Assembly (NCBI GenBank): GCA_024276465.1
Contig: JAJRXD010000103.1
Span: 1-64,000 of the forward strand
Direction of reading: 5' to 3'
Length of the DNA: 64,000 bases
Origin: Deltaproteobacteria bacterium
Lineage (GTDB): Bacteria; Desulfobacterota; WTBG01; CAIYCZ01; CAIRTM01
The position numbers and the translations under genes were made by a program. This document shows, piece by piece, positions 1 to 64,000 of this stretch; positions within the stretch are counted from its first letter, which is position 1; each line of letters opens with the position of its first letter. Under the pieces are notes generated by a model that searched no databases, was not told the origin of the DNA, and saw only the letters and a program-made list of their open reading frames with translations.

Positions 1-516
1 AAAAGTCCAACTTCGGCGTTGCGCGGCATCCTTTCCCGATATTAATCGGGATACAGTAAGTACGCCTCATCCTGGAGGATTTGCGCGCCTTGAATTTGAA
101 GCTTTTTACTTTGCCATCGAATTTTTACTTTTTACGGCTTCGTCAATGTTAGAGAATGTTTTTTCATCTTTAACTGCCCGGGGTTTATTCCGGCAAAAGC
201 CGTGATAACCGGTGTAATGCATTTGTCAGTTATCTGTTCGGTATTTACAGAGAATCCATGAGTTTTTTTTAAAACAGGGAGGTTGTGTCCAGCAAAGGAT
301 AAAATGAGGGTTTTGGGTGCGGGAATATGTTTCGTGAAGAGGAAAAATCAGGCAGGTTTCTGGAACCGCAGATATCATCTCGAAGATCCTCGTTGAATAA
401 CGGGATGGTAATCTCATCTGTTTTTCTTCCTGCTCGGAGTTTATCCACGTCTGTCGGGATAGTGGTATTAAAAAAAGATTTTTTACCACGAAGCTTACGA
501 AGAGCACGAAGAAAAA
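1..516. other. Gene-poor repeat-rich start of window
   Basis: I see no supportable gene here. Bases 1-172 are T-rich with short repeated phrases (TTTTTACTTT twice). They contain a perfect short palindrome, TCCCGAT-n4-ATCGGGA, at 34-51 that recurs at 729-744 and 13171-13187. The opening AAAAGTCC also matches the inside of the repeat unit at 13155-13163, so this is probably the truncated end of a dispersed repeat. Bases 225-480 carry overlapping reading frames on both strands with no recognisable product. Confidence 0.4.
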
Positions 517-700
517 ATGGAATTTGATGATTTGTCAAACAGAGTTATTGGTTGTGCAATTGAAGTCCACAGGCATCTTGGGCCGGGTTTGCTTGAATCA
601 ACTTACGAGCAATGTCTCGCCCATGAACTCTCTTTAAAAGAAATTAAAAGATGGGATTAGAAGGTTTGTTTCATAACCCTTCGTGCTCTTCGTGGTGATA
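483..700 (+). mobile_element. Inverted-repeat-bounded GxxExxY unit
   Basis: The GxxExxY gene remnant lies between arms that form an inverted repeat. The 15 bases ACGAAGAGCACGAAG at 497-511 are matched exactly in inverse at 680-694, and ACCACGAAG at 485-493 is matched by the end of the right arm (to 697). From general knowledge, GxxExxY genes in environmental bacteria often sit in this ACCACGAAG-rich context, which suggests a mobile or formerly mobile unit. No transposase or target-site duplication is visible, so mobility is inferred. Confidence 0.5.
517..676 (+). pseudogene. GxxExxY protein, internally deleted remnant
   Basis: The first 40 or so codons from ATG 517 read as a typical GxxExxY (PD-(D/E)XK-like, PDDEXK_3) N-terminus, including [18 protein letters not shown] and the motif GLLEST-Y. 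The frame then ends at TAG 658-660 after 47 residues, against about 125 for the family. Just before that stop, the +1 frame at 641-676 reads [11 protein letters not shown] and then TAA, which matches the usual C-terminus of this family. The middle of the gene, with the nuclease-like core, has therefore been deleted and the two ends fused out of frame. The remnant should be inactive. Confidence 0.7.
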
Positions 701-824
701 TGAAAAACATGCACTGCCTGTCATTGTCCCCGATGAATATCGGGACTGTGTTGAATGGGGAACAAGAACTTCAGAAGATTTTATAATATTCCCATACTGT
801 CAAAACTGTCCAGTCTGTTTGTTC

Positions 825-2288
825 TTAATAAACCCTGAATCCTGCTTCTATAAGACCCTGAGCAGCATTGTAGGAATCTGCCATTCCGGTTTCAATCACA
901 ACTGTCCATTCCCCTGATGTTGCATCTTTCCATATACATACTGGAATAAATATCAGGGTGCCCATTTTTACAGGGTTTCTTGTGTCATCGATTTCCACAC
1001 CATGATAGTTGTTGTCAGAGCTCTCGATTGTTATTGTAGTATTGGAAAGATCAATATCTTCATCATATTTCATTATTATCCACTGGCAGGATTTAAGTCT
1101 GTAAACAGGCTTTCTCCCCTTTTTAATGAAAACAGAAACAGACTGGGTGTCTGTGTCATTATATTCGCACTCATAGGTCTCTTCACTGCATTCATACCCT
1201 TCGTCACAGGGAACCTCACCTGCATAACATGCTCCATCAACACAGCTTTCTTCACCATTACAGTAATTGCCATCATCACAGTCTGAATCTGATTCGCACT
1301 CTGAAGAAGAATCACTGAAAATGCATGTTTCATCTTCCTCAACACATGTTTCATCTTCAGTGCAGGGCAATAATCCATAGGTGCATCTGTTGTCAATACA
1401 TTTTTCTTCACCGTCACAGAAAACACCATTGCTGCAATCTGCATTGTTTTCGCAATCCGGTTCAGGATTCAGATCAATATCAGGTGTTTCATCAACAGTT
1501 TCAGGTGGCTGGCTGTTTTCTCCGGTGCTGCCACCACCACCTCCTCCACCGCCACCGCCTTCTTCTTCTTCTCCATCATTATCAGGATTGCCACAGTCAG
1601 TATCAGCAGTACCGCAACCGCAGTTACCGGGCTCGGTTTTGTAAGGATCAGAGGGGCAGGTGTCATTGCAGTCAGGGGTTCCGTCAGAGTCATTGTCAGT
1701 GTCCGGTGTGCCGCAGCCGCATATACCCGGTTCTGATTTGTAAGGATCAGAAGGGCAGGTGTCACAGGCATGGCCAGTACCATCATTGTCTAAGTCTGTC
1801 TGGTTCGGGTTGTATGTTGATGGGCAGTTGTCTGCATCACCGCATATTCCATCATTATCAACATCATTTTCCGGGTCATAAGGGCACTCATCAACATCAT
1901 CCGGTATTCCATCTCCATCCGCATCTCCAGGTGTTATGGGGACGAAATATGACACTTCATCCGAGAAATCACTTTCATTATTAATGTAATAGGCAGTTAC
2001 TGCAAAATAATATGTTACACCTTCATCAAGCCCGGTGACAGTATATGTGGTTGTCTGTTTGTCTACATTGCCAACAGGATCAACGCCATAGCTTTGACTT
2101 GTAGTGCCATAATATACTTTATAGCCGTCAATCTCGGCACTGGAGTTATCATTCCATGCCAGGGTTACCTGTGCAGAATTTACATTGCTGATATTTATAA
2201 AAAGCAGAGAAATAAGGGTCAGAAGGAAAAAACAGAAAACAATATGAAAGTTAAAAAGGCTGGGAAAAAGGTTTGAATCTGTATTCAT
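825..2288 (-). CDS. Secreted fn3 / thrombospondin-3 / Cys-rich protein
   Basis: A 487-residue exported protein. Residues 1-38 form a hydrophobic signal segment ending near NSA. Residues 40-118 are a fibronectin type III domain. Residues 120-240 carry calcium-binding thrombospondin type 3 repeats (DADGDGIPD, DVDNDGICGDADNCP, DNDSDGTPDCND). A ten-glycine run and acidic linker follow. Two copies of a Cys-rich module of about 45 residues (CENNADCSNGVFCDGEEKC and CESDSDCDDGNYCNGEESC) lead to a C-terminal beta-rich domain without a recognised family. The ATG is supported by GGGAGGTG seven bases upstream. The c-di-GMP-I riboswitch at 2345-2440 lies in its leader, so expression should follow the sessile/motile second messenger. 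An adhesion or matrix role is inferred from the domains and the switch. Confidence 0.8.
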   Translation of the reverse strand: MNTDSNLFPSLFNFHIVFCFFLLTLISLLFINISNVNSAQVTLAWNDNSSAEIDGYKVYYGTTSQSYGVDPVGNVDKQTTTYTVTGLDEGVTYYFAVTAYYINNESDFSDEVSYFVPITPGDADGDGIPDDVDECPYDPENDVDNDGICGDADNCPSTYNPNQTDLDNDGTGHACDTCPSDPYKSEPGICGCGTPDTDNDSDGTPDCNDTCPSDPYKTEPGNCGCGTADTDCGNPDNDGEEEEGGGGGGGGGGSTGENSQPPETVDETPDIDLNPEPDCENNADCSNGVFCDGEEKCIDNRCTYGLLPCTEDETCVEEDETCIFSDSSSECESDSDCDDGNYCNGEESCVDGACYAGEVPCDEGYECSEETYECEYNDTDTQSVSVFIKKGRKPVYRLKSCQWIIMKYDEDIDLSNTTITIESSDNNYHGVEIDDTRNPVKMGTLIFIPVCIWKDATSGEWTVVIETGMADSYNAAQGLIEAGFRVY

Positions 2289-2309
2289 ACCAGCACCTCC
2301 CGGTTATAT

Positions 2310-2329
2310 TGATTTCCGTGCGAAAATCA
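2310..2329 (-). promoter_or_regulatory. Leader hairpin between riboswitch and start codon
   Basis: TGATTT and AAATCA pair around an eight-base loop between the c-di-GMP aptamer and the ribosome binding site (CCTCC at 2296-2300 on the plus strand). No U-run follows, so it is not a standard terminator. It may be part of the expression platform acting on translation, which is inference. Confidence 0.35.
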
Positions 2330-2344
2330 GTAGCCAAGAGGTAC

Positions 2345-2440
2345 TGTGTTCGCCCGGCAGCCCTGCTGCCGTGTCCAATGCTGATTGGATTTAGGCCAGT
2401 GGCTTTGCGTCCCACGTTTTCACGTGGTTTGCCTTTTTCA
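2345..2440 (-). ncRNA. Cyclic di-GMP-I (GEMM-I) riboswitch
   Basis: On the minus strand the segment shows the GEMM-I core in order: GGCAAACC, a CCACGT-GAAA-ACGTGG hairpin (plus-strand 2412-2427) with the GNRA tetraloop, then GACGCAAAGCC (2401-2411), CTAA and a second hairpin CGGCAGC-AGG-GCTGCCG (2355-2371). Both hairpins are fully paired. The class is known to bind c-di-GMP. It lies about 55 bases upstream of the fn3/thrombospondin-3 gene and reads in the same direction, so that gene is the expected target. Confidence 0.9.
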
Positions 2441-2716
2441 GGTCTGTATTTTTACAATGTGTTTAATTTTTTACTGATTCAAATATATTCATTAAGATTA
2501 ATATTTCGTATAAGTACTTAAGCAATGTGAATGCCAGGAGCAAAGAAATGATAAAAAATTGCTAAGTGGTTAATTTAGCATGAGTAAATAAAGGTTAACA
2601 ACTGACCTGCTGTTTTTTGTTTTACTTGATGATATGCCGGAATGGAACAGATTTGCCAGCGGTATGTCAAAATGGAACAGATTTGCTTTTAATCAGGAAG
2701 ATAATAATTATTTATT

Positions 2717-3202
2717 TCAGATTGTCTTTAAAATTTTTGCCGGATTGCCGGCAGCTACTGTGTCTGGAGGGACATCCTTTGTTATGACACTGCCTGCACC
2801 TATAATTGCATTTTCTCCAATGGTGATACCACATAAAAGTGTAACCCCGGATCCTATGGAAGCGCCGGCTTTAACCAGGGTTGGAATGCAGCCCCAGTCC
2901 TCATCAGTTTGCAGCTTACCATCAAGTGTGGTAGCCCGTGGGTATAAATCATTGGTAAAGGTAACACTGTGTCCTACGAACACATTGTCTTCAATGGTCA
3001 CACCCTCACATATAAAGCTGTGACTGGATATTTTGCAGTTTTTTCCTATTTTTGATTTTTTCTGGATCTCAACAAAGGTTCCGATTTTCGTGTTATCACC
3101 TATTTCACAGCCGTAAAGATTCACAAAGTCAATAATTTTGACTCCTTTGCCAAGCTTGACATCAGGTGCTATTCTTCTTGTTGCAGATGAATCTGAGTGC
3201 AT
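2717..3202 (-). CDS. Left-handed beta-helix N-acetyltransferase (WbpD/WlbB-like)
   Basis: A 161-residue protein made of hexapeptide repeats (VKLGKGVKI, CEIGDNTKI, SKIGKNCKI, VTIEDNVFV, ASIGSGVTL, ITIGENAII, then GAGSVITKDVP). This is the left-handed parallel beta-helix of sugar acetyltransferases. The insert between the repeats with DLYPRATTLDGKLQTDEDW resembles WbpD/WlbB, which acetylate the 3-amino group of UDP-2-acetamido-3-amino-glucuronate for surface polysaccharide. With an oxidoreductase and a sugar transferase just upstream, a nucleotide-sugar role is likely. The aminotransferase that would complete a WbpB-E-D route is not in the window. No strong ribosome binding site is visible; the start is the first ATG. 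Confidence 0.8.
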   Translation of the reverse strand: MHSDSSATRRIAPDVKLGKGVKIIDFVNLYGCEIGDNTKIGTFVEIQKKSKIGKNCKISSHSFICEGVTIEDNVFVGHSVTFTNDLYPRATTLDGKLQTDEDWGCIPTLVKAGASIGSGVTLLCGITIGENAIIGAGSVITKDVPPDTVAAGNPAKILKTI

Positions 3203-3515
3203 GAGTATTAATTATTCCATTCTTATGTTTTTGTCAATAACCTGTCTGATGTTAAAAGGCCAGCAGTATTAATCCAGAATGTTACTGCAGGGCCTGAACG
3301 AAAACCCTGTTTTTTGTTAGCGCGGCGTATGTAGGAGTCGGCTTTAGCCGCGAAAAACAGACCTGTTGCTGCGTAATATCGCGCCTGAAGGCGCTCCTGC
3401 AGAAAATTATTTTTCGGTTTCCACCCTGAATCAGGGTGTTCGGTCAGACACTACTTAAAAAAAACCAGAATTAACTCAGGAAAGCAATCCCGGATCAGAC
3501 AGTCCCAGCCAGTGG
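3203..3515. other. Intergenic DNA largely filled by a palindromic repeat
   Basis: No gene is seen. Most of the gap is the palindromic repeat copy at 3289-3451 (own entry). The remainder is AT-rich without a clear terminator for the oxidoreductase gene. Confidence 0.4.
3289..3451 (-). repeat. Palindromic dispersed repeat, copy A
   Basis: The minus strand reads AGTAGTGTCTGACCGAAC, a run ending AAAAATAATTTTCTGCAG, then GGAGCGCCTTCAGGCGCGAT, and closes with GGGTTTTCGTTCAGG. The same order of blocks is found on the plus strand at 13255-13407 and a solo end at 38172-38192. The outer ends are imperfect inverted repeats, and an inner hairpin is formed around GCGCCT. The shape is that of a REP/MITE-type element. 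It encodes nothing. Confidence 0.7.
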
Positions 3516-4535
3516 TCAGGTTATATCTACTTTAGCGCCGTTTTTCCTGAGTGACTCAGAAGAGGACTCAAGTATTTGCACTACCTGTAATCCATCATGT
3601 CCAGAGGATTCTGATTTTGTATTATTCAGTATGCAGTCCATGAAATGCTGGCATTCCACCCGCAGCGGTTCAACCTGTTTGACGTATGGTGCATACATAT
3701 CCCCATAATGATAGGCATATTGAAACTCTGCAAATGTATCATAGTGGGGGGGGACTTCTACCCTCTTATCATAAATCTTTATTTTTTCCAGTGGTTCTAT
3801 ATCATCGTAAACAATCATTTTTTTTGAGCCAACAAACTTCATTTCCCTTACCTTATGGGGGTCAAGCCAGCTGCTGTTGATAGTAGCGAATTTATTGCTT
3901 GAGAAATTAATTGTCATGTTAATTACGTCTTCAATGCCCGGGGTTAAATGAGCTTTGCCGAAGCAGTTTACAGAAACAGGAGGTTCATCCAGAACATAGA
4001 GGATAATGGAGATATCATGGGGAGCAAGGTCCCAGGCAACATTAATGTCTTTCTGGAAGAGCCCGAGATTTAACCTTCGGGAGCTTATATACAGTAAATC
4101 ACCGATTTCACCTGATGCAATAATTTCCTTAATTTTTCTTACTGAGGATGTATAAACAAATGTATGTCCGATCATGAGTATAAGGTTGTTTTTTTCTGCA
4201 AGCTCAATTAATTTCATGCATTGCTCAGATGAGGAGGCCATGGGTTTTTCAATGAAAGTATGCTTCCCGGCCATCAGGCTTTTTTGGGCCAGGGTAAAGT
4301 GTGTATTGACAGATGTTGCAATAATAATGGCATTTATTTCACTGTCTTTCAGAAGTTCCTCAAATTCCGTGGTTGTCTCAATTTCAGAATAATTTTCCTT
4401 TATGTAGTTTAATCTTTCCCGGCTGAAATCACAGACCATTTTTACTTTTGAATCCGGGATTGCCTGAAAGTTTCTGATTAAATTAGGGCCCCAGTAACCA
4501 CAGCCAACAACTCCAGCATTAAGCAATTCTGGCAT
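3516..4535 (-). CDS. Gfo/Idh/MocA family NAD-dependent oxidoreductase
   Basis: A 339-residue protein with an N-terminal Rossmann fold ([13 protein letters not shown], residues 6-18), the family motif HTFIEKPMASS and a C-terminal alpha/beta domain containing WDLAPHDISIILYVL, where the conserved Asp-x-x-x-His pattern is seen. Such enzymes oxidise or reduce a hydroxyl on sugars using NAD(P); WbpB/WlbA are relatives in polysaccharide routes. The start MPELL is chosen because AAAGGA lies six bases upstream; a start five codons earlier is possible. The gene overlaps the 3' end of the sugar transferase by 17 bases, so the two are probably co-translated. The exact substrate is unknown. Confidence 0.85.
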   Translation of the reverse strand: MPELLNAGVVGCGYWGPNLIRNFQAIPDSKVKMVCDFSRERLNYIKENYSEIETTTEFEELLKDSEINAIIIATSVNTHFTLAQKSLMAGKHTFIEKPMASSSEQCMKLIELAEKNNLILMIGHTFVYTSSVRKIKEIIASGEIGDLLYISSRRLNLGLFQKDINVAWDLAPHDISIILYVLDEPPVSVNCFGKAHLTPGIEDVINMTINFSSNKFATINSSWLDPHKVREMKFVGSKKMIVYDDIEPLEKIKIYDKRVEVPPHYDTFAEFQYAYHYGDMYAPYVKQVEPLRVECQHFMDCILNNTKSESSGHDGLQVVQILESSSESLRKNGAKVDIT

Positions 4536-5613
4536 TTTTTGTCCTTTCATTTTTATTCCCCTCTATAACTTGCGAAATAATTGCAGGAAGTGTTTTAAGC
4601 AAAATTTTTATATCTAACAAAAAAGAGAGCTTTCTTGCATAAGTAATATCAAAACGTATCATATCATTGAATGTTGTTCTGTTTTTACCGTTAACCTGCC
4701 AAAGCCCGGTAAGACCGGGCATGGAATTAAATCGTTGTCGCTGCCAGACAATGTATTCCCGTGCCTCATAGGGAATGCATGGCCGGGGGCCAATAAGGCT
4801 CATCTGGCCCTTAAGTACATTTATTAACTGGGGCAGCTCATCAAGGCCTGATTTGCGAAGGAAAAGGCCAAACGGAATAATACGCATATCCTCTTTATCG
4901 AGTTTGTTCATTGATGTGTTACTGTGGATCAGGTTTTTAAAATGATTCATATGTACATTTGTATCAGCATTCAGATTCATGGTTCGAAATTTAAAGCAGT
5001 AAAAGGTGTTACCCATATAGCCGATACGTTTTTGTTTAAACAGAACAGGGCCCGGGGAGACAATCTTAATATACAGTCCGATAGCAATTAATACAGGCGA
5101 CAAAAAAATCAAGAGAAAAAGTGAGACAAGAAAATCGAAAGTTTTTTTCCATAACGGCATACATGCCGGCAGTAATGGAAGCAGTTTTTCATAAGTACTG
5201 CTGCTGTCAGGTGGCTGAGCAGCGCTCAGTGCAGGAACTTTTTTGTGAGACATTGTCTGAGAAATTGCTTCAATGTTTATCCAGTTTAACGGATAGGTAT
5301 AGATAAAGCTGTTAATCAATGATCTGTCACAGGGAGCCATTTTATAAAAATCATCAGCCAGTTTTTGAGCTCCCCTGTGTGAGGTGTCAGGCATGATGAC
5401 CACGATACGTTTTTTGTCTATCCAGCCAATATAGTCGTAGCAGCGGATCCTGCGGATTAGAACAGAGCACAAATCCAGCAGAAAGAATCGATAATTTTTT
5501 GATATGGTTGCCTCAAAAATTACGATAGAGAACTCTTTGTTTGTGCGGTCTGATCGATCGCGCTCACGTTCCAGTATTTCCTTTACCTCTTTTTGCGAAC
5601 AGATTTTATTCAA
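4519..5613 (-). CDS. Sugar transferase with degenerate GGDEF-like N-terminus
   Basis: Residues 155-364 are a bacterial sugar transferase (PF02397; WbaP/PglC type), which places a sugar-phosphate on undecaprenyl phosphate to start a surface polysaccharide. Visible are the membrane helix ([20 protein letters not shown]), [36 protein letters not shown] and PGLTGLWQV. Residues 1-100 lack the usual multi-helix CoA-binding region. They resemble a worn GGDEF-type fold ([13 protein letters not shown], then [19 protein letters not shown]) without the GGDEF motif. It is the first gene of a minus-strand group with the oxidoreductase. The N-terminal comparison is by eye and tentative. Confidence 0.85.
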
Positions 5614-6030
5614 CTGAAGTCTCCATTAAGTGCTTTGTTAAAAAAAACAGACAATAAAAGGATGTGTTTATAGTTATATACAGAGGGAATCTATTAATTG
5701 ATTTTGTTAACCTGATATAGATTTAAACTGGTGTTGCCTGTATATTTCTCTTCGTAAAAATACTTCGCAGATCAAATCTCTAATTATACTATTTTTTCAT
5801 TATATGTCAACTGCTAAAACAGGTTAAACCGGGATTTCAGGTTTGGCAGGACAGGGCAGGAAAGGGACAGGATCGGAGGGGGAATCTCCATCCCAGACCT
5901 GCCAGGGGTAAAGTTGTTTTTAATCTGGTTTTATTTTAGAAGCTCCGCTGTTTGAGGCGGAACATGTGAAGCTGAAAGATATTATCTGCAATTCATGAAA
6001 AGACAATTTATGCCCTTTCTTTTCATGTAA
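5614..6030. other. Intergenic region, 417 bases
   Basis: No gene is seen. The part next to 5613 should hold the promoter of the minus-strand sugar transferase, but I cannot assign boxes. Bases 5839-5909 contain repeated GGCAGG/CAGG words that fold imperfectly (TTGGCAGG against CCTGCCAG). Confidence 0.3.
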
Positions 6031-6513
6031 TCAGACCTCCTGAATGTTCTGATGTGTTATATCCGGTGTGATTTGGTCTGACTGTCTGTCATCAGGATTC
6101 AAGAAATATTTTTTAGCCTCATCTGTCATATGTTCATATTTAAGCCTTAGATTTTCCACAGAATCCAGAATCTGAATAATCTGCCTGTCATAATTTTCCA
6201 CACGCTGTGCAATTTCATCCTTATGAACAAGCAGGGTATTCAGCTGGTCAGCCTGCAATTGTTCCTGATGCTTATCATCAGACATGGACAGCTCCTGCTC
6301 TATTTTTTCACATGCCTCTGCGTATTTGTTGTATTCATTCATCTCAAGTTTTCGCAAATCAACATTTTTTTTAAACTCTTTTTCCCTGTTTCTGATTTGC
6401 TCTTCAATGTCCCTTAGAGAGTTTTTAAAAAACAGATCCCTTGCTCCCTGATGATACATGTTCCGATGATCGTTAAAGTTGAGAAAACTGATAAATCTGG
6501 TAAAGACGCCCAT
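6031..6513 (-). CDS. Coiled-coil protein, distantly PspA-like
   Basis: A 160-residue, highly charged, mostly helical protein (from MGVFTRFISFLN) with heptad-like stretches over residues 30-135 and a flexible, acidic C-terminus. There is no signal peptide and no catalytic motif. The opening recalls the amphipathic start of PspA/IM30 proteins (MGIFSRF), but the length is much shorter than the usual 220 residues. The start is placed at the ATG with AGGAG five bases upstream; a longer frame begins 33 codons earlier without such a site. The function is unknown. It is divergent from the two-component pair at 6758. Confidence 0.55.
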   Translation of the reverse strand: MGVFTRFISFLNFNDHRNMYHQGARDLFFKNSLRDIEEQIRNREKEFKKNVDLRKLEMNEYNKYAEACEKIEQELSMSDDKHQEQLQADQLNTLLVHKDEIAQRVENYDRQIIQILDSVENLRLKYEHMTDEAKKYFLNPDDRQSDQITPDITHQNIQEV

Positions 6514-6757
6514 GTCATGCTCCTGTCTGTTAGCCCTCAGGGATTGAATAAATTGATCCTTCCATTGCTTTATTTCTAATTGTAACCATGAAGATAAGTA
6601 AATACAATTCAATTAAATGTAAAAAAAAATACAGGAGATTTTACATAACTTTTACTTTATAAATAAATGATTATTGTTATAATAAAGATAGAAGAAATAT
6701 GTTTTTTTTCAAGCAAGCATAAATCTTATCTTACATAATATATAACACGGAGATCTT

Positions 6758-7456
6758 ATGAAAAATTCAAAAGCAAGCATACTTATTGTAGAAGATGACA
6801 AGGCTATTCTTAAAGGACTTCTTGATGTTTTAGTATTTAATAATTACCTTCCTACAGGTGTGGAAGACGGGGGAGAAGGACTCAGAAAAGCCCTGGAAGA
6901 AAAATACGACCTTGTAATTCTTGATGTGATGCTTCCTACCATTGACGGTATTTCAATCTGTAAACAAGTGCGGCAGAAAAAACCGGGCCAGGGAATTGTT
7001 ATAATGACGGCAAAGGGCTCAGAGGACGACATAATAGCTGGTTTCAAGGCTGGTGCTGATGATTATATCAGCAAACCCTTTTCGCTTCGGGAATTGATGG
7101 TGCGGGTAGAGGCTGTGCTGAGGAGAACAGGAAAAAGCTTGGGGGACGAGCATGTTCACTACCGTGATATTCATTTTGATGGAACAACACTTACTGCTTC
7201 ATTTAATGATCGTTCTGTAGAGCTTACCAGACGGGAGATGGATATTGTGTCATACCTGTACCGAAATATTGATAGAATTGTTTCCAAGAAGGAACTTTTA
7301 GGTGAAGTATGGAATTATTCTGATACTGACATTGAGACCAGGACAGTTGACATCCATATGCTGAAGCTTAGAAAAAAGATTACTGAACTTATTGACGGAA
7401 CCGCCTTTATTCAAACAATCAGAGGTGAGGGATACCGTCTGGATCCGGAAGCATGA
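6758..7456 (+). CDS. OmpR-family response regulator
   Basis: A 232-residue regulator. Residues 5-118 are a receiver domain with the acidic pair ED at 12-13, phospho-acceptor Asp56 in LVILDVMLP, Thr in IVIMTAKG and Lys in DDYISKPF. Residues 135-230 are a winged-helix DNA-binding domain (ELTRREMDIVSYL, VDIHMLKLRKKI, IRGEGYRL). It is expected to bind DNA as a dimer when phosphorylated by the kinase that follows, whose start overlaps its stop by four bases (ATGA). A TATAAT-like box lies at 6678-6683, about 75 bases upstream. Targets are unknown. Confidence 0.92.
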   Translation: MKNSKASILIVEDDKAILKGLLDVLVFNNYLPTGVEDGGEGLRKALEEKYDLVILDVMLPTIDGISICKQVRQKKPGQGIVIMTAKGSEDDIIAGFKAGADDYISKPFSLRELMVRVEAVLRRTGKSLGDEHVHYRDIHFDGTTLTASFNDRSVELTRREMDIVSYLYRNIDRIVSKKELLGEVWNYSDTDIETRTVDIHMLKLRKKITELIDGTAFIQTIRGEGYRLDPEA

Positions 7457-9384
7457 AGAAATTAACAATTCTGATTATTGTTTTTTTTCTCTCTGTTTCT
7501 ATTCCCATGGCTTATCTGCTCCTGCAGACCTACCACAGGCTGAAACAGGAGGAAGCAGACGAGCTTCGTTATTTTGCAGATACGCTTTTTAATGAAATGG
7601 AAGAAGAGTTGTCATATGTAGTAATCAGAGAGGAAAGACGTGCAATAGATGAATATTATGATAATAACATGGCCCCTCCAGGGCAGGCACTGTCTGCATC
7701 CGGAACCAGCCTGCCACAAACTTCCGGATTTCCGCAGGCCTCTTATATTCTCTGTTATCTGCAGAACAATCCTGACGGATCTTTCCAAACTCCATTCTCA
7801 GGTGCCGGTAAGCTTTCACAGACAGAGAAGGAAAAGCTGTTGCTTCAAATGAAGAGTGTCAATGAGACCCTTAACCTTAAATGGGCAAAGGCAACTGCCG
7901 GCGATGAATCCAGAAAAATCAGTATACCTGTAAAAGAAGAAAAAATTGATACTTCACGCTATGCTGAAAAATATCTGCGCCTGTCACGCTTCAGAAAACA
8001 GAAAGACCGCCTCAGACACAAAAAGAGCAGATCAGAATATGTCTCGCTGGATCAGATATTAAATATTGCAAAACTTGACAGGAAGATTGCACTTGAAAGA
8101 AGCCTTCAGGAAAAAAAGCAAAAGAGCGAGAGAAAAACATTAAATGATCTTATAAATGAAAGAATGGGCAAGTCAGGATCAAGGGAAAAATCAACAAAAC
8201 CAGGTGTTAATGAGAGCAATGCAGCGGGGGGTGGGATCCCATCTGTCTCTGATAGAGCAATGCTGCTGGTACAGGTTGATCCTGTACAGTCTGTTTTTGT
8301 TGATGACAGTTATGTTTTTATCTATCGGGGTATTTTGCTCAACAATCAGATATATCGCCAGGGTGTTGTGATCAAGATTCAGGAGTTTCTTAACCATTTA
8401 ATAAACACATATTTTGTTGAACAGCCCATGGCAGCCTTTACAAATCTGCGCCTGAATGTGACAGACAAGACCGGCAAAGTTGCATCAGTTCAGAAAGGTG
8501 CTCATGTGCAGAAGGCAAATTTTGCCATGAGCCATAATTTTTCACCCCCGTTCTCTTTTTTAAGCGCTAACATTACCTGCGAGCATATTCCACGGTCTGC
8601 TGCCCGGAGAACCCTTGATATTATGATGGTTGTGCTTGTATCTGTTTTACTTATGGGATTGTTTGCTATTTATAAAAGTGTCAGGACAGTTGTTGATCTC
8701 TCAGAGAGAAGATCAGGCTTTGTTTCTTCAGTAACGCATGAACTGAAAACGCCACTTACTACCATAAGGATGTACATAGAGATGCTGGAACTGGGAATTG
8801 CCCGTGATCATGAACGGGAGCAGGAATATCTGAGGATACTTGGCTCGGAAAGTTCACGCCTTTCACGATTGATTAACAATGTTCTTGAATTTTCCAAGCT
8901 TGAGAAAAAACAGCGGCGTTTTGATCTGCGTGAGGGCACCTTTGAAGATGTAATAGATGAAACAAGGGATGTGCTTGACCAGAAACTTCAGAAAGAGGGT
9001 TTTTCATTGCAGGTAAAAATGGAGCATCCCGTGCTTTTCAGGTATGACAGGGAAGTGATGATTCAGGTTATGATCAACCTGATTGAGAACAGTTTGAAAT
9101 TCGGCAGGGGTGCTGCCATTAAGGAGATTATAATCCGTGTCTGGTCCGAAGGGAAATATATGAATATAAGTGTGTCGGATACAGGACCCGGTATTCCCAG
9201 ACATGCTTTAAAAAAGGTGTTTGATAATTTTTACCGGGTTGATAATGACTTGTCCCGTAAAACAGGTGGAACAGGCATTGGCCTGGCCCTTGTGAAAAAC
9301 TATATTACTTCCATGGGCGGATCGGTTGCTGCCTCAAACAATGCCGGTTCCGGATGTACTGTCACAATCAAGCTTCCGTTATAA
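7453..9384 (+). CDS. Membrane sensor histidine kinase
   Basis: A 643-residue kinase paired with the preceding regulator. An N-terminal membrane helix (residues 4-22) and a second helix (about 392-412) enclose a large, presumably periplasmic region of about 365 residues. The region has no recognised sensor fold and includes a very basic, charged segment at about 150-260 (RFRKQKDRLRHKKSRSE and similar). Residues 420-485 are the HisKA domain with His429 in VTHELKTPL; 525-643 are the HATPase domain with NLIENSLKF, DTGPGIP and GGTGIGLALV. No HAMP linker is evident. The signal is unknown. Confidence 0.9.
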   Translation: MKKLTILIIVFFLSVSIPMAYLLLQTYHRLKQEEADELRYFADTLFNEMEEELSYVVIREERRAIDEYYDNNMAPPGQALSASGTSLPQTSGFPQASYILCYLQNNPDGSFQTPFSGAGKLSQTEKEKLLLQMKSVNETLNLKWAKATAGDESRKISIPVKEEKIDTSRYAEKYLRLSRFRKQKDRLRHKKSRSEYVSLDQILNIAKLDRKIALERSLQEKKQKSERKTLNDLINERMGKSGSREKSTKPGVNESNAAGGGIPSVSDRAMLLVQVDPVQSVFVDDSYVFIYRGILLNNQIYRQGVVIKIQEFLNHLINTYFVEQPMAAFTNLRLNVTDKTGKVASVQKGAHVQKANFAMSHNFSPPFSFLSANITCEHIPRSAARRTLDIMMVVLVSVLLMGLFAIYKSVRTVVDLSERRSGFVSSVTHELKTPLTTIRMYIEMLELGIARDHEREQEYLRILGSESSRLSRLINNVLEFSKLEKKQRRFDLREGTFEDVIDETRDVLDQKLQKEGFSLQVKMEHPVLFRYDREVMIQVMINLIENSLKFGRGAAIKEIIIRVWSEGKYMNISVSDTGPGIPRHALKKVFDNFYRVDNDLSRKTGGTGIGLALVKNYITSMGGSVAASNNAGSGCTVTIKLPL

Positions 9385-9493
9385 CCGGGTTTTTAAAAGA
9401 CATGCTTCTGTGTCTGGTATATTGTTGCCAGGACTTTTTTGTGTCAGGTGATTTGTTTTATGTTTTCTCTTGTTAATAAAATGTTACTGTTCG

Positions 9494-9528
9494 CGTATTG
9501 CGGGTTTTAACCCGAAACCTGCAATACG
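9494..9528. terminator. Strong hairpin between convergent genes
   Basis: CGTATTGCGGGTTT and AAACCTGCAATACG pair along 14 bases with one G-U wobble, loop TAACCCG. It lies between the convergent kinase (ends 9384) and propeller gene (ends 9542), where a bidirectional terminator fits. No long U-run follows either side, so it could instead be a REP-type palindrome. Confidence 0.5.
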
Positions 9529-9541
9529 AAACACCATCTGT

Positions 9542-12100
9542 TCATTTATCAGAACTGTATTCAACAGATGCAGTGATGGCAGGCATGATTTTTTCAAGAA
9601 TTTTCAGACACATTTTTTTAAAAGCCGGGCAGCCCTTAAAATAATTCCATAAACCGTCTCCTGTTCTGTAATAAATATTTATCAGCTCATTTCCTGTTTT
9701 TGTTTTCCTGAGCACCCTGTTCCTGAACTTTTTCAGGGTTAATAACATATCTCTGTTTTTACTTTCATGTAAAAGCTGAGATATCAGGCAGATACCGTTG
9801 TTTTCATCCCATGCAGGCATTAATGCAATATTCAGGGTTATGCTTTTGCCGGCTTCAACAGTTACAGAGGCAACAGTTGCCTGAATATATCCTGAACAGT
9901 TTATCTGAAGTGTATGGACACCTGAGGGCACTGCAAGCATGTAGTAACCATCAACGCTGACACAGCTGGAGCCATGGTCAGCTGAAACAACTGCATTATC
10001 AATTACAGCGCCTGTGTTTTGCGAGGATATAACCCCGCTGATAATTCCTGTTCCCGAAGCTTTTGTCTTGAAAAGGCCGCTTGCCGTGCCTGCAACAACA
10101 TTATCAAATCCGGCTGAAAAAGTTTTCGTGCCTGAAACTCTGCTGTCAATGCCCGGATGCTCTGGCTTTATTTTATTTATATTATAGATAAAATAATCTG
10201 AGAGGCCTATTCCTGTCCAGTAATTTCCGCCATCAATACTCATGAATATACCCTGGTCATATAATGAAGCATAGATTATATTATTGTTTTGGCTGTCAAC
10301 GGTTATGCCGGTTACCGAAAAATTTCCTGTTTTATTTAATTTCAGTGTTCCTGCTTCTGATGGCAGGCCGCGTGATTTTTTCTGCCATGTTGTGCCACCG
10401 TCAATTGATTTGTAAATGCCGGACAGGGAATAGTCATATCCTCCGCATCCTGCATATATAATGTCCTGGCCGGAGCTGCTGAAAGAAATGCTGTTTACAA
10501 CAACATTTCTCAGCATTGTTTTACTCCAGGTTCTTCCTTTATCCATGCTTTTATATACAGCGCCCGGCAAAACAGGCGGGTGGAAGCTGCCTGTTCCGGC
10601 AAATATTATATCAGGGTTTTCAGGGTGGACTTTTACACAGTTAACCGGAGCAGATGTCTTAAATACCTGGTGATAATTTTCGCCCTTGTCAGAACTTTTA
10701 ACGATACAGCCTTTTTTCCCGGAATAATAAAAAATTCCGGCATAAATGATATCAGGATAAAAGGGCGAAATAGAAATTGAAGAAACCCCGTAATTTTCAG
10801 ACTCGTCAAATATGGAAACCTGTTTCCAGCTGTTTCCTTTATCAGTGCTTTTCCATATTCCCCAGTCTGTTCCTGAATAGATGATATTTTTATCTGCTGG
10901 ATGAAAAGCAACTGCCCCGGAAGGCTCTTTATTTAAAAATTCCCAGGTCCTGCTGGTTGAGCTTTTATAAACACCGGATAATGTTCCTGCTATAATTGTA
11001 GAATTATCAAACGGGGAGATGTCTGTTGAAAAAACTGCATTTGCTTTTATCCCGTTATTTATGGTCTCCCATGTCTTTGCCCCATCCGTGCTTTTAAATA
11101 TGCCCCTGTTTACATGGCCTCCATATACAATGCTTTCAGAAATGTTATCTGTGGCAAGGCAGAGAAATTCTCCAGGGGATTCATAATATGACCATGAACT
11201 GTCAGGGGCTGTTGTTACTGCAATTTTATCCACAAGGCCGGCATAAAGTGTAAAGGGCATGGCTGGTGGAATGCATAGTGAACTGCAATGTTCTGACGGC
11301 TGTAACTGTTCCCAGCCGCAGCCCATCATTATAACACCTTTTTCACCCGCAGCAAAAACCGCTGAAGGCATTTCAGGATTGATAACCAGCTCGTCAACAT
11401 ACCAGTTGAAATTCCATTTTGACCATGAATGTCCGGCGTCGACTGACATGCAGATCTGACCAAAAGGGGATATCTGATATGTATTGCTGACTGCCCAGAT
11501 CTCATCAGGGGTGTTGGGATTTATATGCAGATCATATATATTGAAATCAGCAATAAGCTTTGTTTTTTGCCAGGTTTTTCCTGCATCAGTTGTTTTGTAA
11601 ATTCTGCCAAGTGTGTTTGTATATCCCGGCCCCCCTGTGCCGACATAGACTGTGTTGCCGGATTTGTCATGTGAGTCCACTGCAACTGTAAAGCAAAACC
11701 TGCCTTCCAGGGAAGCAAAGTCCATGCTTTCCCATCTGCTCCCGTGATCCAGGCTGACATCAATATAATCAGCGTTCGCAACCCATATGTTTTCCGGGTT
11801 GTTGGGATCAACTGCAATATCAAAAACTGCTATGTTTTTAAACCATGATGAATTGTCAGAAGGTATTGCAGACCATGTTCTGCCTCTGTCAGTTGTTTTA
11901 AAAAGGCCATCCCCACCCCATGTTCCGGCATAAAGCGTGGAAGAGTCAAAAGGATCTGCGGCGATGGTATTTACCTGTCCGCCAAAAAGCATCAGGCCCT
12001 CCCACAGGGGGTTCTCCATGGCATTTGAAGTTGAGTAATGGACAGACAGAGTAAGAATCAGAGGAGAAATAAAATTGAACAGAAAAAATAAAAATTTCAC
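9542..12100 (-). CDS. Secreted Asp-box beta-propeller with CFI-box-like tail
   Basis: An 852-residue exported protein with a signal peptide (residues 1-27, ending STSNA). Residues 35-680 hold at least nine Asp-box motifs of the S/T-x-D-x-G-x-x-W kind (KTTDRGRTW, KTTDAGKTW, KSTDKGNSW, KSMDKGRTW, KSIDGGTTW, MSIDGGNYW), the mark of sialidase/sortilin-type propellers. Sialidase catalytic residues are not evident. Residues 690-760 form a carboxypeptidase-regulatory-like beta sandwich (GIISGVISSQNTGAVIDNAV). The last 88 residues carry a Cys, then KKFRNRVL, KTKTGNELINIYYRTG, a variant of the CFI-box C-terminal domain. It is a close paralogue of the gene ending at 13656. The role is probably extracellular binding; the ligand is unknown. 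Confidence 0.8.
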   Translation of the reverse strand: MKFLFFLFNFISPLILTLSVHYSTSNAMENPLWEGLMLFGGQVNTIAADPFDSSTLYAGTWGGDGLFKTTDRGRTWSAIPSDNSSWFKNIAVFDIAVDPNNPENIWVANADYIDVSLDHGSRWESMDFASLEGRFCFTVAVDSHDKSGNTVYVGTGGPGYTNTLGRIYKTTDAGKTWQKTKLIADFNIYDLHINPNTPDEIWAVSNTYQISPFGQICMSVDAGHSWSKWNFNWYVDELVINPEMPSAVFAAGEKGVIMMGCGWEQLQPSEHCSSLCIPPAMPFTLYAGLVDKIAVTTAPDSSWSYYESPGEFLCLATDNISESIVYGGHVNRGIFKSTDGAKTWETINNGIKANAVFSTDISPFDNSTIIAGTLSGVYKSSTSRTWEFLNKEPSGAVAFHPADKNIIYSGTDWGIWKSTDKGNSWKQVSIFDESENYGVSSISISPFYPDIIYAGIFYYSGKKGCIVKSSDKGENYHQVFKTSAPVNCVKVHPENPDIIFAGTGSFHPPVLPGAVYKSMDKGRTWSKTMLRNVVVNSISFSSSGQDIIYAGCGGYDYSLSGIYKSIDGGTTWQKKSRGLPSEAGTLKLNKTGNFSVTGITVDSQNNNIIYASLYDQGIFMSIDGGNYWTGIGLSDYFIYNINKIKPEHPGIDSRVSGTKTFSAGFDNVVAGTASGLFKTKASGTGIISGVISSQNTGAVIDNAVVSADHGSSCVSVDGYYMLAVPSGVHTLQINCSGYIQATVASVTVEAGKSITLNIALMPAWDENNGICLISQLLHESKNRDMLLTLKKFRNRVLRKTKTGNELINIYYRTGDGLWNYFKGCPAFKKMCLKILEKIMPAITASVEYSSDK

Positions 12101-12206
12101 AGGTTTTTCTCCATTCTGGAAAATGGTGTCTGACCGAAAACTGCAAAAAATGTCATTTCGAGTCGTTTTATCCGTGACAGGACACTAATAGACTGTCCTC
12201 CACAAT

Positions 12207-12246
12207 AAAAGGATTTCCCCTGTTGTTCAATAGGGGAAAAGCCTTA
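12207..12246 (-). terminator. Terminator-like hairpin after the 250-residue CFI-box gene
   Basis: TTTCCCCT (12214-12221) pairs with AGGGGAAA (12232-12239), extended outward by AAGG/CCTT. On the minus strand it is followed by TTTTATTGT. It lies about 80 bases after the stop of the gene ending at 12324 and before the next gene start at 12100, so the two minus-strand genes are probably separate units. The rest of 12101-12323 has no gene. Confidence 0.6.
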
Positions 12247-12323
12247 TTTTGTCAGGAGTATTACCTGATGTGAACACAGAGGGGTGCAGGAGAAAAAGAA
12301 GAGATTGAAGAAGGTAAGGCTGT

Positions 12324-13076
12324 TCAGCGCAAAGGGTGTTTTGCCATAAGGTTTGTAAAAGTATATAAAACAGTTCTGCACTGATCTTTAAGCCGGGGAT
12401 TGTTATTCAGCGATGAAGAGATAGAGTGCCCGTATTTATAGTACAGGTTTGTTATTTCTCTTCCTGTTTCAGTCTGCATGAGAATATTATCCCTGAATTG
12501 TCTCAGCAGATGAAGTGCTTCGGGGTCATTGTTCAGAAGCTGAGACGCCGGACAGTTTTCATCATCCCCGTCAGGCGGAGGGGCAGGAAAATTTTCTGTT
12601 TTTGTACCTGAGAACGGAACAGAGCTTAAGGGATCTAATGTGGATGGTTTTACCCTGTGATAAGATCCGGTTGCTTTATCTCCGGAAATATCAAAAACAT
12701 AATAACTGTCAAATGACTCACCTGGATTTCTGTCAATCAGACTGAATACATCACTTTTATCGTCATAATATGCAACAACAGGTTCACCTGATTCATCTTT
12801 GCCTGTTACCATAAATTCACCTTTAAATTTCTCATTTTCCACTACATAATCAAGCGCATAGTTCCGGAGAAAAACAGTGCCGGAAATTGTATATGAAAAT
12901 TCCCAAACACCCAGTAATGGATAGAGGTTTGCAGGATATTTTGTGCTCAGTGAAATTATGTTTAAAGACTTTGCAGTGAAATTTGCAGATGGTTCTGTTA
13001 TAACACCGGAAAATGAGGTTTTTGCAGGAAGTATCAGAAACGATATAATAACAGACAGCAGAATTAATTTTTTCAT
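12324..13076 (-). CDS. Secreted protein with CFI-box-like tail
   Basis: A 250-residue exported protein. The signal peptide covers residues 1-22 (MKKLILLSVIISFLILPAKT). Residues 45-165 look like a small beta-barrel or lipocalin-like domain (LLGVWEFSYTI, EFMVTGKDESG, YYVFDISGDKATGSYHRV), though no family is certain. A Pro/Asp linker (PAPPPDGDDENCP) leads to the tail shared with the two neighbours: Cys, LLRQFRDNIL, TETGREITNLYYKYG. The start is set by GGGAAG before the ATG; a longer frame exists but would bury the signal peptide. The position between the two large propeller genes, with the same tail, suggests shared export or surface handling. Confidence 0.7.
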   Translation of the reverse strand: MKKLILLSVIISFLILPAKTSFSGVITEPSANFTAKSLNIISLSTKYPANLYPLLGVWEFSYTISGTVFLRNYALDYVVENEKFKGEFMVTGKDESGEPVVAYYDDKSDVFSLIDRNPGESFDSYYVFDISGDKATGSYHRVKPSTLDPLSSVPFSGTKTENFPAPPPDGDDENCPASQLLNNDPEALHLLRQFRDNILMQTETGREITNLYYKYGHSISSSLNNNPRLKDQCRTVLYTFTNLMAKHPLR

Positions 13077-13655
13077 GGTTTCTTCCCTTTTGTTGTTACT
13101 ACTCAAAAAATCTTTGAATCGAAGAATATCGAACATGGAATAATGATGGCTAAGTAAAAAGTCCGATCTATCCCGATTTTAATCGGGACCCGACATACTA
13201 TATGTATAGTCTTGCACCTGAAAAATCACTAAGCCTTGTATATCGAAATTTTTACTTAGTGGGTGAACGAAAACCCTGATTAAGGCTGGAACCCGAAAAA
13301 TAATTTTCTGCAGGAGCGCCTTCAGGCGCGATATCAGTTGAGGTTTTTCGCGCCTGAAGGCGCTCCTGCAGCATAAAATCAGGACTTTCCGTTCAGCCAC
13401 TACTTAGCCATCTGAAACAAATCTGATGACTTTTTACAAAGTTGTCAATAATGAATGTCGAAGGAAAAAATCATTATTCGATATTACAATCTGATGACTT
13501 TGCTGGAAGTCCGCCTGCTTTGCCCCTCTTAATAAGATATAACCAATTTTAAACAAAAACAATCACTATAAAGTATGATTTAACTTCGTATTTATACCGG
13601 AAAAACATCTAAGAAACCGTCTAAGAAAACAGTAACAGCAAAGGAAAATAACCTT
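13077..13655. repeat. Nested palindromic repeats (no gene)
   Basis: Several repeat layers sit inside each other. Outer: AATATCGA...AATAATGAT at 13124-13146 is inverted at 13471-13486. Next: GATGGCTAAGTA (13145-13156) is inverted exactly as TACTTAGCCATC (13401-13412). Inside are a unit bounded by CTAAGTAAAAA/TTTTTACTTAG (13150-13160, 13249-13259) and the palindromic repeat copy B (13255-13407). AATCTGATGACTTT occurs directly repeated at 13420-13433 and 13488-13501. The pattern suggests elements inserted into elements. The remaining bases 13502-13655 show nothing clear. Confidence 0.75.
13255..13407 (+). repeat. Palindromic dispersed repeat, copy B
   Basis: Same block order as copy A at 3289-3451: TTAGTGGGTGAACGAAAACC, CCGAAAAATAATTTTCTGCA, GGAGCGCCTTCAGGCGCGAT, then a mirrored TCGCGCCTGAAGGCGCTCCT and GGACTTTCCGTTCAGCCACT. 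The arms pair over nearly the whole length, so the single strand could fold into one long hairpin. No reading frame is present. Confidence 0.75.
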
Positions 13656-16430
13656 TTACAGTTTAATGAAGTTTAAATTCTTCATTGATTTTCTGAGATC
13701 GTTAACCTGTTTTTTGATTTCCGGCGGAGATAACTGCTCAAGCTCAAAAAGAAAACAGCTGAGCTCATTTAGAAGTGACGAAGGTAAATCAGTCTGATTT
13801 TTATTCAGGAATGCTTTTATTACAGGAAAGGATTTTGTCAAAAGCTTTAAGCACCGTTTATTCAGTTCAGGGTTTTTTTCAAGTACACTCCAGACATCCC
13901 TGCCCGTCCTGTAATATATCTCTGTCAGATGTCTGCCAGTTGCAGTTCTGTTAAGAACAGCATCCCTGAATTTTCTGAGCAGGCTGATATTGTTTTTATC
14001 AGACGGTTTGTCAAGTATGAGACTTGCAAGGCAGGAAGTGCTGTTGTCCTCAGGAACCGGCATCATGACAATGTTCTGTGTTGTGCTCTGACCTGCAGAA
14101 ACAGTAATGGCTGGAACAGATGTCTGTTCATAACCGGAAGCCTGTACCTGCAGGGTATGAATTCCTGCAGGCACCATAAGCATGTAATAGCCCTCCACGC
14201 TAAGGCAGTTTGATCCGCTGTAGGATGATACTATGGCCCCGTCAACCACTGAAGACGTATCCTGTGAGGAAATGATGCCGGTAATAATACCGGATCCTGT
14301 TGTTGAAGCCCTGTACAGGCCGCTTGCTGTTCCTGCAATTATGTTATTTATCGCGGGAAAGGATACCCCGGATTTCCGGTCTGTTTGCAGCTCATCTGTG
14401 TTGTCTCCAGATATAAAGCCGGAGCTGTTAATATCATAGAGCCTGTAATCGGATAATCCAATCTGTGTCCAGTAATCTCCACCATCCAGGGTGATGTATG
14501 TTCCGCCAAGGTTTCTGTATTCTTCATCAAAGCCCTTGTACAGCGCAGCGTAAACAATATTGTCGTTATACCTGTCAACCTGAATGTCGGATACTGCAAA
14601 ACTTGGTGGCAGACCCTTTGTTTTTTCTTTCCACGTCCTGCCTCTGTCAATGCTTTTGTAAATTCCGGAATAAACAGCGTTGCTCCCGCCGCATCCAGCG
14701 AAGATAATTTCAGGATTTTCAGGGGAGATTGAAATGCTGTTTACCACAACATCCTGAACATCTGTTAGAGCCCATGTTTCGCCTTTGTCCGTGCTGAAAT
14801 AAAGTCCGCCAGGTGCCACAGGAGCAAAAAAATTGCCGGTACCGGCAAAAACTACTTTTGAATTTTCAGGATCTGTTTGAACAGTATTGATACGCACAGA
14901 AGATACAAACACTGATTTAAAAGATGAATCGGAAAAAGACTTTTCTTTATCATGGATTTTCAGGATTTCACCCTTGTCACCTGAATCGTAACTCACAGCG
15001 GCAAAAATGATATTTTCAGAAGATGTTTCCTGAAAAAGAGAAATTGATGAAATTTTATTGGACTCGTACTGTTCAGGAGTGTAAAGATAGCTCCAGGTGC
15101 TGCCGCTGTCCGTGCTTTTTCCGATTTTCCAGGAAAATCCGGCGTAAACAGTAGTTTCATTCTCTGGATGAAATCTGACAGAATTTGCTTTGCTGTTGTT
15201 CAGGAGTGTCCAGCTATTATTATTCTCAAGATAGACGCCTGAAAGGGTTCCGCAAAGTATTCCGGAAGAATTTACAGGTGAAAAATCCGTTGAAAAGATT
15301 GAATTTGCTTTTATGCCGGCGTTAATGGAATTCCAGGACTGGGCACCGTCAAGGGTTTTGAAAACACCGCTGTTAAGGCTTCCGGCATATAGAGTGTCAG
15401 CATTAAAGGGGTCAGCGTTCATGGACAGAAATTCACCCGGAGCTTCAGGGAAATTTTCCCAGGTTGCCCCACCATCCATGCTTTTTGCTACTTCATTGAT
15501 AAGCCCGGCATAAACTGTGTCAGGATCAGCAGCCGGAATGCAGATGGAACGGCAGCTTTTCCCAAAACCGGCCCAGAACCACCCTGTTTCCAGACCAGGA
15601 CCATCAGTCTTAACTAACAGACCATACTCGTCGCTTGCAAATATCTTTAAAGGATCTGCCGGATGTACTAATACTTCGTCAAGGTACCCGAAAGGATAAA
15701 GCTCGTTATCTGTCCACCATGCATGAGTCCAGTACCACCAGTTTTTCCCATAATCATTTGTCATGTATATGTAGCCGTCAGGTGAAAGATGGGATTTTCT
15801 GTTTGCAGCCCAGACTTCCCCAGGCTTATTCGGGTTAAAGCTGATGTGCCAGAAATTATTCCAGACATTATCAGCAGTTATGAAATTCATTTTTTCCCAG
15901 TACTCGCCACCGTCTGTTGTTATGAATATTTCACCGAATTCATTTGTATAATCCGGACCGCCGGTTCCCACATATACAGTATTGCCTGATTTGTCATGAG
16001 GGTCGACAGCAACTGTGTAACAGAAACGGTTTTCCTCTGAAGCGAAAAAAAATGTTTTCCATGCTTCACCACTATCATAGCTGACATCAACGAAATTACC
16101 GTTAGCAACCCAGACTGTTAAGGGGTTGTTGGGGTCAATTGAGATGGAATTTATCTCAAGGTTCCTGAACCAGGATGTGTTGTTTTCAGGTATGGAAAAC
16201 CAGGTTTTTCCGCTGTCAGTTGACCTGAAAAGCCCGTCTCCGCCCCAACTCCCGGCGTAGATCAGGGAACTGTCCTCAGGGTCAACAGCGACTGAATTTA
16301 TCTGGCCCCCATACAGGCCAAGGTCGTTCCAGAGAGATTGTTCTTGTGTTTTTGCAGGGGTTGGGATAGATAGTAACAACAGAACAATCACAAATATTTT
16401 ACAGATGCTTTTGTTTATACCTGGTTGCAT
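13656..16430 (-). CDS. Secreted Asp-box beta-propeller with CFI-box-like tail
   Basis: A 924-residue paralogue of the 852-residue protein at 9542-12100. Signal peptide at residues 1-29 (IFVIVLLLLSIPTPAKT). Residues 35-700 carry repeated Asp-boxes (RSTDSGKTW, ITTDGGEYW, KSMDGGATW, KTLDGAQSW, KSTDSGSTW, FSTDKGETW, KSIDRGRTW, ITLDGGDYW). A carboxypeptidase-regulatory-like domain follows (GIITGIISSQDTSSVVDGAI), then the shared tail: Cys, LLRKFRDAVL, TATGRHLTEIYYRTG, with a further 60-residue helical extension absent from the paralogue. The start is taken at the ATG preceding the signal peptide (AAAGGG upstream); a TTG start 12 codons earlier is possible. Probably extracellular; ligand unknown. 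Confidence 0.8.
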   Translation of the reverse strand: MQPGINKSICKIFVIVLLLLSIPTPAKTQEQSLWNDLGLYGGQINSVAVDPEDSSLIYAGSWGGDGLFRSTDSGKTWFSIPENNTSWFRNLEINSISIDPNNPLTVWVANGNFVDVSYDSGEAWKTFFFASEENRFCYTVAVDPHDKSGNTVYVGTGGPDYTNEFGEIFITTDGGEYWEKMNFITADNVWNNFWHISFNPNKPGEVWAANRKSHLSPDGYIYMTNDYGKNWWYWTHAWWTDNELYPFGYLDEVLVHPADPLKIFASDEYGLLVKTDGPGLETGWFWAGFGKSCRSICIPAADPDTVYAGLINEVAKSMDGGATWENFPEAPGEFLSMNADPFNADTLYAGSLNSGVFKTLDGAQSWNSINAGIKANSIFSTDFSPVNSSGILCGTLSGVYLENNNSWTLLNNSKANSVRFHPENETTVYAGFSWKIGKSTDSGSTWSYLYTPEQYESNKISSISLFQETSSENIIFAAVSYDSGDKGEILKIHDKEKSFSDSSFKSVFVSSVRINTVQTDPENSKVVFAGTGNFFAPVAPGGLYFSTDKGETWALTDVQDVVVNSISISPENPEIIFAGCGGSNAVYSGIYKSIDRGRTWKEKTKGLPPSFAVSDIQVDRYNDNIVYAALYKGFDEEYRNLGGTYITLDGGDYWTQIGLSDYRLYDINSSGFISGDNTDELQTDRKSGVSFPAINNIIAGTASGLYRASTTGSGIITGIISSQDTSSVVDGAIVSSYSGSNCLSVEGYYMLMVPAGIHTLQVQASGYEQTSVPAITVSAGQSTTQNIVMMPVPEDNSTSCLASLILDKPSDKNNISLLRKFRDAVLNRTATGRHLTEIYYRTGRDVWSVLEKNPELNKRCLKLLTKSFPVIKAFLNKNQTDLPSSLLNELSCFLFELEQLSPPEIKKQVNDLRKSMKNLNFIKL

Positions 16431-16576
16431 AATGCCCTTTTTGGCATGCCATGTCTTATTCTCCAATTATTCTGAACAAGAGAGTGCGGGTTAAGGTTGA
16501 TGATTTATTGCCTGACCCAAACCCCCTTGCTGCACCTGTCGGGTGTAAAACAGGACCAGGTTGATTTTTAATTCAC

Positions 16577-18433
16577 ATGTTTAACAAAAGCAACAAAATT
16601 ATTTTTATGAGAAAAAAGGTGGATTTGAAAAATTTAAAAGATAAAGCATTACCGGAAAAACTGTTGACAATGCAGCCGGAAGCAGCAGAAAAAGCCTTTA
16701 ATGAATTGCCGCTTGAAACAAAGGTTGAAATTGTATTATCTGTTCCATGGAAAAAAAGAATTGAAATCATAATGCTTGCTGAAAATTCGAGGGAACTGGT
16801 CCAGGCTTTGCCGGAAGAAGAGGTTTACTGGACAGTGAAGGAGAGGGGAGCTGCTGACTGCCTTGCAATTATTTCAAGGACGAATCATGAACAGTTTCAA
16901 TATATGATTGATCTTGACTGCTGGAACAAAGACTGTCTTGACATAAAAAATCTGACTACATGGTATGGATTACTGAGCAGGTGCAATGAGTCAAAAGTAT
17001 TAGAATGGCTGTCAAAAGCTGATGATGAATTCTTGGTAAGTTCCTTTAAGAAATATATGAAAGTATTTAAAATTGAATCAGAATCTGATATTTCAGAAGA
17101 ATATGACAACATGCCTTCTGCTACACTTGACGGAGTTAATTTTTTTAAATTCAGTGATGATGAAGCCGGGCTTTTCATGATGCCCATTCTGAATGTATTA
17201 TATGAACACAACAATGCAAGGTTTTACTCGCTTATTGAAGGAGTTATCTGGGATTTTGAAATTGAAGCTGAAGATACTGCATTCAGGTGGAGGCAGAGCA
17301 GAATGTCTGAAAAGGGGTTTGCGGATCTTGACGAGGCAATGGATGTGTATCAACTTATCTCTGACAAAGAGATTGATTCAGTAAAACAATGCACTGACAC
17401 CTGCAGAAATTCATCTGTTAAAGCATCAGGCAGCAGCATTGCAATTAATCTCAGCTATACTTTTTCTCAAAACAAAAGGCCCCTTTTTCTGTTTAATGTT
17501 GTTAAAAACAGTGACAGGGAGCTGTTGTCATCTGACCTTCAGAAAAAAATTGTCAGTATTGCCAATAAAATAATAATGGCGGATTGTCTTGAGATCAGAG
17601 AAATTGCAGATATGAAAAGGGCTTTGAGGAAAGCAGAAGGATATATTAATATCGGCCTTGAATATTTAAGCGAAGGAAACACTGGCAGTGCAGAAGTATA
17701 TCTGCAGGAGATACATCCTGCGATATTGTTTAGAATCGGGTACAGCACTGTGTTTAAGCTTAAAACAAAGGCGGAAAAGCTTTTTTCTTCATTTTGGACT
17801 GCATATAAGGAGATGTTTCCGGCATTTTTTGCAACCCCGTGGGCTGATGCTTTTGCCGGGCTGAAAAAAATCCGCCCGCTTTTTTTTACAGGTGTTACGG
17901 ACCTGGCTGCAGCACACTACAGGGATTTTGAGACCATTGATGAAGTGAATGAAACAGAGCATATACTGGATATTGTGGAGGTTGCCCACAAACTTATTTT
18001 TGAGTTTTTTAAAATTAAACCTGAGGACTTATTTGAAGATTTTATTTTAAAAACCACACTGAATGATTGTTCCGAGCTGAAATCATCTTCTGTTTTTCTG
18101 ACTGTCTTGGCAAATTATATTCTTCATGGACGGACTGAATTAGAGCCTGTAACTATTGAAGATTTGAAGTGTTTTATGGACAGGGTGTTTGTTCCGAAAA
18201 ACAGCTCTGGCAGGCGTACTGTAAAAAAAGAGATCCATGATAATTGTATTTTGTGGATTTTTTCCAACAATTTAATTGAAGAAAGTAAAAAATCCGCCCT
18301 CAGGTCTTTTGTCAGGGCATGCCTTGATCTGTTTGAGGAAGAATTTTCATCTCTTGCTGAAAAGAAAAAGATTGATACCAGGTATATTAGTGGGTTAATA
18401 TTAAAGAAAGAGATGCAGGTTCCGAAGATATAA
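16577..18433 (+). CDS. DUF6178 family protein
   Basis: A 618-residue, mostly helical, soluble-looking protein with no signal peptide. The opening (KNLKDKALPEKLLTMQPEAA, then ETKVEIVLSVPWKKRIEIIM) and the conserved EDTAFRWRQSRMSEKGF resemble the DUF6178 family that I know from deltaproteobacteria; this is recognition by memory, without a search. No catalytic motif is evident and the function is unknown. The start is uncertain: neither the ATG at 16577 nor the one at 16607 has a clear ribosome binding site. It is followed 130 bases later by a short gene on the same strand. Confidence 0.65.
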   Translation: MFNKSNKIIFMRKKVDLKNLKDKALPEKLLTMQPEAAEKAFNELPLETKVEIVLSVPWKKRIEIIMLAENSRELVQALPEEEVYWTVKERGAADCLAIISRTNHEQFQYMIDLDCWNKDCLDIKNLTTWYGLLSRCNESKVLEWLSKADDEFLVSSFKKYMKVFKIESESDISEEYDNMPSATLDGVNFFKFSDDEAGLFMMPILNVLYEHNNARFYSLIEGVIWDFEIEAEDTAFRWRQSRMSEKGFADLDEAMDVYQLISDKEIDSVKQCTDTCRNSSVKASGSSIAINLSYTFSQNKRPLFLFNVVKNSDRELLSSDLQKKIVSIANKIIMADCLEIREIADMKRALRKAEGYINIGLEYLSEGNTGSAEVYLQEIHPAILFRIGYSTVFKLKTKAEKLFSSFWTAYKEMFPAFFATPWADAFAGLKKIRPLFFTGVTDLAAAHYRDFETIDEVNETEHILDIVEVAHKLIFEFFKIKPEDLFEDFILKTTLNDCSELKSSSVFLTVLANYILHGRTELEPVTIEDLKCFMDRVFVPKNSSGRRTVKKEIHDNCILWIFSNNLIEESKKSALRSFVRACLDLFEEEFSSLAEKKKIDTRYISGLILKKEMQVPKI

Positions 18434-18563
18434 CAGCTTTTGCGTTTTAATTGACCGGGGAAAAATCCGGTATTGATAAACCTTTTATATAAAGTGAAAG
18501 CATTACCACCTGACGCATGAAAAACCAATAATTAAATATATTTTATGAGAAAGGAGAACAGTT

Positions 18564-18791
18564 ATGCCACACAAAGCTATTCCGCAAATTGCTGCAACAC
18601 TGCAGGTTGCATTCTATGTGTCCCATTTAGTTCCGGAATATAAGGATTTGAGCATGGATGAACGCAGGGAGAAAATTGCAGAAGATTATTTGACATCCCT
18701 TAAAACAGCAGACCTGATATTTGAAAAAGCAAAACATGAAAAGCTGCCACCAGAGCAGGAACGCATAATGAGCAAGTACATGTCACTATAA
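18564..18791 (+). CDS. Small protein of unknown function, 75 residues
   Basis: A short, charged, helical protein (MPHKAIPQIAATLQVAFYVS at its start, then EYKDLSMDERREKIAEDYL). It has no membrane segment or Cys. A strong ribosome binding site (AAAGGAG, nine bases before the ATG) and a perfect terminator just after the stop show that this is a real, separately ended gene despite its length. I do not recognise the family. Confidence 0.7.
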   Translation: MPHKAIPQIAATLQVAFYVSHLVPEYKDLSMDERREKIAEDYLTSLKTADLIFEKAKHEKLPPEQERIMSKYMSL

Positions 18792-18821
18792 GTTCCCGGC
18801 AGTACACTTTCGATTTTTTCT

Positions 18822-18858
18822 AATGAGGACAGTTTTCAGCCTGTCCTCATTTTGATTT
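18822..18858 (+). terminator. Rho-independent terminator
   Basis: ATGAGGACAG (18823-18832) pairs perfectly with CTGTCCTCAT (18841-18850), loop TTTTCAGC, followed by TTTGATTT. It ends the 75-residue gene and lies only five bases before the next start codon, so the M48 peptidase gene has little room for its own leader. Confidence 0.85.
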
Positions 18859-18862
18859 AAGC

Positions 18863-20743
18863 ATGTACACAAACATATTTTATTTTATAATTGTTTTCTC
18901 AATATTTTCTTTTTATGAACCCCGTGTAAGCCCATCATTATCCGGAGATGAAGTTCTGTCTTATGTAATGTTATCATATCTCCTGTTTTATCTTTTGAAT
19001 AAGATAATGTTCGCAAGGCTTGGGAAAAAACACTTTGCCGGACCGGAAATATCAGCTTCTTTTGCTACTCAACATGCAAGAGTGATTAACAACAGCAGTT
19101 TAATTGCAATTGGAATTTATTCAATTTTCATATATTTTTTTGATTTAAAGTACTATCTGCTGCGCATCCCTCTGTATAAAAGCAGCGAGTTTGCTTTAAA
19201 CTTTTCCGGACTGGTTATATACTTTGCCTTCCTTGTTATTGTCTGGGCCTGTGCTTTTAAATCATACAGGCTGATTTATGACGCTTCAATATCCCTGAGA
19301 ACCTATATCTTTTCTCACCTGAGATTAAATATTTCCTTAATTGTACCATGGCTCATTTTTTCAATTGCATTTGATGTGATTAAATTTCTGCCTGAAAGCC
19401 TTCTTAATTATCTGAGTGGAAATTCATTGCCGGGCTATCTTCTTTTCATGATGTTTTTCATTATCCTGGCATGCTTTTTCCCGTGGGTGCTGGTAAGAAT
19501 CTGGAAATGCAGGCCCCTGCCACAGGGGTTTTTAAGAAAAAGGCTTGATGAGTTCTGCAAAAGTACTGATTTCAAGTGTTCAGATATTCTTTTGTGGAAC
19601 CTCTTTGACGGCAAGCTTGTGACTGCCGGAGTTTTAGGCTTTATAAAAAAGTTCAGATATCTTTTGATAAGCCCATCTCTTTTGAAGATACTTGATGAAG
19701 ATGAGCTTGAGTCGGTTGTAGCACATGAGGTTGGTCACGTAAAAAACCATCATTTAATTTTCTACATTTTTTTTGTTGTCGGATACGCGGTTTTTGCCTA
19801 TGCTTTTTTTAATATTTTCTTTTACGGCATCCTGTCTCTTGACATGTTCTTCAACCTGTTTATAGACGAAGCTGGTTCCATGAGGAATGGTTTTTATATT
19901 CTTCCGGTTTGTATCCTGGTTACTTTTCTTCTTGTATACTTTCGTTTTTTATTTGGCATGTTTTCACGGAATTTTGAAAGACAGGCTGACCTGTACGCAA
20001 TAAAAATTTCAGGAAAAGGTTCAGGGTTAATAAATTCTCTTGAGAAGATTGCTTCTGTTGGCGCTCACAGAAGGAACGCACCAAACTGGCACCATTTCAG
20101 TATTCAGGAGAGAATTGATTTTTTAACAGAATGTGATGCGAATCATGAACTTATAAAAAAGCATGACATAAAAGTCACCAGAATGGTATCCCTGTATTTT
20201 GCAGCACTTGTTTTAATGGCACTCTTTTTTTATGGTCCTGTTGGATCAGTGGTAAGCCAGCCTGAACAGCATTTGCTTTACAGGATAGTTCTGAAAAAGC
20301 TGCAGGCAGACCCTGTAAATCCTGCACTTCATTTTATTCTGGGCAATATTTACTTTGAAAAAAAAGATTTTTTTAATGCTGAAAAAGAGTATTTAATTAC
20401 AATTGATCTGAAACCACTTGCTCCTGAAGCCATGAACAACCTGGCCTGGCTTTATGCCACAGCTGATGATGAAAGTTTCAGGAACCCTGAAAAGGCGCTG
20501 GAGTATTCACTGCCTGCAGCCATGCTTTTGCCGGAACCTCATATACTGGATACTCTTGCAGAAAGTTATTTTATTAACGGATATTTTAATGAAGCAGTGG
20601 AAACAGTTAAATTTGCTATTTCCAAAAGCCCTGAAAATATTACATATTATAAAAAGCAGTTGCGCAGGTTTGAAGACTATTTGAGCAAAGAAAAGGATCT
20701 GGATGCTGAAATCAGGTTCAACGGAAACCAGCTTTCCATATAA
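18863..20743 (+). CDS. Membrane M48 metallopeptidase with C-terminal TPRs
   Basis: A 626-residue integral membrane protein. Residues 1-220 contain several hydrophobic helices like CAAX/Ste24-type M48 peptidases. The zinc site is HEVGH at 288-292 with the third ligand Glu372 in FERQADLYA. Further membrane helices at about 302-322 and 345-368 flank the active site. After a helix near 440, residues 470-610 form tetratricopeptide repeats (NPALHFILGNIYFEKKDFFN, EAMNNLAWLYA, TLAESYFINGYFNEAVETV), an added module not found in plain HtpX or Ste24. It probably cleaves membrane or envelope proteins, with the TPRs binding a partner. The start has no evident ribosome binding site and follows a terminator closely, so the true start may differ. 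Confidence 0.85.
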   Translation: MYTNIFYFIIVFSIFSFYEPRVSPSLSGDEVLSYVMLSYLLFYLLNKIMFARLGKKHFAGPEISASFATQHARVINNSSLIAIGIYSIFIYFFDLKYYLLRIPLYKSSEFALNFSGLVIYFAFLVIVWACAFKSYRLIYDASISLRTYIFSHLRLNISLIVPWLIFSIAFDVIKFLPESLLNYLSGNSLPGYLLFMMFFIILACFFPWVLVRIWKCRPLPQGFLRKRLDEFCKSTDFKCSDILLWNLFDGKLVTAGVLGFIKKFRYLLISPSLLKILDEDELESVVAHEVGHVKNHHLIFYIFFVVGYAVFAYAFFNIFFYGILSLDMFFNLFIDEAGSMRNGFYILPVCILVTFLLVYFRFLFGMFSRNFERQADLYAIKISGKGSGLINSLEKIASVGAHRRNAPNWHHFSIQERIDFLTECDANHELIKKHDIKVTRMVSLYFAALVLMALFFYGPVGSVVSQPEQHLLYRIVLKKLQADPVNPALHFILGNIYFEKKDFFNAEKEYLITIDLKPLAPEAMNNLAWLYATADDESFRNPEKALEYSLPAAMLLPEPHILDTLAESYFINGYFNEAVETVKFAISKSPENITYYKKQLRRFEDYLSKEKDLDAEIRFNGNQLSI

Positions 20744-20775
20744 CAAACCGGGAATTAATCGGGAGTAGATTTATT

Positions 20776-21105
20776 ATGCCTATTTTTGAATACCAGTGTA
20801 AGAGATGTGATGCTGTTTTTGACTGCATATTGATGAAACCTGATGAAAAAAAAGATTTGAAGTGCAGCAAATGCGGCAGTACTGATCTGAAAAAGCTTGT
20901 ATCCCGCGTCAGGTACATGGCAGGGCCAGGGGCTGATGACCTTGCATCAAATGTTGAGGAAAAGATGCTCAGATCCATTGGTGGCAATGTAACCGGGAAA
21001 ACACGTCAGGAATTAAAGGAGCTTGCAAAAAAGGCCGGCGAAAGAGGTAAAAAAAGGTTTGAAAGCATGATGGACACGGGCAAATCAGACAGCATAGAAT
21101 ATTAA
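20776..21105 (+). CDS. FmdB-family zinc ribbon protein
   Basis: A 109-residue protein with the putative-regulatory FmdB zinc ribbon in residues 1-45: MPIFEYQCKRC, then LKCSKCGS, giving two CxxC knuckles, followed by KKLVSRV. Residues 60-109 are charged and helical. FmdB-type proteins are common small proteins without a proven general role. It starts 32 bases after the M48 gene and may be co-transcribed with it. Confidence 0.85.
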   Translation: MPIFEYQCKRCDAVFDCILMKPDEKKDLKCSKCGSTDLKKLVSRVRYMAGPGADDLASNVEEKMLRSIGGNVTGKTRQELKELAKKAGERGKKRFESMMDTGKSDSIEY

Positions 21106-21207
21106 CAACCGCACAGCCTGCCTGGCAAACAGGTGCTTTCAGGGTGATGCATGGCATCATTAGTACTGCGGGCTGCATATATCAGGAATCAGCCAATACA
21201 GAGTTCC

Positions 21208-23394
21208 TTATCCTATCCCCGCAAGCTCAAATCTTCCTTTCCTTTTTTCCAAAAGGATTTTTCTGAGTGACTGATTTTCCGGCAGCCTGATTTCAGGATC
21301 ATTTTCAAAAATGCTGAAAGCAGCCTTTCGTGCTTCAAGAAGGATATTAATGTCACGGCCTATGCGGGCAACGCGAAAATCAGGCATTCCGGACTGTCTG
21401 GTTCCAAGGAACTCTCCGGGTCCCCGAATATTAAAGTCCTCCTCAGCGATTCTGAAACCGTCACTGGTTTTTTCCATTACTGCAAGGCGCTTCTCTGCAT
21501 CACCGGATTTTTTATACTGAGCAAGAAGTATGCAGATGGAATCTGAATCACCTCTTCCAACACGTCCACGAAGCTGATGAAGCTGGGAAAGGCCGAACCT
21601 CTCAGCGTGTTCAATGATAATAAGTGAAGCATTGGGAATATCAATTCCAACTTCAACAACAGTTGTTGCCACTAAGATATTGATATTACCGGACTGAAAT
21701 TCCTTCATCACACTGTTTTTTTCTTTTGCAGGCATCCTGCCGTGGACAAGGCCGACTTTATATTCATTGAAAATATCCTGTTGAAGGTGTGTCGCCATCC
21801 TGGTTGCATCCATGAGGTCAGATTTCTCCGATGCTTCAACAAGCGGATATACGATAAAAACCTGATTGTCTTTTTCAAGCTCTTTGTGTGCCATACTGTA
21901 AACAGCTTGTCTTCTGTTTTCATGAAATACTTTTGTCTGAACAGGGGTTCTGCCAGGGGGCAGCTCATTAATGATGGAAACATCAAGGTCGCCATAGACG
22001 GTGAGGCCTAAAGTTCTGGGAATGGGGGTTGCTGTCATGACAAGAATATCAGGATTCGTACCCTTTTTTTTCAGCTCAGCTCTCTGCATAACGCCGAACT
22101 TATGCTGTTCATCAACTATTGTAATTCCAAGTTTGTGAAACCTGACAGATTCCTGAATCAGGGAGTGAGTGCCGATTATAAGATTGGCCATGCCAAGGCG
22201 TATGGAATCTAAAGCCCCCTGCTTTTCTGATTTTGTGTGGCTGCCTGTAATCAGTATCGTGGTTATCCCGATTCCCCCCAGAAGAGCCTTGACAGTCCTG
22301 TAGTGCTGTTCAGCAAGGATTTCTGTGGGAGCCATGAAAGCGCTCTGAAAACCATTCCATATGCTGATAAGACATGCTGCCAGCGCAACAACTGTTTTGC
22401 CGCTGCCAACATCCCCCTGCAGCAGGCGATTCATGGGACAGCTCTTTTTCATGTCTGAAATAATATCTTCAAGTGCATTTTTTTGCGCGCCTGTCAGAGA
22501 AAAGGGAAGGCTTGAAACAAAGCCGGAAAGTTTGCTGGTGGGGATTTTGAATTGAATCCCGGTTTCAAGTGATACACTGCGCTTTTTCAGAGCAAGCACA
22601 GACTGAAGCAGAAAAAACTCATCAAAAACAATTCTGTAGTGGTAAGGTGAGCTGAAGCTCCGGAGATCCTCGATCCTGTCATCGCTGGATGGAAAATGGA
22701 CTTTTTTCAGAGCTTTCTGAATGGGAATGAGGTTCAGCATGGTTTTTACTTTTTCAGGAACAAGATCAGGGACAATACATGCGCAGGTTTCAACAACATG
22801 GCGGATTATTTTTTGAAGCGTTTTCTGGTGTACTCCTTCTGTTAAAGGATAAACAGGTACTATTTTTAAATTTTTATCAATGTTATCAGACTCAGATACA
22901 ACATCAATGTCCGGATGATGCATCTCCTTCTGGAAGCGAAACTCTGAGACAAAACCCGACACAATGACTTTTTGATTAACGCAGTGTTTTTTTCTTAAAA
23001 TATTAAGATACGCTGATGAAATATTGAACCATTTTGCCTTCAGCGTCCCGGTTCCGTCATTTATCAACAGCTCAAATATTTTTTTGCTACCCAAAAAAGA
23101 GGTTCTGCCGGGGCTCAAAACCTTTCCTGTTATTACTGCAAACATGCCGGGTTTTAACATGGAAATGTTCTGTATTTTCCGCATGTCGATATAATCTCTT
23201 GGCAGATAGTAAAGCATGTCTTCAACAGTTTTTATGTTTTTACGCGATAAAGCTTCAGTAAGTTTTGTGCCAACACCTTTTATATTGTTAATGGGTGTTT
23301 TAAGTGCACTAATGGACTGTTCAATTGACAGGGCAGGGGTTAAAGCAGGTTTGAGCGGTTTGTCAGCAAATGTTTTGATTTTATGAATTTTCAC
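21208..23394 (-). CDS. recG: ATP-dependent DNA helicase RecG
   Basis: A 728-residue helicase that rewinds forks and branch-migrates Holliday junctions. The N-terminal wedge/OB domain (residues 35-230) includes GVGTKLTEAL and MLYYLPRDYIDM. The motor shows Walker A GDVGSGKT, DEQHKFGVMQR, TATPIPRTL, VHGRMPAKEK, TTVVEVGID and QLRGRVGR. The C-terminal GPGEFLGTRQSG is characteristic of RecG. It is slightly longer than the usual 690 residues at the N-terminus. Its start overlaps the upstream nitroreductase stop by 14 bases, so the two are probably translated together. Confidence 0.96.
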   Translation of the reverse strand: MKIHKIKTFADKPLKPALTPALSIEQSISALKTPINNIKGVGTKLTEALSRKNIKTVEDMLYYLPRDYIDMRKIQNISMLKPGMFAVITGKVLSPGRTSFLGSKKIFELLINDGTGTLKAKWFNISSAYLNILRKKHCVNQKVIVSGFVSEFRFQKEMHHPDIDVVSESDNIDKNLKIVPVYPLTEGVHQKTLQKIIRHVVETCACIVPDLVPEKVKTMLNLIPIQKALKKVHFPSSDDRIEDLRSFSSPYHYRIVFDEFFLLQSVLALKKRSVSLETGIQFKIPTSKLSGFVSSLPFSLTGAQKNALEDIISDMKKSCPMNRLLQGDVGSGKTVVALAACLISIWNGFQSAFMAPTEILAEQHYRTVKALLGGIGITTILITGSHTKSEKQGALDSIRLGMANLIIGTHSLIQESVRFHKLGITIVDEQHKFGVMQRAELKKKGTNPDILVMTATPIPRTLGLTVYGDLDVSIINELPPGRTPVQTKVFHENRRQAVYSMAHKELEKDNQVFIVYPLVEASEKSDLMDATRMATHLQQDIFNEYKVGLVHGRMPAKEKNSVMKEFQSGNINILVATTVVEVGIDIPNASLIIIEHAERFGLSQLHQLRGRVGRGDSDSICILLAQYKKSGDAEKRLAVMEKTSDGFRIAEEDFNIRGPGEFLGTRQSGMPDFRVARIGRDINILLEARKAAFSIFENDPEIRLPENQSLRKILLEKRKGRFELAGIG

Positions 23395-23959
23395 TGATTA
23401 TAATTTCATCCAATGATCTTTTTGGCACATGGTGCGCTCCGTCATTACTTCTCCAGTACCTGATGTTTCCATCTTCAGGAAGCGGTTCTATGATAACAGT
23501 TTCCATGGGTTTACCCAGGGCTATGACAAGCAATATTCTATATTGAAAAGAAATGTCCAATGCTTTTCTGAGGCGCTGTCTGTTTACTGCGCCAATAATA
23601 CAACCACCAAGGCCAATTTCTGCTGCACCAAGAAGAATTGACTGGGCTGCAATTCCATGGTCGCACCCGAAATCTTCTGTTATTTCTGTGTCACCAAGCA
23701 CAATAATATATGCGGCCGGGCGCTCTCCCTTTTCAGGCCCATGCCAGTTTTTCAGGTATCCAGCCCAGGAAAGATGAGGAAATATCAGAGGATTTTTTTC
23801 TTTTGTACAGGAGATGATAAATTTAAGGGGCTGCAGGTTTGCTGCAGTTGGAGAGTATCTTGTAAGATTAACTAAATTCTTAAGAATATCATAGCTGATA
23901 TCTGTATTTGCATCATATTTTCGATAGCTTCTTGATTTAAGAAGAAGATTTTTTATCAT
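23381..23959 (-). CDS. Nitroreductase family protein
   Basis: A 192-residue FMN-dependent oxidoreductase of the nitroreductase fold. Typical are the opening SRSYRKYD (FMN phosphate contact), NLTRYSPTAANLQPLKF, the central AAQSILLGAAEIGLGGCIIG and the C-terminal LGKP. Members reduce diverse quinones or nitro compounds with NAD(P)H; the natural substrate cannot be told. It sits 13 bases after the upstream lipoprotein gene (stop to start) on the minus strand and overlaps recG. Confidence 0.88.
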   Translation of the reverse strand: MIKNLLLKSRSYRKYDANTDISYDILKNLVNLTRYSPTAANLQPLKFIISCTKEKNPLIFPHLSWAGYLKNWHGPEKGERPAAYIIVLGDTEITEDFGCDHGIAAQSILLGAAEIGLGGCIIGAVNRQRLRKALDISFQYRILLVIALGKPMETVIIEPLPEDGNIRYWRSNDGAHHVPKRSLDEIIISENS

Positions 23960-23972
23960 GATTCAAAGGAGA

Positions 23973-24581
23973 TTAATTTTTATTGGTAAGACCCTGGCGG
24001 ATAAAAACAGCACGCTGAATCTGCTGAAAAAGGTATTGATATGTTGCAGGATTTTCTACAACAACAGATTGTTCCCTGGCTCCTATTGTTCTGGTTTTTG
24101 ATTCGTAGCTGTATGTATTGGAAGGCAGCGAGCCATATTTTGTTATTGTAATCCGCTCCCTTATTGTATTGCTTCCCCATGGTTCTATGTGAGCTGTAAT
24201 CTGCTCCCAGCGGGTCCACTGAACAAGTTCAGCACCCTTTTTTTTTGCCTGCTTGATTATTTTATTGATGTATTTCGGGTCGCGCTCTGCATACCAGTCC
24301 TCGGCAGGTCCGATAGAGCTCTGACGTTTAAGTGAGTTAGCCTGTATGATTCCGCTTGACTTGTCAACAACATTAATCTGCCAGCCTTCATCCTGCAGAA
24401 CAGAAAGGGTGGCTGCAAAGCCTGTGTCAAAGCTGCCCTCCAGTTCCTTGGTCTGCATGGCAGCACGCTGCTGGATTGAAAGGGGTTGATATGCGCCAAC
24501 ACCAGCACCTGATTTTATGCAACCTGAATTCAGCAAAGCACCAGGCAGAAGAAAAATCAGCAGGTAATAAATTTTTTTCAT
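23973..24581 (-). CDS. Lipoprotein of unknown function
   Basis: A 202-residue protein with a lipoprotein signal (MKKIYYLLIFLLPGALLNSG and then Cys21). The mature part has a domain similar in layout to small envelope proteins that read LSVLQDEGWQINVVDKSSG and WTRWEQITAHIEPWG, with alternating strands. I do not assign a family. It lies 20 bases after the preceding lipoprotein gene, and the pair probably acts together in the envelope. Confidence 0.75.
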   Translation of the reverse strand: MKKIYYLLIFLLPGALLNSGCIKSGAGVGAYQPLSIQQRAAMQTKELEGSFDTGFAATLSVLQDEGWQINVVDKSSGIIQANSLKRQSSIGPAEDWYAERDPKYINKIIKQAKKKGAELVQWTRWEQITAHIEPWGSNTIRERITITKYGSLPSNTYSYESKTRTIGAREQSVVVENPATYQYLFQQIQRAVFIRQGLTNKN

Positions 24582-24601
24582 TTGTGTCGTTTAAAAAAAT
24601 G

Positions 24602-25087
24602 TTAAAATTGCGTTGCCCTCATTCGGTAGTCTTTGACGATATCTTTTTCATCAAAGCTTATCATGAGTGTAAAAGTTGCGCTGCTGACCTGGCTGGCAGA
24701 ACTGCTTTTGCCTGTCCTGCCCCCGATTATTGCTCCTCCGCCTACAACAGCATCACCTCTAAGTCCGCCTGCCATTGCAGCACCAGTGCCACCAGCATTC
24801 CAGGCTGCAATTTCAGCAGATGAGGCCATGCTTTGACGGTCATAAGTCCAGACTTCATGCCCGTCTCTGTCTCTTGTTATAATGTTAGGTGCACCGAATA
24901 CTGAAATAATTTCAGCTTGTGATGCCTGACCCACTTTTACATACTTTTTGACCATTCCAGCTGTCAGGTTGCTTTTCTGCCTGTTGCTGTAAGGCAGGTC
25001 CGGGGCTTTAGCCCGAACACACCCGCATATGGTAAAAACAGATGAAGTAAACAACAAAATAAAGATGGAAACATATTTCCTGTTCAC
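24602..25087 (-). CDS. Lipoprotein with BamE/SmpA-like core
   Basis: A 161-residue lipoprotein (signal through residue 21, then GC at the lipobox). The stretch VKVGQASQAEIISVFGAP followed by DRDGHEVWTYDRQ has the layout of the BamE/SmpA fold (helix, GxP turn, W-Y strand). It is interrupted by a Gly/Ala-rich insert (residues 90-130) of glycine-zipper type. BamE proteins support outer-membrane protein assembly, but this fold is also used in unrelated lipoproteins, so the role is unsure. It is the first gene of a minus-strand group reaching recG. Confidence 0.7.
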   Translation of the reverse strand: MNRKYVSIFILLFTSSVFTICGCVRAKAPDLPYSNRQKSNLTAGMVKKYVKVGQASQAEIISVFGAPNIITRDRDGHEVWTYDRQSMASSAEIAAWNAGGTGAAMAGGLRGDAVVGGGAIIGGRTGKSSSASQVSSATFTLMISFDEKDIVKDYRMRATQF

Positions 25088-25393
25088 AATTTCCTCCTGA
25101 GTTAAATGGTATGTTTATAAAAACAAGGAAAAAGTATAAGTTAAAGCAAACTGCGTGTCAAATGGATTTTATTAATCAATATAACAGTTTAACATATTCA
25201 TCATCCACGCAGAACAGAGAGTATTTATACTGTGAGCTTTGTGGTTCATGCCCCTCCTTTTTTTATTAAATTTTTGACAGTACCTGTTTCAATATTAATT
25301 TATAAAAATATAATTTGACAAAAAATGTTATGTTTTATAAATGTTCATGCAGAAGATATTAACATGTAAGTTTTAATTTTCCAGGCACTCTCA
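25088..25393. other. Divergent intergenic region
   Basis: No gene is seen. The 306 AT-rich bases separate the minus-strand lipoproteins from the plus-strand PAS kinase and must hold both promoters. The most plausible plus-strand boxes are given in the next entry. Confidence 0.4.
25315..25341 (+). promoter_or_regulatory. Possible sigma-70 promoter of the PAS hybrid kinase
   Basis: A consensus TTGACA at 25315-25320 is followed after 15 bases by TATAAA at 25336-25341. The spacer is shorter than the ideal 17, so this is tentative. It is 53 bases before the start codon. Confidence 0.35.
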
Positions 25394-27451
25394 ATGAAAG
25401 TTGAAGCTAAATCAAAAGTGTATCAGAAAAACGAATTAACAGAATCCTGCCATCTTAAGCATGCATTTGATGAATCATTTAAAAAGGATAAAAAAACAGT
25501 AAATGAACTTAGAGAGGAAAAAAAATATTTAGAAAACATTATAGAAAGCTCATTGGATCCAATTGTCATTACTGACTGTAAAGGTTATATAAAAAAAATC
25601 AACAGATCATTTCTTAAACTGATAGGTTGCATAGGGAAAAAAGAAGTTTATGGAAAACATATTTCCGTATTTGCACCTGCTGAGGAGGGAACATACAGGT
25701 CAGTAACCGGAGAATCAGTGAGGATTGATAAAGAATTTTTTGATAATGTTAAAAAAATGGCTTCCAGGCTGGTTGAAGGCGGCAGAATAACCAACTGGGA
25801 AATTTACTTTATTCGCAGTGATAACATGATAATTCCAATTGAGGAAAATGTTGTTTATTTGTACGGGGAGAAGGGTAATAAAACCGGAGCTGTTGGAATT
25901 CTCAGAGATATCACTGAGAGAAAAAAAACAGAAAGGATTCTTCAAAAAACAAAAGAATTTCTGGAAAATGTTTTGGAAAGCAGCAGGGATGGAATTCTCA
26001 TAGCAGACAGGAGAGGTGTTATTGTCTCCGTGAATTCAGCTATGGAACGTATGACAGGTCTCACAAAAAAACAATTAACAGGTAAACACGCATCATCGCT
26101 TGTTGTTGATGAAAGAGATATGAGAAAGCATATTCTTTCAAAGACAAGCGCACTTTTTAAAAGAGGTTTCTGTTCATATGAAGCAAAACACAAAAAAGAT
26201 GATGGGACTTCGATTGATGTGGAATGCAACGTATCTGTTACCAGGGATGACAGTGGAGACATTATAGGCGGTATCTCGATTATAAGGGACATATCAGACA
26301 GAAATAAAATGGAACGGCAGCTCAGACACTCTCATAAAATGGAGGCTGTCGGAACCCTGGCAGGAGGAATTGCCCATGATTTTAATAATATTCTTGCTGC
26401 TATTGTTGGTTTTGCTGAGATGGCCCTCCATCACCTCCCGGAAAAAAATCGGGCAGGGATGGATCTGGACCAGGTTCTCAAAGCTGCATATCGTGGTGAA
26501 GCTTTAGTTGACCAGATACTTGCTTTCAGTCGACAGAATGAACGTGGAAGAAAGCCCACGCGCCTGAAATACATTATAAAAGAAGTTTTAAAACTTCTCA
26601 GGGCAACATTACCTGTGACAATTGAGTTACAGTATAACATGGAAAGCGATGCAACAGTTATGGCTGATCCAACACAAATTCATCAATTGATGATGAATTT
26701 GTGTATCAATGCAGCCAATGCAATGCGGGAAAAGGGCGGAATTCTTCAGATAACTTTATCCTCTGTTATTATTGACTCAGCCAGGGCTGAGGAGTTTCCC
26801 GATTTAAGTTCCGGCCTTTACATTGAGCTTATGGTTAGTGATACGGGCAGTGGAATTGATCCGAAAATTGTTGATCGAATTTTTGACCCTTTTTTTACCA
26901 CAAAAAAGCTGGGTGAGGGCACTGGCATGGGTCTTTCCGTGGCATTGGGAATTGTTAAAAGTCATGCCGGAGAAATTTTTATAGATAATATTCCCGGGAA
27001 AGGATGCACATTTCATGTTTTATTGCCTGCTGTTAAGGAAGTAACAGAAAAAACAGCAGATCAAAACAGATCAATACCTACCGGGAATGAAAGGATACTT
27101 TTTGTTGATGATGAAGAAGCTCTGGTTGAAATGGCAAAAAAGATGTTGAATTCTCTTGGTTACGAGGTTGTTGCTGAAAAAAACAGCATACAGGCACTGG
27201 AGGTGTTTCAAAAAGATCCTTTTAAATTTGATCTTGTTATAACCGATCAAACCATGCCTCATATGACAGGTTATAATATGGCAGAACAACTTTTATGCAT
27301 TCGTCCTGATATTCCTATTATACTGTGTACCGGGTTCAGCGAAACGGTTCCACCGGAAAAGGCTCTGAAGTTGGGAATAAGAGAATACATTAAAAAGCCT
27401 CTTAATCGCAGATTAATAGCAGAGACGATTAGAAGCGCGCTGACCACATGA
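25394..27451 (+). CDS. PAS-PAS hybrid histidine kinase with receiver
   Basis: A 685-residue cytoplasmic hybrid kinase with no membrane helix. Order: N-terminal helix, PAS (about 45-180), PAS (185-305), dimerisation domain with His328 in GGIAHDFNNILAAI, HATPase (425-545; NLCINAANAM, DTGSGID, GTGMGLSVALGIV), then a receiver at 565-680 with DDEEAL and phospho-acceptor Asp618 in LVITDQTMP. The HDFNN class with attached receiver is common in deltaproteobacteria. No output regulator lies beside it; signal and partner are unknown. Confidence 0.92.
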   Translation: MKVEAKSKVYQKNELTESCHLKHAFDESFKKDKKTVNELREEKKYLENIIESSLDPIVITDCKGYIKKINRSFLKLIGCIGKKEVYGKHISVFAPAEEGTYRSVTGESVRIDKEFFDNVKKMASRLVEGGRITNWEIYFIRSDNMIIPIEENVVYLYGEKGNKTGAVGILRDITERKKTERILQKTKEFLENVLESSRDGILIADRRGVIVSVNSAMERMTGLTKKQLTGKHASSLVVDERDMRKHILSKTSALFKRGFCSYEAKHKKDDGTSIDVECNVSVTRDDSGDIIGGISIIRDISDRNKMERQLRHSHKMEAVGTLAGGIAHDFNNILAAIVGFAEMALHHLPEKNRAGMDLDQVLKAAYRGEALVDQILAFSRQNERGRKPTRLKYIIKEVLKLLRATLPVTIELQYNMESDATVMADPTQIHQLMMNLCINAANAMREKGGILQITLSSVIIDSARAEEFPDLSSGLYIELMVSDTGSGIDPKIVDRIFDPFFTTKKLGEGTGMGLSVALGIVKSHAGEIFIDNIPGKGCTFHVLLPAVKEVTEKTADQNRSIPTGNERILFVDDEEALVEMAKKMLNSLGYEVVAEKNSIQALEVFQKDPFKFDLVITDQTMPHMTGYNMAEQLLCIRPDIPIILCTGFSETVPPEKALKLGIREYIKKPLNRRLIAETIRSALTT

Positions 27452-27489
27452 AGTATTTACCAATGATTTAAAAAGAAGAACCCCGCACA

Positions 27490-27520
27490 GTAAATCCCTG
27501 TTCAGCAGACAGGGGTGAAA
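27490..27520. terminator. Hairpin between convergent genes
   Basis: CCCTGT (27496-27501) pairs with ACAGGG (27509-27514), loop TCAGCAG. It lies between the convergent PAS kinase and aroB. It has no good U-run, so a terminator role is uncertain. Confidence 0.35.
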
Positions 27521-27595
27521 CAGAGGTCACTGAACAGACGCTTCCCGCATAACAGTTTTTTGACAGGTGAACAAAGCCGCATGTTATGAGGGCGT

Positions 27596-28720
27596 TTACT
27601 TTAACTTGAATTCTTCTTTCAAGGTGGATCCAAGTTTGTCCGGGCTGACTGCTTCAAGAAAAACATTTCCAATTTTTTTCATGAGAACCAATCGTATCAA
27701 ATCACCTGCTTTTTTTTTATCATTTTTTATAACGTCAACATAGTCCATGGATGAAAACAAAGGCAGCTCTGTCGGCAGTCCCGCCCTTCTCAGCAGCAAC
27801 AGGATATTATCGAAATTATCATAATCAGTATAGCCCCATATGGTAGAAAGCTTTGCAGCAGCTGCCATTCCAATTGATACTGCCTCACCGTGTTTGAATT
27901 CAGCATAGTGGGTAAGCGTCTCAATAGCGTGCCCGATAGTATGACCAAAATTCAAAAATGCGCGTATGCCTTTTTCAGTTTCATCCCTGGAGGTGATATC
28001 AGCTTTTATTTCACAGCAGGTTTTGATTATTTCAGAAATGGTTAACGGATGAAGGGATAAAGCCTTTTCGACATGCTCAAGAAGATATGAAAAGAAACTT
28101 TTATTGCAGATTATTCCATATTTTATAACTTCAGAAAGGCCGGATTTAAGCTCAGCGGGATCAAGTGTTTTGAGCACTGTTGGGTCAATAATAACAATAG
28201 ATGGCTGATAGAATGTGCCAACCATGTTTTTTCCGCTGTGTAAATTAATACCTGTCTTGCCTCCAACGCTGCTGTCAACCTGAGAAAGGATTGTTGTTGG
28301 AATTTGAACAAACGGGACCCCCCTGAGAAATGTAGAAGCTGCAAACCCTGATATGTCCCCAACTACACCTCCACCAAGTGCGATAATCGGGGAGTTTCTG
28401 TCAAGGTCAAGGCAGAGGAGGTTTTTATATATTTTTTCTATCCATACAAGACTTTTGTACTGCTCACCGTCAGGGATTATTATTTCATTAACTTTGAATG
28501 ACAGGTTTTCAAGAGACTGTTTTACTGTCTGAAGATACAGGGGGGCAACTGTAGTATTAGTGATAATGGTTGCAACTTTTCTTGTGGACAGTTTCGAGAC
28601 AAGCCTGCCGGTTGCGCTGAGAAGACCATCTTCAATTACTATTTTGTAGCTGCGCTTTCCAAGATTGACACTGACTGATTCCATTTGATCGATTCTCTGC
28701 TGTGTAAAATATTCAGACAT
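27596..28720 (-). CDS. aroB: 3-dehydroquinate synthase
   Basis: A 374-residue enzyme of the shikimate pathway that converts DAHP to 3-dehydroquinate with NAD and a divalent metal. Recognisable are IPDGEQYKS, ALGGGVVGDISGFAASTFLR, PTTILSQVDSSVGGKTGIN, GKNMVGTFYQP, LSEVIKYGII and the metal-binding NFGHTIGHAIE with KHGEAVSIGM. The length is typical. The chosen start has AGG six bases upstream; a start 12 codons later is possible. No other aromatic amino acid gene is nearby. Confidence 0.95.
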   Translation of the reverse strand: MSEYFTQQRIDQMESVSVNLGKRSYKIVIEDGLLSATGRLVSKLSTRKVATIITNTTVAPLYLQTVKQSLENLSFKVNEIIIPDGEQYKSLVWIEKIYKNLLCLDLDRNSPIIALGGGVVGDISGFAASTFLRGVPFVQIPTTILSQVDSSVGGKTGINLHSGKNMVGTFYQPSIVIIDPTVLKTLDPAELKSGLSEVIKYGIICNKSFFSYLLEHVEKALSLHPLTISEIIKTCCEIKADITSRDETEKGIRAFLNFGHTIGHAIETLTHYAEFKHGEAVSIGMAAAAKLSTIWGYTDYDNFDNILLLLRRAGLPTELPLFSSMDYVDVIKNDKKKAGDLIRLVLMKKIGNVFLEAVSPDKLGSTLKEEFKLK

Positions 28721-28769
28721 TAGAACCTGACCAGCTTAGCACATATCTCTGATAAATGTAAATTTAAAT

Positions 28770-28815
28770 AAGAAAGCACAGGACAGTAAACGTATCCCGT
28801 GCTTTCTTAATGCAC
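28770..28815 (-). terminator. Rho-independent terminator of the PQQ-propeller gene
   Basis: AAGAAAGCAC (28770-28779) pairs perfectly with GTGCTTTCTT (28799-28808). It lies just after the stop at 28862 of the minus-strand propeller gene and before aroB. On the minus strand it is followed by ATTTAAATTT, a weak U-tract. Confidence 0.75.
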
Positions 28816-28861
28816 TTATGAGTTAATCAATGCTGATCTGAAAAATGTAATTTATAAAATC

Positions 28862-31729
28862 CTAATACAGCACAAAGAAGTTTGTTTTAAATGCCGGTGT
28901 ATACATACACGCAGTTTCGTTTATTATCCAGACATTGACAAGTCCAAATCCACCCGGAGCTTCTGCCAGAATTTTAACAGGGCTCCAGAAAACAACATCT
29001 GCCTTAACCCATGTTGAAGGGTCTGTGTTGCCAAAATAGACTCCGGCAGGAAGAGATGTGCCATCTTCTAAAGTTACTATGAAATCATCGGCAGGTTCTA
29101 TTAAACCAAAATTAGTGCCAAATATGTTTATTAGAGACCCACTGCTGCCCCAGAAAGGTACATTAAGGTAAACAACAGGACAAACCGGAGAAAGGATGAA
29201 ATTAATGCTCTCATTGCTCTCAATCAGGGTTATTGTTCTGGACTCAGGATTAGCTGAATAACCGGTACTGTCAACAGTAACAGTATAGGTGTTTCCGTAC
29301 TCAAGGCCTGTAAAAGAATATATTCCATTTTCGTTTGTTTCCACAGATCTGCTTTAACCAGTGTCTAATGAAACAGTTACACCAGTAACAGGATCGCCGA
29401 AAAAGCTGGTAACCTGGCCGGCTATGTATAAGCCTTTTTCTGCAATAAACGGCAGGCCGCTCAGGCTTGCGGATAAAACCGTTACAATTCTATAAACAGG
29501 GTCAAAACCATATGCTTCAAGTTCAGGCTTGATAACATAGGTTTTTCCAGCCTCAACACTGGAAAACACAAACAGACCGTCATCATTAGGATGCACAGAA
29601 TTAATAAATTGACCGGTTTGGTCTTTCAAACCATTAATGAAGGAAAAACGGCTGACAGTTACATCGGTTATGGTGGCATTGTCTGAAGAGTCAAATATTA
29701 CCTGTCCTGAGATTGAAAGTCCTTCATCTTCACCAGGATCACCGGGTCCTGAAGTTGAAGAGCCTGTAAAGTCAGAGCCTGTTTCTGCATTAGAAGTAGT
29801 AATCTCAACATCCTGTGAGGATGGTGTGAAGCTGTAACCTTCAAGTGATGGGGTGATTGTGTATGAGCCAACATTCAGGCCCGGAAATTCAAATTTTCCG
29901 CTGGCATCCGTTAAAGTTAAATTTTCAAAATCATTATTGTTTGAAATTGAAACTGCGACGTTTGAAAAACCATTGCCTTCGGAATCCCTGACATAACCTG
30001 AAATGGTAAAGCCGAAAAAAGCCTTAAAATCAATGTTTGGTGCATCAAGGTCATTGGAAACAGTTGCCTGTGCAGATGCTGGTGAGAAATAATACTGTAT
30101 TTTTTCCGGAGTGACTGTATAGGTAAAATTTTCGACACCAAAAAATTCATAATTTCCATTCGTGTCAGTATATGTCTCCCTTGTCTCCTCAGTAAACTGG
30201 CTGGTAAGGATTATTTTAACACTGCTGAACGGAGTTCCTTCATCAGTTTCATTATCCGCAAGTACAACCTTGCCATATATCCTGGGGCCATCATAAAAGG
30301 CATACACGTTGCCGTCGCTGGATCCGACAAATATCGACTTTCTGTCGTCTGACCCAATAGCGGGTGAAGAAATTATGGATGATATGGTTCCGTCAATATT
30401 CTGGAGAGGGTCGCTGTCTGTGTCAGGGAACTGCCAGAGAAGAGGGGTTTGTGGAGAATCCGCAGAGATGCAAAAAAACCTGCCCCCGTTTGAACCGAAG
30501 TATATAAGCTTTCCTCCATCAACAGCAGGAGAAGACTCAATGCGGTTGCTTTCAACAGCCGGAAGGGACAAATAGTCTGTCATGTCCGGTAATATCCGGA
30601 AAAACTCATTTTCTGCACCAACAAATATTGAGTTGTCTTCAAGCACTGCAGGGGTTGAGTATATATCCGCATTATTCTGGAGATTAAGTGCCCAGGATTC
30701 CCCACCTGAAGAGGTTAAATTGAAGATATTGAATTTCCACATTTTTGGATCACAGGGGGAAGGATTGCTGAAAGTAATGAAGTAGGAGACATATACTGAA
30801 CTGTCAGGGCCTATTACCGGAGAAGAAAGAACCCCACCGGGAACGCAGAACTCAAAAGGATTACCAGGAAAATCCCACTTTACGCTTCCGGTCGAAGAGT
30901 TTAAAGCAAAAAAATTGACAGAAGCAGGAATCTGCACTGTTTGATTATCAATCTCTACTTCTACAAAAGTAACGGTTGATGACTGGGGCTTCCACGAGCC
31001 CACATAAATCTGTGAGGTTGATGTGTCTATGGCCGGAGAACTCCATGATGCACCGATAAAAGTTTTCCAGTTTTGTGTCCCATCGGGATCAAGGGCATAA
31101 ATGTATCCATCGTTGGATGAAAAGACAATTGTCCCGTCATCATCTATTGAAGGTGACGAGGAGATCGCACCATTAGTCTTGAAACTCCATTTAACCTTTG
31201 GGTCCAGAGGATCAATTGTGGTTGTGTCGAAAGCGTAGAGATTGCTGTCATTTGAACCAACATAAACAGTACCATTGTCATCAATGGCCGGGGATGAGAG
31301 TTCAATGGCTCCTGCTGTAGTGTATTTCCATATAAGGGAACCGGTTTCAGCATCAATTGCATAAAAGTTGTTATCTGCAGATCCTATGTAGATGGTACAG
31401 TCCTGGCACTGTTTTACGCATTCATCACTTCCCTGGCCTGATGCCAGGTCAGACTTGCAGTCATTAAAGCATGTGTCATCTATCACGCACCTGATTGCAG
31501 GTGAAGATGTCACAGGCCCGCCTGTAACAAACTGCCATTTGAGCTTCCCAACCTGAGTTCCGAAGTTTGAAGTTTTTCCTGTATGGCGAATATCATGATG
31601 AAACATGGGCCAGGGACAATAATCAGATCCGCTGTCTGATTCAGTGGGGCACAGTTTGCACAGGCCCCTCCCGTAAAACATCATGAGTATTAGAATAAGA
31701 GGAATAATTTTAGTTAGTTTTATGTACAT
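28862..31729 (-). pseudogene. Secreted PQQ-type propeller protein, interrupted by in-frame TAA
   Basis: The full reading frame has 955 codons and is cut once by TAA at 29354-29356 (after VSLDTG). The same frame then continues SRSVETNENGIYSFTGL, with no frameshift. Signal peptide at residues 1-24. Residues 45-480 are a PQQ-like beta-propeller (ASGQGS and Cys-rich insert first, then repeats of SSPAIDDNGTVYVGS-n-LYAFD). From about 490 on come three or four carboxypeptidase-regulatory-like domains (GKVVLADNETDEG, FTISGYVRDSEGNGFSNVAV, LYIAGQVTSFFGDPVTGVTV). After the stop, the last of these is completed and an IPT/TIG-like domain follows (GSLINIFGTNFG). The truncated 791-residue product could still be exported. 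Its ligand is unknown. Confidence 0.8.
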
Positions 31730-31843
31730 TAATGGTTCCTCCGGTATTGCCTGACGAGCAGTTTTAATTTGATGTCTTCATACATCCCGCCAGGCTGGAC
31801 GGTGTTGTGCTGCATTTCTGTCAATTTCAGTTAAATAAAATTT

Positions 31844-33058
31844 TCAGGTGCCTTCTTTTTGAGCAACAGTTTCTGAATTGTTTCCAAAGACCCTTGAAGA
31901 TTCAGTGAAGAAGTTAGACATCAAAGCTTTAACCCCTTCTTTAACTGCATTGTCAAACATAACTTTCTGGTTTGTTTCATTATAAGCAAAGTTGCTTTTT
32001 GGAGTGTATTCAATTTCCACCCTGTTTGACCAGAGTACATCTCCGGTATCAGGATCCTGCGCATAGATTCTGACCTGTACAACAGCTGCCCTTTTTGCCT
32101 TTTTAGGGTGTTGGGCTGCCATCCATCCAGCCCCGGCACCAATGAGGGATCCTTCAAGAGCATTGTCATCATGGCTTTTGCGGCTTCTTGTTGTGTTTCT
32201 TGAAATAATGCCGCCGGTTATACCGGAAGAATGGGATGTGCTTGTGCTTATAACCTGGTTGCCGATCACGTAGCCCATGGCAGCACCAGTAAGAATGGTT
32301 TCGATATCTTCCAGGTCATTTTCATAGCCATAAGAACCTGACACGCCAAAAAGAAGATCTTTGACAGAATCAATTACAATAGGGACAAATCCCCGGTAAA
32401 GGGGGTTTAGTGTTCCAATGTCCTTAAATCCATACTCAATTATTCGTCCACGTATAATCAAATCAACGCCAAGGGCATGTCCTATTTCAGCTATTTTTTC
32501 TCTTGTAAGGCCAACAGTGCTGCCCTGGATTATCGGTGAAGCAGAGGCCAGTGACTCTTTTTTTCTTTTCTGGCGCTTAATTATGCCAAGAAGCTCCTTA
32601 ACCATTGTCGGGCTGTGCTCATAATTTGCAAGTTCATGCTCAGGAGAGCCTATTTTTCTGTATGCCTTTTCCTCCTCCTCAAAAGTTCCGTAAAGGAGAT
32701 ATTTTTCCTTGTTGATGGGCCTTATAACCTCCTGGTCTACAAGCAGCGTGTTTACATCTTCCTGTACAGTAACGGAGATGCCGTGTGCTATTAAATGATC
32801 AGTTATTTCCTCAATTATTTTGATATTGCCGCCCCACTGGTCAACTTTCAGATAATCCTGCTGGTGCGAATAATCTGCAAATGGAAATATTGCCACTTTT
32901 TTTATTCCGGAAAGTACAACGGAATTTTCTTCAGGCATATACCTTACGTTAGGTGTTGGCGAAGCCGGGATTGTTTTTTTAATAGCACCGCCACTGCATG
33001 CTGATATCAGTGCGAATAAGCAGCATAGTGAAATTAGCGGAAAAGGATACTTTTTCAT
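31844..33058 (-). CDS. CsgG-like lipoprotein following pilQ
   Basis: A 404-residue lipoprotein (signal to residue 20, lipobox ISAC). Residues 50-130 and 185-215 fit the CsgG/LpoB-type fold seen in outer-membrane accessory lipoproteins: IKKVAIFPFADYSHQ, ITDHLIAHGISVTVQEDVN, then REKIAEIGHALGVDLIIRG. A Gly-rich stretch follows (GAAMGYVIGNQVIS, GSLIGAGAGWMAA), resembling a glycine zipper, and a final strand-rich part (VQVRIYAQDPDTGDVLWSN). It starts 28 bases after the pilQ stop, so it is likely part of the pilus operon and may help seat the secretin, which is inference. Confidence 0.75.
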   Translation of the reverse strand: MKKYPFPLISLCCLFALISACSGGAIKKTIPASPTPNVRYMPEENSVVLSGIKKVAIFPFADYSHQQDYLKVDQWGGNIKIIEEITDHLIAHGISVTVQEDVNTLLVDQEVIRPINKEKYLLYGTFEEEEKAYRKIGSPEHELANYEHSPTMVKELLGIIKRQKRKKESLASASPIIQGSTVGLTREKIAEIGHALGVDLIIRGRIIEYGFKDIGTLNPLYRGFVPIVIDSVKDLLFGVSGSYGYENDLEDIETILTGAAMGYVIGNQVISTSTSHSSGITGGIISRNTTRSRKSHDDNALEGSLIGAGAGWMAAQHPKKAKRAAVVQVRIYAQDPDTGDVLWSNRVEIEYTPKSNFAYNETNQKVMFDNAVKEGVKALMSNFFTESSRVFGNNSETVAQKEGT

Positions 33059-33086
33059 TTTATATTAACCTCCTAATTAAATGTTT

Positions 33087-35291
33087 TTATCCTGAGATAT
33101 CATTAAAGTCTTTTGCTATAATACCTGGATTGTCAACTACAGTAACAGTTAAAAAAATCAGCAGTTCTGTGATCTGGTCTTCCTGTTTTTCATTCCTGAA
33201 AAAACGACCAAGATAGGGAAGGTCCCCAAAAAATGGAACTTTCTTAATGTTTACTGATTTGGTGGTTTCGTAAATACCACCAATTACAACAGTTTCACCG
33301 GATCCAAGGAGCAGGTCTGTTTCAACCTCCCTTATATCAATTCCAGGTTCATTACCAGCACCGGTCTGAGCTGATTTTTGATTTTTTGTAACATATATGT
33401 GAAGTGCGATAGTGTTGGAAGGTGTTATTTTGGGGGTGACTGTCAGCTCAAGTACGGCATCTTTAAATTCTGTTGATGTTACACCCTGGACGTTTAATCT
33501 CAGATAGGGGAGGGGAACACCCTGTTTAATGCGTGCTTCTTTATTGTCCAGACCAAGAATTTTAGGGTTGGAGATTATTTTGATCTTGTCCTCATTTTCC
33601 ATGGCTGACAGCTGCATGTCAAGTTTAAGTTTGTCTGTCAGGTAACCAAAGCCGATTGCACCGTTAGCTGGTCCAAGAAGATCAACAACGCTGTTTGTTT
33701 TGCCGGCTGCTCCGCTTACAGAGAGGTCATCGCCACTGACAGTTGTATCATAGGTAGCGCCCCACCTGACACCCAGCTCTTTGACATAGCTGGGATTTGA
33801 CTGAACAATGCGTGCCTCAATCAAAACCTGTCTTGTTGGAACATCCTGTTCTTTGATCAGTTTTCCAACCTTTCGAACATTTTCAGCAATGTCCTGAATT
33901 GTAAGCTTGTTGGTTAATTTAAATGGAGTGGCACTTCCGCGGTCACTTAAAATCTTCATGTTTTTAATAAATTTTGTCAGATCCTTTGCTTTGGCATAAC
34001 TTATGTCAAATGTTTTCACCACTAATTCTTCAATATTCTCCTGCGATTTTTTTGCCAGAAGCTTCTCGTGATTTATTTTTTTAATATGATCCATTGTTTC
34101 GATACGTGTAATATTTCTGGTGTCAATTCTCCCTAAGTTGTTGGTTTCAAGAATAATATCAAATGCTTCATCCCAGGGAATAGCCTCAAGCCTGAGAGTT
34201 ACATTGCCCTTAACATTATCACTTACAATTAAATTAAGACCGCTGATATCAGAAATAAGTCTTAAAACATTTTTAATATCAGCATCCTTGAAATCCATTG
34301 AAATTTTTTCACCCACGTATTTTTTTTCAGCAGAATTCTCAGGGTTGAGCTCATTTCCGGTATTTTCATTGTCTTTACGGATGTCAGTAAAAATTTCTTT
34401 CTCTGACTGTATGTGTATATTGAGTGAATTTTTTTCCTGAGCTATCTGGTAATACGGATAATTTTCACCTTTCAAATCGATAACAATACGAACTTTATCC
34501 TGTTTCTGGTCCATTCTGATTTTATCGATAAGAGGATTATCCGGAAGAGTTAAAGGTTTTTTTATCAGGCTTTTGGCTTTCATAATATCAACTGCCAGCC
34601 GATTTGGATTTTGCAGTGAGTAGGAATGATATTTTCCTATTTCTGAATCTGCAACAATAGACAGATCGCAGTCTGAGCGGGTTTGAGATATTGTTATATT
34701 CTTAATGTTAATGAAAATATCTTTGTCAGCCGGCTTTTCAGAGGAGATTTTATTTTGATGAGTGAGTGTGGTTTTTTTTGTTTTTGGTTCATTTCTGTTT
34801 GACAGCCCTGCAGCAGGTTTACTGAAAATGTCTATGGCCAGGGAGTTGTTTTCACTCAGTGCGTTATAGTTGAAATCATCCTTTAGTGATACTTCAAGTC
34901 TCAGGAATTTTTTTTCTTTATCCTGCAGCTGTGACCCCGTAATCCGTGTAATGTAATCATTCTGGTAATCCAAAGACTTTTGATTGCCCTGGAGCAGGAT
35001 TTCAGGCAGGTCAATGATAAGCCTGTCCGGTTTGCTCAGCTTGAAAACTGTATAGGTAGGCGGAATGTCGGAAGATATTATTATTCTGCAATGTCCATCT
35101 TTGTTGACAATATCAATATTTTCTAAAAATAATGTGTTTGAAGGGAGTGCTTTTCCCTTAGTGCTTTCAGGCTGAGAAGCATTTCTGTGTTCGTGCATTT
35201 TCATATCTTTTTTTGAAGCACAGGCCGAAAACAGCAAGATCACTATGCACAAACATAGAAATCTTAATTTTGAGGATTTTTGAAATTTCAT
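33087..35291 (-). CDS. pilQ: Type IV pilus secretin PilQ
   Basis: A 734-residue outer-membrane secretin through which the pilus passes. It begins with a lipoprotein-like signal (LLFSACAS). Two AMIN peptidoglycan-binding domains lie at about 55-150 and 190-300, an STN/N0 domain at 325-400 (ISMDFKDADIKNVLRLI, then VKGNVTLRLEAIPWDEAFDI), an N1 domain and the secretin barrel from about 485 (IKIISNPKILGLDNKEARI, LLLGSGETVVIGG, VPFFGDLPYLGRFFRN). Last gene of the pilMNOPQ order apart from the lipoprotein. Confidence 0.95.
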   Translation of the reverse strand: MKFQKSSKLRFLCLCIVILLFSACASKKDMKMHEHRNASQPESTKGKALPSNTLFLENIDIVNKDGHCRIIISSDIPPTYTVFKLSKPDRLIIDLPEILLQGNQKSLDYQNDYITRITGSQLQDKEKKFLRLEVSLKDDFNYNALSENNSLAIDIFSKPAAGLSNRNEPKTKKTTLTHQNKISSEKPADKDIFINIKNITISQTRSDCDLSIVADSEIGKYHSYSLQNPNRLAVDIMKAKSLIKKPLTLPDNPLIDKIRMDQKQDKVRIVIDLKGENYPYYQIAQEKNSLNIHIQSEKEIFTDIRKDNENTGNELNPENSAEKKYVGEKISMDFKDADIKNVLRLISDISGLNLIVSDNVKGNVTLRLEAIPWDEAFDIILETNNLGRIDTRNITRIETMDHIKKINHEKLLAKKSQENIEELVVKTFDISYAKAKDLTKFIKNMKILSDRGSATPFKLTNKLTIQDIAENVRKVGKLIKEQDVPTRQVLIEARIVQSNPSYVKELGVRWGATYDTTVSGDDLSVSGAAGKTNSVVDLLGPANGAIGFGYLTDKLKLDMQLSAMENEDKIKIISNPKILGLDNKEARIKQGVPLPYLRLNVQGVTSTEFKDAVLELTVTPKITPSNTIALHIYVTKNQKSAQTGAGNEPGIDIREVETDLLLGSGETVVIGGIYETTKSVNIKKVPFFGDLPYLGRFFRNEKQEDQITELLIFLTVTVVDNPGIIAKDFNDISG

Positions 35292-35300
35292 GATAAGCCT

Positions 35301-35897
35301 CTATTCCTGATGTTGAATTGTTAAAGTTGATATCCTGGTTTCAATCCTGCCCATGGAATTATAAAATTTTTCTTCTATTATTAATCCATTTTCAGTTATT
35401 TTTTTTACAACACCGTCATTTTTGCCGATAAGCATGCCGTCTTTAACTATGTAACCGTATTTTGCCGGATCTTCCAACAGTGCTGTGGAACTGTTCCCCA
35501 ATGCTATTATCGCAACCAGCTTAAGCTCTTTCAGATCATATTTCTGAAGTGGTGACAGGGGTTTTGTCTGCTGCTGTTGAACCTCCTGTTTCTGAGGGGG
35601 AGCTTCGGTAATAAGCGGTGCAAAAGGGTCTGGTTTTCCGGTTGCATCATAAGAGTATTTTTTAGATGGTGACAGCTTGCCGGAATCCGGTTTTTTTGTT
35701 TTATTGACAGCCTTTTTTTTTGTTTTATGTTTTGTAATCCTTTTTTTTTGCACCTGCCCTGGAGGTTCTTCTGTTTTTCCACATGAGGAAAGCGCAGAAA
35801 GCAGGCAACATAACATCAAAACAAAAAAGGCATAGAATATAAAAGCAGAAAAACTACCTTTTTTTCTTCCTTTTTTTCCGGTTTTTGTTTTTGCCAC
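35301..35897 (-). CDS. pilP: Type IV pilus assembly lipoprotein PilP
   Basis: A 198-residue lipoprotein with a Lys-rich start, one membrane segment and lipobox LSSC. A Lys/Pro-rich linker leads to the PilP core at about 85-195: GKPDPFAPLI, LKELKLVAIIALGN, ALLEDPAKYGYIVKDGMLIG. PilP links the inner-membrane PilMNO complex to PilQ. The chosen start is GTG and overlaps the pilO end by 44 bases; a shorter start within the hydrophobic segment is possible. It is nine bases from pilQ. Confidence 0.9.
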   Translation of the reverse strand: MAKTKTGKKGRKKGSFSAFIFYAFFVLMLCCLLSALSSCGKTEEPPGQVQKKRITKHKTKKKAVNKTKKPDSGKLSPSKKYSYDATGKPDPFAPLITEAPPQKQEVQQQQTKPLSPLQKYDLKELKLVAIIALGNSSTALLEDPAKYGYIVKDGMLIGKNDGVVKKITENGLIIEEKFYNSMGRIETRISTLTIQHQE

Positions 35898-36486
35898 TTG
35901 TTTTCTCTTTTTCTACAAATTTAAAAGTTACAGCTTTAAAGGAAGCCAGAAGGTTAAAATTTCTGGATTTATTCCTTTTACGCTGTTTTGAATCTATGGT
36001 AATTTCACATATGTTTACAATTCTATTAAGTTTAGAGACCTTGTCAAAAAAGTAGCCCACATTATGATACTTTCCGGAAACTTTCATCTCTACAGGTATT
36101 TCCGCATAAAAACCTTTTGTCTGTTCAGGTTTAGGCTGAAACAGAAGTATATTAAGTCCGGAGTCTTGAGCAAGGGTTGAAATATTAGTAAGAAGGCTCG
36201 GGATCTCGCGTGTATTGGGCAGAAGTTTTAATGAATTCTTGAATTTTACTTCAAGTTCCTTAATCTCCTTTTCGAACTTTGGCAGGTCCGCAAGCACTTT
36301 TTGCTGCTCATTATATTTTGACTGAAGCTTGGTGAGTTCTTCCTGAGTAAGAGTTAATTTGTCATTTAAAGGCGCATAGACAAAATAAATATATGAGCCA
36401 ATAACAGCAGTGAGCACTGCACCAAGCAGCATAAGCTTCTGGTTGTTTTGCAGCCTGAAAAAAGTGTTTAGGGAAAAATCCGGCAT
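35854..36486 (-). CDS. pilO: Type IV pilus assembly protein PilO
   Basis: A 210-residue bitopic inner-membrane protein: helix at about 18-38 (LMLLGAVLTAVIGSYIYFVY), coiled coil at 42-85 and a periplasmic ferredoxin-like domain (LLPNTREIPSLLTNISTLAQ, VEMKVSGKYHNVGYFFDKVS, IVNICEITI). The C-terminus is very basic. It pairs with PilN as the alignment complex of the pilus machine. Confidence 0.93.
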   Translation of the reverse strand: MPDFSLNTFFRLQNNQKLMLLGAVLTAVIGSYIYFVYAPLNDKLTLTQEELTKLQSKYNEQQKVLADLPKFEKEIKELEVKFKNSLKLLPNTREIPSLLTNISTLAQDSGLNILLFQPKPEQTKGFYAEIPVEMKVSGKYHNVGYFFDKVSKLNRIVNICEITIDSKQRKRNKSRNFNLLASFKAVTFKFVEKEKTSGKNKNRKKRKKKR

Positions 36487-36520
36487 TTTTAAAACTCTCG
36501 AACTCTTTTTGTTTTTTTAA

Positions 36521-37090
36521 TCAGATATCTGTTTTTTTAAGCTTATAAACAACCTGGCAGGTAATAATAAATTTTTTCAATTGAACACCTTTGGGGCCTG
36601 GTTTTGTTTCTGTCTTGATCTGTTTCAAATCAACATCATTGAAATATTCCGACTTTTCCAAATTAATCATGTAGTTGGAAATAGAGATGTTATCCAGGGA
36701 TTTTCCTGCTATCTCAAGGCTCATTTCTTTCTGTTTAATGGAAGTAAGCCAAAGCCTTCCGGGAAGGCTTATTGCCAGATCATCAAGCAGGTGCACAGGT
36801 CCGCTTTTGCCGTCCTGAAGCCTGGTGATGATCTCCATTTTTTTTGTGAGCGTTATTTTTTTCTTTTTGAAAGCCTCAATTTTCTTGATTGTCCCCTCCT
36901 GCTTTTTTATTTCATGCTTTATTCTTGCAATCTCTGTTTCAGCATCAGTAATATTTGATTTAAGGGACCACCAGAAAAAAACAATTACTACTATGGTGAT
37001 TGACAGGGGAATTAATCCCACAATCAACTGTTGAAGCATAATTTCTTTTTTTCTCTCATCCCGATAGGGCAATAAGTTGATTTTAATCAT
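36521..37090 (-). CDS. pilN: Type IV pilus assembly protein PilN
   Basis: A 189-residue protein beginning MIKINLLPYRDERKK, the PilN motif that binds PilM in the cytoplasm. A membrane helix follows at about 22-44, then a coiled coil and a periplasmic domain (LLDDLAISLPGRLWLTSIKQ). It lies eight bases after pilM. Confidence 0.95.
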   Translation of the reverse strand: MIKINLLPYRDERKKEIMLQQLIVGLIPLSITIVVIVFFWWSLKSNITDAETEIARIKHEIKKQEGTIKKIEAFKKKKITLTKKMEIITRLQDGKSGPVHLLDDLAISLPGRLWLTSIKQKEMSLEIAGKSLDNISISNYMINLEKSEYFNDVDLKQIKTETKPGPKGVQLKKFIITCQVVYKLKKTDI

Positions 37091-37098
37091 CTGAGTTA

Positions 37099-38154
37099 TT
37101 AATCCCCGATTTTTCTTGTGGCCAGTCCCACCCCTACAGCAGCAAAAAGAGATACGTCTTTAATATATTCCGTGTCAAAATTTTTCCTGTTATACTCAAT
37201 GGATTTAAAAGGGTCAGCAAACTCGACGATGGAGCTTGTTTTCTCCTCAATTATTTCTTTCAGGCCCTTTGTTTTTGAGCCGCCACCGCTTAAGTAAATA
37301 TGCTGTATCTCGGAATAGTTGGACCCGGCAAAGAAATCCAGTGTTCGTTGAATCTCCCTTGCAATGGAGGATGAGCTTTTAGCTATGGTTTGATTAAGAA
37401 TTTCATTGTTTATTCCCTCGATTTTTTCGCCGGTTTTAAGAATTTCAGCTTCTTCAAAACTTACGGACAGGTCTTTTTGAATCTCTTCCGTTATCTGATT
37501 TCCACCAAGAAATACATCCCGGTTGAAAATTGAAACACTGTTTTTTACAATGTTAATGTTTGTAACACTTGCCCCTATGTCAATCAGAGCAATAATTTCA
37601 TTTTCTTCAGCCGTGTAATTGATTTCAAACATGTTCTCCAGAGCAAATACATCAATATCTATAATGCTTGTTTTCAGCCCGGAGTTCTGGATAACATCAG
37701 TGTATTCCTCTATCATGGCTTTCTTTGCCGCAACCAGCATTACATCAATCTCCTCAGGGTTTTCCTCATTGACACCTAACATCTGAAAGTCTACGTTTAC
37801 TTCCTCCACATCAAAGGGGATATACTGTTCTGCCTCAGTTTCAATGATTGGTTCGAGTTCATCCTCGGTCATAAACGGCAGGGATATTTTTTTTATTATA
37901 ACAGGATGACCGGAGATGGAGATTGCAACATTTTTGCAGTTGATTTTAAGATTGGATGTCAGGTTTTTGATGGATTGCACCAGGGCGTCAGCATTAATCA
38001 CAACACCGTTTACAATGGTTTCCTTCGGCAGTTTAGCAACCCCGAAATTTTTAAGTTTGTAGCTGCCCTTGATTTCATCAAGCTCAATGAGTTTAACAGC
38101 ACTTGTTCCTATATCAAGGCCAATTAAATTTTTTGGATAGAAAAGCGGCAGCAT
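37099..38154 (-). CDS. pilM: Type IV pilus assembly ATPase-like protein PilM
   Basis: A 351-residue FtsA/actin-fold cytoplasmic protein that binds the PilN N-terminus and nucleotide. Seen are LIGLDIGTSAVKLIELDE, ISLPFMTEDELEPIIETEAE, IALIDIGASVTNINIV and YLSGGGSKTKGLKEII. First gene of the pilMNOPQ order. The leader upstream contains a solo end of the palindromic repeat at 38172-38192. Confidence 0.95.
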   Translation of the reverse strand: MLPLFYPKNLIGLDIGTSAVKLIELDEIKGSYKLKNFGVAKLPKETIVNGVVINADALVQSIKNLTSNLKINCKNVAISISGHPVIIKKISLPFMTEDELEPIIETEAEQYIPFDVEEVNVDFQMLGVNEENPEEIDVMLVAAKKAMIEEYTDVIQNSGLKTSIIDIDVFALENMFEINYTAEENEIIALIDIGASVTNINIVKNSVSIFNRDVFLGGNQITEEIQKDLSVSFEEAEILKTGEKIEGINNEILNQTIAKSSSSIAREIQRTLDFFAGSNYSEIQHIYLSGGGSKTKGLKEIIEEKTSSIVEFADPFKSIEYNRKNFDTEYIKDVSLFAAVGVGLATRKIGD

Positions 38155-38171
38155 AAAAGAAACCCTCAGAA

Positions 38172-38192
38172 TTAGTGGGTGAACAAAAGCCC
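38172..38192 (+). repeat. Solo end of the palindromic dispersed repeat
   Basis: TTAGTGGGTGAACAAAAGCC matches the outer end of copy B (TTAGTGGGTGAACGAAAACC at 13256-13275) with two differences. It lies in the pilM leader and is probably a decayed or partial copy. Confidence 0.5.
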
Positions 38193-38220
38193 GGTTTTTT
38201 TGAATTGTTACATTAGTTAA

Positions 38221-38502
38221 TCACTTTTCCTTTTCAAAGTGATAGACCATTTCTCCCTCTTTAACAAGACCAAGTTCCCTGCGTGCAAGTTCTGCAATGT
38301 AGTCGGAACTGTTTTTTAAAAGCATTATCTCTTTTTTTAAAATTTTGTTTTCACGACGAAGTTCAGCATTGTGTTCATTAAGGGTATCCAGTTCATCCTG
38401 CAGGCTTTCTATCTGCAGGAGTCCACGCTGACTGATGATTATTAAAAATACAATAATTGTTAGTGTGGCAAAGAATAATGCTGTTAATATTGTCTTTTTC
38501 AT
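38221..38502 (-). CDS. FtsB/DivIC-like septum protein
   Basis: A 93-residue bitopic protein: short cytoplasmic start, membrane helix at 5-25 (LTALFFATLTIIVFLIII), leucine-rich coiled coil at 30-65 and the conserved end IAELARRELGLVKEGEMVYH. This is the FtsB/DivIC layout of the divisome. The ATG is chosen over a TTG two codons before. It lies between exbD and pilM on the same strand; a functional link to either is not implied. Confidence 0.82.
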   Translation of the reverse strand: MKKTILTALFFATLTIIVFLIIISQRGLLQIESLQDELDTLNEHNAELRRENKILKKEIMLLKNSSDYIAELARRELGLVKEGEMVYHFEKEK

Positions 38503-38664
38503 CGGCAAAAAAAGTTTTATGTTGAGTTATTTTTCAAATTTTGTTGTTTCTTGTATCTATAATGTCATGTTTTGAAAAAGGGTTCTGTTTAATGACAGTT
38601 GTTTTGCCATCTGTTCTACTGATCAATTAGTACAGTAAAAAAGCGATTTGAAAAAAAACAGAAA

Positions 38665-39075
38665 TTATCGGGTGTTTTTAAAACGTGCTGCGATTGATAT
38701 TTTATTAAAACCAGCTTTTTTGCATATCTCCATTATCATAACAACCTTGCCGTGTGCAATACTGTAATCAGCTTCTATAACAATATTACTTTCAGGGGAT
38801 TTCAACCTGATTTCACTCAGAATGCCGGCTAATAAATTCTGATTTACCCTGGATTCATTTAAAAACACCTCACCTTTCCTGGTGATCTGTATTTTAACCT
38901 GTTTTTTTTCATTAATGATTTTTTTTGATGAGGCTTCAGGGAGGTTGATGTTTAATAATGATGCTGGGGTGAAGTTAAGGGAGAGAGCAAAAAATATTAA
39001 CAGGATGAATACCATGTCGACTATTGGGGTAATGTCCAGCTGAATATCATTTTTCCTTCTTTTCTTGAATTCCAT
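38665..39075 (-). CDS. exbD: ExbD/TolR-family protein
   Basis: A 136-residue protein with one helix (residues 14-34) carrying the essential Asp in DITPIVDMVFILLIFFAL, and a periplasmic domain (VKIQITRKGEVFLNESRV, NIVIEADYSIAHGKVVMIME). Partner of the preceding ExbB/TolQ protein in using the proton gradient for envelope work. Whether it serves TonB or Tol cannot be told, since neither tonB nor tolA is present. Confidence 0.9.
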   Translation of the reverse strand: MEFKKRRKNDIQLDITPIVDMVFILLIFFALSLNFTPASLLNINLPEASSKKIINEKKQVKIQITRKGEVFLNESRVNQNLLAGILSEIRLKSPESNIVIEADYSIAHGKVVMIMEICKKAGFNKISIAARFKNTR

Positions 39076-39093
39076 ATTTTTAAACCGATACGG

Positions 39094-39702
39094 TCATTCC
39101 TGACGTTCCTTGATAAGCTCAACCATCCTCAGGCAGTATTCTTCCATCTCAAGGATCAGCATATCAGACTTGCCGGAAATGTACCGGTAAAATATTATAG
39201 TTGGAATAGCAACACTGAGCCCGGCACTGGTTGTGTAGAGAGCTTCGGAAATTCCGCCTGCCAGTATTGAGGGGTTAACAACTTCCTGAAAAGATATTAC
39301 GCTGAATATTTTTATCATACCCGAAATCGTGCCGAGAAGACCAAGGAGTGTGCTGATGCTTGCGATAGTTGATAATGATTCCAGGTGTCTGTTAAGATAA
39401 GCTGCCTCTCTTTTGCCGATTTCCTCAATAATTTCTTTTATTACTTCTCTTTTTCTGCCGAAATTTTTTATTCCACTTATAAGTATCCTGGAGATCGAGT
39501 AATTGGATTTACTGCAAAGGCTGAGTGCATCAGCAATTTTTTCAGATCGAAGCAGGTGCTCAATACGTACAATAAACCGGGCAGGGACAACTTTTTTCCT
39601 CTGAAGTGTCCAGAGCCTTTCAAGGAAGATTGAGAGAGAAAGTATGGAACAGAGCAGGATAGGTGCCATAAAGAAGCCACCTTTGATAAAATAGTCAAAC
39701 AT
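39094..39702 (-). CDS. exbB: MotA/TolQ/ExbB proton channel protein
   Basis: A 202-residue membrane protein with three helices. Recognisable are the first helix (FMAPILLCSILSLSIFLERL), the loop with EEIGKREAAYLNRHLESLST and the core IASISTLLGLLGTISGMIKI, followed by GGISEALYTTSAGLSVAIPT. It forms the stator channel with the ExbD/TolR protein encoded 18 bases downstream. It starts 41 bases after the thiolase gene. Confidence 0.92.
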   Translation of the reverse strand: MFDYFIKGGFFMAPILLCSILSLSIFLERLWTLQRKKVVPARFIVRIEHLLRSEKIADALSLCSKSNYSISRILISGIKNFGRKREVIKEIIEEIGKREAAYLNRHLESLSTIASISTLLGLLGTISGMIKIFSVISFQEVVNPSILAGGISEALYTTSAGLSVAIPTIIFYRYISGKSDMLILEMEEYCLRMVELIKERQE

Positions 39703-39743
39703 CGGTTTTATGATCCATGTGTACTGAAAGGCAGCAGATCATG

Positions 39744-40922
39744 CTACCGTTCAATTACTAAAGCGTGCCCCATCCCGCCTCCAATGCAAAGGGTAGCCAC
39801 ACCAAGCCTGGCATTGATCCTCTTCATCTCATAGAGCATCGTAACAAGTATTCTTGCCCCGCTTGCACCGATGGGATGCCCTATGGATATGGCTCCACCA
39901 TGGTGGTTCACCTTAGAGGGTTCAATGCCAAGTTCTTTTATACAGCATATGGCCTGAGAGGCAAATGCTTCATTGAGTTCCCAGTAATCAATATCACGAA
40001 CCTCTAACCCCGCTTTTTTCAAAGCTTTCTTTACAGCAGGTATTGGACCCATTCCCATATAAGCAGGATCAACACCCCCTGATGCATAAGAGATAATAGT
40101 GCCAAGGGAAGACCTTCCAAGCTCTTTTGCCTTTTCAGCTGACATAACAACAACAGCAGCGGAACTATCATTAATGCCTGATGAGTTCCCGGCAGTCACA
40201 GTCCCCTCTTTTTTAAATGCCGGGCGAAGTTTGGCTAACTTCTCAAACGTTGTGCCAGGGGATGGATATTCGTCAGTATCAAAGATTACAGGGTCACCCT
40301 TTTTCCGGGGAACTTCAACCGGGACAATTTCCTCTCTGAAAATTCCAGTGTTAATGGCTTTTTCAGCCCTGTTCTCACTCTGTTCGGCAAATTTGTCCTG
40401 CTCTTCCCGTGAAATACTATACTTTTCAGCAATGTTTTCAGCTGTAACACCCATGTGATAGTTGTTAAATTTTTCCCAAAGACCGTCATTTATCAGGCAG
40501 TCTGTCAAAACAGCATTTCCCATCCTTTTGCCCCACCTCGCATCCGGAACAGCAAAAGGGGCCAGACTCATGTTTTCCTGACCACCGGCAACAACTATTT
40601 CATTGTCTTCAGCCTTTATGCTTTGTGCTGCAATGGATACAGCCTTCAGGCCGGATGCACAAACCTTGTTGACAGTAAAGGCAGGAACTTCTCTGGGTAT
40701 CCCTGCCCCCATTGAGGCCTGCCTTGCAGGGTTCTGCCCCTGTGCAGTGGTCAAAACATTTCCAAATACCACTTCATCAACCTGGTCCGGACTGATTCCA
40801 GCCCTTCTGACAGCCTCTTTAATTGCAATTGATCCAAGCTGATAAGCCGGGGTATTTTTAAATGTTCCTCCGAACTTTCCTACCGGGGTTCTTGCAGCAC
40901 TTACAATAACAGCTTTTTTCAT
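39744..40922 (-). CDS. Acetyl-CoA C-acetyltransferase (thiolase)
   Basis: A 392-residue type II thiolase that condenses or cleaves acetoacetyl-CoA. The acylated Cys is in [10 protein letters not shown], the His in [14 protein letters not shown] and the second Cys in [10 protein letters not shown]. The length and motifs are those of the short-chain AtoB/PhbA group. It is alone among envelope genes, so it could belong to beta-oxidation, ketone or polyhydroxybutyrate metabolism. Confidence 0.94.
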
Positions 40923-41096
40923 TCTTTTTTTTCCTCCCTTGGAATGCAGTTGTTTACAAGATATATTATTTTTGAAATCAGTATGTCAAGCGTAATTTAC
41001 GCTGTTGAGTTATTTGGCTTGATAATAGAAAAGCAACATGATAATAAGATTTTGTTTTCAGGCAGATAATTAATGAATAATATTCAGGAGGAAAAA

Positions 41097-41423
41097 ATGG
41101 CCGATGAAATTATTTTGTCAGAGGATAATTTTGATGACGAGGTTTTAAAGTCAGATATCCCTGTGCTTGTTGATTTCTGGGCGGAGTGGTGCGGGCCCTG
41201 CAAGACGATAGGGCCTGTAATAAAGGAACTTGCAAAAGAGTACAGCGGGCGTGTAAAGGTTGGAAAAGTTAATGTTGATCAAAACCAGGGTTTAGCTGAA
41301 AAGTACGGAATCAGAGGGATACCCACACTCATACTGATTAACAATGGTAAGATTACAGAACAGTTAGCTGGTGCTCAGTCCAGGGAGTCGCTGAAGAAAA
41401 TGATTGATAAGAGTCTTGCCTGA
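41097..41423 (+). CDS. trxA: Thioredoxin
   Basis: A 108-residue thioredoxin with the active site WCGPC in [18 protein letters not shown] and the cis-Pro loop [11 protein letters not shown]. General cytoplasmic disulfide reductant. The start is fixed by CAGGAGG six bases before the ATG at 41097; a frame eight codons longer has no such site. It faces moaA convergently. Confidence 0.95.
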
Positions 41424-41502
41424 GTAAAGATCCGGGCCCATCGGACCAGGTTGTCAGAGTAAGGAAAAGTTAAGCTCCCGGTCATTGCGGGGATAGTTGA
41501 GT

Positions 41503-42492
41503 TTACCCGCCAATTGCGGACATGCTTCGCAGGCATTTTTTGAATGATGGCTCCAGTATCTTGTGCCTTTGAGGTTTGGAAAGAATTGTTTTTGTGATGA
41601 TTTCTTCAAGATCTCCATCACTTATACCTTCCCTGAGAGGAGCCTTAAGGTCAATTTCATTGTCAGAAAAGAGACATGTCCGGAGTTTGCCATCTGCTGT
41701 GAGGCGCAGGCGGTTGCATGTGCTGCAGAAATGGTTGCTCAGTGCGGAAATGAAACCTATCTTGCCACGGGCACCTTTTATCTGAAACATTTTTGCAGGG
41801 CCTGACTTTTTATCTGATTTGACTGGAAAAAGTGAACCTATTTTTTTTATTTCCCTTTGAATTTCCGGGTTTGAAATGAAATATCCCTTGTCACAGCCCG
41901 GCTTTATGTTAAGCGGCATAAATTCAATAAATCTGATATGAACCGGTCTTTCGATTGTAAGTTCAGCAAACGAGAGTATCTCATCATCATTGATGCCACG
42001 CATTGCAACCACATTGATTTTGATAGGATCCAGGCCCTCTGCTCGTGCTTTATCAATTCCTGACAGAAGTAAATTAATGTCCCCGCCCCTTGTGATTTTG
42101 CTGTATTTTTCAGGGTTCAGTGTGTCAAGGCTCACATTTATCCTTCTCAGTCCTGCTTTTTTCAGTGCTGGTACTGCTGAATGCAGAAGTATGCCGTTGG
42201 TTGTTATGCTGATATCATTAATGTCTGGAATTTCATTTAAACAGGCAACAAGGTCAGGTATGCCTTTTCTGACCAGGGGTTCTCCACCGGTAATCTTGAT
42301 TTTTGTAACGCCTTTTCTGGCAGAAGCAGCTGCAATTCTTATTATCTCCTCATACCGCAGTATCTGTTCATGATCCATTAGAGGGACACCCTCTTCCGGC
42401 ATACAGTAAATACACCGAAGATTGCAGCGATCAGTAACAGAAATACGCAGGTAGCTTATATTTCGATTATAGTTATCAATAAGTTTGTGCAT
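41503..42492 (-). CDS. moaA: GTP 3',8-cyclase MoaA
   Basis: A 329-residue radical SAM enzyme making the first molybdenum-cofactor intermediate from GTP. The N-terminal 4Fe-4S cluster is in CNLRCIYCMPEEG, SAM contact at ITGGEPLVRKG, and the C-terminal cluster Cys residues in HFCSTCNRLRLTADGKLRTC. The usual C-terminal GG is seen (SAIGG). It stands alone in the window. Its leader holds a Moco/Tuco riboswitch and a terminator, so it should be shut down when cofactor is plentiful. Confidence 0.96.
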   Translation of the reverse strand: MHKLIDNYNRNISYLRISVTDRCNLRCIYCMPEEGVPLMDHEQILRYEEIIRIAAASARKGVTKIKITGGEPLVRKGIPDLVACLNEIPDINDISITTNGILLHSAVPALKKAGLRRINVSLDTLNPEKYSKITRGGDINLLLSGIDKARAEGLDPIKINVVAMRGINDDEILSFAELTIERPVHIRFIEFMPLNIKPGCDKGYFISNPEIQREIKKIGSLFPVKSDKKSGPAKMFQIKGARGKIGFISALSNHFCSTCNRLRLTADGKLRTCLFSDNEIDLKAPLREGISDGDLEEIITKTILSKPQRHKILEPSFKKCLRSMSAIGG

Positions 42493-42548
42493 GAAAAAAT
42501 ATTATATTGGAACTGCAAGCCTTCGTAAACAGTTAAGCACCTGGCAGC

Positions 42549-42566
42549 CGCAGACTTTAGTCTGCG
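42549..42566. repeat. Short palindrome in the moaA leader
   Basis: CGCAGACTTTAGTCTGCG is a near-perfect inverted repeat between the riboswitch terminator and the moaA start. It may be a REP-type insertion or a second leader hairpin. Confidence 0.45.
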
Positions 42567-42583
42567 TTATGTTTAACCCTGCA

Positions 42584-42625
42584 AAATAAAAAACCGGTTA
42601 ACCCGTATGGCATGTGAAACCGGTA
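42584..42625 (-). terminator. Riboswitch terminator before moaA
   Basis: On the minus strand ACCGGTT pairs with AACCGGT (plus-strand ends 42593 and 42624) and is followed by TTTTTTATTTT. It lies just after the Moco-riboswitch core and before the moaA start, so it is the expected attenuator of the expression platform. Confidence 0.8.
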
Positions 42626-42646
42626 ATATAATACTATACTATTTGT

Positions 42647-42758
42647 CCGGTCTCCTTTCCATTGATCGGGAGGCTTTTATGTTTCCATCAAAGCCCTGTC
42701 GGTTAAGCACCCTTTGAGTCTGTTTTTGTCTTTAGGATGTTTAACTACGGAGACACCA
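42647..42758 (-). ncRNA. Molybdenum/tungsten cofactor (Moco/Tuco) riboswitch
   Basis: On the minus strand the closing stem GTCTCC (42749-42754) pairs with GGAGAC (42650-42655). Between them come AAAGGGTGC, a hairpin GGGCTT-n-AAGCC capped by GATGGAAACAT, and CCTCCCG-n-GGAAAGGAGACC. The last part closely follows the Moco RNA seen before E. coli moaA (GCCTCCCG...GGAAAGG). The class is known to control molybdenum-cofactor genes; here moaA follows directly. Confidence 0.85.
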
Positions 42759-42813
42759 CGCAGATATTAGTAAATAAAATCAGACTTGTCAAGGTTGCGA
42801 AAATCATTTTTAA

Positions 42814-42840
42814 TTGACAATCCAAATTGTTTTTTATACT
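42814..42840 (+). promoter_or_regulatory. Possible promoter of the Cys-rich protein gene
   Basis: TTGACA at 42814-42819 is followed by TATACT at 42835-42840 (15 bases between) or TACTGT at 17 bases. The boxes are 85 bases before the start codon at 42925 on the plus strand. Confidence 0.45.
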
Positions 42841-42924
42841 GTTGAAAATCATACCATCAGTTGTCAGAGCTTAATGTTTTTAAATTAAATAAGAAATTAA
42901 AAGCAAATAAAGGAGGAGAATCGC

Positions 42925-44082
42925 ATGGCATCAAAATCACCGGAATTGAAGTTTATTGAGGCACATTGCAAAGCGCTTGATAAAAGTCTTAAAGATCTTA
43001 CGGTTGAGGCGCTCCGGTCTCTTTTCGGGCATGTATATTATATCTGGAGAACATTCAAACCAGCCCTGGGTGAAGAGGACGGGCTGAAGTTATATGGGAA
43101 TGTGTGGGCAGCATTAGCCGGAATATCATTCGGCAATGCCCTGAGGGATCTGAAAATCAAAGAGGTAAAGGACCTGCCAACGCTTGGAAAAATCGTGCAG
43201 TACTGTTTTACAGGAGTTCCGGCCCTGTATGTTATTAAGCGAAACGAAAAGGATGAGCACGTTGGGCATGTGCTCTGGTGTGCAAATCCTGCGTATGGCC
43301 CTGCTGATTGTACTTACTGCAGGCATGATTACTACAGGCAGGAAGTTTATCTGACATACGTTTATATCTGGGCTCTGATTGAAGAGGCAAAAAAAAAGGG
43401 GCTGAAAGAGGATATTCTTGTTGATCTTCCCTCAGGAAGGTGCAGGGACGGAGCTGCCTGTGCATGTCAGATTATCCTGAGGACACGAAATGCAGATCCT
43501 GACCGTCATCTGCCTGAAGTAGAGAACAGATTTGTTGATCTTGAGATGGGAAATCAGGAACCTGTTACCTATGTATTAAAAAAACAGAAAAGAAGGCTTG
43601 AAGATCAGGGCCCCGGCTCTTTCATAGGTTTTTTTGCTGTTGATTTTTTGGCCTGGCTCCAGCTTTACACCCACGCCAGGAAAAAAAGCAGAGACGTATA
43701 TTTGAAACTGTGGAGGACATTCCCGCCCATGTGGGTCAGGGAGGCTCGTCTTGAATGTGAGATAGGACGCGTCAAGTCTGTTAAAGAGCTGGCTGATGTG
43801 ATTATTTACTGCGAGAAAAAAAAATATACAGCCTACAGGGTCAGTTCAATCTCTGAAAAGAGTGTGGTTCTCACATCAGAGGCTGACCCGTTTGTCCAGG
43901 TAGCAGACATGTTCAATGCGCCAAAGGCATACAGGGATGCTCTTGCTGAAGTGGACAGGGATTTTGTGTCGAACATATTAAAACTGACTAAGATGGATAA
44001 AAAAGCGGTTTTAAGTTTCAAGTCACACATGGCAAAAGGTGCCGGAAAAACAGAGATGGAAATTAAAGTTAAACAGATCTGA
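42925..44082 (+). CDS. Unrecognised Cys-rich protein, 385 residues
   Basis: A soluble-looking protein without signal peptide, started with a strong AAAGGAGGAG site. A Cys-rich patch lies at about 117-185: VLWCANPAYG, ADCTYCRHDYYRQEVYLTY, and SGRCRDGAACACQIIL. Seven Cys plus His in this patch suggest metal or cofactor binding. The pattern faintly recalls the ATC-hydrolase-like family (C...C..C then GDxxC), but I cannot assign it. The C-terminal 130 residues are Lys-rich and mixed alpha/beta. It is divergent from the Moco-controlled moaA and not in an obvious operon. Function unknown. Confidence 0.75.
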   Translation: MASKSPELKFIEAHCKALDKSLKDLTVEALRSLFGHVYYIWRTFKPALGEEDGLKLYGNVWAALAGISFGNALRDLKIKEVKDLPTLGKIVQYCFTGVPALYVIKRNEKDEHVGHVLWCANPAYGPADCTYCRHDYYRQEVYLTYVYIWALIEEAKKKGLKEDILVDLPSGRCRDGAACACQIILRTRNADPDRHLPEVENRFVDLEMGNQEPVTYVLKKQKRRLEDQGPGSFIGFFAVDFLAWLQLYTHARKKSRDVYLKLWRTFPPMWVREARLECEIGRVKSVKELADVIIYCEKKKYTAYRVSSISEKSVVLTSEADPFVQVADMFNAPKAYRDALAEVDRDFVSNILKLTKMDKKAVLSFKSHMAKGAGKTEMEIKVKQI

Positions 44083-44253
44083 GGGAGCGCTGATTACCGG
44101 GGGTACCGAATCCATCCCGATGCACCGGGGTGGCAGGTCAATTCCGGGTTTAATGGAATACAGATACATTCAATGTTCTGATAAAGCAAAGACGACTGGC
44201 CAGGTTTGTTAAATACGTTTAATTATTTTTAACATAATGATTTGATTATTTGA

Positions 44254-45630
44254 ATGATGAGGCACGTAACTATACTAATAGCTGAAGATGACAGAGAGAC
44301 CAGGCAGCTGCTTATTGAATATCTTATCCAGGAGGGATATGAAGCAATAGGTGTGCAGAATGGTCAGGAAGCCCTTTCTGTTATCAGAAATCAGCATGTG
44401 GATGTTCTTATTACTGATCTCAAAATGCCTAAACTTGATGGAATGCGCCTTTTGTCCAAAGTAAAAAAAGAAAATCAAAGAATAGTCGTCCTGATGATAA
44501 CCGGATTTGCCTGCGTTAATTCAGCAGTGAGAGCAATGAAGCTTGGGGCTGAAGATTATATAACCAAACCAATTAATTTTGAAGAACTCAGGATTCAGCT
44601 TACCAAGGCACTGGAAAAGCAATCAATAAAAAGTGAAAATATCATATTAAAAAAACAACTTAAAGATAAAGATGTTTTTGGAGATATGATCGGCAAAAGC
44701 GAATTAATGGAAAAAGTTTTTCAGCTTATTGAAAAAATTGCTGATGCTGATAGTACTGTTATCATTTATGGTGAGAGTGGAACCGGCAAGGAGCTTGTAG
44801 CCAGGGCTATTCATTACAACAGTCACAGAAGAAACAAACCGCTTGTTCCGGTAAATTGTGGTGCTATTCCTGAGGAGCTGCTGGAAAGTGAGTTGTTCGG
44901 GCATGAAAAAGGAGCTTTTACCGGTGCACATAAAACCAGATTAGGCCGTTTTGAGTTAGCAAATGAGGGCACCATATTTCTGGATGAGATAGGGGATATG
45001 AGTCCGAACCTGCAGGTAAAAATACTAAGGGTCCTGCAGCAGCATGAATTTGAAAGAGTAGGTGGTGTTCAATCTGTCAAGGTTGATATCAGGGTTATTG
45101 CTGCAACGCACAGGGATTTGGAAAAGGCAGTAGCCATGGGTAAATTCAGAGAGGACCTTTACTACCGGTTGAATGTTATACCCATTGTTGTACCCCCCCT
45201 CAGAGAAAGAAAATCCGATATCCCCCTTCTTGTTTCCAGCTTTATTGACAAATTTAACGATGGGAAAGTTAAAGCTATTTCAGATATTTCAGGGGAAGCC
45301 CTTGAGTGTTTTCTTAAATATAACTGGCCAGGGAATGTAAGGGAACTTGAGAACATGATAGAGAGGCTTGTTGTACTGAAATGTCGTGGTGTAATAAATG
45401 TTGAAGATCTGCCTGAGAAGTTGACAGTTGATCTGAAGGAATCCCAACAGCATTCCGCTGGTATTCCTTCAGATGGAACCTCATTCAGTACAATGGTTAC
45501 AAACTTTGAAAGGCAGTTAATTACCCAGGCACTGCAGAAGAGCAATGGTGTAAAAAACAAGGCTGCAAAGCTGTTAAACATGAACAGGACCACTCTTGTT
45601 GAAAAGATAAAGAAGTTAGAAATACAATAG
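44254..45630 (+). CDS. Sigma-54-dependent NtrC-family response regulator
   Basis: A 458-residue activator. Receiver at 5-120 with DD at 11-12, Asp55 in LITDLKMP and Lys in EDYITKPI. AAA+ domain at 148-375 with GESGTGKE from 173, the sigma-54 contact loop GAFTGA at 220-225, DEIGDMS and the second-region GNVRELENMIERL. The end carries a Fis-type helix-turn-helix (KNKAAKLLNMNRTTLVEKIK). No kinase lies beside it. The start has no good ribosome binding site. The downstream cell-wall cassette is a possible target, but no sigma-54 promoter was found before it. Confidence 0.93.
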   Translation: MMRHVTILIAEDDRETRQLLIEYLIQEGYEAIGVQNGQEALSVIRNQHVDVLITDLKMPKLDGMRLLSKVKKENQRIVVLMITGFACVNSAVRAMKLGAEDYITKPINFEELRIQLTKALEKQSIKSENIILKKQLKDKDVFGDMIGKSELMEKVFQLIEKIADADSTVIIYGESGTGKELVARAIHYNSHRRNKPLVPVNCGAIPEELLESELFGHEKGAFTGAHKTRLGRFELANEGTIFLDEIGDMSPNLQVKILRVLQQHEFERVGGVQSVKVDIRVIAATHRDLEKAVAMGKFREDLYYRLNVIPIVVPPLRERKSDIPLLVSSFIDKFNDGKVKAISDISGEALECFLKYNWPGNVRELENMIERLVVLKCRGVINVEDLPEKLTVDLKESQQHSAGIPSDGTSFSTMVTNFERQLITQALQKSNGVKNKAAKLLNMNRTTLVEKIKKLEIQ

Positions 45631-45640
45631 AATGTAACAC

Positions 45641-45804
45641 ATTAGTAGTTGTCCAAAAACGAGATTGCCGCGCTTTGCTCGCAATGACAATACAAATCAA
45701 AATCAAGAGGTTACTGTCATTGCGAGGAGCGCAGGCGACGAAGCAATCTCAACATTAAAACAGATGCAAAAACAATACATTAATACTGTATTTTGGACAC
45801 TAAT
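45641..45804. repeat. Palindromic MITE-like repeat element
   Basis: Outer arms ATTAGT-n-TGTCCAAAA (45641-45657) and TTTTGGACACTAAT (45791-45804) are inverted. Inside, GAGATTGCCGCGCTTTGCTC (from 45661) is mirrored by GGAGCGCAGGCGACGAAGCA ATCTC ending at 45750, with TGCGAG/CTCGCA and TGTCATTG/CAATGACA pairing around the centre. From general knowledge this 'GAGATTGC...GCAATCTC' repeat is widespread in deltaproteobacterial and other environmental genomes. It has no coding capacity. Confidence 0.75.
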
Positions 45805-45843
45805 GGTAACACATAAAATTGCAGATCAAATAAAACATGAAAA

Positions 45844-47139
45844 ATGGGAAAAGATACTTATAAATTAATTTTTTCAATGCTTTTGATTTTGTCTGTTCAA
45901 ACGCAGGCATATGCAGGCAAACATTCAGCAGATGAAAAAAATTTGCCATACTGGCCGGCAGGAATTATATCAGTTGACAGCAGGTATGCAGTCCTTGTTG
46001 AAAAATCATCTCAAAAACTTTTTTTTTATCGTGTTACCAGAGATGAAGTTGAACTGATTAAAAAGTACAGCTGTTCTACAGGGAAAGTTCATGGAGACAA
46101 ATCAGTAAGAGGAGACAGGAAGACACCCGAGGGTGTTTATTTTATAAGAAAACTATATGCAGATGAACAGCTTCCATCAAGATATGGCGTGATGGCTTTT
46201 GTCCTTGATTTTCCCAACTATCTGGATAAAAGCAATGGCAAGGGAGGTAACGGTATATGGATTCACGGTCTGGACAGGCCTCTTTTACCATATGATTCAA
46301 AGGGGTGCATAGCGCTGACAAATGATGACATCATGGAACTTAAATCATATATAAAACTTTATGATACCCCTGTAATAATTGAAGAAAAAATTACGTTTGA
46401 AACCCCTTTGCAGATTAAAAGGCAGAGGGAAGAGGTGATGAGATTATTGAACAGGTGGGAAAATTCATGGGAAGAGAAGTCTCTGGAACAGTATGTGAAC
46501 TGTTACTCTCATACCCGGTTTAAACCTGATAAAACGAAATGGAGTCAGTGGAAGCAACACAAAAAATCTCTGAATAATAAATACAAATTCATTGATGTTG
46601 ATATTAAAAATTTAAGCATTTTGAAATCCGGAAAAACCTATGTGGTCAGTTTTCTGCAGGATTATGAATCCGACAGATTTTCCAGCTCAGGGTTTAAAAA
46701 GCTTTTTTTACAGGCAAACAGTGAAAACCTTAAAATAGTAGGGGAAGACTGGATAAAGGCAACTGCATATACACCTGGCCATGATGGCAGTTCAGTTTCT
46801 GAAGAAAGAAAATTAATCCGCTTTCTTAACAGGTGGATAACACTATGGGAAAACAAGAAAACAGATCTATACATGGGCTGTTATTCAAAGGCCTTTAATT
46901 CTGAGGGCAGGGGATGGAAACAGTGGAAACAATACAAGTCGAAGGTCAACAGTAACAACCGCATTATTAAGGTTTCTGTTATTAAACCCAGAATTCTGAT
47001 ACATGGGGATGATGCAACCGTAACGTTCATACAGAAATATGTTTCCGACACTTATACTGACTATGGTTTGAAAAGGATAGGACTTCTTAAGGAAAAAGGT
47101 TCCTGGAAAATAATTTCCGAAGGATGGGAGCCAATTTAA
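45844..47139 (+). CDS. Csd6-like YkuD-fold peptidase with two NTF2-like domains
   Basis: A 431-residue exported protein (signal peptide 1-24, ending AYA). Residues 45-180 are an L,D-transpeptidase (YkuD) domain with the catalytic pair His141 in WIHGLDRP and Cys155 in DSKGCIALTNDDI. Two NTF2/SnoaL-like domains follow (about 195-310 and 320-431), each starting with a helix of the kind EEVMRLLNRWENSWEEKSLE and having an SQWKQHKKSLN-type loop. Helicobacter Csd6, an L,D-carboxypeptidase of this fold with one such domain, shapes helical cells. It acts on peptidoglycan peptides in the periplasm; transpeptidase against carboxypeptidase activity cannot be told from sequence. Confidence 0.85.
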   Translation: MGKDTYKLIFSMLLILSVQTQAYAGKHSADEKNLPYWPAGIISVDSRYAVLVEKSSQKLFFYRVTRDEVELIKKYSCSTGKVHGDKSVRGDRKTPEGVYFIRKLYADEQLPSRYGVMAFVLDFPNYLDKSNGKGGNGIWIHGLDRPLLPYDSKGCIALTNDDIMELKSYIKLYDTPVIIEEKITFETPLQIKRQREEVMRLLNRWENSWEEKSLEQYVNCYSHTRFKPDKTKWSQWKQHKKSLNNKYKFIDVDIKNLSILKSGKTYVVSFLQDYESDRFSSSGFKKLFLQANSENLKIVGEDWIKATAYTPGHDGSSVSEERKLIRFLNRWITLWENKKTDLYMGCYSKAFNSEGRGWKQWKQYKSKVNSNNRIIKVSVIKPRILIHGDDATVTFIQKYVSDTYTDYGLKRIGLLKEKGSWKIISEGWEPI

Positions 47140-47193
47140 ACGTTAAGTCCCATCATTCCAAATCTTTTTTTGTTGAAGTGGTGTTAAATCAGG

Positions 47194-47946
47194 ATGAGCA
47201 GAGAATTTACAGTAATGCTGTTGTCTAAAAATAAAGGCCGGCATTATTCTTTTAAGGTCAGTCTGGTCGGCATGGCAATGCTGATGATTTTTGCTGTTTG
47301 TCTTATCTCCCTGACGATTGTATCTCTTTTTAACTATGTTGATGAACACAGGCAGAACAATGATTTTGCAACTCAGATAAAACTACTGGAAGCTGAAATC
47401 GGCAGTTTGAATAAGAATAGCAGGGAAGCATATCTTTATAAACAGTGGGCAGACAGGATAATTTTCAGGAGATTAAATTATGAAAACGACAACAATACTA
47501 TTGCCGGGAGCATTGTTGACGGAGTAATACCCGATGAATCCTCAATAAGGCTGAAACATTCCTTTCTGGATATTGATGGGTTTGACGTAAGGAGAATTAA
47601 ACCCGGCTTTGACTTTGAAATATCATTTAAGCTGATCAACAGGTTTAAAGGCAATAAAAACCACTCAGGCTACATCTTCCTCATAGCCAGCAACAATGAA
47701 ATAATTCCAGGTCTTTATTCCTCCTGGCCTTTGGCAGAGTTATTGGCTGGAATGCCCAAAGATTATAAAAAAGGATATAGATTCTCAATCCGCTATTTAA
47801 AAAATATTAAGGGAAGAATCAATCAGCCTGAAGCTGGCCCGAAGTTTAACCGTGTTGATTTAATAGCTTATTCTGAAGACGGAAATATTTTAATGAAGAA
47901 GGGATTTTACATTGGGAGGCTTTTATTGCAGAGCCCTTCTGAATAA
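47194..47946 (+). CDS. Membrane-anchored protein between Csd6- and Csd4-like genes
   Basis: A 250-residue protein with a short basic cytoplasmic start, one membrane helix at about 25-47 (LVGMAMLMIFAVCLISLTIV) and a short coiled coil at 55-75. A periplasmic beta-rich domain follows (FDVRRIKPGFDFEISFKLIN, SGYIFLIASNNEIIPGLYSS). The start of the chain resembles membrane-anchored M23 peptidases, but no M23 motif is present. It lies 54 bases after the YkuD gene and six before the M99 gene, so it is probably part of the same complex, perhaps as scaffold. Family unknown. Confidence 0.75.
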   Translation: MSREFTVMLLSKNKGRHYSFKVSLVGMAMLMIFAVCLISLTIVSLFNYVDEHRQNNDFATQIKLLEAEIGSLNKNSREAYLYKQWADRIIFRRLNYENDNNTIAGSIVDGVIPDESSIRLKHSFLDIDGFDVRRIKPGFDFEISFKLINRFKGNKNHSGYIFLIASNNEIIPGLYSSWPLAELLAGMPKDYKKGYRFSIRYLKNIKGRINQPEAGPKFNRVDLIAYSEDGNILMKKGFYIGRLLLQSPSE

Positions 47947-47952
47947 GTATTT

Positions 47953-49425
47953 ATGCAGACAATAGATTTCAGACACAAGTGTTACTGCCGGGTGGTCAGA
48001 TTAATTTTCCTTTTTTCCTTCATTCCTTTACCCGTATTTGCCTATCAGCAGCATCAGGTTTTTTTCCAGAATACTGATTACGAACTCAATATTTACCGGA
48101 TTTATGGAGAGGAACCTGGAAAAACCCTGCTGATAATAGGAGGAATTCAGGGCAATGAACCAGGGGGATATCTGGCTGCAGACATGTATGTTGAAATCTC
48201 CCTTAAAAAAGGAAACCTTATTGTTGTGCCGCGCGCAAACTTCAGCTCTATTTTAAGAAATGTCAGGGGCATTAATGGTGACATGAACCGGAAGTTTGCC
48301 AATGTTGATTTGAAAGGTTCTGACGGCCTTATTATCGAAAAATTAAAGGATCTGATTAAAGAAAGTGATTTTCTTCTTAATCTCCACGATGGGTCCGGCT
48401 TCTATTCCGAGGAATCGGTATCTGACCTGAAAAATCCCCTGAGGTACGGGCAATCCATAATTGCCGACTGTGAAACCTTCTTTTCCAAAAAAAGCAATAC
48501 TATCTTTGACCTGGGTGCCATGGCCAGAAAGGTATGTTCAAAAATAAATGCTGAAATTAAGAACAAAAAACACCACTTTCATTTCAACAATCACAGGACA
48601 TTGTCTCCTGACACAATTCATCCTGAACAGAGGAAGTCAGCAACCTATTTTGCATTAACCCAGCATGACATACCCGCATTTGGGATCGAAACTTCCAAGA
48701 GTCTGCCATCCCCCAAACAGAATGTCCGTTACCAGACAATGGTTATTAATGCTTTCATGGAAGAATTTGGTATTATCCCTGAGCAGCCAAGGATTGCCCT
48801 GCCAGACCCGAAAATGAAATATATTATTGTTGCAGTAAATGACGCACCACCCATGGTGGTTTACAACGGAGAGACACTTTTTATTGAAAAGGGTGATACG
48901 GTAAACATAATACATGCTGAAGTAAATTATGAAAGGGGAATCACAGCAAATGTTATAGGCATGGGTTCTTTTAATGATATTAGAAAAGAATTTCCTGTTT
49001 ATAAAGAGACATATATTATTGTCAAAAAGGATAATTTGAAGTGTGGGAAAGTTTACATTGCTTTTAAAGAACCCTCAGAAAAAAGGGTTTCAGGGAAAAC
49101 TGCTGTAAGGTATCTCATCGTGCAGATTAACAGGAAAAAGATAGCATTATCTCCCGGTGAGCATTTGAAAGTCAAAAGAGGTGATGTTCTGGTACTCAGA
49201 GACCTTATAACAGATTTGCCAACAAAAGAAAAAATGAAGGTTAACTTTAAGGGTTTTGTGGGCAACAGGAAGTATAATGATGGTGAAGACCGCGGCTACA
49301 GGATAAATACTGCCAGGGACCTTATGGTTAAATATTCCAAAAAACATAAAGGCCTGAATTACAATATAATTGTTAACAAAGCAGGTAAAACCATAGCAGT
49401 TTTTTTTGTTAATATTTTTGACTGA
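47953..49425 (+). CDS. Csd4-like M99 peptidoglycan carboxypeptidase
   Basis: A 490-residue exported protein (signal peptide 1-32, ending VFA). Residues 50-275 are a zinc carboxypeptidase domain. The usual HxxE is replaced by Gln66-x-x-Glu69 in GGIQGNEPGG; His145 in LLNLHDGSGF is the third ligand and Glu246 in AFGIETSKS is the likely catalytic base. Helicobacter Csd4, which trims peptidoglycan tripeptide for helical shape, is known for exactly this atypical Gln ligand. Two beta domains follow (280-490), as in that family. The gene follows the membrane protein by six bases. Confidence 0.85.
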   Translation: MQTIDFRHKCYCRVVRLIFLFSFIPLPVFAYQQHQVFFQNTDYELNIYRIYGEEPGKTLLIIGGIQGNEPGGYLAADMYVEISLKKGNLIVVPRANFSSILRNVRGINGDMNRKFANVDLKGSDGLIIEKLKDLIKESDFLLNLHDGSGFYSEESVSDLKNPLRYGQSIIADCETFFSKKSNTIFDLGAMARKVCSKINAEIKNKKHHFHFNNHRTLSPDTIHPEQRKSATYFALTQHDIPAFGIETSKSLPSPKQNVRYQTMVINAFMEEFGIIPEQPRIALPDPKMKYIIVAVNDAPPMVVYNGETLFIEKGDTVNIIHAEVNYERGITANVIGMGSFNDIRKEFPVYKETYIIVKKDNLKCGKVYIAFKEPSEKRVSGKTAVRYLIVQINRKKIALSPGEHLKVKRGDVLVLRDLITDLPTKEKMKVNFKGFVGNRKYNDGEDRGYRINTARDLMVKYSKKHKGLNYNIIVNKAGKTIAVFFVNIFD

Positions 49426-49764
49426 TAAAAACACTTGGTCAAAATGAGTTCTGCTTTGCTCTGAAACCACATTAAATAAAAGAGATCTGGTTGTTACAGC
49501 AGCACACCCTGATTTTTTTGCTTTCTTCCATTGTTTCGTGTTGATTTCAGCAATCATTCCAGTCATCTCCATTGGCATGTTCCTTGCTCTATTTAGTGGA
49601 CAAATTGTAAACAGAACCGGTCATCCGGAGAAAGCTCTCAAATAATCTGAATCCTTAATTGATCTGAATTATCTCCATACAGTTGTTGTGTCAATTTACT
49701 GACATGTGCAGACATATTTATGAATTATTATTGTTTATCTTTTCATGCAGCGGCAAATTAAAAA
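49426..49764 (+). other. Intergenic region with sigma-54 promoter
   Basis: The gap holds the sigma-54 promoter at 49572-49588 (own entry). The plus-strand frame 49450-49642 reads a hydrophobic stretch (FVLISAIIPVISIGMFLALF) ending at TAA and lacks an early start codon. It could be the decayed end of a transporter gene, but the evidence is weak. Confidence 0.3.
49572..49588 (+). promoter_or_regulatory. Sigma-54 promoter of the flagellar operon
   Basis: TTGGCATGTTCCTTGCT matches the -24/-12 consensus (TGGCAY-n5-TTGCW), with GG at 49574-49575 and GC at 49586-49587 exactly ten bases apart. It faces the AMIN/TPR gene 175 bases downstream. All following genes to 62729 run the same way with short gaps, so it may serve a long flagellar unit. 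Confidence 0.75.
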
Positions 49765-52700
49765 ATGAGAGGGGCAAATTTTTTTAAACCAGCTTTTATT
49801 TTTCTTGTTCAGGCAGCCATAATTCTTCTGCTTTCGGGCAGGGCTTTTTCTGTTGAAAAGCTTGACCCGTATTCAGCAGAATTCAGAATTATTCCCGACA
49901 GCTCAGCAGTGTGGTCTGACATGGATGTGAGCCTTGACTTTTACATTCATAATGATGATGAGGGAAAACTTGTCGGCAGCAAATTTATCTGTTCTGAAGC
50001 AATTGAATCAGTAATCATTACAGATGGAGAGGGGAAGAGGCTTCCTTACACAATAAAGAAATACCCCCGCAAAAGAATTATCTGGGAATACGGTCCATCC
50101 AGGGCTGGTGTCAGGAGAGCAAAAATCAGTTTTTTAATCAGAAACGCTGTCAAGAGAACTGAAAAAAACTATATGATTAACATTGACTGGATTAAGTGGA
50201 ATCGCCCGGTTTTGAATGCAACAGTAAGTATAATACTGCCTGGTGAAATTACCAGTGATGATCTGGTTTCTGTGTTTCCAAAAGAATACAGGATTGTTAA
50301 AACTGCAAACACAAGCAACTTATTTTATAAGTTCGGGAAACTTGAAGCAAAGTCCATAAAGCTTATTGTCAGAGAAAAAAAGAGAAACAAAACAGGCAGC
50401 GTAAACAGGAAAGTTAAATCCGGAAAAATCATTCTTAAAAACATTAGAATTGCTCCCCACAATTCAACAACTGACAGGATTGTCTTTGATCTGAACAGGG
50501 CAGTTCCATTTGAAATCATTCATCATCCTGAAAAAAACGAAGTTGAAATTGTCTGGAAGTTACCGGTAAAGGTTTCTGAAAAGGCAATAAACAACAAACT
50601 GAGTAAAAGCAGGTTTATAAAGGGACTGTACTGGAAAAAAGAATTAAATAAAAAATTGTCCTGCATTGTCCGGTTGAAGAAAAAGAATTTCAGAATCAGG
50701 TATGGTACACTGCCTGATCCACCCAGGGCATATATTGATGCCTCTGTTGTAGAGAAAGTAAAGCCGGACAGGAAGAAAAACCGGAAAAAAACAGATCATA
50801 TAACTGAAAAAACATCAGAAGTATCTCATAAAACAGAAATAAAAAGGCCGGATTTGAAAGAAACAGTATTGCATCCTCCAAAAACTGTTTTTCCTGCAAA
50901 AACTACTGTTAAGGCGGGTCATGAGGAAGCACCAATAGAAGAGAGAATAGCATATAATAAAGTTAAAAAGCTTTTCAAATCAGGGGAGTATCAGAGCGCT
51001 TTATCAGCTTATGATGAGGTTTTAAGAAAATTTCCTGATACAGTTTTTAAAGAGGATATTTTTTTCAAAACAGCTGATATTTACTATCTGATGTCTGAAG
51101 AAAATGATCCAAAAAAATTATTAAGTGCAATTAGGGCCTACAAAAAAGCAGTTCTGCATTTTCCAGAATCTGACAAATCACCCCATGCCACCTACAGGAT
51201 TGCTGAATGTTACAGGAAAAGGAAATTTTTTGTAGAGGCAAAGAGCCAATATCTGTATTTTATTAAAAAGTACCCTGAAAATTCACTGGTAGTCGATGCC
51301 AGGTTCTGGGTAGCTGAATGTTTATATCAAATGTTTAAATTCAAGGATGCACTGAAAGAGTTTGAGCGTTTTGTTGATGACTTTCAGGCAGGTCCTCATG
51401 TCAAGGAAGCAATGTTTAGAATTGCGGATTGTTACTATAAGGTAAATGATTTTGACAGGGCTGAATATTATTATGAAAAAGTACTAAAGAAATGGCCTGA
51501 CATGAGTGTGCTTCCCATGGATACCCTTAACAATATGGGAACTACATTTTATTACAGGGGAAAATTTGAAAAAAGCCGTGATATTTTATTTCTTTCCTTT
51601 AATATTTATCCGTCTCAAAATAACAGAGAACGGCTTATCAGATTTGCAGGTGATTCATATCAATGGGAGGGTGATATGCAAAAAGCACTCAACATATATG
51701 AGCACCTGATAGCCCTTTTCCCGGATTCTTCTGAAAGTATGATTGCAGCTGTAAGGATGGCAGATCTGGGTGTTAATGTTTCAGGCCTTCATAGCGCTGA
51801 CTTTACTTTTAACGGGTTTAACCCTTACCGGGAACCGGAGAAAGCATATCAGTGGGTAATTAAAAATGATAATATCGGGGACCTGAAGACAGAGGCTTTT
51901 TATAAACTGGGATTTATTCAGGCAAAAGAGGGACATTATTCAGAAGCTGTTCAATTTTTTAAACGCTCCATGTATCAAAAACAAAAAGGCCCTTATTATG
52001 AAAAATCTGTTAAGAACATAAAAAAAATTTTAGTCAAAATGATCAATAAAGCCTCGGCAGAAAAAGATTATTTTTCTGTGGTGGAACTATACCGGAAAAA
52101 TGAGGATAGTTTTTTGAAGACTATAGATGACTGTTATTTTAACTATAATGTAGGGCTTGCGTATCTTGAGTTGGGCTTCATAACCACGGCAGAAAAATAT
52201 TTTGAAAGTATTCTGGCAAAAACTGATAGTTCAGACTGCAAACAAAAATCCGTGGTTTCTCTGAGCCGCGTTGACCTGAGCAGAGGAAATTATGAAAAAG
52301 CAGAAGAAAGACTCAGTATTCTACTGTTTCGGGATCAGGTCGAACCTTCTGTTAAGGAAATTGCTTATCATCTTTTAGGTGATTCATATTTCATGGGAAA
52401 AAAATACAGGGAAGCTGTTGGAGCATATTCTACTGTACTGGAAAAAGATAATGAATCATTCAGGTTTGCCTTAAGCCTTTACAGATTAGGCGAATCTCTT
52501 GGCAGGACCGGCTATTATTACAGTGCTGTTAAGACATTGAAAAAACTTTTAGTTATGGATGATAAAACAGGCCGGCACATGGATGAATTAAAGGGCATAC
52601 AGGAAGAGGCAGGACTGCTGATAGGAGATTTTTTCTTTAAAAAGAAAAATTTTAAAGCAGCAATTAATGCTTACAGGAGTTTTTCAGAATCGACCACCAA

Positions 52701-52899
52701 CAGGAATAAAAAAGGGTGGGCACTGTTTAAATGGGCTGAGGCTTTGCTGAAAACAGGGGAGTTGGGGAGAGCTTCTGAAATTTTTAGTGAGGTAGAAAAA
52801 GAGATGCCCTATAATTTTTTAGGCCGTTTTGCCAGTGAAAAGGTTAACGAGATAAGATGGAAGAACAGTTTTCAACCTGTCCTGAAAGAATTCATGTAA
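49765..52899 (+). CDS. AMIN-domain TPR protein heading the flagellar operon
   Basis: A 1044-residue exported protein. Signal peptide 1-28 (ending GRAFS). Residues 32-205 are a beta-rich domain without a name. Residues about 217-335 resemble an AMIN domain (ILKNIRIAPHNSTTDRIVF, then FRIRYGTLPDPPRAYIDA), a peptidoglycan-binding module also found in PilQ. A Lys/Thr-rich linker follows, then from 405 to the end many tetratricopeptide repeats (YQSALSAYDEVLRKFPDT, ATYRIAECYRKRKFFVEAKS, FRIADCYYKVNDFDRAEYYY). It lies 20 bases before the FlrB-type kinase gene. It is probably a periplasmic scaffold for the flagellar or envelope machinery; this is inferred from position. Confidence 0.8.
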   Translation: MRGANFFKPAFIFLVQAAIILLLSGRAFSVEKLDPYSAEFRIIPDSSAVWSDMDVSLDFYIHNDDEGKLVGSKFICSEAIESVIITDGEGKRLPYTIKKYPRKRIIWEYGPSRAGVRRAKISFLIRNAVKRTEKNYMINIDWIKWNRPVLNATVSIILPGEITSDDLVSVFPKEYRIVKTANTSNLFYKFGKLEAKSIKLIVREKKRNKTGSVNRKVKSGKIILKNIRIAPHNSTTDRIVFDLNRAVPFEIIHHPEKNEVEIVWKLPVKVSEKAINNKLSKSRFIKGLYWKKELNKKLSCIVRLKKKNFRIRYGTLPDPPRAYIDASVVEKVKPDRKKNRKKTDHITEKTSEVSHKTEIKRPDLKETVLHPPKTVFPAKTTVKAGHEEAPIEERIAYNKVKKLFKSGEYQSALSAYDEVLRKFPDTVFKEDIFFKTADIYYLMSEENDPKKLLSAIRAYKKAVLHFPESDKSPHATYRIAECYRKRKFFVEAKSQYLYFIKKYPENSLVVDARFWVAECLYQMFKFKDALKEFERFVDDFQAGPHVKEAMFRIADCYYKVNDFDRAEYYYEKVLKKWPDMSVLPMDTLNNMGTTFYYRGKFEKSRDILFLSFNIYPSQNNRERLIRFAGDSYQWEGDMQKALNIYEHLIALFPDSSESMIAAVRMADLGVNVSGLHSADFTFNGFNPYREPEKAYQWVIKNDNIGDLKTEAFYKLGFIQAKEGHYSEAVQFFKRSMYQKQKGPYYEKSVKNIKKILVKMINKASAEKDYFSVVELYRKNEDSFLKTIDDCYFNYNVGLAYLELGFITTAEKYFESILAKTDSSDCKQKSVVSLSRVDLSRGNYEKAEERLSILLFRDQVEPSVKEIAYHLLGDSYFMGKKYREAVGAYSTVLEKDNESFRFALSLYRLGESLGRTGYYYSAVKTLKKLLVMDDKTGRHMDELKGIQEEAGLLIGDFFFKKKNFKAAINAYRSFSESTTNRNKKGWALFKWAEALLKTGELGRASEIFSEVEKEMPYNFLGRFASEKVNEIRWKNSFQPVLKEFM

Positions 52900-52918
52900 G
52901 ATTCATGTAAGATAAATA

Positions 52919-54199
52919 ATGAAAAGTGCAGATAAAATAATGATTCAGCAGCCTGACGAAAAACAGTTAAACCATAACAGAAAATTTACGGTTCTTAATC
53001 ATGCTATTGCATCATTTAATAATACTGCTCAGGAACTGGAGCAATCATATGGATTGCTTAATGAACAGATAAAAAAACTGAACAGTGAAGTTGAAGAAAA
53101 AAACAGGCAGCTTGAAAAAAACCTTAATGAGAAAGAGAGAGTAAAAAACTTTCTTTCCAGCATCCTTGAAAGTTTGCCTACCGGTGTTGTAGTGGTTGAT
53201 CTGAAGGGACAACTCCTCATGTGTAACAGTGCTGTGCAAAAAATTACCGGAGACTGCCTGGCCGGAATGGACAAGCCGATGTTCACGAAATGGATAAAGA
53301 AATTTCATTTATCTGGCAGTTCTGACAGAGATTTATCCCAAACTAACATCCATGATATAGAGTTTTTAAAAAGCAATTCAGATGTTCGAAACCTGAAGGT
53401 ATTTCAGTCTCCTGTTGTTGGCACGGACGGCAACATTATGGGTGGGTTATTTATTATCCAGGATCAAACACTGCTTAAAAAACTTGAGACCCAGTCTGAA
53501 AGGGACAAGAGACTGAAAGCAATGGGTGAAATGGCAATAAGGATTGCCCATGAGGTCAGGAACCCGCTTGGAAGCATAGAACTGTTTGCATCAATTTTAC
53601 GAAGTGAGCTTGACAAAAGAGATGACCTGCAAAAAATGGCTGAACGCATTATTACTGAGGTGAAAGGTCTTGATAAATCTATTTCCAACCTCCTGCTTTT
53701 AACAAAGCCCCAGAAGCCATTGTTCAGTGAAATTAATCTTTCTGAATTTCTAAGGGAATTTGTAGAGTTTATACATCCTGTTCTCAGCAAAAACGGAGTT
53801 GAACTTGGGTTTGACAAAGCAGGCAGATCCTATTTTATCTCAGGCGACAGGGACCTGCTCAAACAGGTGTTTCTTAACCTGACATTAAACTCAATGCAGG
53901 CATTGCCTGATGGAGGCTCTATAGGGATCGAACTGAGCACATATAATGATGATAATGATAAAAACAGCAGGTGGGTTGAAATTGCATTTTGTGATGATGG
54001 GGTCGGGATAGATCCTGAGTCTGTCAATAAAATATTTCATCCTTTTTATACAAACAAGGAAAAAGGTACTGGTCTTGGACTGGCAATTGTCCACAACATA
54101 GTAGAAAGCCACGGTGGAACCATAGAGGTCAGAAGCCGGTTAAGGGAAGGGACTACTTTTCTGGTTTCTCTTCCGGTTTTAAATTCAAACCGTGCATAA
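52919..54199 (+). CDS. FlrB/FleS-type flagellar sensor kinase
   Basis: A 426-residue cytoplasmic kinase. N-terminal coiled coil (30-75, EKNRQLEKNLNEKERVKNFL), PAS domain (80-195, LPTGVVVVDLKGQLLMCNSA), HisKA with His211 in RIAHEVRNPLGSIELFASIL and HATPase (310-425; NLTLNSMQALPDGG, CDDGVGID, GTGLGLAIVHNIV). The lack of membrane helices, the PAS and the following sigma-54 activator match the FlrB-FlrC pair that switches on middle flagellar genes. The signal is likely an assembly state inside the cell. Confidence 0.88.
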   Translation: MKSADKIMIQQPDEKQLNHNRKFTVLNHAIASFNNTAQELEQSYGLLNEQIKKLNSEVEEKNRQLEKNLNEKERVKNFLSSILESLPTGVVVVDLKGQLLMCNSAVQKITGDCLAGMDKPMFTKWIKKFHLSGSSDRDLSQTNIHDIEFLKSNSDVRNLKVFQSPVVGTDGNIMGGLFIIQDQTLLKKLETQSERDKRLKAMGEMAIRIAHEVRNPLGSIELFASILRSELDKRDDLQKMAERIITEVKGLDKSISNLLLLTKPQKPLFSEINLSEFLREFVEFIHPVLSKNGVELGFDKAGRSYFISGDRDLLKQVFLNLTLNSMQALPDGGSIGIELSTYNDDNDKNSRWVEIAFCDDGVGIDPESVNKIFHPFYTNKEKGTGLGLAIVHNIVESHGGTIEVRSRLREGTTFLVSLPVLNSNRA

Positions 54200-54217
54200 A
54201 TTTAACAGGGATTGACC

Positions 54218-55582
54218 ATGAAAAATATTTTAATTGTAGATGATGAAGAAGGCATGCGAATTGCTCTATCAGAAGCATTGTCAAGAGCAGGATTTGAAAC
54301 AACCTGCTGTCTGGATGGAATGGATGCTGTTTCAAGGATTAAATCAGGCAGGTTTTCAATGGTTATTACTGATGTAAAGATGCCAAGAATGGATGGAATT
54401 GATGTGCTTAGAGAGGTAAAGAAGAGATCTCCTGAAACGCCTGTTGTCATGATAACTGCTTATGGAACTGTTGACAATGCAGTTGAAGCCATGAAAGAAG
54501 GTGCCTGTGACTACCTTCTGAAGCCCTTTTCGTTTGAAAACGTTGTGGAAATTGTAAAAAGTGGTCTTTCACAGGTAAATTATTCCTTTGAGAAGCAGAA
54601 GAAAAACCCAAACAGTTCATCTGGAAATGGATCGGGAAAAAGAGAAATTGTGACCAATGATAAGGATATGATAAAAGTATTGAATATGGCCCGGGAAATT
54701 GCACAGAGCAGTTCAACAATACTTATCTCTGGCGAGAGTGGAACCGGCAAGGAACTTATTGCCCACCTGATTCATGAAAACAGCCAGAGAAGAGAAAAAC
54801 CCTTTGTTGCAGTCAACTGTGCAGCAATACCTGACAACCTTTTGGAAAGCGAGCTTTTTGGTCATGAAAAAGGGTCGTTTACCGGGGCAACTTTCAGAAA
54901 ACTTGGAAAATTCGAGCTCGCACAGGAGGGTACAATACTTTTAGATGAAATAGGGGAAATGTCAATGACTCTTCAGGCAAAGCTTTTACGTGTGCTGCAG
55001 GAGTTTGAGATTGACAGAATTGGTGGCAAAGAACCCGTGCCCATTGATGTAAGGGTGATCTCTACAACAAATATTGATTTAAGGAAGGCTGTTAATGAAA
55101 ACAAGTTCAGGGAAGACCTGTTTTACAGGCTTAATGTTATTCCCATTAAAGTGCCGTCGCTGTCAGAAAGAAAAAGTGACATAGAGCTTCTGGTGAAGCA
55201 TTTTATAAAAATCAACACTGAGAAGAACAATAAAGATATTAAAGGTATTTCCAGAGAAGCATTGGATTTGCTTAATTCCATGAAATGGAGGGGGAATGTC
55301 AGAGAACTTCAGAATATAATTGAAAGGGCCGTGCTTCTCTGCAAGGGCGACAAAATCAAGCCGGATAATATTTTAACAGAAGAAAATTATGAAATTGAAA
55401 AAGATGCTGAGTTTCCTGTCACGACCATTGAGGATATGGAGAGAAGGCTGATCATGAAGACACTAAATGAAAAGTCAGGCAACAGAACACATGCTGCAAA
55501 TGCTCTTGGAATAAGTATCAGAACCCTTAGAAACAAATTGAAAGAATATAAAGAGAGAAATTTTTTGACTGAAAATGTGTAA
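54218..55582 (+). CDS. FlrC/FleR-type sigma-54 flagellar activator
   Basis: A 454-residue response regulator. Receiver with Asp52 in VITDVKMPRMDG and Lys in CDYLLKPFSF. AAA+ domain with GESGTGKELIAH, the sigma-54 loop in the form GSFTGA (Ala to Ser, a tolerated variant), DEIGEMSMTLQAKL and GNVRELQNIIERAVLL. Fis-type end HAANALGISIRTLRNKLKEY. The ATG at 54218 follows AGGGA; a TTG two codons earlier is less likely. Expected to activate the sigma-54 promoters at 49572 and 62876. Confidence 0.92.
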   Translation: MKNILIVDDEEGMRIALSEALSRAGFETTCCLDGMDAVSRIKSGRFSMVITDVKMPRMDGIDVLREVKKRSPETPVVMITAYGTVDNAVEAMKEGACDYLLKPFSFENVVEIVKSGLSQVNYSFEKQKKNPNSSSGNGSGKREIVTNDKDMIKVLNMAREIAQSSSTILISGESGTGKELIAHLIHENSQRREKPFVAVNCAAIPDNLLESELFGHEKGSFTGATFRKLGKFELAQEGTILLDEIGEMSMTLQAKLLRVLQEFEIDRIGGKEPVPIDVRVISTTNIDLRKAVNENKFREDLFYRLNVIPIKVPSLSERKSDIELLVKHFIKINTEKNNKDIKGISREALDLLNSMKWRGNVRELQNIIERAVLLCKGDKIKPDNILTEENYEIEKDAEFPVTTIEDMERRLIMKTLNEKSGNRTHAANALGISIRTLRNKLKEYKERNFLTENV

Positions 55583-55632
55583 TTTGTAATTCATAATGCT
55601 CAAAACGAGCTGCATAAAAGAAAGGAGGATAT

Positions 55633-56043
55633 ATGGGATTTAATCTTTTTGGACCTACTTATTCTGTTTTATCAAAGGTGCTTGACCTCCGCGCACAGAG
55701 ACAAACTCTGATTGCTTCGAACATAGCCAATGCTGAAACACCGCGCTATAAAAGCAAACAGCTTAAATTTGAGGAAGAATTGAAAAATTTTGCGCCATCA
55801 TCCGGCAGATTGAAGCTTAAAAAAACTGACCCGAAACACATTCCTTTTAAACCTGATATTAATAATATTAATCCTGAAATTGTTCTGGAAGACACGCCAC
55901 CCATAAGGGCTGATGGGAATAACGTTGATCTTGACAAGGAATTTGTAAAAATGTCAAAAAATCAGCTAATGTATAATACAGTTGCACAGATACTTGGGAA
56001 AAAATTTAAGGGACTTATTTCAGCAATAAAGGAGGTAAGATAA
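55633..56043 (+). CDS. flgB: Flagellar basal-body rod protein FlgB
   Basis: A 136-residue proximal rod protein. Typical N-terminus VLDLRAQRQTLIASNIANAE and TPRYKSKQLKFEEEL, and the C-terminal EFVKMSKNQLMYNTVAQIL. A perfect AAAGGAGG precedes the ATG. It is one base before flgC. Confidence 0.95.
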   Translation: MGFNLFGPTYSVLSKVLDLRAQRQTLIASNIANAETPRYKSKQLKFEEELKNFAPSSGRLKLKKTDPKHIPFKPDINNINPEIVLEDTPPIRADGNNVDLDKEFVKMSKNQLMYNTVAQILGKKFKGLISAIKEVR

Positions 56044-56044
56044 A

Positions 56045-56470
56045 ATGGATTTTTTTACTGCCTTTAATATCAGTGCATCTGCATTGAGTGCGCAGAGGAC
56101 CAGGATGAACATAATTTCATCAAACATAGCAAATATTAATTCTACTGAAACTCCAGAAGGCGGCCCGTACCGCAGAAAAGATGTTGTTTTTTCTGAAAGA
56201 TCTCCGGAAAGCTCATTTTCAGATATCCTGCGGGAAAAGGTAAAGGGTGTAGAGGTTGTGGGAATTGTGGAAGACCCCAGGCCATTCAAATCTGTTTATG
56301 ACCCTTACCATCCAAATGCAGACAAAAATGGATATGTACAATATCCAAATGTTAACATGATTGAAGAGATGGTGAATCTGCTTTCTGCAAAAAGGTCTTA
56401 TGAGGCTAATGTGAGTGTGATAAAAGCTTCAAAAAGCATGGCAAACAAGGCCCTGGAGATTGGAAGGTAA
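56045..56470 (+). CDS. flgC: Flagellar basal-body rod protein FlgC
   Basis: A 141-residue rod protein with ISASALSAQRTRMNIISSNI, GGPYRRKDVVFSE, and the C-terminal VNMIEEMVNLLSAKRSYEAN. Ribosome binding site AAGGAGG overlaps the end of flgB. Confidence 0.96.
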   Translation: MDFFTAFNISASALSAQRTRMNIISSNIANINSTETPEGGPYRRKDVVFSERSPESSFSDILREKVKGVEVVGIVEDPRPFKSVYDPYHPNADKNGYVQYPNVNMIEEMVNLLSAKRSYEANVSVIKASKSMANKALEIGR

Positions 56471-56543
56471 AGGTTTTTAAAAAATTTTGTGTTCTCTGTG
56501 ATTTGTTTTTGACAAAATTTCAATTTCATAGTGGAGGAAAGGT

Positions 56544-56852
56544 ATGAAAGCAATAGATATTCAGGCATTGGCTGGCAGGAATAGTCTTGAACAACTGAAG
56601 TCCATGGAAAACAGGGATAATAAAAATAAAAGGACCGGCTTTGAAAAACTTCTGACTGATTCCATAAAACAGGCAAACAGCCTTCAGCTTCAGGCAAACA
56701 AGGCTGTTCAGCAGCTTGCAACCGGAGCAAATGAAAACATACATGAAACCATGATTGCCATTGAAAAAGCCGGAGTATCTTTTCAAATGATGATGCAGAT
56801 CAGAAACAAAATAATTGATGCGTATCAGGAGATAATGAAAACAAGCATGTAA
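56544..56852 (+). CDS. fliE: Flagellar hook-basal body protein FliE
   Basis: A 102-residue adaptor between MS ring and rod. The conserved C-terminal half reads GFEKLLTDSIKQANSLQLQ, then IHETMIAIEKAGVSFQMMMQ and RNKIIDAYQEIMKTSM. Site GGAGG lies upstream of the ATG. It follows flgC after 73 bases. Confidence 0.94.
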   Translation: MKAIDIQALAGRNSLEQLKSMENRDNKNKRTGFEKLLTDSIKQANSLQLQANKAVQQLATGANENIHETMIAIEKAGVSFQMMMQIRNKIIDAYQEIMKTSM

Positions 56853-56886
56853 TCAGCACTTTTTTTCATGTTAAAGGTTGGAAATA

Positions 56887-58503
56887 ATGGATTATCTGAA
56901 TAGAGCAGTAAAGCAAATACTCGGAGTGTATAATGCGCTGCCCCCTAAAAAAAGACTGTTTTCGATAATTACGATTTTACTTACAATAGGCTCTCTTGTT
57001 GGCCTGGTTTACTGGGCAAACAGGGTTGAATACAGGCCGCTTTATACCGGCCTTAACTCTGAAGATGCCGGTGCTGTTGTAAACAAACTCAGGGAGATGA
57101 AAGTCCTGTATAAAATCGGGGTAAATGGGAATTCAATTATGGTCCCGGCTGCTTCAGTCTATGAGCTTCGCATGGAAATGGCACGAGAGGGCATTCCGCA
57201 AAGCAGCGGTATAGGATATGAAATTTTTGACAGGCAGAGTATAGGTGTAACTGAGTTCATTCAGAAGGTTAACTACCAGAGAGCTCTTCAGAGTGAGCTT
57301 TCACGCACTATAAACCAGTTTTCTGAAGTGAAAAGCTCAAGAATACACCTGGCTATTCCTGAAAAGACCCTGTTTATTGATCAGCAGGAAAAACCCCGTG
57401 CTGCGGTTGTTTTGAAACTTTTACCTGGTAAACGGCTCAGAGAAACTCAGATTCAGGGTATTATACACCTTGTTGCAAGCAGTGTTGAGGGTTTGTCGGA
57501 AGATGATGTTAATATTGTAGATTCTCATGGCAATTTGCTTGCAGGAGGTGAGAAAAAAACCAGTCTTTCAGGGCTTAGCTTTTCGCAGCAGGAATTGCAG
57601 CAGACAACAGAGGAGAAATTAGAAAAAAAGATAGAATTAATGCTGGCAGATATTGTAGGCCCGGGTAGTGTAACTGCCAAAGTTTCAGTTGCAATGGATT
57701 TCACGCAGGTTGAACAGACAGAAGAAAACTATGATCCGGACAAAGTTGCAGTTCGAAGTGAACAGCGGTCAACTGAAAAATCATCGGGCAAGAGGCCTGT
57801 TAGTTCCGGAATACCGGGTGTCATGTCAAACACACCTGATTTAAACAAGCCCGAAACCAGTGCTGTCCCGACCAAGACCGTAAACTACAATAAGTCTGAT
57901 GAAACAATAAACTATTAAATAACGCATGTTACAAAAAGAATAATTAATCCGGTAGGATTAATTGAAAGAATAACCGCAGCCATCCTGATTGATGGAACAT
58001 ACACCACGGTCAAAAACAAGGACGGGGAAGATGTTCGAAAATATGTTCCCAGGACTGAAGAGCAGATGGGAAAGTACACAGCCCTTATAAAAAAGGCTAT
58101 CGGCTATGACAAGCAAAGAGGTGATTCCGTAGAAGTTGTAAACGCCCGCTTCAATAAAGCAGTTTCAGAGGAAGAAACTATTTCTGACAGGTTCCTCCAG
58201 GAGATTGACTGGCAATCCATGATCACATATGTGATTACTGCAATTTTATTTGCACTGTTTTTTGTTTTTGGGCTGAAACCGCTTTTAAGCATGCTGTCAA
58301 AAACAGTAAAGGATGCAGAGATGTCAAGGGGCCTTCCTGAAGGCAAGAGAGAAATTGAAGGTGCTGGTGGCAGTGATGAGCTTCCTCCCGGAGTTTCAAT
58401 GGAGGGGGCTGCAAAACTTGGCGAGAGGGAGAGTCAGCTTGTGAATTTTGCGCAGACTAATCCAAAACTTTTTGCGCAGTATATAAAAAGCTGGCTACAG
58501 TAA
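56887..58503 (+). pseudogene. fliF: Flagellar MS-ring protein FliF, interrupted by in-frame TAA
   Basis: The full frame has 538 codons and is typical of FliF. Start at the ATG with AAAGG upstream; membrane helix at 22-42; ring-building motifs (YRPLYTGLNSEDAGAVVNKL, ARVHLAIP-like SSRIHLAIPEKTLF); C-terminal helix at about 448-468 and an acidic FliG-binding tail. A single TAA at 57916-57918 cuts the frame after ETINY. The same frame continues ITHVTKRIINPVGLIERITA. FliF normally has Glu at this site (NYE), so GAA to TAA is the simplest change. As written the cell would make only the N-terminal 343 residues and could not anchor FliG; an error in the sequence or readthrough would rescue it. Confidence 0.9.
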
Positions 58504-58515
58504 AAAGAAGAAACA

Positions 58516-59547
58516 ATGCCAAAGGATGATAAAAAGAAAAAGGAAAGAAAGCTGACCAGCGTTGACAAGGCCTCCATTGTCCTTTTCAGCCTGGGGGAGG
58601 AAACTGCATCTAAAGTTCTTCCGTTTCTCGAACATGACGATGTAAGGGAAATAACAAAAAGCATGTCCAGCATGGACAGTATATCAACCACCATAGTTGA
58701 AGAAACAGTGAATGAATTTTTTCAGATGATTTCCGGTGAAGGGGGTGGTGGCATAGTTTCAATTGGTGAGGATTATGTTAAGGGTGTTATAACAAAAGTT
58801 TTCGGTGAAAAAACAGCTGATAGAATGCTTGAAAGCATTTCATTGCAGGAGGACAGCTCATACATTGAAATTTTCAGGAACCTGGACATTAAAGTTTTAG
58901 CTGAATTTGTAAAAAACGAGCACCCGCAGACTATTGCCCTTATTCTTTCTCAGCTCCTTCCGGATGAAGCAGCGCAGGTTATGTCTGAACTTTCCGAAAC
59001 ACTGCAAACAGAAGTTCTTGACAGGCTTGCTAAATTTGACAATGTCTCTCCGGAGATGCTCAGGGATGTTGCCCTGGTGCTGGAGTCGGAGATTAAGACT
59101 GCACAGGTATCGACAAAAAAAATTGGAGGAATAAAAGCAATTTCAGACATGCTTAACAATATGGATCGCCAGAAAAGCAGCGAAATACTTGCGCGCATAG
59201 AAGAAAACGATCCTGAAATGGCTGAAGAGATCAGACAGAATATGTTCATATTTGAAGATCTGATGAAGGTTGATGAGCGTGGCATCCAGGAAATTCTCAA
59301 GGAGATCAGTACGGATGTTCTTGCCAGAGCCATGAAAACTTCAAGTGAGGGAATTAAGGAGAAGATTTTCAAAAACATGTCTGAGCGGGCAGCTGATATG
59401 CTTCGTGAGGATATTGAAGATATGGGACCAACACGCCTTGCTGACATTGAAAAATCTCAAAATGAGATTGTAAAGGTTGCCATGAAACTTGCTGATGAGG
59501 GAAAAATTTTTATTGCCGGTGGAGGAGATGATGATGAATACGTCTAA
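58516..59547 (+). CDS. fliG: Flagellar motor switch protein FliG
   Basis: A 343-residue rotor protein. N-terminal domain VDKASIVLFSLGEETASKVL, middle domain with the EHPQTIALILSQL motif (residues 135-147) and C-terminal torque domain with FIFEDLMKVDERGIQEILKE and ERAADMLREDIEDMGPTRLA carrying the charged residues that meet the stator. It starts 12 bases after fliF and overlaps fliH. Confidence 0.96.
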   Translation: MPKDDKKKKERKLTSVDKASIVLFSLGEETASKVLPFLEHDDVREITKSMSSMDSISTTIVEETVNEFFQMISGEGGGGIVSIGEDYVKGVITKVFGEKTADRMLESISLQEDSSYIEIFRNLDIKVLAEFVKNEHPQTIALILSQLLPDEAAQVMSELSETLQTEVLDRLAKFDNVSPEMLRDVALVLESEIKTAQVSTKKIGGIKAISDMLNNMDRQKSSEILARIEENDPEMAEEIRQNMFIFEDLMKVDERGIQEILKEISTDVLARAMKTSSEGIKEKIFKNMSERAADMLREDIEDMGPTRLADIEKSQNEIVKVAMKLADEGKIFIAGGGDDDEYV

Positions 59548-60274
59548 GGTAATAAAGACTGAAGACAACAATAAAACGGATATTAAAACCTTTTCTTTAA
59601 AACAGCTTCTGTTTATGAAAAGCGGGCATGATGCTTTGGAACAGAGTAAAAGTATTGAAAAATCAAAAAAGGATGCAGCTGCGTTTGAAGCTGAAAGGCT
59701 GAAGATTCATGCAATGCAGGAAGCAAAGATGATAACAGAGAATGCAAGAAAAAAAGCAGTAAAGGCTGAGAAGGAAGCACTTGAGAAAGGCTTTCTCAAG
59801 GGTGAGCAGGCAGGCAAGATAAAAGCTGAGAGGGAACTTGAGACACTCATCTCAAGTTTTCAGAATATTGCTGTAAAATTTGAAGAAATTAAAAAGGATT
59901 TTTATTCCAGACACCAGGATGTTGTCCTTGATCTTTCCTTGAAGATTGCAGAAAAAGTAATACATCAGGAGGTGATGACAAAAAAGGACTTTGTGATTGG
60001 TGTTTTGAATTCAGCCATTAAGCTTGCTGTAGAACGCGAAAGATTGAAAATAAGGGTAAATCCTGAGGATATAGAGTTGTGTTTAAAAAAACGGCCTGAT
60101 TTTATGAAAGATATAGATGGAATCAAACAGATAATTTTTGAATCTGATGAAACCATAGGCAGGGGTGGAGCTGTAGTTGAATATGCTTTCGGCGAAATTG
60201 ATGCCAGAATTGAAAAACAGTTTGAAGAGATAGAAAAGGGAATTAACGGTTCCACATGTCAGGACCAGCAGTAA
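59534..60274 (+). CDS. fliH: Flagellar export regulator FliH
   Basis: A 246-residue protein of the export apparatus: charged N-terminus, coiled coil at about 40-120 (ARKKAVKAEKEALEKGFLKG) and C-terminal FliI-binding domain (VVLDLSLKIAEKVIHQEVMT, RIEKQFEEIEKGI). Of three adjacent ATGs at 59528, 59531 and 59534, the last gives the best spacing to GGAGG at 59521. It overlaps fliG by 14 bases and fliI by 19. Confidence 0.9.
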   Translation: MNTSKVIKTEDNNKTDIKTFSLKQLLFMKSGHDALEQSKSIEKSKKDAAAFEAERLKIHAMQEAKMITENARKKAVKAEKEALEKGFLKGEQAGKIKAERELETLISSFQNIAVKFEEIKKDFYSRHQDVVLDLSLKIAEKVIHQEVMTKKDFVIGVLNSAIKLAVERERLKIRVNPEDIELCLKKRPDFMKDIDGIKQIIFESDETIGRGGAVVEYAFGEIDARIEKQFEEIEKGINGSTCQDQQ

Positions 60275-61593
60275 ACTGTTTGCCGGGTATAGGCAAAATC
60301 TATGAAACCCTGGAGGATATTAATCCACTGTGTGTTTATGGCAAGGTAAGCAGAGTGGTGGGCATTGTGGTAGAGGGCCATGGGCCTGGCACATCTGTTG
60401 GCAGTCTCTGCAATATTTATCCGCAGCATGGGGGAGGTGAACCCGTATGTGCGGAAGTTGTGGGATTTCAGAAAAACAGGATATTTCTAATGCCCGTGGG
60501 ATCCATAAACGGAATCGGGCCCGGGAGTAAAATTGTTGCTCTCCGGAGCAACCCTTCTGTCAGGGTCGGACATGAATTGTTAGGCAGGGTAATTGACGGA
60601 ATGGGAAAACCAATTGATGATAAAGGTCCTGTTGAGACTGATACAGAATACCCTGTCTATTCAGAACCGATTAATCCTTTGAAGAGATCTATTATTTCCG
60701 ATCCCCTGGATGTTGGGATAAAGGCTATTAACGGTCTTTTAACATGCGGCAAGGGACAGAGAATGGGAATATTCTCCGGTTCCGGTGTTGGCAAGAGTAT
60801 TCTTCTCGGGATGATATCCAGAAACACTACTGCAGATGTAACCGTAATAGGACTGATTGGTGAGAGAGGACGTGAGGTACGTGAATTCATAGAAAAAGAT
60901 CTGGGCCCCCGGGGTCTTGAGAGGTCGGTGGTTGTTGCTGCCACATCTGACCAACCCCCGCTTGTGCGTATCAGAGGCGCTTTTATTGCAACTGCAATCG
61001 CAGAATATTTCAGGGACCAGGGGATGGACGTGCTTCTGCTGATGGACTCTGTTACACGTTTTGCAATGGCTCAGAGAGAGGTGGGGCTTTCAATAGGTGA
61101 GCCTCCTACCACTAAAGGCTACACTCCATCTGTATTTGCTCTTCTCCCACAGCTTCTTGAGCGTGCAGGGAGTGTTTCAAACAAAGGCAGCATCACCGGT
61201 CTGTATGCTGTTTTAGTAGAGGGTGATGATATTAATGATCCAATTGCAGATTCGGTCAGATCAATTATTGATGGACATATCATGCTTTCAAGGGATCTGG
61301 CTTCACAGAATCACTATCCTGCAATAGATATTCTCCAGAGCATAAGCCGCGTTATGATTGAGATAGTGGATGATGACCACCTGATGGCTTCTAAAAAAGT
61401 TGCTGAAATTATTGACACCTACAGAAAGTCTGAAGACCTTATCAAAATCGGCGCATATGTTAAGGGCTCAAACAAAAAGACAGACTACGCAATATCCATG
61501 ATAGATAAGATTAATTCTTTTCTGCAGCAGGGTATAAAGGAAAAAATCGGCATAGGCGACAGTGTAGATGCCATGAAGAAACTCGTAAAATAA
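60256..61593 (+). CDS. fliI: Flagellum-specific export ATPase FliI
   Basis: A 445-residue F1-beta-like ATPase that powers or aids export of flagellar subunits. Walker A GSGVGKSILLGM, LIGERGREVREFI, Walker B DVLLLMDSVTRFAMAQRE and GEPPTTKGYTPSVFALLPQL are all present. Length and motifs are complete. Confidence 0.97.
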   Translation: MSGPAVNCLPGIGKIYETLEDINPLCVYGKVSRVVGIVVEGHGPGTSVGSLCNIYPQHGGGEPVCAEVVGFQKNRIFLMPVGSINGIGPGSKIVALRSNPSVRVGHELLGRVIDGMGKPIDDKGPVETDTEYPVYSEPINPLKRSIISDPLDVGIKAINGLLTCGKGQRMGIFSGSGVGKSILLGMISRNTTADVTVIGLIGERGREVREFIEKDLGPRGLERSVVVAATSDQPPLVRIRGAFIATAIAEYFRDQGMDVLLLMDSVTRFAMAQREVGLSIGEPPTTKGYTPSVFALLPQLLERAGSVSNKGSITGLYAVLVEGDDINDPIADSVRSIIDGHIMLSRDLASQNHYPAIDILQSISRVMIEIVDDDHLMASKKVAEIIDTYRKSEDLIKIGAYVKGSNKKTDYAISMIDKINSFLQQGIKEKIGIGDSVDAMKKLVK

Positions 61594-61605
61594 AAAGTCC
61601 GGGGC

Positions 61606-62052
61606 ATGTTCCAGTTTAAATTACAGACCCTTCTTAATTACAGAAGACAGCGTGAAGAAACCTTTCAGCAGGAATTTGCAGAGATCAAACAGACATGGGA
61701 GGAGCAGAGAGAGACATTGAAAAAGTATCATGACCAATGGAAGGAATGTATTGATGGATGGCGGTCCATACAAAACGAATCTCTCTCAATACTGGAAATC
61801 AGCCTTTACCAGAAATATATGCTCAGGCTGAAACATGAAATCATACAACAGGCTGACAAGGTAAAGGATTGTTTGCAGAAAATGGATAAGATGAGGGAAA
61901 TACTGCTTAGTGCACGAAAAGACAAAAAGATAATTGAAAAACTTCAGGAAAATCATCTGAATGAATACAGGATGGATCAGTTGAAAAAGGAGAAAAAGTT
62001 TCTTGATGAGGTAGCAACACAAAGATTTAATTTAAAGGGTATTATAAAGTGA
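61606..62052 (+). CDS. fliJ: Flagellar export chaperone FliJ
   Basis: A 148-residue helical protein with the FliJ opening MFQFKLQTLLNYRRQREETF and an antiparallel coiled coil through the whole chain. It joins FliI and FlhA in export. It lies 12 bases after fliI and its TGA overlaps the GTG of the next gene. Confidence 0.9.
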   Translation: MFQFKLQTLLNYRRQREETFQQEFAEIKQTWEEQRETLKKYHDQWKECIDGWRSIQNESLSILEISLYQKYMLRLKHEIIQQADKVKDCLQKMDKMREILLSARKDKKIIEKLQENHLNEYRMDQLKKEKKFLDEVATQRFNLKGIIK

Positions 62053-62729
62053 ATGCACGGCACAGACTGCCAGCTGATAAATCTTCCGGGAACAGTCGTG
62101 ACAGAACAAGAAAATGGCTGTTGCCTGTGATGATACTTGTGTTAATAAAAATATTTTACCTTTCTTCTTTTTCTGCAGGCAGGGATAAGGCCTCAATTTA
62201 TGAGATGTTTGACTCGGATGTTTCTGCAAAGGAAAAAAGCGGGGCAGAAACTGCAGGGATTTTGTTCGCAGCAGATAACGGGACAGAAAAGCCTGATGCT
62301 GAGTTTGACTGGAATTATGAACTTATTGCAGCTCTTAAGAAAAGAGAGGCAGTTATCTTCAGCAGGGAGGATGCCCTGGAAAAGGAGGAGGAAAGGCTTA
62401 AGGAGATAAAAAAGGAGATCCAGAACAATGTGGATGAGCTGCTTCAGATAGAGGAAAGAATTACAAAACTGATTGAATCTAAAAAGGCAGTGGAAGATGA
62501 AAAACTGCTTAAACTTGCAAAAGTATTTGAAGCTACCCCTCCTGAACAGGCTGGACCACTTTTGTCAAAACTTGACACTGACATTTCCGCACAGTTGATT
62601 TTAAAGATGTCCAGCAGAAAAGCAGGCAAAATATGGGGATATGTAGAGCCTGGCAAAGCTGTCAAAATAAGCAAAGAACTTGCACGACTGAAACCTGATT
62701 TTAACATAAGTAAAATCAGCGGGCAGTAA
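62049..62729 (+). CDS. MotE-like flagellar protein
   Basis: A 226-residue protein starting with GTG at 62049 (overlap GTGA with fliJ). A membrane helix at about 24-42 is followed by a linker, a coiled coil (100-155, EEERLKEIKKEIQNNVDELL) and a C-terminal MgtE-N-like bundle (KVFEATPPEQAGPLLSKLDT, AQLILKMSSRKAGKIWGYV). This is the layout of MotE, a chaperone or partner of the stator protein MotC in proteobacteria. The last gene of the first flagellar unit. Confidence 0.8.
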   Translation: MNARHRLPADKSSGNSRDRTRKWLLPVMILVLIKIFYLSSFSAGRDKASIYEMFDSDVSAKEKSGAETAGILFAADNGTEKPDAEFDWNYELIAALKKREAVIFSREDALEKEEERLKEIKKEIQNNVDELLQIEERITKLIESKKAVEDEKLLKLAKVFEATPPEQAGPLLSKLDTDISAQLILKMSSRKAGKIWGYVEPGKAVKISKELARLKPDFNISKISGQ

Positions 62730-62875
62730 ATCGCAATTTTAAGCTCATGATAATAAACACTTTTTTCCTCTCTTTTAAGTATATTTTGCCCCCCATACCA
62801 TTTGATCAGGACCACTTTCAGACACTTTTCTTTATAACACCCCGTAATAACATCCGAATTTAATTATCTTTTTTT

Positions 62876-62892
62876 ATGGCACGGGCTTTGCT
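62876..62892 (+). promoter_or_regulatory. Sigma-54 promoter before fliK
   Basis: TGGCAC-GGGCT-TTGC at 62877-62891 is a full match to the -24/-12 consensus, with GG and GC ten bases apart. It is 95 bases before the fliK start in the 256-base gap after the MotE-like gene. It suggests a second flagellar unit controlled by the FlrC-type activator. Confidence 0.85.
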
Positions 62893-62985
62893 TTTCAGTT
62901 GAATCAGCAAAACAGGTGTTTCTCAGGATAAAGCAGATTATAAAGCTGTCGTTAACCGCTGACTAACAGGTAGAAGCCGGGCAAT

Positions 62986-64000
62986 ATGCAGACAATGCCA
63001 TCAAACATACTGCTTAATAACGTGGGTCATGGAACTGATCTGCAATCGGTTTCTGTTAATGGCAGCAAAAACAATAATGAATTTGAACCTGTGTTAAATG
63101 GATTGTTAGGCGAATCATTAAACAAACATATTTCCGGTTTTACAAACTCTGATTCAAGGAACATGCAGAACGGCATTAGTGATGAATTGTCTGCTGTAAG
63201 CTCCATTATAAAAAAGCTTTCCTCTGCTCTTAACAATAAAAGCAGTAAAGGGGCTGAATCTCTGCAGCTGAAAAACATATTAAATGATGATGAGCTGTCT
63301 GCTTTAATGGACTTTATTAAAAAAAGCGCTAATGGCATTGTGAGTGGGATAATGACTGGTGATTTAACAGGCGCAGAAGCTGAATTCAGTACCAACAGCC
63401 CGGATTTTGAAATGATAGACGAGCTTATCAGCAACCTGAATAATATTATTGACAAGCTCCATATGATTTCCGGCAGGTTTACCAGTGATACTGCAAACCC
63501 TTCAGGAGGAATGGCCGGGAGCAGCGACAGTCTTTTGGCAGGCCTGGTCTCGTTAAAGGATAAACTGCTGCATGCCCGATTTTCCGGAACAGACAGATCA
63601 TCTGGAATGAATGGTATAAATAGAGCTGAAAAAAATCTGATGGAAAAATCTGGAAATGCCCCTGAAAGGGCAGAAAAGGGTTTCCAGAAAGATGGTCTCT
63701 TAATTAACTTATTGTCTTCTGATAAAAAACAGACACACGGGACGGAAACAGAATCAGAAAAAAATATTATAAGCTTAATTGAGAAAAAAAAGATAATTAA
63801 AAATTTATTTCTGACAGGGGATAAAGGAATCAAAAAGGGAAATAAAAACTTCTTTTCCCCACAGGACCTGCAGGATAAAACCACCCGGAATTTTTCATCT
63901 TCTGATACAGGAAAATTCTCAATCCTGGATTCAAAGTATGCAAACCAGATATATATTCAAAAAAACAGTTTAAATCACAGCCAGTCTTCCGGACTGATTA
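62986..64000 (+). CDS. fliK: Flagellar hook-length control protein FliK, partial
   Basis: The frame from ATG 62986 is open to the end of the window (338 codons, no stop). It is Ser/Asn/Lys-rich and low in complexity (MQTMPSNILLNNVGHGTD first, then NEFEPVLNGLLGES), as expected of the variable N-terminal part of FliK; the conserved C-terminal domain would lie beyond the window. The position after the MotE-like gene and the sigma-54 promoter support the assignment. A long reading frame on the opposite strand (63027-63884) is a shadow. Confidence 0.7.
   Translation, partial: MQTMPSNILLNNVGHGTDLQSVSVNGSKNNNEFEPVLNGLLGESLNKHISGFTNSDSRNMQNGISDELSAVSSIIKKLSSALNNKSSKGAESLQLKNILNDDELSALMDFIKKSANGIVSGIMTGDLTGAEAEFSTNSPDFEMIDELISNLNNIIDKLHMISGRFTSDTANPSGGMAGSSDSLLAGLVSLKDKLLHARFSGTDRSSGMNGINRAEKNLMEKSGNAPERAEKGFQKDGLLINLLSSDKKQTHGTETESEKNIISLIEKKKIIKNLFLTGDKGIKKGNKNFFSPQDLQDKTTRNFSSSDTGKFSILDSKYANQIYIQKNSLNHSQSSGLI

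Follow-up and report, generated by a model that had tools for sequence, protein, structure and literature searches.

A conserved cassette of two carboxypeptidase-like genes and a candidate bactofilin adaptor in Desulfobacterota

Helical shape in Helicobacter requires the bactofilin CcmA together with Csd4 and Csd6, yet contact of Csd6 with the bactofilin complex has not been seen, and Csd6 was not observed to interact with CcmA, Csd5 or Csd7 (PMC9507126). Csd5 and Csd7, the CcmA partners in H. pylori, are non-enzymatic transmembrane proteins of this bactofilin shape system. In Bdellovibrio, targeting of the L,D-carboxypeptidase Bd1075 to the convex cell face requires a tyrosine in the pocket of its NTF2 domain and a C-terminal tryptophan, and the same study notes that the targeting of proteins to one lateral side of a cell has no known mechanistic explanation (PMC8938487). 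LmdC is a bactofilin-linked M23 endopeptidase, encoded next to bactofilin, with a cytoplasmic beta-hairpin, one transmembrane helix, a coiled coil and a periplasmic domain, and its hairpin binds bactofilin (PMC10945521).

The locus described here lies in a 64,000-nucleotide stretch of DNA from a Deltaproteobacteria bacterium, referred to as the window. A first-pass annotation had recognised three genes in it, and the three open reading frames are confirmed at those positions, all on the plus strand (P1, P2 and P3, Table 1), with gaps of 54 bp between P1 and P2 and 6 bp between P2 and P3. Upstream of P1 is a gene for a sigma-54 response regulator, which is probably an operon member in the window family (G000, G002 and G003) because in G002 and G003 it is separated from P1 by no more than 16 bp and 1 bp, respectively.

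Table 1. Features of the P1-P2-P3 locus, in window coordinates.
Feature	Position	Strand	Description and basis
Response regulator	44254-45630	+	NtrC/AtoC-type, sigma-54; 5' neighbour of P1
P1	45844-47139	+	431 aa; secreted YkuD-type L,D-carboxypeptidase-like protein with two NTF2-like domains, Bd1075/Csd6/Pgp2 type (Pfam, PDB match)
P1 YkuD catalytic domain	45985-46380	+	residues 48-179 (Pfam)
P1 first NTF2-like (Cds6_C) domain	46435-46746	+	Y274 and W303 align with Bd1075 Y274 and W303
P1 second NTF2-like domain	46813-47121	+	Y399 and W428 at equivalent positions
P2	47194-47946	+	250 aa; single-pass membrane protein, proposed bactofilin adaptor
P2 predicted cytoplasmic beta-hairpin	47203-47262	+	residues 4-23, LmdC-like (AlphaFold, hairpin-only HMM)
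P2 transmembrane and coiled-coil helix	47263-47487	+	residues 24-98 (AlphaFold)
P2 periplasmic Ig-like beta-sandwich	47566-47910	+	residues 125-239 (AlphaFold); fused to P1 in some relatives
P3	47953-49425	+	490 aa; M99 (Csd4/Pgp1-like) D,L-carboxypeptidase-like protein (Pfam, PDB 4wck/4q6m, active-site residues)
P3 M99 catalytic domain	48121-48774	+	

P1 matches the YkuD family (PF03734, 8e-20) and, in two separate stretches, Cds6_C (PF24125, 2e-34), both above the Pfam cut-off, and the earlier observation that it has two NTF2-like domains instead of one therefore stands. The catalytic residues H141 and C155 are kept in 68 of 68 relatives; in the D-Ala pocket of these proteins, the position of Y114 holds Tyr in 55 and Phe in 13, and that of W139 holds Trp in 58. 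A Tyr/Trp pocket is specific to L,D-carboxypeptidases, DpaA having Met instead of Trp (PMC10653827). A YkuD domain followed by Cds6_C NTF2, with these His/Cys and Tyr/Trp residues, is the pattern of Csd6, Pgp2 and Bd1075. The first-pass description of P1 as Csd6-like is right as to this YkuD/NTF2 type, but the best PDB match is Bd1075 (7O21, 9e-53), which shares the catalytic residues identically, with Csd6 far behind (4XZZ, 4e-24); H. pylori Csd6 and C. jejuni Pgp2, which also have the L,D-carboxypeptidase pocket residues, are matched at about 1e-24 to 1e-26. Both NTF2 domains of P1 contain the Tyr and Trp used in Bd1075 targeting, even though this Trp has been reported as Bdellovibrio-specific. 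P1 differs from Bd1075 in its second NTF2 domain and in its place within a cassette with P2 and an M99 gene, often together with a bactofilin gene.

P3 matches Peptidase_M99 (PF17033, 3e-41), and its Q66, E69, H145 and E246 correspond to Csd4 Gln46, Glu49, His128 and Glu222, the full Csd4 catalytic set (Csd4 residues from PMC4220969). The catalytic domain with a QxxE...H metal site and catalytic Glu places P3 in the M99 family, and the substrate Arg positions are also shared with Csd4 and Pgp1. The Gln zinc ligand had been described as retained, and it is present in P3; it is usual in the family but not obligatory, since among 85 readable relatives 78 have Gln and seven have His, unlike Csd4 and Pgp1. 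The C-terminal repeats of P3, past the catalytic domain, are unmatched by Csd4 in the PDB search.

P2 has no match in Pfam or NCBIfam, and no Pfam family, SH3 and M23 included, is found among 12 P2 members; DUF6776 gave no match either. Two AlphaFold models of P2, one with a pLDDT of 88, agree with one another, both giving an N-terminal hairpin (residues 4-10/17-23) and the long helix and beta-sandwich delimited in Table 1. The sandwich resembles only generic Ig/FnIII-like folds with low TM-scores, which give no indication of an enzyme. An HMM made from the hairpins of M23 peptidases alone, after manual removal of four M23 rows that lacked a clear LmdC layout or had long N-terminal extensions, distinguished the N-termini of 63 P2 proteins from those of 138 other membrane proteins with an AUC of 0.88, the 63 being interrelated rather than independent; the top two 'background' matches are themselves M23 peptidases adjoining bactofilin genes. 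P2 thus has a predicted cytoplasmic hairpin ahead of a single transmembrane helix, as in LmdC. Since it lacks an M23 domain, P2 is not an LmdC and is only built like the LmdC N-terminal half; it carries the Ig-like sandwich and accompanies carboxypeptidases. This apparent LmdC layout, with the M23 peptidase replaced in the predicted structure, is the main new point. In several relatives (L057/L091, L092 and L095) the sandwich is joined directly to P1, and so the P2 sandwich is placed in the periplasm with P1. We propose that P2, as Csd5 and Csd7 are, is a non-enzymatic transmembrane component of a bactofilin shape system; by description it differs in that Csd5 ends in an SH3 domain and P2 in a beta-sandwich.

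The P1-P2-P3 order is found repeatedly across Desulfobacterota and also in MAGs of Latescibacterota and KSB1, and because it does so in varied genomic contexts, the three genes are a true cassette. A collinear P1-P2-M99 arrangement is present in about ten of 98 relatives and at most of 80 named loci, which answers in the affirmative the question raised with the first-pass annotation of whether the genes are kept together elsewhere. Bactofilin genes adjoin 25 of 41 M99 loci that have P2 and none of 20 that lack it. The order is P1-P2-M99-bactofilin in Desulfocarbo indianensis (L122), a vibrio-shaped organism (PMC4559730), and P1-P2-M99-M23-bactofilin at another locus (L090). P1-P2 fusions also adjoin bactofilin, and at two of these loci (L091 and L095) the cassette is without a hairpin-transmembrane P2. 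In the window lineage (G000, G002 and G003) we found no bactofilin gene adjoining the cassette; in the genome that contains the window, the one bactofilin detected is encoded on contig C71, where its neighbour is a distinct 101-aa protein with a hairpin and a transmembrane segment. The earlier suggestion that P2 is a scaffold is plausible and can be narrowed to a likely bactofilin adaptor, with the qualification that no such neighbour occurs in this lineage. About 4 changes suffice to explain the bactofilin label on the M99 tree, and a phylogeny-corrected test of the P2-bactofilin association is not significant, there being too few independent pairs; few independent evolutionary events stand behind the bactofilin link. 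An M99-bactofilin fusion ORF (L116) was set aside as evidence, as it occurs in one MAG only, could reflect misassembly and would imply a periplasmic bactofilin.

We estimate a probability of about 0.5 that the three genes form a module for trimming the wall that brings its own adaptor to the cytoskeleton, with P2 coupling a cytoplasmic bactofilin to peptide trimming outside the membrane. Judging from their sequences, secreted P1 would use its YkuD domain to remove the terminal D-Ala from uncross-linked tetrapeptides, giving tripeptides, and P3 would then remove meso-DAP to give dipeptides. P2 would span the inner membrane, with its N-terminal hairpin, which has an LmdC-like sequence pattern, docking on polymerised bactofilin in the manner of the LmdC hairpin, and with its coiled coil and sandwich contacting P1, and perhaps P3, to hold or concentrate them under the polymer. 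With trimming concentrated there, its distribution over the cell circumference would be uneven, which would curve the wall. In a bolder and tentative proposal, to which we give slightly less than even odds, P2 is the founding member of a family of bactofilin adaptors that are not themselves enzymes: an LmdC-type docking hairpin and membrane helix would bear a periplasmic domain that recruits L,D- and D,L-carboxypeptidases.

An alternative explanation is that this is a Csd6/Csd4-type shape pathway in which P2 has an ordinary role as tether or chaperone of both enzymes in the periplasm, with bactofilin nearby only through clustering of envelope genes. The fusions are consistent with this, showing that the sandwich can work without hairpin and membrane helix, as are the small number of independent events on the M99 tree and the absence of adjoining bactofilin from the window family and from 16 of the 41 P2 loci. 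Against a simple tether, however, are P2-bactofilin pairs that have neither P1 nor M99 nearby (G035 and G072), the conservation of a hairpin resembling the bactofilin-binding hairpin of LmdC, and the several arrangements in which P2 loci include clearly different bactofilins, and we regard it as rather unlikely. It is more doubtful still that the carboxypeptidases mainly shrink the tetra- and tripeptide pool, in turnover, cross-linking control or lipoprotein attachment, with little role in shape. All of the nearest characterised relatives (Bd1075, Pgp2, Csd6, Csd4 and Pgp1) determine cell shape, and P1 has both the pocket Tyr/Trp that DpaA lacks and the Bd1075 targeting residues in each NTF2 domain; on the other side are a weak match of P1 to the DpaA amidase model and a relative in Aeromonas caviae that altered cell length and motility, initial studies detecting no muropeptide change (PMC4398505).

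The position of the window cassette, just upstream of TPR-HK-RR-flgB-flgC-fliE-fliF-fliG (flagellar proteins by Pfam), would also suit a function in building flagella, in which the cassette would open or strengthen the wall around the basal body, and the G002 neighbourhood is alike. Among about 100 loci, however, flgB, flgC and fliE lie beside the cassette only in these two, with G003 and other lineages differing, and in the window the cassette and the next gene are 339 bp apart, with a sigma-54-like site in between (49573-49588; the window has no more such sites than chance would give). We consider a flagellar function very improbable.

A conserved operon that combines an L,D-carboxypeptidase and a D,L-carboxypeptidase with a bactofilin and a membrane protein bearing a hairpin is a concrete candidate for the link missing in the Helicobacter and Bdellovibrio systems. 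If the adaptor interpretation is true, P2 would directly connect a cytoplasmic, curvature-associated polymer to periplasmic peptide trimming and would provide a mechanism for one-sided targeting of enzymes of the Bd1075 type. The cassette thus points to a way in which the trimming of the wall could be steered to a single side in many curved bacteria, most of them uncultured.

The three genes proposed as a cell-shape cassette by the first-pass annotation, P1 (YkuD/NTF2), P2 (single-pass membrane protein) and P3 (M99), were recovered at the same positions, all on the plus strand and separated by gaps of 54 and 6 bp (see table). P1 contains a YkuD domain followed by two matches to the NTF2-like family Cds6_C, as annotated. 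Its description as Csd6-like stands with respect to domain composition but not closest kinship, as the nearest solved structure by sequence is 7O21 (9e-53, versus 3e-26 for Pgp2 and 4e-24 for Csd6), and by this measure P1 is a Bd1075-type enzyme. 7O21 is Bd1075, the L,D-carboxypeptidase (LD-CPase) that makes Bdellovibrio cells curved; the NTF2 domain directs this enzyme to the convex side (PMC10653827; PMC8938487). The Bd1075 targeting residues Y274 and W303, the latter reported missing from other LD-CPases, are matched in each P1 NTF2 domain (Y274/W303 and Y399/W428). Across relatives, the first position is Tyr in 93 of 127 NTF2 domains, and the second is Trp in 67 and aromatic in 107. All 68 P1 relatives have the catalytic His and Cys, most retain the hallmark LD-CPase residues Tyr and Trp in the D-Ala pocket, and two NTF2 domains are present in 48 and one in 20.

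Positions of the cassette genes and other features
Locus	Coordinates	Feature
Window	42925-44082	385-aa protein, no Pfam match
Window	45658-45750	Palindromic repeat element (TCATTGCGAGGAGCGCAGGCGACGAAGCAATCTC and its inverse), sole copy in window
Window	45844-47139	P1
Window	47194-47946	P2
Window	47953-49425	P3
Window	49765-52899	1044-aa TPR protein, YbgF/BamD-like repeats
Window	56878-58503	fliF of flagellar operon
Window	57916-57918	In-frame TAA within conserved fliF motif
L040 (G002)	9131-11412	M99 gene and VanY-type gene
L042	7384-8163	Stand-alone P2 paralogue
L043 (G000, contig C69)	7910-10146	Second M99 gene of window genome and VanY-type gene
L044	11474-12232	Stand-alone P2 paralogue
L116	9989-12175	Single ORF, M99 joined to bactofilin domain
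L171 (G000, contig C71)	8012-8792	Bactofilin preceded by 101-aa protein

P3 is a Peptidase_M99 by Pfam and has the same metal-site and catalytic residues as Csd4, with Q66, E69, H145 and E246 corresponding to Gln46, Glu49, His128 and Glu222 (PMC4220969). The atypical Gln66 ligand noted initially is thus present, although its retention is incomplete in M99 relatives (Gln in 78/85, His in 7/85). The second M99 gene of the window genome is nearer to canonical Csd4 and pairs with a VanY/M15-type D,D-carboxypeptidase bearing a Tat-like signal; the same pair occurs in G002, a relative in the window family, and would constitute another two-enzyme trimming pair. The M99-bactofilin ORF, from an Olavius algarvensis Delta 4 endosymbiont MAG, is either a genuine fusion or the product of a sequencing error.

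Upstream of P1 is an NtrC-type response regulator, 1 bp away in G003 and 16 bp in G002, and in both of these genomes the two are probably co-transcribed; in the window a 213-bp gap holding the palindromic repeat separates them. G002 (L041) and possibly G003 (L046) have an ORF similar in size to the 385-aa protein upstream of their cassettes. The TPR protein, kept in G002, is the first gene of the following operon, which also contains histidine kinase and response regulator genes and flgB/flgC; the fliF stop codon reflects either gene decay or misassembly of this MAG.

Among 98 relatives, profiles match M99 in 20 genomes, Cds6_C in 23 and P2 in 12. Collinear same-strand P1-P2-M99 is found in G000 (the window genome), G002, G003, G031, G054, G055, G086 (M99 interrupted by TAA) and G092, and probably in G065, whose contig layout matches named locus L131; G032 has the same order with P1 and P2 fused, and P1 adjoins M99 without P2 in G049, G073 and G095. 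We also surveyed 80 named loci retrieved with an M99 profile; because they are the ones closest to the window M99, the fractions that follow are not population frequencies. Where at least 2.5 kb of upstream sequence is available (65/80), P1 directly precedes M99 in 57 and both P1 and P2 are present in 45; the proposed cassette therefore recurs outside the window, in relatives and named loci alike. In many Desulfobacterales the cassette comes after pal/ybgF-like and ruvCAB genes and before ribosomal-protein genes, others have a purB-like gene, and flagellar genes are found only in the window and G002; since these contexts differ, the cassette is more than long-range synteny.

P2 has no Pfam or NCBIfam match, and with 11 relatives gives no meaningful Pfam match, the lone Cds6_C match being the NTF2 part of a fused protein. 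AlphaFold models built from 12 and from 56 sequences (mean pLDDT 80 and 88) both show a beta-hairpin (4-10/17-23), a long helix including the membrane span (24-98) and a beta-sandwich (125-239), and a fold search returned only generic Ig/FnIII-like domains. This N-terminal organisation matches that described for LmdC, a bitopic M23 endopeptidase; the N-terminal beta-hairpin of LmdC lies in the cytoplasm, binds directly to bactofilin and is required for recruitment (PMC10945521). An HMM trained only on pre-membrane hairpins of 11 M23 proteins from related genomes ranks 63 P2 N-termini over those of 138 other membrane proteins (AUC 0.88, P 4e-18, a value that is optimistic because the P2 rows are homologous), and the top two background matches are themselves M23 peptidases encoded beside bactofilins. 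The stand-alone paralogues are about 40-48% identical to P2, and neither a carboxypeptidase nor a bactofilin gene was recognised beside them.

Among 61 M99 loci with enough flanking sequence on either side, 25 of the 41 that contain P2 have a bactofilin gene next to the cassette, versus 0 of the 20 that lack P2 (Fisher 1e-6). Bactofilin is most commonly downstream of M99 but also precedes P1 (L091, L092, L095); other arrangements are two bactofilins before P2 with M23 upstream (L112), P1-P2-M99-M23-bactofilin (L090), P1-P2-bactofilin (L039), and P2-bactofilin with neither carboxypeptidase nearby (G035, G072). These bactofilins split into clearly separate groups. On the M99 tree, however, the bactofilin label switches only some four times, and an independent-pairs test is low in power; the gene-order association is strong in kind but reflects few evolutionary events. 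No bactofilin lies next to the cassette in the window genome or its family, and contig C71 carries the sole one detected in the window assembly (95% complete). The 101-aa protein preceding this bactofilin, with a sequence-predicted hairpin, membrane helix and coiled coil, matches the P2 profile (6e-8) and resembles the N-terminal half of LmdC or P2, with no M23/peptidase or sandwich domain.

Each enzyme family is already known, as are bactofilin-M23 operons; we found no description in the open-access literature searched of an LD-CPase/D,L-carboxypeptidase/bactofilin operon, nor of P2. Csd6, Pgp2 and Bd1075 convert tetra- to tripeptides, and Csd4 and Pgp1 tri- to dipeptides. By analogy with LmdC, the P2 hairpin may bind bactofilin, and the P2 sandwich would hold P1, as supported by P1-P2 fusions that retain only the sandwich, and perhaps P3 too. 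Peptide trimming would then be concentrated where bactofilin lies, leading to curvature. Desulfocarbo indianensis, which has P1-P2-M99-bactofilin (L122), is described as vibrio-shaped (PMC4559730), one phenotype consistent with this proposal.
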